From IMG/VR virus record IMGVR_UViG_3300031758_006816, positions 1 to 21,202 of that record: DNA of 21,202 nt; one strand, written 5' to 3'. The notes below the pieces were generated by a model. It ran no database searches, was not told the origin of the DNA, and saw only the letters and a list, made by a program, of their open reading frames with translations. A program made the translations under genes and the position numbers. This stretch comes from a virus. This document shows positions 1-21,202 of the stretch, one piece after another (the stretch's first letter is position 1; every line of letters starts with the position of its first letter).

Positions 1-19
1 CCCAGAAATCCGCAAACCC

Positions 20-48
20 TTGACATAGTTCCCGAAACGACCTACTAT
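20..48 (+). promoter_or_regulatory. Consensus promoter for a leaderless transcript
   Basis: TTGACA at 20-25 and TACTAT at 43-48 are separated by 17 bp, a near-ideal housekeeping-sigma promoter. The -10 box ends six bases before the ATG at 55, so the predicted transcription start falls on the start codon. No Shine-Dalgarno sequence precedes that ATG. Both facts point to a leaderless mRNA, which is common in actinobacteria. This promoter probably drives the whole small-gene cascade that follows. Confidence 0.8.
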
Positions 49-54
49 TTCGGT

Positions 55-393
55 ATGGATCCAAATAACCACCTATATATGAACGCCCAGCAATACAGCA
101 AGTTCATCCATTTAGCGCATGACTCCTACATACAGGGCAGAATGTACGGGCAAAAGAAAAGCCATATTGCTGACCTTGCTATAGAAACTGCTTCGTTTTT
201 TGAAGCTTTCTATCACATTATGGACGCATACGCGGACGTTACTAGAGCCCCTAATTTCAATATCAAGGTTAAAGAGGATAGCGAGATTAAGGCTTATTGG
301 GACGAGGTTATGGAGAAAGTAAAGGCTCAAGCAGCCGAGGAAAAGAAAAAGGACAAAAAGACAAAAAATGAGAAAACTACTAAACAAAATTAA
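55..393 (+). CDS. Hypothetical protein with lysine-rich tail
   Basis: This 112-residue protein is not recognised. The first 85 or so residues look globular and probably helical, with aromatic residues around positions 10-60 (for example QYSKFIHLAHDSY). The last 25 residues are almost entirely Lys, Glu, Thr and Asn, a disordered basic tail that might contact nucleic acid, though this is inference. The ATG start is fixed by the upstream promoter, which would place the transcript 5' end on it. It is the first gene of the early-type cascade, a position that often holds host-takeover proteins in phages. Confidence 0.75.
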   Translation: MDPNNHLYMNAQQYSKFIHLAHDSYIQGRMYGQKKSHIADLAIETASFFEAFYHIMDAYADVTRAPNFNIKVKEDSEIKAYWDEVMEKVKAQAAEEKKKDKKTKNEKTTKQN

Positions 394-445
394 ATCCATA
401 CGTCTTGTAAAAAAGCACGTTGGCAAATCGATGTATTGGGATTAG
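368..445 (+). CDS. Possible 25-residue basic peptide
   Basis: A short ORF starts inside the 3' end of the previous gene (26-bp overlap) and encodes 25 residues beginning MRKLLNKIKS and ending SMYWD. It is strongly basic and could form an amphipathic helix. AAGGA lies about 13 bases upstream of its ATG, which is rather far. It fills most of the space between two better-supported genes. It could equally be a chance ORF in an AT-rich stretch. Confidence 0.3.
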   Translation: MRKLLNKIKSIRLVKKHVGKSMYWD

Positions 446-454
446 GGAGAACAA

Positions 455-559
455 ATGTTTACATCATTACTTATATTTGGCGCAGGAATGCTAACCGGCG
501 TTGTACTAGTTGGAATTGTACTTAACTTAACGGTTCTAAAACAGGATCGGTGGAAGTAG
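455..559 (+). CDS. 34-residue single-pass membrane protein
   Basis: ATG at 455 is preceded by GGGAGA, a good ribosome-binding site with a 5-6 base spacer. The product is 34 residues. After MFTSLL it is a continuous hydrophobic stretch (about residues 4-28, with GAGM and TGVVLVG) ending in a short polar KQDRWK tail, a classic one-helix membrane microprotein. Its last ten bases overlap the start of the ClgR-like gene, so the two are probably translationally coupled. Function is unknown. Phage membrane microproteins include lysis regulators and superinfection-exclusion proteins, but nothing here picks between these. Confidence 0.65.
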   Translation: MFTSLLIFGAGMLTGVVLVGIVLNLTVLKQDRWK

Positions 560-819
560 TGCTACTACGAGAAGTTATAGGCGAAAACTTAAAGGCTGAA
601 AGAATCTCCCAGAACAGAACTCTTAGAGATGTTTCTGCAACAGCATTTATGTCACTAGGGTATCTTTCCGAACTTGAACGCGGAATAAAAGAAGTCTCAT
701 CAGAAATGCTTGAGCCAATCTGCAAAGCTTTGGATATTACCGTTCCAGAACTACTAACCAGAGTTGCATCAGATATGGAACTGTTTGACAGGGTTGAAGC
801 AAGTCTTAGTTATGTCTAA
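550..819 (+). CDS. ClgR-like helix-turn-helix regulator
   Basis: This 89-residue protein carries an XRE/Cro-type helix-turn-helix at about residues 23-46, with the signature RTLRDVS...SLGYLSELERGIKEVSSE. This is very close to what I know of actinobacterial ClgR, the activator of clp protease and stress genes (family recall, not a search). It stops soon after the DNA-binding domain, so it lacks the longer C-terminal part of many ClgR proteins. GTG at 550 is the longest start; GTG at 559 (MLLREVIGENL) is equally plausible and matches the usual ClgR N-terminus better. It overlaps both neighbours. A phage copy could act on host clp promoters or as a phage repressor; which is inference. Confidence 0.8.
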   Translation: MEVVLLREVIGENLKAERISQNRTLRDVSATAFMSLGYLSELERGIKEVSSEMLEPICKALDITVPELLTRVASDMELFDRVEASLSYV

Positions 820-1528
820 GCCCGAAAAAGAACAAATACGTTTTTGGGCAGAGCCAAATGACGATTCAGTAAAACGTATTGTTGATCCACCAACACCTGC
901 TAAAAAAGAGGTACCAGGGTGGTACTTGGATTTAAGTAGATATCACAAAGGTACAGAACTCCAAGTAGATGATGACGGAAACGTAAATCTAGGAGTGAAA
1001 GCTTGTATCCCGTTTTACGATGCTTTAACTGCTGGATACATAGTGAAACTTCACTGCGACCTTTTTGTTGAATCTGTAGATGAACAAGTCTCTGTTAAGT
1101 GGTCTAGTGAAACTAGTCCAATAACTTCCAGAGCTTCAGGATTGTTTAGCGGTATCCCACACATTCCAGGGTACGGAGGCTTCAGGCTTGCTTGGGAATT
1201 GTTTTATCCGTTTCTACTTCCAAAAGGTTACAGCGCAATAGTGACACAACCTATGAATAGGTTTGACTTACCAACCTTCTGTTCATCGGGGGTACTTGAT
1301 GCTGACTCCACCAACGGACGTGGCGGAATCCCTTTTGCAGTTAAAGAGGGGTTTACTGGAATAATTCCAGCAGGAACCCCAATAATGCAGATCATTCCAT
1401 TCAAAAGAAATGAGTGGGAGATGGAAGTCTTAGAATCCAGACCAGAAACAAAACCTAACTGGAATCCAAAAAATAAACTAAGCAGTTGGTACAAAGTAAA
1501 TGTTTGGCAAAGAAAAGAGTGGAGCTAA
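812..1528 (+). CDS. DUF6065-like protein
   Basis: The product is 238 residues from ATG 812, which overlaps the end of the ClgR-like gene by eight bases. An upstream in-frame ATG at 764 would bury the start deep in the previous gene and is less likely. The second half carries the segments VTQPMNRFDLPTF, SGVLDAD and FTGIIPAGTPIMQIIPFKR, which I recognise from the DUF6065 family found in phages and bacteria. The fold looks mostly beta, and no catalytic motif is evident. The gene end overlaps the next ATG by one base (TAATG), so translation is coupled. Role unknown; the family call is from memory. Confidence 0.75.
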   Translation: MSKPEKEQIRFWAEPNDDSVKRIVDPPTPAKKEVPGWYLDLSRYHKGTELQVDDDGNVNLGVKACIPFYDALTAGYIVKLHCDLFVESVDEQVSVKWSSETSPITSRASGLFSGIPHIPGYGGFRLAWELFYPFLLPKGYSAIVTQPMNRFDLPTFCSSGVLDADSTNGRGGIPFAVKEGFTGIIPAGTPIMQIIPFKRNEWEMEVLESRPETKPNWNPKNKLSSWYKVNVWQRKEWS

Positions 1529-1782
1529 TGGCAGCCTCTGACGTATCTGAAATTCCAGACGACAAACCTATTGGTAAGTATTGTCCTTGTAGGAACTGTC
1601 AGATCTCCCGCGAAGAGGGTAGACAAGAAATCCGTGAACGCATCAGAGCAATCCATATGGAAAGTGACGGTAAGTGTTTACAATGCACCGAAGCAGAAAC
1701 CGGCGGAGATGAGTTTTGGATTGAGTGGCACGCGGTTGACTACCCCTGCCCAACTATTAAAGCACTAGATGGGGAACTGTAG
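1528..1782 (+). CDS. Small Cys-rich, probable zinc-binding protein
   Basis: ATG 1528 overlaps the previous stop codon and follows GTGGAG, giving 84 residues. Cysteines occur as CPCRNC near residue 20 and CLQC in the middle, with a further Cys in DYPCPT near the end, so a zinc site is likely. The segment between the first two clusters is a charged helix (REEGRQEIRERIRAIHMESDG). Such small zinc proteins are common in actinophages and usually bind nucleic acid or protein, but no family is recognised. It overlaps the next gene by one base. Confidence 0.7.
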   Translation: MAASDVSEIPDDKPIGKYCPCRNCQISREEGRQEIRERIRAIHMESDGKCLQCTEAETGGDEFWIEWHAVDYPCPTIKALDGEL

Positions 1783-1985
1783 TGAACTACTTTAGCGGTA
1801 AACCCAGAAACAAACGAGAACAAAAAGTTTCATACTGGGCTAGACGTGCAGAGCGTGAACGTATCTTAGAAATACTAAAAGACCGGCACGAAGATTTACT
1901 TTCTTGCACAAAAAATGATGACTGTCAGGAACTAGCAAAAATTGTTGCTGTCTGTATAGAAGATATAAATGATTCGCTCAACTGA
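1782..1985 (+). CDS. Hypothetical 67-residue helical protein
   Basis: GTG 1782 shares its G with the previous TAG, typical of coupled phage genes. The 67-residue product is predicted helical and highly charged, with YWARRAERERILEILKDRHED in the middle and two Cys (SCTK and DDCQ) close together. No family is recognised. A single helical hairpin that binds DNA or a protein partner would fit, but this is inference. Confidence 0.65.
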   Translation: MNYFSGKPRNKREQKVSYWARRAERERILEILKDRHEDLLSCTKNDDCQELAKIVAVCIEDINDSLN

Positions 1986-2145
1986 CTGCACATTCTGCGG
2001 TGAAACTTTAACAGGACAAACCCCCAAAGATATGGAAAGGGGGTATATAAAACACATTAAAACTTCAGAAATACACGCTGCGGCGGTTCAACTATTGAAG
2101 TTGAGAAAAGCCAGTAGACTTAAATCTCTTAGAGGAGATAGATAG
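1969..2145 (+). CDS. 58-residue zinc-finger-like protein
   Basis: ATG 1969 lies inside the end of the preceding gene (17-bp overlap) and opens a 58-residue frame ending at the TAG at 2143-2145. The protein begins MIRSTDCTFCGETLTG and has CxxC near residues 7-10, then HIKTSEIH about 18 residues later, a plausible C2H2-type zinc site. The C-terminal half is basic (KLRKASRLKSLRGDR). The frame fills an otherwise empty 160-base gap exactly and ends three bases before the next ATG, which supports it being real. Probably a nucleic-acid-binding protein. Confidence 0.65.
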   Translation: MIRSTDCTFCGETLTGQTPKDMERGYIKHIKTSEIHAAAVQLLKLRKASRLKSLRGDR

Positions 2146-2147
2146 TT

Positions 2148-2414
2148 ATGGCTGTTTACCACAGAAAACCAATAACAGTTGAAGCTGTGCAATGGCTTGG
2201 GACTAATGAAGAAGAAATGATTGAACTTCTTTCAAGTACTACTTATATGTCTTATCGAAACCATATAACAAACATGTTGGTATTTGATATATGGTCCGAG
2301 GGATCTGTTAAAAGAATACATTACAAAGATATTGTTATTAAAAATAGTGATAACGAATTAATTATTTCTTTTGAAAAAAGTTTTAAACAAAACTATGAGT
2401 TGCTAGAGGATTAG
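2148..2414 (+). CDS. Conserved phage protein of the 'VEAVQW' type
   Basis: The 88-residue product begins MAVYHRKPITVEAVQWLGTN. The KP-x-x-VEAxQW opening is a signature seen in many short proteins of phages from Gram-positive hosts; their function is not established. GGAG at 2134-2137 precedes the ATG by about 10 bases and lies within the previous gene. The rest alternates beta strands and a helix, with no membrane segment. It lies just before the phosphatase gene, with a 4-base gap. Confidence 0.75.
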   Translation: MAVYHRKPITVEAVQWLGTNEEEMIELLSSTTYMSYRNHITNMLVFDIWSEGSVKRIHYKDIVIKNSDNELIISFEKSFKQNYELLED

Positions 2415-2418
2415 TTTT

Positions 2419-2847
2419 ATGAAAAAAGACAAAGTAATTCTTGTAGATCTTGATGGAACTATTGCGTTACCTGATCCAGAGATTAGAGACCCTTACAACA
2501 CAGAATTTGAAAAACTAATCCAAGACAGCCCAAATAAACCAGTAATAGAAGTAATCCGTTGCTTATGGGAGAAAGGGTATAAAATCATCTACATCACAGC
2601 TAGAGACTCTTTAGGTGAAGAGGGAACTCGCGAATGGCTTCGACTATTTGCTCCCCCGTACACCCATCTCTATATGCGTAAACACAATGACTTCCGTAAA
2701 GACTCTATAGTAAAGAAAGAAATCTATGAAGAAAAAATTGCTGATTATTGTGATGTGCTGTGTGTTTTTGATGATCGTCCGCAAGTCGTAAATATGTGGC
2801 GTGAACTAGGGCTTACCTGTATGCAAGTTGCTCCAGGAGAGTTTTAA
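2419..2847 (+). CDS. HAD-family polynucleotide 3'-phosphatase-like protein
   Basis: The 142-residue protein has all HAD motifs: DLDGT at residues 10-14 (nucleophile Asp10, acid Asp12), Thr60 in YITARD, a Lys near 99-100 and the DD pair at 118-119 in FDDRPQVVNMWRELG. This arrangement matches the phosphatase half of T4 polynucleotide kinase (PseT), here without a kinase domain. It probably removes 3'-phosphates from nucleic-acid ends or hydrolyses a nucleotide phosphate. In phages this activity works with ligase in repair of nicked DNA or cut tRNA; no ligase is visible here. It overlaps the next gene by one base (TAATG). Confidence 0.85.
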   Translation: MKKDKVILVDLDGTIALPDPEIRDPYNTEFEKLIQDSPNKPVIEVIRCLWEKGYKIIYITARDSLGEEGTREWLRLFAPPYTHLYMRKHNDFRKDSIVKKEIYEEKIADYCDVLCVFDDRPQVVNMWRELGLTCMQVAPGEF

Positions 2848-3092
2848 TGTGTAACGATAACTCCCAATTTTCTTATTCAATGCGTGATGCCCAGATTTCT
2901 ACTACCGAAAAACTGTTTGAAATTTTATCCATATTGAGCAGTATTAGGGTCGCTGCTGAAGTACGTGGAGAGTCTGAACAGTTTATTCTTGGAGTTTTAG
3001 CAAGTGCTGAAGTTGTGCAAGGCGCAATTACTGGGTTTCCAAACAAAAACACTTGGGGTATTCACAACCCCGACCAAATACCTCTGCTTTAA
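2847..3092 (+). CDS. Hypothetical 81-residue protein
   Basis: ATG 2847 overlaps the stop of the phosphatase gene. The middle is helical (STTEKLFEILSILSSIRVAAEVRGESEQFILGVLAS broken into two helices) and the C-terminus is Pro/Asn-rich. No family is recognised. Its stop codon lies at the start of a small palindrome that separates it from the ribonucleotide reductase gene, so it probably ends the small-gene operon. Confidence 0.6.
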   Translation: MCNDNSQFSYSMRDAQISTTEKLFEILSILSSIRVAAEVRGESEQFILGVLASAEVVQGAITGFPNKNTWGIHNPDQIPLL

Positions 3093-3105
3093 TACTGCTA
3101 GTATT
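3091..3105 (+). promoter_or_regulatory. Short palindrome before the reductase gene
   Basis: AATACT and AGTATT form a perfect 6-bp inverted repeat around a 3-base centre (GCT), immediately after the previous stop and 44 bases before the reductase ATG. There is no GC-rich stem or U-tract, so it is not an intrinsic terminator. An operator or a weak RNA hairpin in the reductase leader would fit. Evidence is symmetry and position only. Confidence 0.4.
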
Positions 3106-3148
3106 CTCAAGACACATCAAATACAACACACCCCAAAGAGGTACACCT

Positions 3149-5206
3149 ATGTCCGCCATCACTTTTTCATTCCGTCTTAACGAAGAGTTTCTTGCTTCTT
3201 ACCGAGACAAGAAAGCACCGTTCGGCTTTCGGGATGCTGGTGGCAACTCTGTAGGTGAAATTACTTTCCTACGCACCTACTCCCGCAAAAAAGAAGATGG
3301 TACTAAGGAAACTTGGGTAGATGTATGCCAGCGTGTAATTGAAGGTATGTACTCACTTCAAAAAGAACACTGCAAAACTAACCGTCTACCTTGGTCAGAT
3401 GCTAAGGCTCAGGCTTCTGCAAAGGAAGCTTTTGATCGCTTGTTCAATCTAAAGTGGACTCCACCGGGACGCGGTCTTTGGGTTATGGGAACTCCAATTG
3501 TTAACGTGCAAAAGAACTCAGCAGCACTTCAGAACTGCGCGTTTGTTTCAACACTTGAAATGACAAAGAACAATCCTGCTAAGCCATTTGGTTTCTTAAT
3601 GGAAGCATCAATGCTTGGTGTTGGCGTTGGTTTTGACGACAAGGGTGCTGAAAAAGAATTTACAATCTACGAACCAAAGAATGAGTGCACAACAATAGTT
3701 ATCCCAGATACTCGCGAGGGTTGGGTTGAATCAACTGTTGAACTTATTAACTCCTACCTAAAGGCAGATCAGAACTGCTTAGAGTTTGATTACTCAGAGA
3801 TTCGTCCTGCAGGAGCTCCTATTGCAACATTTGGTGGAACCGCTGCTGGTCACGAACCACTAGAGCGTTTACACAACTACATTCACAAACTATTTAAAGG
3901 ACGTGCTGGTGAACTTGTTACTAAAAAAGATATTGCTGATATCGGTAACCTTATTGGCGTTTGCGTTGTTTCTGGCAATGTTCGTCGTTCTGCTGAACTT
4001 CTTATTGGCTCCATTAATGATCCTGATTTTCTTAATCTTAAAAACGCTGATGTATTCCCAGAACGAAATTCATACGACCCAGACGCTCCTGGCTGGGGTT
4101 GGATGTCTAATAACTCGGTAGCTGTTGAAGTTGGTACAGACTTTGAACCAATCGTTGATGGCATCGCTCGTAATGGCGAACCAGGCGTTATCTGGATGGA
4201 CGTATCAAAGAAGTACGGTCGTCTTGCTGATCCAATCAACAACAAAGATCATCGCATCGCTGGATACAACCCTTGTGCAGAACAATCTCTTGAGTCATTT
4301 GAAATGTGCACACTAGTTGAGACATACCTAAATCGTCACGACTCAATCGAAGATTACAACCGGACATTAAAGTTTGCGTACCTTTACGCTAAGACTGTAA
4401 CGCTACTCCCAACTCACTGGGAAGAAACAAACGCAATCATGCAACGTAACCGTCGCATTGGTTTGTCTATGTCTGGCGTTGCTAACTTTACTGATATCAA
4501 TGGTCTACCAATCTTGCGTGACTGGATGAACTCAGGATATGACAATGTTAAGAAATACGACATTATCTATTCAGAATGGTTAGGTATTCGTGAATCAATC
4601 AAGACAACAACCGTTAAGCCTTCAGGAACAGTATCCATCCTTGCTGGCGAATCTCCAGGCGTTCACTGGACACCAGGTGGAAAATACTTCAACCGAGCAA
4701 TACGCTTTGCAAATTCTGACCCTATGCTCCCACTTTTCAAAATGGCAAACTACAGAATCGAACCAGCTTCAGAATCCCCAGACACCACCTCGGTAGTGTT
4801 TTTCCCAATTAAGTCTGATGCAGAACGCGCAGAACGCGATGTGACAATCTTTGAAAAAATGTCTCTCGCAGCAACCGCGCAGCGTTACTGGTCAGACAAC
4901 TCAGTCTCGGTGACAATCTCATTTGATCCAGAGACAGAAGCAAAGCACGTAGGAACTGTTCTACATATGTACGACGGTCAACTAAAGACTGTTTCTTTCC
5001 TACCGTCTGGCAACTTCACTTACCCGCAAATGCCTTACACGCAGATCACAGAAGATGAGTACAAAGAGGAAGGCGAGATGAAACTATTTCCAATCGACTT
5101 CTCCGGTGTATACGCAGGTATGGCAGCCGATGCAATTGGTGAGGCTTACTGCACCACCGATGCTTGCGAAATCAAGTTGATTACAGAAAACAATAAGGAC
5201 AAATAA
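3149..5206 (+). CDS. nrdJ: Class II (B12-dependent) ribonucleotide reductase, monomeric type
   Basis: This enzyme reduces ribonucleotides to deoxyribonucleotides using adenosylcobalamin as radical source, so it needs no second subunit and no oxygen. The start is ATG 3149, preceded by AAAGAGG with a 7-base spacer. The product is 685 residues, somewhat shorter than the Lactobacillus enzyme (about 739). The active-site set is complete: Cys130 (QNCAFVS), Cys376, Glu378 and Cys387 in NPCAEQSLESFEMC with the family's exact 11-residue Cys-Cys spacing, and the C-terminal redox pair Cys668/Cys673 (YCTTDACEIK). SGNVRRSAEL and KTTTVKPSGTVSILAG are further family signatures. It supplies dNTPs for phage replication and presumably depends on host or environmental B12. 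Confidence 0.95.
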   Translation: MSAITFSFRLNEEFLASYRDKKAPFGFRDAGGNSVGEITFLRTYSRKKEDGTKETWVDVCQRVIEGMYSLQKEHCKTNRLPWSDAKAQASAKEAFDRLFNLKWTPPGRGLWVMGTPIVNVQKNSAALQNCAFVSTLEMTKNNPAKPFGFLMEASMLGVGVGFDDKGAEKEFTIYEPKNECTTIVIPDTREGWVESTVELINSYLKADQNCLEFDYSEIRPAGAPIATFGGTAAGHEPLERLHNYIHKLFKGRAGELVTKKDIADIGNLIGVCVVSGNVRRSAELLIGSINDPDFLNLKNADVFPERNSYDPDAPGWGWMSNNSVAVEVGTDFEPIVDGIARNGEPGVIWMDVSKKYGRLADPINNKDHRIAGYNPCAEQSLESFEMCTLVETYLNRHDSIEDYNRTLKFAYLYAKTVTLLPTHWEETNAIMQRNRRIGLSMSGVANFTDINGLPILRDWMNSGYDNVKKYDIIYSEWLGIRESIKTTTVKPSGTVSILAGESPGVHWTPGGKYFNRAIRFANSDPMLPLFKMANYRIEPASESPDTTSVVFFPIKSDAERAERDVTIFEKMSLAATAQRYWSDNSVSVTISFDPETEAKHVGTVLHMYDGQLKTVSFLPSGNFTYPQMPYTQITEDEYKEEGEMKLFPIDFSGVYAGMAADAIGEAYCTTDACEIKLITENNKDK

Positions 5207-5207
5207 A

Positions 5208-5486
5208 ATGCTTAAGAAGCCTAAAAAAGAGCAAGAAATGCTGGTAAAGGAATATCAATACCGAGCAGTAATAACACGCTTAACAGATGACCGAGGCTAC
5301 AAAGCATCTGTACAGCGCAGAACAGGTCTAAACGAATGGACTAAAGTTCGTTGCGGACTAAAAGGCGTAGCGTTCCCAACGAAAACTGCTGCCGAAGCTA
5401 TGGCAAAACATAAGATGCAGATTCAAAAAAGCCTAGACGCTAAGTATCTAGAAGAGACTGTTTCTTATGTAATTTACGACGACTAA
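5208..5486 (+). CDS. Hypothetical 92-residue basic protein
   Basis: ATG 5208 follows the reductase stop by one base, with AAGGAC about 8 bases upstream, so it is in the same operon. The protein opens with a lysine-rich stretch (MLKKPKKEQ), then an alternating strand pattern (YQYRAVITRLTDDRGYKASVQRR) and a helix (TAAEAMAKHKMQIQKSLDAKY). This beta-beta-alpha layout recalls small nucleic-acid-binding or integrase-arm-like domains, but I assign no family. ATG 5238 is an alternative start. Confidence 0.65.
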   Translation: MLKKPKKEQEMLVKEYQYRAVITRLTDDRGYKASVQRRTGLNEWTKVRCGLKGVAFPTKTAAEAMAKHKMQIQKSLDAKYLEETVSYVIYDD

Positions 5487-5502
5487 GTGGTAGGGTTTTT
5501 CT

Positions 5503-5697
5503 ATGCCTAGTTATGATTACCAGTGTCAAGAAAACGAACACATCTACACTGAAACTCGTAGTATTACAGAGGAACAAAAAGTTACTGAGTGCCCTGAATG
5601 TGGTGCTGAGTTAAAACGTATCTTTGAAGCTACTCCTACCGTTTTCCGTGTTCCAGGATTCTACGCAAACGAACGTAAAAGAGAGTTTGGTCTGTAG
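5503..5697 (+). CDS. FmdB-like zinc-ribbon protein
   Basis: The 64-residue protein begins MPSYDYQC and carries CPECG at residues 30-34, the layout of the FmdB/zinc-ribbon-8 family of small putative regulators. The family's first CxxC knuckle is altered: Cys8 is followed by QENEH, so His13 may replace the missing Cys. The C-terminal FRVPGFYANE stretch is also typical of actinobacterial members. A purine-rich GGTAGGG lies upstream. It probably binds zinc and regulates transcription or assembly, but the family's function is poorly defined. Confidence 0.75.
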   Translation: MPSYDYQCQENEHIYTETRSITEEQKVTECPECGAELKRIFEATPTVFRVPGFYANERKREFGL

Positions 5698-6338
5698 TGA
5701 CTCGCTTTTGCGTTATCGCAAGAGATTACGAACATCACGTTCCTAGAGAACACGATCCTAAAGATGTATCGTCAACAAGTATTCATAGAGGGTTAGAGTC
5801 TCTATCTAATCAAACTTTTCAAGACTTTAACTTAGTCATCTGTCACGATGGACCTAAGAAAAAGACTTATGAACAAGACAAAGTTGATTTTAAGAAACTA
5901 GGTCTAAACCCCCACCTCATAAATACTCCAGAGCGTTTTGGCGTTTGGGGACATAACTCTGCTGATCTTGCTATGCGCTACGCATACGAAAACGATCTTG
6001 GTGATTATTACATCCATCACAACATTGATAACGAGTTTTTCCCAGAAGCTTTTCAATTAATTAGTAATGCCATAGACATCTATAAAAGAGATGTAATTAT
6101 CTTTGAAATTTATCATTGGAAGATACACGGCGAAGAAGCTATGGAAATTCCTTGGACTGGACTTCCACCAGTAAGACAATCTATTGACTCTATGCAACTG
6201 GTTGCTCATAAGAGTATCTGGAAAGATATCGGTTTCTGGAATTCTAAGGATAAAGAATCAGATGGTATCCTTTACGAAGAGATATGTAAAAGGTATTCTT
6301 ATCACCATATCCCTTTAGTGTTAGGACATAACTTTTGA
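5697..6338 (+). CDS. Family-2-like (GT-A) glycosyltransferase
   Basis: GTG 5697 overlaps the previous TAG. The 213-residue product opens MTRFCVIARDYEHHV and continues with SLSNQTFQDFNLVICHDGP, the nucleotide-sugar-binding start of GT-A glycosyltransferases, then HNSADLAMRYA and YYIHHNIDNEFF. In this subfamily the metal-binding DxD reads NIDN, a common variant. No membrane anchor is present, so it would act in the cytoplasm on a nucleotide-sugar donor. The acceptor is unknown. It is the first of five glycosyltransferase-type genes in the window. Confidence 0.8.
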   Translation: MTRFCVIARDYEHHVPREHDPKDVSSTSIHRGLESLSNQTFQDFNLVICHDGPKKKTYEQDKVDFKKLGLNPHLINTPERFGVWGHNSADLAMRYAYENDLGDYYIHHNIDNEFFPEAFQLISNAIDIYKRDVIIFEIYHWKIHGEEAMEIPWTGLPPVRQSIDSMQLVAHKSIWKDIGFWNSKDKESDGILYEEICKRYSYHHIPLVLGHNF

Positions 6339-6601
6339 AACCTTTAACTGGGTCAGCTATCCAATTGGATACAGAGACCGACACCAGAGTTGATACCTCT
6401 AACGGAGATCACGATAAATTTGCTCACTACGCGGATAAAGACGAAGTAACTTACGCACTTATTTATGGCGTTCCAATCATTGCTCTCTGCGGTAAAAAGT
6501 GGATTCCGTCCAGAGATCCCAACGGTTTTAGCATTTGTCCTACTTGCCAAGAAGTTTTCTCATCGCTTCCAAACGAAGGTAGTGACGACTACTCCTCTTG
6601 A
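6335..6601 (+). CDS. DUF3039-like zinc protein
   Basis: The 88-residue frame starts at TTG 6335, overlapping the previous stop by four bases. Residues 45-75 read GVPIIALCGKKWIPSRDP and ICPTCQEVF, with Cys52, Cys68 and Cys71 plus His31 as probable zinc ligands. This matches actinobacterial DUF3039 proteins as I remember them (HY...ALCG...PVCPxCK). The N-terminal 30 residues and the acidic tail are likely disordered. Function of the family is unknown. It ends the first large + operon. Confidence 0.75.
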   Translation: MKPLTGSAIQLDTETDTRVDTSNGDHDKFAHYADKDEVTYALIYGVPIIALCGKKWIPSRDPNGFSICPTCQEVFSSLPNEGSDDYSS

Positions 6602-6642
6602 TAAAATAACTATGTAATGTTCTTGGCATGATTTAGTTATTG

Positions 6643-6670
6643 TGCCTGTTTGTAACTGGAAGTACAGGCA
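6643..6670 (+). promoter_or_regulatory. Hairpin abutting the ribosome-binding site of the secreted-protein gene
   Basis: TGCCTGT (6643-6649) and ACAGGCA (6664-6670) are perfect complements around a 14-base loop. The AGGA ribosome-binding site at 6670-6673 begins at the last stem base and the ATG is at 6676. Folding would crowd the ribosome-binding site and could tune translation. There is no U-tract, so termination is unlikely. Confidence 0.4.
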
Positions 6671-6675
6671 GGATT

Positions 6676-7161
6676 ATGAAGAAGTTTTTAATTGTTTTTA
6701 TTGTTTTTGTTTTATCCTTTTCTATGGGTTCTCCGGCACAAGCTAACCCAGCGGACGGAATAAAGAAAAGCACCAACACCGTCACGCTTAAAATTGGTAA
6801 ATGGCGAGATGTACCCTTTAATGGAAACAACGCTTTTACCCTAAACGGGGAACGCACAGTTTGGCTTGCTCAACTGCACGTATCTTGTAAAAAAGCTCCT
6901 AAATATATAAAAATGCGTTTTGCAAGGCAACTACCAAACGGCAAGATAGATAGCACTGGTACTAATACTTGGATGCTTAACGGCAAAAAGCCTAATAAGT
7001 CTTGGCAAGGATCTCTTGTCTGGGAGACAGAAAGCACTTATCCAATGACTGTCCAGTACAAGATCATGGGCGGTAAAGGCTGTAAGTCTGATTCTAGGCA
7101 GTTTAAGTATTGGCAGCCAGGACAAAGCATAGAAGCGTTGCTAATCCCACCGACTGGTTGA
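6676..7161 (+). CDS. Secreted beta-rich protein
   Basis: ATG 6676 follows AGGA with a short spacer; earlier in-frame codons lack one. The 161-residue product has a clear signal peptide: basic MKK, a hydrophobic core LIVFIVFVLSFSM, and a likely cut after PAQA. The mature part is predicted beta and ends TSRQFKYW-like (residues near 140). It resembles the cytoplasmic protein at 7858..8250 in the order IKMRFARQ...G...SW.G...FKYW, so the two are probably paralogues, one exported and one not. It may act at the host surface, for example in adsorption control, but function is unknown. Confidence 0.75.
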   Translation: MKKFLIVFIVFVLSFSMGSPAQANPADGIKKSTNTVTLKIGKWRDVPFNGNNAFTLNGERTVWLAQLHVSCKKAPKYIKMRFARQLPNGKIDSTGTNTWMLNGKKPNKSWQGSLVWETESTYPMTVQYKIMGGKGCKSDSRQFKYWQPGQSIEALLIPPTG

Positions 7162-7173
7162 TACACTGCTTCG

Positions 7174-7818
7174 GTGAAGCTTAAACCAAACCCCAAAGCA
7201 AGACTTGTCCTAGAATCTAACTCCCAAGCAGGTCAAGAGTCTTTTGTCTTAAACATGCACAACTTTAAGCAACAAGGTACATATCTAGAAATTGGTTCAG
7301 GGTTCCCCATTCAAGACTCAAACACCTACATACTTGAAACAAAGTACGGTTGGAAAGGTGTTGGCATAGATCTTTTAGAAGAGCGAGTAATCCAACATCA
7401 AAAACAAAGAAAAAACCCTTGTATCCAAACTAATGCAGTTTTTACTAACTACAACAAACTTCTTGCAAAGTACGAAATGCCAAAACAGATTGACTACTTA
7501 CAGATTGATGTTGACTTCAATCCCGTCACCTTTGAACACAATTCTTTATCTACGTTGGAAACAATAGTGGAGTCAGATTATAGGTTTTCGGTTATTACTT
7601 TTGAGCACGATGTTTACTTTACGGACAGTAGAATCAACACCCAGGGTGCTAAAGATAAGTCCAAAGAAATCTTTTTAGATAACGGATATCAAATGTTTGG
7701 AGATAATATTCAAGACTTTAGAGGACTTCCATTTGAGGACTGGTATATAGATCCAGATATTTTTGAGCATAATGCTATATTTTCAAACCTAAAAGGTATT
7801 GACCTTTTTAGCAGATAA
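7174..7818 (+). CDS. FkbM-like class I methyltransferase
   Basis: The 214-residue protein starts at GTG 7174, 12 bases after the previous stop. The SAM-binding motif I is TYLEIGSGFP (residues 37-45) and the following strand ends in Asp66 (GVGIDLLEE), as in class I methyltransferases. DYLQIDVDFN later corresponds to the strand-4 motif of FkbM-type enzymes, which often methylate sugars. The abundance of glycosyltransferases in the window makes a sugar substrate plausible. No strong ribosome-binding site is visible. Confidence 0.75.
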   Translation: MKLKPNPKARLVLESNSQAGQESFVLNMHNFKQQGTYLEIGSGFPIQDSNTYILETKYGWKGVGIDLLEERVIQHQKQRKNPCIQTNAVFTNYNKLLAKYEMPKQIDYLQIDVDFNPVTFEHNSLSTLETIVESDYRFSVITFEHDVYFTDSRINTQGAKDKSKEIFLDNGYQMFGDNIQDFRGLPFEDWYIDPDIFEHNAIFSNLKGIDLFSR

Positions 7819-7857
7819 TGATGTACACTTAAAGTCCACCTAGATAAAGGATTTAAA

Positions 7858-8250
7858 GTGACTATTGAATATGTATCGTGGAAAGCTGGCGACCCAAAGA
7901 TTAAGCCATCCCCACAAACAATCCGTCCAAAGACATGGACACAACTAGATTTCGGTGCTCAGGACTCAATCGTTCCTAAGAATACCGGTCATGCTAACTG
8001 GGCTTTTTACATTAACGTAAAAGAACTTGGTGGAGCAAAAGATATGAAGATTCGCTTTACTCGCGATATCGGAACTCCAGAAGCAGACTTTACTGGTCAG
8101 AGAATGCTTGATCTAGAACTAGACAACATTCACTCTGGTACTTGGTTCTTTAAGGCTAACAAAGGTCAACCAGTAGGACTTGAGGTCTACCATTCAGGCG
8201 CAACAGATATGGTAATTGTTACTCGCGAATTTAAGATGTGGATTCCTTAA
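7858..8250 (+). CDS. Beta-sandwich protein, paralogue of the secreted protein at 6676
   Basis: GTG 7858 follows AAAGG with a 7-base spacer. The 130-residue product has no signal peptide. Key segments are RPKTWTQLDFG, MKIRFTRDIG, HSGTWFF and VTREFKMWIP, which follow the same order as in the exported protein of 6676..7161. Uniform strand-rich spacing suggests a single jelly-roll-like domain, such as a virion surface or carbohydrate-binding module; this is inference. The 3' end overlaps the convergent CHAP-like gene by 20 bp, with no terminator between them. Confidence 0.75.
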   Translation: MTIEYVSWKAGDPKIKPSPQTIRPKTWTQLDFGAQDSIVPKNTGHANWAFYINVKELGGAKDMKIRFTRDIGTPEADFTGQRMLDLELDNIHSGTWFFKANKGQPVGLEVYHSGATDMVIVTREFKMWIP

Positions 8251-8734
8251 CCAAATCCCAATTAATTCTTGCAACACCAACAATTGATTTATTGTTCTTT
8301 AGAACTCTAACTCGCTTGTGAATACCATGTACGGAATCAAACTCTCCGCACATATCTGCTTCTACAGTTTCTAAAGCAAATGTGTGCGAGAGTATTCCAT
8401 ACTTGTATACATCTGAAACAATACCAACGTGATCAATTTTGGCACCAGTGGTAGAAAAGAAAACCAAATCTCCAGGTTTTGCTCTCTCAGGATCAACAAT
8501 CATTTCCCTAGCGTGAAACCAATCAAACCCAATCTGCGGAGAAGCAAATCCTTTGTCGCTAGTTATCTGAATTAGATCACTGCGCTTAATCTTTTTAAAG
8601 CACCAAGAAACAAAAATGGCTGAGTAGGGATTATTATTTAATCCATACCAATGCCCATAGCCAGTATCCCTGTAATCCTTAGGCACAAACCCAACCTGAG
8701 ATAGAGCAACTTCAACAAGAGCTTTACTCGTCAT
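8231..8734 (-). CDS. CHAP-like peptidoglycan hydrolase with Cys-to-Ser at the catalytic position
   Basis: The 167-residue protein shows the CHAP/amidase order: helix with LSQVGFVPKD, GHWYGLNNNPYSAIFVSWC, then KPGDLVFFS and IDHVGIVSDV. In the family the nucleophile is the Cys of the 'WCAxFVSW' motif; here that residue is Ser38 (PYSAIFVSW), while His102 is kept and a non-standard Cys45 follows. The enzyme may be inactive, use Ser, or act only by binding the wall. There is no signal peptide, so it would be a virion or lysis component. It overlaps the upstream gene by 11 bases and is coupled to it. Confidence 0.8.
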   Translation of the reverse strand: MTSKALVEVALSQVGFVPKDYRDTGYGHWYGLNNNPYSAIFVSWCFKKIKRSDLIQITSDKGFASPQIGFDWFHAREMIVDPERAKPGDLVFFSTTGAKIDHVGIVSDVYKYGILSHTFALETVEADMCGEFDSVHGIHKRVRVLKNNKSIVGVARINWDLVKESTS

Positions 8735-9041
8735 TTTTACTCTTTTCCTCTTTACGTTCTTTTATAATATTCTTAGCCGTTTTGTTTTTCCAATGTACGG
8801 TTCTAATTTTACTTTGATCAAAAGACCGCCACATAGTCCAACCTTTTCGACCACCAACAACGTCAATCCATTCCGAGGTAGGTGTTTTAACGTGGCGAAT
8901 AAATCTGAATCTACCTGCTTCTCCCGTTATAGATAGCTCGGTCTCAGGCACAACTTTTCGGCCATTAACTTGTAACTCGTAAGATACTGTCCAACTAGTT
9001 GGAACAGCCTTAGCTCCCTTGAATGATTTTTTGTACGACAC
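8724..9041 (-). CDS. Conserved actinophage protein (DUF7246-like)
   Basis: GTG at 9041 begins a 105-residue protein with SWTVSYELQVNGRKVVP, GRFRFIRHV, EWIDVVGG and WRSFDQSKIRTVHWKNKTA. I recognise this pattern from a widespread short protein of mycobacteriophages and other actinophages; the DUF7246 name is given from memory. It is beta-rich with a basic helical tail ending EERKEEKSKNDE-like. The start is supported by a promoter with the -10 box six bases upstream and no Shine-Dalgarno, so this mRNA is probably leaderless. Function unknown. Confidence 0.75.
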   Translation of the reverse strand: MSYKKSFKGAKAVPTSWTVSYELQVNGRKVVPETELSITGEAGRFRFIRHVKTPTSEWIDVVGGRKGWTMWRSFDQSKIRTVHWKNKTAKNIIKERKEEKSKNDE

Positions 9042-9047
9042 GTTGTA

Positions 9048-9076
9048 ACCTTATCATAGAGTAATGACATAGTCAA
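9048..9076 (-). promoter_or_regulatory. Leaderless promoter for the minus-strand pair
   Basis: On the minus strand TTGACT (9076-9071) and TAAGGT (9053-9048) are 17 bp apart. Six bases separate the -10 box from the GTG at 9041, the same geometry as the promoter at 20..48. It would drive the 9041..8231 operon. Confidence 0.6.
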
Positions 9077-9090
9077 ATTGAGCTTTGTGC

Positions 9091-9096
9091 TACTCT
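9091..9096 (+). promoter_or_regulatory. Probable -10 box of the beta-propeller gene
   Basis: TACTCT at 9091-9096 is followed by six bases and the ATG at 9103, again the leaderless geometry. A -35 box is poor: ATGACA at 9064-9069 would leave a 21-bp spacer. No ribosome-binding site precedes the ATG. It lies back to back with the minus-strand promoter at 9048..9076, and the two overlap in the -35 region. Confidence 0.45.
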
Positions 9097-9102
9097 ATCT
9101 TT

Positions 9103-10173
9103 ATGTCAATCCCTCAGAGTGTACCAAACGTATCCGATTTATTTGGCGCAAAGGTAAAACAAATTGCGCGTTTCTGCAATGAGCCAGAGTGGTCTGCATA
9201 CAATCCTTCTATTTGTTACACCGAAGAACATGGGTACCTTGTACTCTTACGTTCTTCAAACGGTTGGTTACGCGACCACCGCCCAGAGTGGCAACCAGAG
9301 TTAGGCGAAGAGTTAACTACTGGAGATTCATACGAGACTCCCGGTGAGTGGTATCAAGCTTCTTATATTAATTCTGTTCTAGGAACTGAAGGTAAGTTTA
9401 GAAACAGAATGTTTATTGGAACTCTTAACCCATCTACACTAACTTTAAGCAAAATTAAAGAAGTAGATTTAACAGAGTCTTACGAAACCTTTCCAGTAGA
9501 GCTTTTCCGAGGAATTGAAGATGGTCGTTTGTATCATGACGGAAATACACTCAGAATCTCAGCCACAATCTGGGAGAGCGGAAAGATTCCAGTAGCTAGA
9601 ATCTGCAACTTACCTTTGGATATGTCCTCAGGGAAACCAAAAGGAGGAGAAATTCAACTTTTTAATTCTCCTATAGATCTTGACACGGTTGAAAAAAACT
9701 GGATGCCAGTCCATAGAACAAGTTTGTTCAACGAAAAAGACGTAGCGTTTGATTATCTCTACGACTCAGGTAAAACTTACACGATTGAGGGACAACAGTT
9801 AACTGAGGTTGGTGGTCCAACTCCAAAGGTTAGAGGTGGCGGACAACTTATCGGTCTAGAGAATGGAACTATGCTTGGCATAATCCACCAAACTGTTTCG
9901 GCTGAATACATTAGATTTGCCAATCTAACCCAAGAACCACTATTTCGTCGTCGCTATGTTCACAGATTCATGCAATACGACGAGCAGGGTCAAATCTTAA
10001 AAACCACAGACATGTTTAACTTCATAAACAAAAGTATTGAATTTGCGGCCGGCCTAGCAACCTACAACGACAAAGTCCTTGTTAGTTTCGGAGCCCTTGA
10101 CTCCTCTTCTCACATAGCCTCAATCCCCCTCAAAAACATTCTTTCGGCTCTTCGTCCTCTTAATATCCAATGA
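9103..10173 (+). CDS. GH130-like five-bladed beta-propeller (glycoside phosphorylase/hydrolase-like)
   Basis: Start ATG 9103 is chosen over the TTG at 9085 because the -10 box would lie inside a longer gene. The 356-residue protein has repeated strand motifs and the signatures NPSI (34-37), RGIEDGRLY (136-144), KNWMPVH (198-204), RGGGQLIG, and FAAGLATY...VLVSFGALDSSSHIA near the end. These are the blade motifs of GH130-type propellers, which cleave mannosides by phosphorolysis or hydrolysis; the Glu-Asp of GIEDGR sits where family members bind substrate. In the midst of glycosyltransferases it may trim or transfer sugars on the same glycan. Activity is inference; the fold call is firm. Confidence 0.75.
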   Translation: MSIPQSVPNVSDLFGAKVKQIARFCNEPEWSAYNPSICYTEEHGYLVLLRSSNGWLRDHRPEWQPELGEELTTGDSYETPGEWYQASYINSVLGTEGKFRNRMFIGTLNPSTLTLSKIKEVDLTESYETFPVELFRGIEDGRLYHDGNTLRISATIWESGKIPVARICNLPLDMSSGKPKGGEIQLFNSPIDLDTVEKNWMPVHRTSLFNEKDVAFDYLYDSGKTYTIEGQQLTEVGGPTPKVRGGGQLIGLENGTMLGIIHQTVSAEYIRFANLTQEPLFRRRYVHRFMQYDEQGQILKTTDMFNFINKSIEFAAGLATYNDKVLVSFGALDSSSHIASIPLKNILSALRPLNIQ

Positions 10174-10195
10174 GGCCTGAAAATTTCGTTTTTGC
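10172..10195 (+). repeat. Module-border repeat, copy A
   Basis: GAGGCCTGAAAA followed by TTTCGTTTTTG. The stop codon of the propeller gene is the TGA whose last two bases begin the motif, and the convergent glycosyltransferase gene ends at its other edge. It matches copy B (15210) at 20 of 24 positions by direct reading. Confidence 0.65.
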
Positions 10196-10899
10196 TAAGT
10201 AAGGTCTTGCTTCTTTAGCCAGTTGTCATAGTGCGACTCTACGATCCACATTGACTTGTGGTGAGGCATTACTGCTCCAGTATGCGCGTGTATTTTAATT
10301 CCTGCTCGCTGTACTCTGTCGCAGAACAACAAATCCTCTGATAACCACTTACCGGCTTCAATAGGTCCGTCTTGGAACCATGCCCAATCCTCGCCAGAAA
10401 CTTCCGCCCCCAACTCACGAAGTTTTACAAGCACGCTTCGGTGAATCAACATACAACCTGTACCGGCTCCATAAATTTCAACTAAAGAGTCTTTTGGATA
10501 GTCATAGTAAGGAAGCACTCCTGCTTCACCTTTGTTCACGTAGATAAGCGGAACAGGTTCTAACTCATCTGGTTTCGGCCAGTAAGCTGCAAAATACAAC
10601 CCAGAAACAAAAGGTACTTTATCTTTGTCCGCTGCGTTAATAAGTTTCGCAAATGCCTCAGGAGTTATGTATTGATCTGAATCAACCATAAACATCCAGT
10701 CATCGTCAGTGTTGTCTAGGAAATACTTGACCCCTACGTTACGACTCTTAGAAAGCAGACCAATGCCTTGAATGGCGTTGTAAGAGCCTACGTGCGTAGG
10801 GAACAGGCGGATAATATCCATCAAACTAAAAGCAAATGAAGCGTCGACTTGACCGCCATGACACCACGAAATGTGGACTGTTTCTTTATCACCAAGCAT
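10195..10899 (-). CDS. GT-A glycosyltransferase, paralogue of the 12942 and 13609 genes
   Basis: The 234-residue protein opens with VHISWCHGGQVDASFAFSLMDII, has the metal-binding DSD at residues 73-75 (DDWMFMVDSDQYIT), and later YGAGTGCMLIHRSV and SEDLLFCDRVQRAGIKIHAHTG. The same order (W-x-x-G-x-V/F, VDAD, WAGLGAMIIHR, EDYFFF) occurs in the two tandem genes at 12942 and 13609, so these are one family. It is a cytoplasmic nucleotide-sugar-dependent transferase with unknown acceptor. It faces opposite to its paralogues and sits in a different module. ATG 10899 is preceded by a -10 box at leaderless distance. Confidence 0.8.
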   Translation of the reverse strand: MLGDKETVHISWCHGGQVDASFAFSLMDIIRLFPTHVGSYNAIQGIGLLSKSRNVGVKYFLDNTDDDWMFMVDSDQYITPEAFAKLINAADKDKVPFVSGLYFAAYWPKPDELEPVPLIYVNKGEAGVLPYYDYPKDSLVEIYGAGTGCMLIHRSVLVKLRELGAEVSGEDWAWFQDGPIEAGKWLSEDLLFCDRVQRAGIKIHAHTGAVMPHHKSMWIVESHYDNWLKKQDLT

Positions 10900-10905
10900 A
10901 GAAAA

Positions 10906-10911
10906 ACCATA
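10906..10911 (-). promoter_or_regulatory. Probable -10 box, leaderless geometry
   Basis: On the minus strand TATGGT (10911-10906) is followed by six bases and the ATG at 10899. No convincing -35 is present at 16-18 bp. A Shine-Dalgarno-like AGGTGG exists but lies 12 bases from the ATG, too far to be ideal. Confidence 0.4.
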
Positions 10912-10974
10912 CCACCTCGTGATACACTTTTTGAGCAGTGATCCTCATTCAATTTGATTGATAGTGATCTGCTT

Positions 10975-11019
10975 GTGGTAGTTGTTCGGTTTTCCTTCTC
11001 AGGGTCGGGCAACTACCAC
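10975..11019 (+). promoter_or_regulatory. Perfect hairpin in the tRNA 5' leader
   Basis: GTGGTAGTTG (10975-10984) and CAACTACCAC (11010-11019) form a perfect 10-bp stem around a 25-base loop, ending three bases before the tRNA. The 3' arm also complements GTGGTAG in the tRNA D-arm (11037-11043), so two folds compete. No U-tract follows, so this is a processing or folding element, not a terminator. About 65 bases between the glycosyltransferase start and this hairpin hold nothing else I recognise. Confidence 0.6.
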
Positions 11020-11022
11020 TTC

Positions 11023-11097
11023 GCCTCCTTAGCTCAGTGGTAGAGCGTCGCTCTTGTAAAGCGAATGTCATCCGTTCAAATCGGATAGGGGGCTCCA
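11023..11097 (+). tRNA. tRNA-Thr (anticodon UGU)
   Basis: A full cloverleaf can be folded: acceptor GCCTCCT with AGGGGGC (one G-U pair), D-stem GCTC/GAGC, anticodon stem TCGCT/AGCGA with loop CTTGTAA and anticodon TGT at 11055-11057, T-stem ATCCG/CGGAT with loop TTCAAAT, discriminator T and an encoded CCA (11095-11097). It would read ACA threonine codons, which are frequent in this AT-rich phage DNA. It is not a partial copy, so it is an expressed tRNA rather than an attachment-site remnant. Confidence 0.93.
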
Positions 11098-11134
11098 AAT
11101 AAAAACCCCCTACAACGCCAAGAGAAGTAGGGGG
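11098..11134 (-). terminator. Intrinsic terminator (strong on -, weaker on +)
   Basis: CCCCCTAC (11106-11113) and GTAGGGGG (11127-11134) form an 8-bp GC-rich stem with a 13-base loop. On the minus strand the stem is followed by TTTTTATTT, a good U-tract, terminating the NlpC/P60 gene. On the plus strand CTTTCTATT follows, so it may also end the tRNA transcript. The minus-strand U-tract abuts the tRNA CCA. Confidence 0.85.
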
Positions 11135-11152
11135 CTTTCTATTCAGTTATTG

Positions 11153-11617
11153 TTACACTCTACCGAACGTAACTCTAGCTGTCCAAATCTGGGAGATACG
11201 GACATCTTGACCTCGCTTCGGAGAATGAAGGACTTTCCCATCTCCGACATAGATACCAACGTGATAAACATAGCCACTCCGATAGTGAAAGAAGACTAGG
11301 TCACCTGGAACTGCTTCCGACCTTGATATCTTTTTCGTCGCCTTATATTGCTGGTGAGACGTACGAGGTAGATCTATACCTTTCTGTGCGTGGACGTATT
11401 TGACGAAACCTGAGCAGTCAAAACATCTGGGCGATTGCCCACCCCGACAGTACGGGGTTCCTATATATTTTTCAGCGGCTCCTAAAACTCCGCTGGTCGG
11501 TCTTGCTATTTCCTGTATTTCTTTGGCGTTGGCTTGACCCTGGGCTGTTGGTAGCGTTACGGACAAAGCCGTAAGAAGCGCAACAACGGTGGTCAAAACC
11601 TTCGTTCTGATAACCAC
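11153..11617 (-). CDS. Secreted NlpC/P60 peptidoglycan endopeptidase
   Basis: The 154-residue protein starts at GTG 11617, with GGAAG five bases upstream. Residues 1-31 are a signal peptide (basic MVIRTK, hydrophobic VLTTVVALLTALSV, cut near ANA). The NlpC/P60 domain shows Cys68 in CFDCSGFVKY, His119 in YHVGIYVGDG and His131 in VLHSP, the complete catalytic set, plus VPGDLVFF. It should cut stem peptides of host peptidoglycan from outside the membrane. Such an exported enzyme is unusual for a classical endolysin and could serve lysis, wall remodelling or superinfection control. A strong terminator follows. Confidence 0.9.
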   Translation of the reverse strand: MVIRTKVLTTVVALLTALSVTLPTAQGQANAKEIQEIARPTSGVLGAAEKYIGTPYCRGGQSPRCFDCSGFVKYVHAQKGIDLPRTSHQQYKATKKISRSEAVPGDLVFFHYRSGYVYHVGIYVGDGKVLHSPKRGQDVRISQIWTARVTFGRV

Positions 11618-11626
11618 AAGACTTCC

Positions 11627-11656
11627 ATTTTACCAAACCCCCCTCAAAACCCCCAA
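11627..11656 (-). promoter_or_regulatory. Candidate promoter of the NlpC/P60 gene
   Basis: On the minus strand TTGGGG (11656-11651) and TAAAAT (11632-11627) are 18 bp apart, and GGAAG plus GTG follow. The -35 box is weak and lies inside a G-run region that could fold as a G-quadruplex. Confidence 0.4.
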
Positions 11657-11735
11657 CCCATTTACCCACTTACCCACAGAAACACCCACCTTTTCCACAA
11701 ACCCCAAAAAGTTTTTCCGCCTCTATTTATCCCAC

Positions 11736-11759
11736 GAGGCCTGGAAAATTAAGTTTTCT
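11736..11759 (+). repeat. Module-border repeat, copy C
   Basis: GAGGCCTGGAAAATTAAGTT continues to a T-run. It matches copy B at 17 of 24 positions. Here the motif is intergenic, and a TATTAT (11759-11764) follows GAGGCC at a 17-bp distance, so it might also take part in a promoter. Confidence 0.5.
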
Positions 11760-11790
11760 ATTATAGAATATCCCAAACTGTCAGAAAAGA

Positions 11791-11820
11791 TTGACATTCA
11801 CCCCCCACCAGACTTACTAT
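11791..11820 (+). promoter_or_regulatory. Promoter for the structured leader and the Cys-rich gene
   Basis: TTGACA (11791-11796) and TACTAT (11815-11820) are separated by 18 bp, both near consensus and identical to the boxes at 20..48. The usual start would be near 11827, just inside the first stem of the leader RNA; a start at G11824 or G11825 would keep the stem whole. Confidence 0.7.
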
Positions 11821-11823
11821 TTA

Positions 11824-11892
11824 GGTCGCAAGGGTTCTTATACTTTTCTCCCCTTGATGGGTGGGTTGCTCCGCCACCTGCGACCACGGAGC
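11824..11892 (+). ncRNA. Candidate structured leader RNA: three-way junction with pseudoknot
   Basis: Four helices fit together with almost no unpaired joints. P1 is GGTCGC (11824-11829) with GCGACC (11880-11885). P2 is AAGGG (11830 or 11831 to 11834) with CCCTT (11851-11855). P3 is GGTGG (11860-11864) with CCACC (11874-11878). The nine-base P3 loop contains GCTCCG (11868-11873), which pairs perfectly with CGGAGC (11887-11892), one base after P1 closes. It lies between a promoter and the ATG at 11919. It does not match any riboswitch consensus I can recall, including purine, glutamine, cobalamin, preQ1 and SAM types. No expression-platform terminator is seen; control of translation would be the likelier mode. 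Confidence 0.55.
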
Positions 11893-11918
11893 ATTTAAAA
11901 ACTACGAAAAGAGACACA

Positions 11919-12419
11919 ATGACAAATAACCCAGAAGATGGAAGTCTTGAAGCATTTGTAACACATTTACGAGATCAGCAAAAAGCTGCTGCAGAACACG
12001 CAGAGAGACACGTTAATGAGGTCAACGAACTTTATGGCGCTGTGAACGGTAAAAAACTTAAGAAACGCGAGATTGAAGACTTTCACAGTAGTTTTTTAGG
12101 TAAGAAGTTCAAATGGCTTAAAAACCCCGAAGGTTTTATAGAGGCTATAAAAGCAGAAACTTTAAGAACTTGTTCACATATAAATTTAATGAATCCTTCA
12201 ATCTTTTATGTAAACATTTTCTACCCTACTGCCATTGGATGCGTTAACTGCATTAAAGAAACAGCTGAAACATTTAACAAATTAAATCCAAATATTTGCG
12301 ATTCTTGTCATGAAAAAAATGAAATTTTTCACGAAGCTGTATTCCAAATTGGTCCTTTTGTAATTCATGGAAGCGTCTGTAGAACTTGTCACGAAAAACA
12401 ATCTATTAGTTATGTTTGA
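11919..12419 (+). CDS. Cys-rich protein with several CxxC pairs
   Basis: ATG 11919 begins a 166-residue protein; the frame is open further upstream but crosses the C-rich control region, promoter and structured leader, so the longer start is rejected. The first 50 residues are a charged helix (LRDQQKAAAEHAERHVNEVNELY). The C-terminal half has CSHI, CVNC, CDSC, CHEK and CRTC, with His between them, consistent with two zinc-binding ribbons. The ribosome-binding site is weak (AAAAGAG), which would suit control by the leader RNA. Its end overlaps the next gene by eight bases, so the pair is coupled. No family recognised. Confidence 0.7.
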   Translation: MTNNPEDGSLEAFVTHLRDQQKAAAEHAERHVNEVNELYGAVNGKKLKKREIEDFHSSFLGKKFKWLKNPEGFIEAIKAETLRTCSHINLMNPSIFYVNIFYPTAIGCVNCIKETAETFNKLNPNICDSCHEKNEIFHEAVFQIGPFVIHGSVCRTCHEKQSISYV

Positions 12420-12939
12420 TGAATCAGGGTTTCCATATAAAAAGTTTATGGAGCTCGGTCACGGATACAACGAAAAGGTTGCTTCTGTACTCAATAACCT
12501 AGAGTTGGATTGTTATTGCCCAGAACTTGCGTTTGCTAAAGACTGGCAAGAAGTGAAAGAAATGACTGTCAACGAAAAAGATGTTGTATTCACCAAAATC
12601 AATGGTCATCTAGAAGTTAAATCCAGAGCCTTGAAGTTCACTTCAGATCCTCAAAGCTTTCCTTACGGAACTCTAATGGTTGACACAGTAAGCGGTTACG
12701 AACAAAAACTTGAAAAGCCTTTGGCATACGTCATTGTTTCTCAGCACACAAATGACCTATTAGTGATACCTAACTACACCTATGAATACTGGACTCAAGA
12801 AACTAAATATGACCCTGCCCGGAACCTCACCGACACCTTTTACCTCTGTCCTAGAGAACTAGTAAAACCTTTTCCCTACTTGGTAGACTATTTAAGGTTC
12901 TTACAAAAATCCTCTGAGGCCGAGAAAATTGGTATTTGA
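12412..12939 (+). CDS. PD-(D/E)XK-like putative nuclease
   Basis: The start is set at ATG 12412 (MFDESGFPYKKF), which overlaps the previous stop by eight bases; an ATG at 12367 would overlap by 53. The 175-residue protein has Asp57 in KDVVF, then Glu68-Val-Lys70 in GHLEVKSRALKF, the layout of the PD-(D/E)XK nuclease core, followed by PYGTLMVDTVSGYEQK and PLAYVIVSQHT, matching later core strands. A few small phage proteins share this pattern in my recall. It could cut DNA in recombination, attack competing DNA, or be a degenerate member. Its last 24 bases coincide with repeat copy D. Confidence 0.65.
   Translation: MFDESGFPYKKFMELGHGYNEKVASVLNNLELDCYCPELAFAKDWQEVKEMTVNEKDVVFTKINGHLEVKSRALKFTSDPQSFPYGTLMVDTVSGYEQKLEKPLAYVIVSQHTNDLLVIPNYTYEYWTQETKYDPARNLTDTFYLCPRELVKPFPYLVDYLRFLQKSSEAEKIGI
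12916..12939 (+). repeat. Module-border repeat, copy D (inside coding end)
   Basis: GAGGCCGAGAAAATTGGTAT followed by TTGA matches copy B at 19 of 24 positions. It forms the last seven codons and stop of the nuclease-like gene, so some of the match could be chance, but it sits exactly at the start of the glycosyltransferase operon. Confidence 0.45.
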
Positions 12940-12941
12940 AT

Positions 12942-13604
12942 ATGATTGCAGTTGGTTGGTCGGATCACGGTACGGTGCAGGGAGAGTTTTGCTATTCCTT
13001 AATGTACGCAGTAAAAGCAGATGCTCACAATAGAAGTTTAATTAGCGATCTTTTTGCATTTCCAGCTGCAGTTGTCTCTAAAGGTAGAAACACAGTCTTT
13101 GAGCATTTTTTAACTACAGACTCCGAGTGGCTTTTAATGGTTGATGCTGACACGGTTTGGGGAGTCAGAGATATCTACAATCTTTATGACATTGCAGTAT
13201 CAAACAACTTAAAGTTACTTAATGCAATCTACTTTTTTAATCATCCTGAAAAGGGAGTAATTCCTGCATTATTTAATCCAGGAGACGAGATTGGCGATGC
13301 TTCTTTAGTAGACCTAAAAAAGATGCTTGATAACGACATTATTGAAGTCCAGTGGGCTGGTCTTGGTGCAATGATTATTCACCGCGACCTAGTAGAACAG
13401 ACTAAAACCGTTGGTGCTGACGGCCGGCCATATTGGTTTGCAGAAGGAATTGTAGACGGATTCTTTGTAGAAGAAGATTATTTCTTTTTTAATAAAGTAA
13501 AAGAAGCTGGGCATAAAATCTATGCGACCCCAAGAGTATTTGTAGACCACATTAAAAAAACTCGCATAACAATAAACGATTACTTAGCAAATAGTCAGGT
13601 ATAA
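12942..13604 (+). CDS. GT-A glycosyltransferase, tandem paralogue 1
   Basis: ATG 12942 (MIAVGWSDHGTVQ) is preferred over TTG 12936 because it matches the start of the next gene (MITVVWSDHGTVQ). The 220-residue protein has VDAD at 67-70 as metal-binding DxD, then WAGLGAMIIHR, and EEDYFFFNKVKEAGHKIYATP near the end. It is a close relative of the neighbour at 13609 and a more distant one of 10195..10899. It should transfer a sugar from a nucleotide donor in the cytoplasm. No good ribosome-binding site precedes it, and the gap from the previous stop is two bases. Confidence 0.8.
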   Translation: MIAVGWSDHGTVQGEFCYSLMYAVKADAHNRSLISDLFAFPAAVVSKGRNTVFEHFLTTDSEWLLMVDADTVWGVRDIYNLYDIAVSNNLKLLNAIYFFNHPEKGVIPALFNPGDEIGDASLVDLKKMLDNDIIEVQWAGLGAMIIHRDLVEQTKTVGADGRPYWFAEGIVDGFFVEEDYFFFNKVKEAGHKIYATPRVFVDHIKKTRITINDYLANSQV

Positions 13605-13608
13605 AGTT

Positions 13609-14301
13609 ATGATTACTGTTGTCTGGTCAGATCACGGAACAGTCCAAGGTGATTTTTGTGCCTCGCTAATAAATTCCGTAAAAGAAGATTCTAAAAAAAG
13701 AAACTTAATTGATATGGTTTTTTCAACATCTTCAGGTGCTGCTGTGGCTCTTGGTAGAAACATACTTTTTAGAGATTTTTTAGATATTTCAACATCACCT
13801 TGGCTTTTAATGGTTGACGCTGATACTTTATGGACAGCAGATAAAATATACGAACTATACGACATTGCCACAAAAAACGAAGTAAAAGTTCTTAGTGGTA
13901 CATATTTTATAAATCTTAACTGTAGTAAAGGATGCCCCCACGTACAGCCATCAATATATAAGTATGAACAACGAAATGGCAAAAAAGAAAGTGTTTTTGT
14001 TGACGTAGTAGAAAATCAAGATAAAGAAATTATTGAAATTGATTGGGCTGGGCTAGGAGCACTTTTAATACATAGAAGTGTTTTAGAGGATACAAAAGAG
14101 GTTGGATTAGATGGAGAACCTTTTTGGTGCGCAGAAGCTTTAGTAGACGGATCTTTTTCTGGAGAAGATCATTACTTTTTTAGTATCCTAAAGAAAAAGG
14201 GACACAAAGTATATGGGACACTAAAAGTAATTGTTGGTCACGGTAAAAAACAGATTCTTACTTTTGAAAGTTATATAAAAGATCATTATGATTTTTCCTG
14301 A
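13609..14301 (+). CDS. GT-A glycosyltransferase, tandem paralogue 2
   Basis: This 230-residue protein shares WSDHGTVQGDFCASL, MVDADT (DxD at residues 70-72), WAGLGALLIHRSV and GEDHYFFSILKKKGHKVYGT with the gene before it, so the two arose by tandem duplication. A Cys-containing insert (NLNCSKGCPHVQPS) lies after the core and is absent in the first copy, suggesting a changed acceptor or donor. It starts four bases after the previous stop and overlaps the next gene by 14 bases. Confidence 0.8.
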   Translation: MITVVWSDHGTVQGDFCASLINSVKEDSKKRNLIDMVFSTSSGAAVALGRNILFRDFLDISTSPWLLMVDADTLWTADKIYELYDIATKNEVKVLSGTYFINLNCSKGCPHVQPSIYKYEQRNGKKESVFVDVVENQDKEIIEIDWAGLGALLIHRSVLEDTKEVGLDGEPFWCAEALVDGSFSGEDHYFFSILKKKGHKVYGTLKVIVGHGKKQILTFESYIKDHYDFS

Positions 14302-15211
14302 AATAAATAACTCCTATATTGGTGGAACAGAGTTAATGTTGTTAAACCTAAAAGATAGGGTATTTCCACAAGCTCCAGAACTAAAGAACTGGAATTGGCT
14401 TTTATCTCCCGGCAAATGGAATGTAGATCAAAAAGAGAAAAACATTTCCTACATACATTTAAGTCACTCTCAGGGGGACTTTGAATTCCTTGAGGTCCCT
14501 GAATTTATAAACTACTCTATTTTTATTTCTTACTATCAATACCAAAGATTTTTTGAAAGTCATCCTCAAATGGAGACTAGTAGTTGTTATGTAATAAAGA
14601 ACTCCATAGAGCCTATAGAAATAACTTCTAAAGATTATTCAAACAAGATTAAAATGGTTTTTCAATGCGAGCCATACAGAGGACTAGACCGGTTAGTGAT
14701 GGCATTAAGTCTTTTAAAACACCACCAAGACATTGAACTCCACGTTTTTGGAAATCTAGACATCAACAAAGCTTGGGGACTAGACCTAGAGTTAGAAAAC
14801 TCCATAAAAGAACTGTGTAGCAAAGACAGCAGAGTTGTTTTACGAGGCAGAACTTCAAACCAGGAAGTGAGAGACTTTCTAAAAGAAGCGCATATCTTTG
14901 CTTATCCATCAACTTTTGAAGAGGTTTCTTGTATTTCTTTAATGGAAGCCATGAGTGCTGGTCTCTATTGCATAACTAACAGTTACGGAGCCTTACCCGA
15001 AACTGGCATAGGACTGACAAAGATTTATCCATTCAACGTAAACTCAGAACAAGAAGCACAGGCTCTTGCAAAAGAAATTGAAAAAGCCATAGACACACTC
15101 AGGTCTGGAACTTTTGACTACCTAACTCAAGCAGCCATAACCAACAAAACCTACTCCCACGAAGAAAGACTAAAAGAGTGGATTTCGTTCTCTAACGATA
15201 TAAACCACTGA
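14288..15211 (+). CDS. GT4-family (GT-B) glycosyltransferase
   Basis: The 307-residue protein starts MIFPEINNSYIGGTELML, with the GG-T-E loop of GT-B enzymes. The C-terminal Rossmann half shows MVFQCEPYRGLDRLVMAL, VVLRGRTSNQEV, FAYPSTFEEVSCISLMEAMS and GLYCITNSYGALPE, the donor-binding Glu-x7-Glu region of GT4 retaining transferases. It is shorter than the usual 350-400 residues, mainly in the N-terminal half. It ends the three-gene operon, and its stop codon runs into repeat copy B. With the two GT-A genes it probably builds one glycan. Confidence 0.85.
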   Translation: MIFPEINNSYIGGTELMLLNLKDRVFPQAPELKNWNWLLSPGKWNVDQKEKNISYIHLSHSQGDFEFLEVPEFINYSIFISYYQYQRFFESHPQMETSSCYVIKNSIEPIEITSKDYSNKIKMVFQCEPYRGLDRLVMALSLLKHHQDIELHVFGNLDINKAWGLDLELENSIKELCSKDSRVVLRGRTSNQEVRDFLKEAHIFAYPSTFEEVSCISLMEAMSAGLYCITNSYGALPETGIGLTKIYPFNVNSEQEAQALAKEIEKAIDTLRSGTFDYLTQAAITNKTYSHEERLKEWISFSNDINH

Positions 15212-15233
15212 GGCCTGAAAAATCGGTTTTTGA
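15210..15233 (+). repeat. Module-border repeat, copy B
   Basis: GAGGCCTGAAAAATCGG followed by TTTTTGA. As in copy A, the preceding gene's TGA stop shares its last two bases with the motif. AGGCC and GGTTT could pair weakly around the A-run, but no strong stem with a following U-tract exists. Confidence 0.65.
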
Positions 15234-15239
15234 CTTCTA

Positions 15240-15248
15240 TGAAATAAT
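15240..15248 (+). promoter_or_regulatory. Extended -10 box, leaderless geometry
   Basis: TG at 15240-15241, one base, then AATAAT at 15243-15248 make an extended -10. Six bases later comes the ATG at 15255, and no ribosome-binding site is present. TTGACT at 15230-15235 is too close to serve as its -35. Confidence 0.45.
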
Positions 15249-15254
15249 AGAACT

Positions 15255-15662
15255 ATGTATGAATACCGCGTAAAGAAAGTCCTAAAAGTTGTAGACGGCG
15301 ACACCATCGATGTTGACATTGATTTGGGGTTTGATATCTCCTACACCCAGAGAGTGCGCCTAGCTGGTATTGATACCCCAGAATCCCGCACCACCGACAA
15401 AGAGGAGAAGGTGCTTGGCTTAGAGGTCAAAGATCGCCTCAAGCAACTTATCTCCAGCGCCAACACAGTTGTTATCCGGACAGAGAAGCCAGACTCCTCA
15501 GAGAAGTACGGACGTATCCTTGGCTGGCTATTCCTAGACGGGGCAGAGAAGTCCGTCAATGAGGCTCTAATTGCTGATGGCTACGCTTGGGGCTACATGG
15601 GCGACACCAAAGTTAAGGATTTCGCGCTCCTACGCCAGCGCCGGCTTGCATCTGGAAAATAA
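15255..15662 (+). CDS. Thermonuclease-like (SNase) nuclease
   Basis: The 135-residue protein matches staphylococcal nuclease: VVDGDT at 12-17 with calcium-binding Asp, VRLAGIDTPES with Arg35, Asp40 and Glu43, and EKYGRILGWLF with Arg87. All catalytic positions are present. There is no signal peptide, so it acts inside the cell or virion, perhaps degrading host DNA or recycling nucleotides. Its codons look richer in G and C than those of the neighbouring glycosyltransferases (many GCC, CTC and CGC), which suggests a different recent origin. Confidence 0.9.
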   Translation: MYEYRVKKVLKVVDGDTIDVDIDLGFDISYTQRVRLAGIDTPESRTTDKEEKVLGLEVKDRLKQLISSANTVVIRTEKPDSSEKYGRILGWLFLDGAEKSVNEALIADGYAWGYMGDTKVKDFALLRQRRLASGK

Positions 15663-15684
15663 GCCAAAACACACCTTTCAAGGC

Positions 15685-15712
15685 TTGACAGGCGCAACAT
15701 AACCTGTAAAGT
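15685..15712 (+). promoter_or_regulatory. Promoter for the 61-residue protein gene
   Basis: TTGACA (15685-15690) and TAAAGT (15707-15712) are 16 bp apart. The predicted start near 15719 leaves a short leader with AAAGGA (15726-15731) seven bases before the ATG, so this one is not leaderless. Confidence 0.6.
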
Positions 15713-15738
15713 GAGCCTAACAACGAAAGGATAGAAAA

Positions 15739-15924
15739 ATGGGAAAAAGAGTAACTGTAACTATTGAAACAGGTTTTTCAGAAAACTACTTGTGCGACGG
15801 AGTCGAAGGAGTTTTTACTGATAAAGAGTTAGAGAAACTTGCAATAGATGAATTTATTATGGATCTTGATAAAGCATATGAAGAGAAAGATCTAAAAAGG
15901 TATATACAAGTATCCGTAAAATAA
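15739..15924 (+). CDS. Hypothetical 61-residue acidic protein
   Basis: ATG 15739 has an ideal AAAGGA ribosome-binding site and its own promoter. The product begins MGKRVTVTIETGFSENYLCDG, followed by an acidic helix (DKELEKLAIDEFIMDLDKAYEEKD) and a final strand (YIQVSVK). A beta-alpha-beta outline and strong expression signals suggest an abundant early protein such as a DNA mimic or inhibitor, but that is inference. No family recognised. Confidence 0.7.
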   Translation: MGKRVTVTIETGFSENYLCDGVEGVFTDKELEKLAIDEFIMDLDKAYEEKDLKRYIQVSVK

Positions 15925-15927
15925 AAG

Positions 15928-15936
15928 TTATCCACA
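15928..15936 (+). other. Perfect DnaA-box sequence
   Basis: TTATCCACA is the exact consensus DnaA-binding nonamer. It lies four bases after the stop of the small gene, in the 110-base gap before the next gene, and 41 bases before the palindrome. A single box could regulate transcription or mark part of an origin. Confidence 0.45.
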
Positions 15937-15977
15937 GGCTAGATATCGGCGTTTTGCCCTCTAAAAGACATAATTAT

Positions 15978-16005
15978 CGTATACACTTAAGTTTAAGTCT
16001 ATACG
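15978..16005. promoter_or_regulatory. 28-bp near-perfect palindrome, probable operator
   Basis: The half-site CGTATAcACTTAA is mirrored by TTAAGTcTATACG; 12 of 14 positions are symmetric. It overlaps the likely -35 area of a promoter whose -10 would be TATACC (16009-16014), with an AGAAAGGG ribosome-binding site and GTG at 16035 downstream. This layout suits repression by a dimeric regulator, possibly the ClgR-like protein; the partner is a guess. A single related half (TACACTTAA) occurs at 7824-7832 before the 7858 gene. Confidence 0.6.
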
Positions 16006-16034
16006 TTTTATACCTCTAGAAAGGGCTTTAAATA

Positions 16035-16244
16035 GTGGAACTTGACTGGAAACAACCTTTTTATTTACTGGCAGAACTTTTCCTATGGGTTCTCGGCTGG
16101 GGACTAGTTCTCCTAGTTGCCCTCATTGGCGTAGTTTTCTTGTTTGAAATCTTACGAGCTTTTCGTAATGCTATTTTCAAAAAGAACAAGAATAAAGAGT
16201 CAGAAGAGACTTGTCCTGTAACAGGGTTAAAGTCCGTAGAGTAA
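16035..16244 (+). CDS. 69-residue single-pass membrane protein
   Basis: GTG 16035 is preceded by AGAAAGGG with a 9-base spacer. The protein has a long hydrophobic stretch at about residues 8-37 (YLLAELFLWVLGWGLVLLVALIGVVFLFEIL) that is one long or two short membrane helices, then a basic cytoplasmic segment RAFRNAIFKKNKNK and a soluble tail with one Cys. The first hydrophobic part contains a Glu. Function unknown; a holin-like role is possible on size and topology alone, but no lysis gene neighbours it. Its stop overlaps the methyltransferase ATG by one base. Confidence 0.65.
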   Translation: MELDWKQPFYLLAELFLWVLGWGLVLLVALIGVVFLFEILRAFRNAIFKKNKNKESEETCPVTGLKSVE

Positions 16245-17479
16245 TGACACACAAAGTTATTCTTGGAAATTGCGAGGAAGAGTTAAAAAGTCTGCCTGAC
16301 AACTCTGTAGACTCTGTCGTCACCGACCCACCCTATGAACTTGGCTTTATGGGCAAGTCTTGGGACTCAAGCGGTATTGCCTATAACGTAGATATGTGGA
16401 AAGAAGTTTTTCGCGTTCTAAAGCCTGGCGGTCATTTATTATCTTTTGGCGGCTCCCGGACTTATCACCGTATGGCTTGCGCCATTGAGGATGCAGGTTT
16501 TGAGATCCGTGACCAGATTATGTGGGTATATGGGTCAGGGTTCCCTAAGTCTTTAGATGTTGCCAAAGCCTTAGACAAAATGGCTGGGGTTGAGTTTGAG
16601 GCTAAGCCAGCAAGTGGCGTTGGCTTCATGAACTCAACTGACGACGGCTATAACACTACTCTTAACCAACTAGTCCAAACAGGCGAATCCACTGAGGAAG
16701 CAAAGAAGTGGAAAGGTTGGGGAACAGCCTTAAAACCAGCACACGAACCTATTGTTATGGCTCGTAAGCCTCTGTCTGAAAAGACTGTTGCCAAGAACGT
16801 TCTTGCTCACGGCACTGGTGCTATTAATATTGACGGATCACGCATTGGTGACGAAGTAAGAACTTACGGTGGAATGAGTGCAAACCAACCAGAGGTTGGG
16901 ACTTTCCGAGATGACAACTGGGTTCCAAAAGAGATTGAAGTTACTGTCTCAGGAAGATACCCTGCAAACTTCATCCACGACGGTTCAGACGAAGTTGTTG
17001 AACTATTCCCTGACACTGGTAAATCAACTGGTGGTCGTATTGGAAAGAAAGACACTAGCGGAGTGAACATTGTCCCTGCTGGTCAATACGAAGCAGGTGA
17101 CCCTGGTTTTGGTGATAGCGGTTCGGCTGCCCGTTACTTCTATTGCGCCAAGACTTCCAAGCGTGATCGTAATGAAGGTTTAGATGGGTTTGAGGAAAAG
17201 CGTCCAGACGACAGAACCGAAACCGGTATGGGAACTTTTGTTGAAAAAGGAGTTGCTAAACAAGCAAACCACCACCCAACTGTAAAGCCGACAGATTTAA
17301 TGCGTTACCTAGTTCGTATGGTTACTCCACCTAACGGAACTGTTCTTGATCCATTCACTGGCTCAGGCTCAACAGGAAAAGCAGCGACTCTTGAGGGATT
17401 TAACTTTATTGGCGTTGAGCAAAACCCTGAGTACATCAAAATTGCCGAAGCAAGGATTAAAGCAGCGGAGAGTAAATGA
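16244..17479 (+). CDS. Beta-class DNA methyltransferase (N4/N6 type)
   Basis: ATG 16244 is chosen over 16211 because TAATG overlaps the previous stop. The 411-residue protein opens HKVILGNCEEELKSLPDNSVDSVVTDPPYELG, with catalytic DPPY at 28-31, and ends with TVLDPFTGSGSTGKAA, the SAM-binding FxGxG at about 371-375, and a following Glu in VEQNPEY. DPPY before FxGxG is the beta-class order. DPPY favours adenine, though cytosine-N4 cannot be excluded. The long middle part (residues 100-340) is the target-recognition region. No restriction partner is present, so it most likely protects the phage from host restriction. Confidence 0.9.
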   Translation: MTHKVILGNCEEELKSLPDNSVDSVVTDPPYELGFMGKSWDSSGIAYNVDMWKEVFRVLKPGGHLLSFGGSRTYHRMACAIEDAGFEIRDQIMWVYGSGFPKSLDVAKALDKMAGVEFEAKPASGVGFMNSTDDGYNTTLNQLVQTGESTEEAKKWKGWGTALKPAHEPIVMARKPLSEKTVAKNVLAHGTGAINIDGSRIGDEVRTYGGMSANQPEVGTFRDDNWVPKEIEVTVSGRYPANFIHDGSDEVVELFPDTGKSTGGRIGKKDTSGVNIVPAGQYEAGDPGFGDSGSAARYFYCAKTSKRDRNEGLDGFEEKRPDDRTETGMGTFVEKGVAKQANHHPTVKPTDLMRYLVRMVTPPNGTVLDPFTGSGSTGKAATLEGFNFIGVEQNPEYIKIAEARIKAAESK

Positions 17480-17955
17480 CCTACGAACCAAGTACTGGTT
17501 TTTACTCTAGCTCTACTGCTATGTCATCTTTGGACGATACGTGGTCAACACCACGTGCATTTTTTGATAAGTGCGCATTGGAGTTTAATTTCACGCTTGA
17601 CGCTGCTGCTCTTAAAAGTTCTGCCCTCTGCGACAAATGGTTTGGTCCTGACCACGACAACCCAGATAGACAAGATGCTTTTGAGCATGATTGGTCAAAA
17701 GAAGCCGGGAACGGGGCTGTGTGGCTTAATCCTCCATATGGAAAAACTATTAAAGAGTGGATGGCTAAGGCTGATTTAGAGTCTAAGCGTGGCGCTACTG
17801 TTGTCTGTCTTGTTCCTTCTCGTACAGATACGGCTTGGTGGCATGAGAGTGTAATTCATCACGAAGTACGTTTTATACGAGGACGGCTAAAGTTTGGTCA
17901 GGCTAAAAACGCTGCTCCATTTCCAAGCGCATTAGTTGTTATGAGACCGCTATGA
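17476..17955 (+). CDS. Phage N6-adenine DNA methyltransferase (Dam-like, PF05869 type)
   Basis: The 159-residue protein shows the short phage Dam pattern: DTWSTPRAFFDKCALEFNFTLDAAA (residues 21-45), AVWLNPPYGK with catalytic NPPY at 85-88, and VVCLVPSRTDTAWWHE followed by RFIRGRLKFG. It overlaps the first methyltransferase by four bases, so both are made together. It should methylate adenine in double-stranded DNA, with a specificity that cannot be read from sequence. Two separate adenine-type enzymes in tandem would protect against more than one restriction specificity. Confidence 0.9.
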   Translation: MTYEPSTGFYSSSTAMSSLDDTWSTPRAFFDKCALEFNFTLDAAALKSSALCDKWFGPDHDNPDRQDAFEHDWSKEAGNGAVWLNPPYGKTIKEWMAKADLESKRGATVVCLVPSRTDTAWWHESVIHHEVRFIRGRLKFGQAKNAAPFPSALVVMRPL

Positions 17956-18332
17956 ATAGACCAAGTTGGGATGATTACTACTTAAATATCGCTAAAGCAG
18001 TTTCTGCGCGAGGTGACTGCGTTCGTGCGCAACACGGAGCGGTAGTTGTTAAAGATCACAAGATTGTTTCTACTGGATACAACGGAACACCAGCAGGTGA
18101 CGAACGTTCTTGCGGTTCAACTGGACAATGCCCACGAGCTTTAGATGCAACTTCAGAACACTCAAAAGGTCAATATGACCTATGTTGGAGTACCCATGCA
18201 GAAGCAAACGCGCTTCTACGGGCTTCCTGGAGCGACCTTTTAGGAGCAACTCTTTACATAACTGGTCAACCTTGTCCCGGATGCTCAAAACTAATTTCTT
18301 CCGCAGGTATTGAAAGAACTGTATATGTCTAA
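17952..18332 (+). CDS. dCMP deaminase
   Basis: The 126-residue protein has the zinc-dependent deaminase core THAEAN (His82, catalytic Glu84) and PCPGC (Cys108, Cys111), preceded by QHGAVVVKDHKIVSTGYNGTPAG, the standard strand and loop of deoxycytidylate deaminases. Extra Cys at 54 and 60 may hold a second zinc as in T4-type enzymes. It converts dCMP to dUMP, feeding thymidylate synthesis together with the ribonucleotide reductase. ATG 17952 overlaps the previous gene by four bases. Confidence 0.9.
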   Translation: MNRPSWDDYYLNIAKAVSARGDCVRAQHGAVVVKDHKIVSTGYNGTPAGDERSCGSTGQCPRALDATSEHSKGQYDLCWSTHAEANALLRASWSDLLGATLYITGQPCPGCSKLISSAGIERTVYV

Positions 18333-18987
18333 CGGAATTGCATATCTCTATGCCCGTGTATCTACCCAGATGCAAGCACAGGACGGAATGAGTCTTGACG
18401 CTCAGGTAAAGCAAATGGAATACGCAGCCCTTGCAGCGGACTATGAGCCAATGGTTTTAAGAGAAGAGGGTCGCTCAGGTAAAAGTATTCAGGGTCGCCC
18501 CGTGCTTCGTAATGCTCTTGATGACCTAGATACTGGAAAGGCTAGTGCTTTATATGTTACCCGTCTTGATAGATTGGCTCGCTCAACCAAAGACTTCCTC
18601 AGTATTGTGGACCGTTCTCACAAGTACGGTTGGCGCTTGGCTTTGCTTGACCTTGGGTTGGATACTGCTACTCATCAAGGAAGGTTTGTGGTCACAATTA
18701 TGGCAGCAATGGCGGAAATGGAAAGAGGAATGATTTCTGAACGTCAAAAAGATGTTCATAGAGATCGTCGCTCAAACGGAAAAGTTTGGGGTGTAGATCT
18801 AGGACCAACTCCAGATATTGAACAAGAAATTAGAGAACGTATTTATAGAGAAAGAAATTTAGGACTTTCGTATCAGTTAATTGCTAATGCACTTAATGCA
18901 GAAAACGTATCAACTGCACACGGTGGAGAGAAGTGGTATCCAGCTACAGTACGTAATTCTTATTTAGCGTATATAAAAACCTTGTAA
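18325..18987 (+). CDS. Small serine recombinase
   Basis: ATG 18325 overlaps the deaminase stop by eight bases. The 220-residue protein has catalytic Ser13 in YARVSTQ, EGRSGKSIQGRPVL, and VTRLDRLARS (Arg80, Arg83, Arg86), then the long E-helix region. The C-terminal 70 residues (PTPDIEQEIRERIYRERN...LSYQLIANALNAENV...WYPATVRNSYL) resemble a short Recombinase-type DNA-binding domain. At this size it lacks the zinc ribbon and coiled coil of large integrases, so it resembles resolvases, invertases or transposon-type enzymes. It may invert, resolve or integrate DNA; its sites are not evident. Confidence 0.88.
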   Translation: MSNGIAYLYARVSTQMQAQDGMSLDAQVKQMEYAALAADYEPMVLREEGRSGKSIQGRPVLRNALDDLDTGKASALYVTRLDRLARSTKDFLSIVDRSHKYGWRLALLDLGLDTATHQGRFVVTIMAAMAEMERGMISERQKDVHRDRRSNGKVWGVDLGPTPDIEQEIRERIYRERNLGLSYQLIANALNAENVSTAHGGEKWYPATVRNSYLAYIKTL

Positions 18988-19033
18988 AATATAAAAGGAA
19001 GTTCGCTGACACACGAATTTAATTAATACTGCC

Positions 19034-19131
19034 CTTGCTGGAGGGGTTAACTTGTTTAAGACTCTAAGAGTCCTTGCTGCATTTTTTTATGTTGCCGTTT
19101 TTGCCTTAGTAATGCCATCCTCTCCAGCAAG
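19034..19131 (+). promoter_or_regulatory. Long-range helix that buries a ribosome-binding site
   Basis: CTTGCTGGAGGGG (19034-19046) pairs with CCTCTCCAGCAAG (19119-19131) over 13 bp with one G-U. The left arm contains the entire GGAGGGG ribosome-binding site (19040-19046) of the secreted-protein gene; the right arm lies in its signal-peptide codons. The 72-base loop holds the TTG start codon. Folding would block initiation. Confidence 0.55.
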
Positions 19132-21202
19132 CGCTGTTATTGCAGAGCAGCCTTGTAACCAATATTCTTGGGGAGAAGAAGATGACGTTGCTCACCAAAT
19201 GGCGCTCCCATACAATCTTCCTCTCGGTGACACCACATACAACACAACGTATGTAACCACTAATGGAACTCTCACTTTCGGTACACCTGATGCCACATTT
19301 AGTTCTTACCCATACACCCCATCAATCTCCCTTGCGGGTTGGGACTGGGTTACTTGGAGTGGTGGACATTTAAGTTATGGCGTTACAAACACAGGCTTCT
19401 GTGTGGAATGGAAAGTAAGACCATTTCCTCAAAGCTCTGGTGACTTTACAACAATTAAACTGACTGTTGACACTTCTCGCCTACCTACTTGGTCTGGCAT
19501 CGTTGAGACAACAGGCTGGCTTCCAGCAGATTTACGACGAGGTATCCGTTTCCAATCAAATGAAGAGGTGGTCCAAATCTCAGAGGCGTTCACCATTAAC
19601 GGTGGTCGTCCAGTCGAAATGCAGACTTGTTGGGATGGAACAATCATTCCAATGTCTGGAACCTGTCCTGCAGAACCACCACCCGGTCAATGCTGGGACG
19701 GATCAACAGTTGCGTACAACGAAACTTGCCCTCCAATTCCACCTGATACACAGTGCTGGGACGGAACTTGGGTTGCTTGGAGTCAAACCTGCCCACCCCA
19801 ACCACCACCAATAACTTGCTGGGATGGTTCGGTAATTCCTGGAAATCAAACCTGTCCCATAGAGCCTCAAGTAATTTGTTGGGACGGTTCTGTAGTTCAC
19901 TACCAATCAGAATGTACTCCAACACCACCGCCAATTACTTGTTGGGATGGTTCTGTTATTTCTTGGAATCAAACTTGTCCTCAAATGCCACCACCAATAG
20001 AGTGCTGGGACGGATCTGAAGTTAACTGGAATGAGCAATGCCCCCCTCAACCAACAACATTGGTGGTAAATAGTCTTGCAGATGACGATTCAGAAGGAAC
20101 GTTTAGATGGGCTATAACTCAAGCAAATTCTATATCTAATGGAACTTATGATCAGATAAATTTTGCTGTAGAGGGAACCATATTTCTTACGTCTAATTTA
20201 CCTAGTATTGTAGGACAGCTAGTAATTAATGGACAAGATAAAATATCTTTATCTGGTAACTACAGAATTTATGTACCTACTAATTCAAACTTGACTATTA
20301 ATGATTTAGAGTTCAGTTCTACATATGTAGAAAATGAAAGAGGAACTCTTACAATCAACAGTTCTTATTTTCACGATGCTGGACGAGCATTTTTCAGCAA
20401 AAATGGTGGAACAACTGTCACATACATAAATAATACAATCTTTAGAAATAACGGAACTGCCATTGCTTCTGATTGGGGATCAACTCCAAATATGTTTTCT
20501 ACGGATGATTCTGGCTACAACAACAGAATATATGTAACAGGTTCAACCTTTGAAAATAACGGAACTGCTATAGGCGTAGAACGCACCGTGCTTGTAAGTA
20601 ATTCAACATTTAATAATAATGGAACTGCTATTAGCGCACGAGGAATTAACAAGCATTCTGTGCTTAACTCAACATTTAATGGAAATAGCGTTGCTATACA
20701 AACTTTTTCTTGGATTCCAACTTCGTGGTCAACATTCTTTGACAACTCATCAATTGAAAACAATAACCGTCTAATTAAAGGTAACACCTTTACAAACAAC
20801 AGTTACGCAATTATTTTAGATGATTCTTATAATAATGGACAACGTACTCAAAAAGGCGCAACCGTTAGAGACAATAGCTGGGATGAGTCTGGTGTTTGGA
20901 TTGTATGGTCTCAATGGAACGAAACACAGAACGTTCAAACAAGTGAAACTACTCTTAATATAAATCAAGGTTCATTTTACTCATTGAACAATATTTCAAT
21001 TGCGCCTACTCCCACCCCGACACCAGAACCAACACCAACACCCACCCCAGAGCCAACAGTAACGCCTGAGCCGTCGCCATCAGAGACACCGACACCAGAA
21101 CCAACAGAACCTTCTTCTTCACCAGAACCTAGTCCGACTCCGACTCCGAGTGAGACTCCAGATCCTCCAACACCAGTAGAGCCTTCACCCACAACTGCCC
21201 CA
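19052..21202 (+). CDS. Large secreted surface protein with CWDG repeats, beta-helix and Pro/Thr stalk (3' end beyond window)
   Basis: TTG 19052 follows GGAGGGG by five bases and gives a perfect signal peptide (MFKTLR, hydrophobic core, cut after PASA at residue 28); the next in-frame ATG would remove it. The visible 717 codons have no stop. Residues 35-190 form a strand-rich domain (TTYVTTNGTLTFG, SISLAGWDW). Residues 193-333 are seven CWDG repeats. Residues 336-648 look like a right-handed beta-helix with STFENNGTAI-type coils. From 651 on is a Pro/Thr/Glu stalk (PTPTPEPTPT). This is an exported adhesin- or enzyme-like protein of unusual size for a phage. Its C-terminus would decide wall anchoring. 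Confidence 0.85.
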   Translation, partial: MFKTLRVLAAFFYVAVFALVMPSSPASAVIAEQPCNQYSWGEEDDVAHQMALPYNLPLGDTTYNTTYVTTNGTLTFGTPDATFSSYPYTPSISLAGWDWVTWSGGHLSYGVTNTGFCVEWKVRPFPQSSGDFTTIKLTVDTSRLPTWSGIVETTGWLPADLRRGIRFQSNEEVVQISEAFTINGGRPVEMQTCWDGTIIPMSGTCPAEPPPGQCWDGSTVAYNETCPPIPPDTQCWDGTWVAWSQTCPPQPPPITCWDGSVIPGNQTCPIEPQVICWDGSVVHYQSECTPTPPPITCWDGSVISWNQTCPQMPPPIECWDGSEVNWNEQCPPQPTTLVVNSLADDDSEGTFRWAITQANSISNGTYDQINFAVEGTIFLTSNLPSIVGQLVINGQDKISLSGNYRIYVPTNSNLTINDLEFSSTYVENERGTLTINSSYFHDAGRAFFSKNGGTTVTYINNTIFRNNGTAIASDWGSTPNMFSTDDSGYNNRIYVTGSTFENNGTAIGVERTVLVSNSTFNNNGTAISARGINKHSVLNSTFNGNSVAIQTFSWIPTSWSTFFDNSSIENNNRLIKGNTFTNNSYAIILDDSYNNGQRTQKGATVRDNSWDESGVWIVWSQWNETQNVQTSETTLNINQGSFYSLNNISIAPTPTPTPEPTPTPTPEPTVTPEPSPSETPTPEPTEPSSSPEPSPTPTPSETPDPPTPVEPSPTTAP
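19628..20053 (+). repeat. Seven tandem CWDG repeats (coding)
   Basis: Seven units of 20-22 residues follow the pattern C-W-D-G-[ST]-x-[VI]-x5-[TE]-C-P-x-x-P, joined by Pro-rich links such as PPPIT. Each has two Cys about 12 apart, fit for one disulfide per unit after export. Units 3, 4 and 6 are most alike, suggesting recent expansion, while synonymous codons (TGC/TGT, GAC/GAT) differ between them. Confidence 0.85.

Follow-up and report, generated by a model that had tools for sequence, protein, structure and literature searches.

Among described RNAs, the SAM-II and preQ1-I riboswitches are H-type pseudoknots that precede genes of one pathway and have the Shine-Dalgarno sequence on or next to the 3' strand of the pseudoknot. 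Two phage systems are also pertinent: the put RNA antiterminators of HK022 are simple stem-loops at the transcript start that bind RNA polymerase, and in Phi29 the phage genome has a single gene for the packaging RNA, which is small and structured and contains a three-way junction. Flaviviral xrRNAs are gene-independent and sometimes occur in tandem, and those of class 1 are defined in part by pairing between the 5' end and the junction, a ring around the 5' end and a block to 5'-3' exoribonuclease. In the class 1 fold, a three-way junction, the apical loop of P3 pairs with the strand just 3' of P1 (PMC5760640).

We compared with these systems a locus in a 21,202-base virus record of IMG/VR (hereafter the window, meaning the whole stretch analysed), for which an initial annotation had proposed a candidate new structured RNA with a pseudoknot at 11824-11892. 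A coordinate check recovered all four helices that it described (P1, P2, P3 and a 6-bp pseudoknot), and the promoter that it placed 5' of the element and the weak ribosome-binding site that it gave the downstream gene were both present, as follows.

11791-11820, + strand: sigma-70-type promoter TTGACA-18-TACTAT, 10/12 matches; the -10 element ends at 11820, 3 nt 5' of P1
11824-11829, + strand: P1 5' strand GGTCGC, coordinates checked; the family-conserved part is CGC(A), 11827-11830
11830-11855, + strand: P2 hairpin AAGGG(N16)CCCTT, with strands AAGGG at 11830-11834 and CCCTT at 11851-11855, coordinates checked
11859-11879, + strand: P3 hairpin GGGTGG/CCACCT around GTT and the pseudoknot 5' strand; GGTGG 11860-11864 pairs with CCACC 11874-11878, and G11859-T11879 extends the helix to 6 pairs; both-side changes at 4/6 pairs
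11865-11867, + strand: GUU, pseudoknot loop 1, invariant, also where the search pattern left it unforced
11868-11873, + strand: pseudoknot 5' strand GCTCCG (family GYYCCG); the two pattern-free positions covary with the partner strand
11880-11886, + strand: GCGACCA (family GCGAACA), P1 3' strand plus joint
11880-11885, + strand: P1 3' strand GCGACC, coordinates checked
11887-11892, + strand: pseudoknot 3' strand CGGAGC, from coordinates, covariation and the core model match
11907-11913, + strand: AAAAGAG, weak ribosome-binding site by sequence, outside all helices
11919-12419, + strand: downstream ORF of 166 aa, start codon at 11919, not conserved behind the RNA in relatives

The 166-residue ORF product had no match in Pfam or PHROGs. 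Elsewhere in the window we noted an adenosylcobalamin-dependent (class II) ribonucleotide reductase gene (3143-5206), with no cobalamin riboswitch found in the window; a tRNA-Thr (TGT) at 11023-11097 between two leftward genes; and tandem glycosyltransferase-like genes at 12936-13604 and 13609-14301, which are 64% identical and have a distant relative on the other strand at 10195-10899.

The initial annotation had regarded this combination of helices as unlikely by chance, a judgement that did not hold for the window sequence alone and stood once homologues were compared. The nested window fold without the pseudoknot had z = -0.76, with 44 of 200 shuffles equally good, and compact 5-bp/6-bp pseudoknots arose 0-4 times per shuffled window copy, never with a 6-bp P1 in 12 shuffles; four helices in the window alone prove little. 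Homologue searches with the downstream proteins returned just near-identical contigs or contigs without the leader, and a first DNA pattern (promoter plus P1/P2) gave only chance matches apart from the window's twin. It was the NlpC/P60 gene diverging from the leader that led to locus L016, the closest relative, whose leader is 85% identical to that of the window and shares the promoter (17-nt spacer, read by eye), with P3 and the pseudoknot unchanged, a different P2 loop and one mismatch in P1. A pattern on the pseudoknot and half of P3 found L042, L065, L108 and others, L042 having a second copy just upstream (P3 GAGTGC/GCACTC, pseudoknot GTCCCG/CGGGAC, both compensated). A third pattern was built from the common letters GTTG..CCG and GCGAA.ACGG..C, with neither P3 strand fixed and spacers of 4-8 allowed.

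Among the third-pattern matches listed there were 70 distinct contexts, 53 with a spacer of 6 and 17 with other spacings. When the spacer was 6, 52 of the 53 listed matches formed at least five of the six P3 pairs together with all six pairs of the pseudoknot, and CGCA lay upstream in 50 of the 53; at other spacings none of the 17 listed reached 5 P3 pairs. Across 28 distinct cores 97.9% of cells pair, and 53 cells carry both-side changes, as against 13.9 in shuffles; when the partner strand was slid along as a control, pairing fell below 45%. Compensatory changes in related leaders, which the initial annotation had named as the support to look for, are thus present in both P3 and the pseudoknot, although four of the pseudoknot pairs are invariant, mostly because the pattern fixed them, and it is the two free pairs that covary (U-A, C-G, U-G). 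A pattern with any base but C at pseudoknot position 5 gave 4 matches, none with a pseudoknot. Compared with shuffles, folding was much stronger both for 64 distinct P2 segments (z of the sum -14.3) and for 64 distinct sequences of the 45 nt before CGCA, termed P0 (z of the sum -11.9). These z values are not independent tests because the sequences are related. Both elements were placed by rule and not via a calibrated model. In the sense reading G-U cells (~20) outnumber A-C cells (~6), and we therefore take the sense strand to be the one that folds; the RNA lies on the sense strand of the neighbouring genes.

The architecture emerging from this comparison runs (P0)-CGCA-P2-joint-P3-GUU-PK-P3'-GCGAACA-PK', a compact H-type pseudoknot with a P3 of 5-6 bp, GUU and a PK of 6 bp, in which GCG can pair with the upstream CGC and close a three-way junction. 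Its consensus core is P3-GUU-GYYCCG-P3'-GCGAACA-CGGRRC with CGCA upstream, corresponding to 11859-11892 plus CGCA at 11827-11830 in the window. P2 is hypervariable and yet a hairpin nearly everywhere; P0 is an optional further hairpin directly 5' of CGCA in most relatives. The 6-bp P1 of the initial annotation is real in the window and was rejected as a family feature: outside the window P1 consists of three invariant pairs (CGC/GCG), so the junction is supported by position and not by covariation. The window conforms to the core, with CGCA upstream and GCGACCA as the single deviation from it; it lacks P0, carrying its promoter where most relatives carry that hairpin, and has the longer P1. 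A core covariance model placed it at 11859-11892 with 53 bits (E 1.9e-14), the window core being among the 28 training cores.

We verified the core P3-GUU-PK-P3'-GCGAACA-PK' in at least 104 phage contigs, the window included, a count that does not equal independent lineages, of which we saw roughly seven; the patterns delimiting the family fix pseudoknot positions, so more divergent members may exist. No Rfam 15 family matched the element, whether the window was searched at the gathering score, the leader at E<=10 or 15 further member loci at E<=1, in agreement with the annotation's view that no known class fits. A tight pattern had no match in 85,000 cellular genomes, and a relaxed one (spacer 6) had 59, of which one (Polaromonas) satisfied both helices, as chance allows. 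BLAST with leader, member and core sequences found nothing in 50,697 GenBank phages, a plasmid BLAST gave one weak 27-nt match that we judged to be chance, and the literature searched did not yield any account of this RNA. The RNA family has no catalogued counterpart; that phages carry structured RNAs is in itself known. Chance pairing in a GC-rich leader stretch, with no RNA family behind it, would be in keeping with a window fold that without its pseudoknot does no better than shuffles. It is at odds with the 52/53 pairing result, the P0 and P2 folding and the 1/59 cellular control, it is ruled out by covariation in homologues, and we give it practically no credence. The candidate of the initial annotation has in this way become an RNA family defined by comparative genomics: comparison of homologues shows 11824-11892 to be a member of a new family of predicted structured RNAs of actinophages, and it is this comparison, not the window sequence alone, that makes membership certain.

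Of 42 carrier records searched over their full length, 40 had a single copy of the RNA, among them contigs of 40, 60, 70, 110 and 120 kb (a single match each in contigs of 110,857 and 119,711 bases). The remaining two records (L107, L110) had two adjacent copies, a tandem pair also seen in their relatives L042, L065 and L076. WhiB, an actinophage marker, was encoded by all 13 tested carrier records of at least 33 kb, which otherwise differ in their gene sets, and no protein family was common to all carriers among the loci compared. The commonest clade has actinophage replication proteins, and its nearest cultured phage record is OX376641, named LanE43-AprF5, which is the name of Planktophila phage F5 in PMC10202952. 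The F5 genome lacks the RNA, which is therefore not essential to all such phages. From WhiB and the relatedness to Planktophila phages we infer that the hosts are probably freshwater actinobacteria.

At least 14 different gene families follow the RNA, including the MNTI and MARGNG orphan families, DUF932-like and Cas4-like exonuclease genes, HTH regulators, SNase and several orphans. In most contigs 21-30 nt separate it from a start codon, the spacer being A/C-rich and the Shine-Dalgarno sequence free; elsewhere the gap is 68, 97, 109-112, 155 or 197 nt. In the main clade it starts right after the stop codon of the preceding gene, its end is mostly 21-30 nt short of the next start, and it occupies four alternative gaps, before any of four successive genes of one operon. 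In the window and L016, in L042 and in the L127 clade a promoter lies before the RNA, so no upstream gene is required. Downstream of the RNA, L016 runs directly into the SNase gene. In the window this gene (15255-15662) is 3.3 kb more distant, beyond a cargo block at 11893-15254 whose two orphan ORFs and three glycosyltransferase-like genes L016 lacks. Gene cassettes appear to have been exchanged behind a promoter-RNA unit that stays the same. The initial annotation had named loss of the pairings behind a conserved gene as the observation that would refute it, and the opposite was observed, with pairings kept while the gene changes. At five loci (L129, L149, L158, L187 and L236) no downstream gene follows and a terminator-like hairpin comes after the RNA; in L129 the next gene is convergent (NlpC/P60), and L129, L236 and the record of L187, as relatives of the window's phage, share ribonucleotide reductase, NlpC or glycosyltransferase genes with the window. 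This free-standing clade has a promoter-like site with a 15-nt spacer, poorly kept in L187; a simple scan of the clade listed neither that site nor the terminator-like hairpin. As separate observations, L161, L193, L203 and L224 have a six-codon ORF, ATGACGAAGGAAGTAAGGTAA, ~10 nt after the pseudoknot and before different genes, and L156 and L131 have a promoter-like TTGCAA-16-TATACT just after the RNA (read by eye) and a long hairpin, AAGCAGGCTA/TAGCCTGCTT, before the Cas4-like exonuclease gene, which suggests a separate leader.

The explanation we favour, with a probability of about 0.47 on the genomic comparisons above, is an autonomous phage RNA whose partner would be a factor of the host group that the carriers have in common. 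Such a module would be made as its own small RNA (L129/L236 type) or as a 5' or intercistronic part of an mRNA (the window and most others), and its conserved GUU/AACA/GYYCCG surface would bind an actinobacterial host factor, e.g., RNA polymerase, the ribosome or the RNA-decay machinery, and the phage would profit from this binding. In the window, transcription from the promoter at 11791-11820 would begin with this RNA, and the downstream gene would be a passenger. That the RNA may work by itself follows from the lack of a universal upstream or downstream partner gene, the one copy per contig and its sharing by unrelated actinophages. Against autonomy are the leader-like position in most contigs, the absence from phage F5 and the dependence of the free-standing form on one clade, where the promoter-like site with its 15-nt spacer is not kept in L187 and the terminator-like hairpin may serve the convergent gene. 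That same position, 21-30 nt before the start codon with an A/C-rich spacer and a free Shine-Dalgarno sequence, and in operons the start right after the upstream stop codon, would be expected of the main rival, which we consider doubtful but a real contender: a gene-independent cis-acting mRNA element that stabilises RNA 3' of the fold, e.g., by shielding it from RNase J, a 5'-3' exonuclease, or holds the next start region open, and that works in any mRNA carrying the insert. Gene-independence is expected of it too, and its topology would be that of flaviviral xrRNAs (PMC5760640). It accounts poorly for one copy per contig when many operons could use one, for the L129/L236 clade in which no gene follows and for the longer gaps of 68 to 197 nt, and in L131 and L156 the promoter-like site after the RNA (by eye) means that the next gene may not share its transcript.

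Of the functions guessed at in the initial annotation, a protein-binding RNA may be correct, and the other two probably fit poorly. L016, which keeps the RNA without the downstream pair, rules out for the family an RNA antitoxin directed at that pair, and a gene-specific riboswitch is unlikely with at least 14 unrelated genes behind the RNA and none in one clade; the annotation was right about structure and unsupported in these functional guesses, an interpretation that is partly supported overall. A small-molecule aptamer formed by GUU, AACA and GYYCCG and controlling the gene behind it would suit a compact pseudoknot whose unpaired residues are invariant and whose peripheral hairpins vary, as is typical of aptamers. 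We consider it improbable: the downstream families have no common function or pathway, the Shine-Dalgarno sequence is located 3' of PK and is not part of the fold, a terminator alternative is not consistently present, and free-standing copies exist. More improbable again is a DNA-level site, e.g., an origin of replication or a signal for packaging whose hairpins are extruded, which would suit occurrence once per contig and, in the main clade, a position among clustered genes for a Cas4-like exonuclease, a DnaB-like helicase and a resolvase. The excess of G-U over A-C in the sense reading is not what DNA would favour, and the element is absent from the related phage F5. GC skew gives no support to an origin, the cumulative minimum lying 2.4-6.6 kb away in six ~40-kb contigs.

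Set beside the described systems, the family RNA shares with xrRNAs a three-way junction (by position) and a P3 loop pairing 3' of P1 (PK and P3 by covariation), and like them it is gene-independent and sometimes tandem; unlike them, it has no match with Rfam models and is carried by DNA phages, so that the apparent resemblance is one of topology, not membership. With SAM-II and preQ1-I it has in common a short loop 1, an A-rich loop 3 and two stackable stems beside a start codon, and it differs in having no Shine-Dalgarno sequence at the PK strand, no single pathway and no Rfam match. Like HK022 put it would be a phage RNA at the transcript start, RNA polymerase binding being a feature of put, whereas it has a pseudoknot and one copy per contig, and in one clade precedes a terminator-like hairpin. 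Like the Phi29 packaging RNA it is a single small structured RNA with a three-way junction per genome, with the differences that it has no Rfam match, its carriers are diverse actinophages and no link to packaging genes was seen.

A further possibility by analogy, which we hold to be unlikely, is a noncoding RNA class passed among unrelated freshwater actinobacterial phages, whose xrRNA-like ring would stop host RNase J and let a stable viral RNA accumulate like flaviviral sfRNA. If true, we would know of no earlier case of a DNA phage RNA that blocks an exonuclease. The core covariance model, the 28 distinct cores and the full architecture make the family searchable in metatranscriptomes and testable in culture. 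The viruses common in lakes include phages of Ca. Nanopelagicales and its relatives, and to our knowledge very little of the early biology of these phages has been described; one RNA per genome in phages of 40 to 120 kb with differing gene sets points to a common host target.
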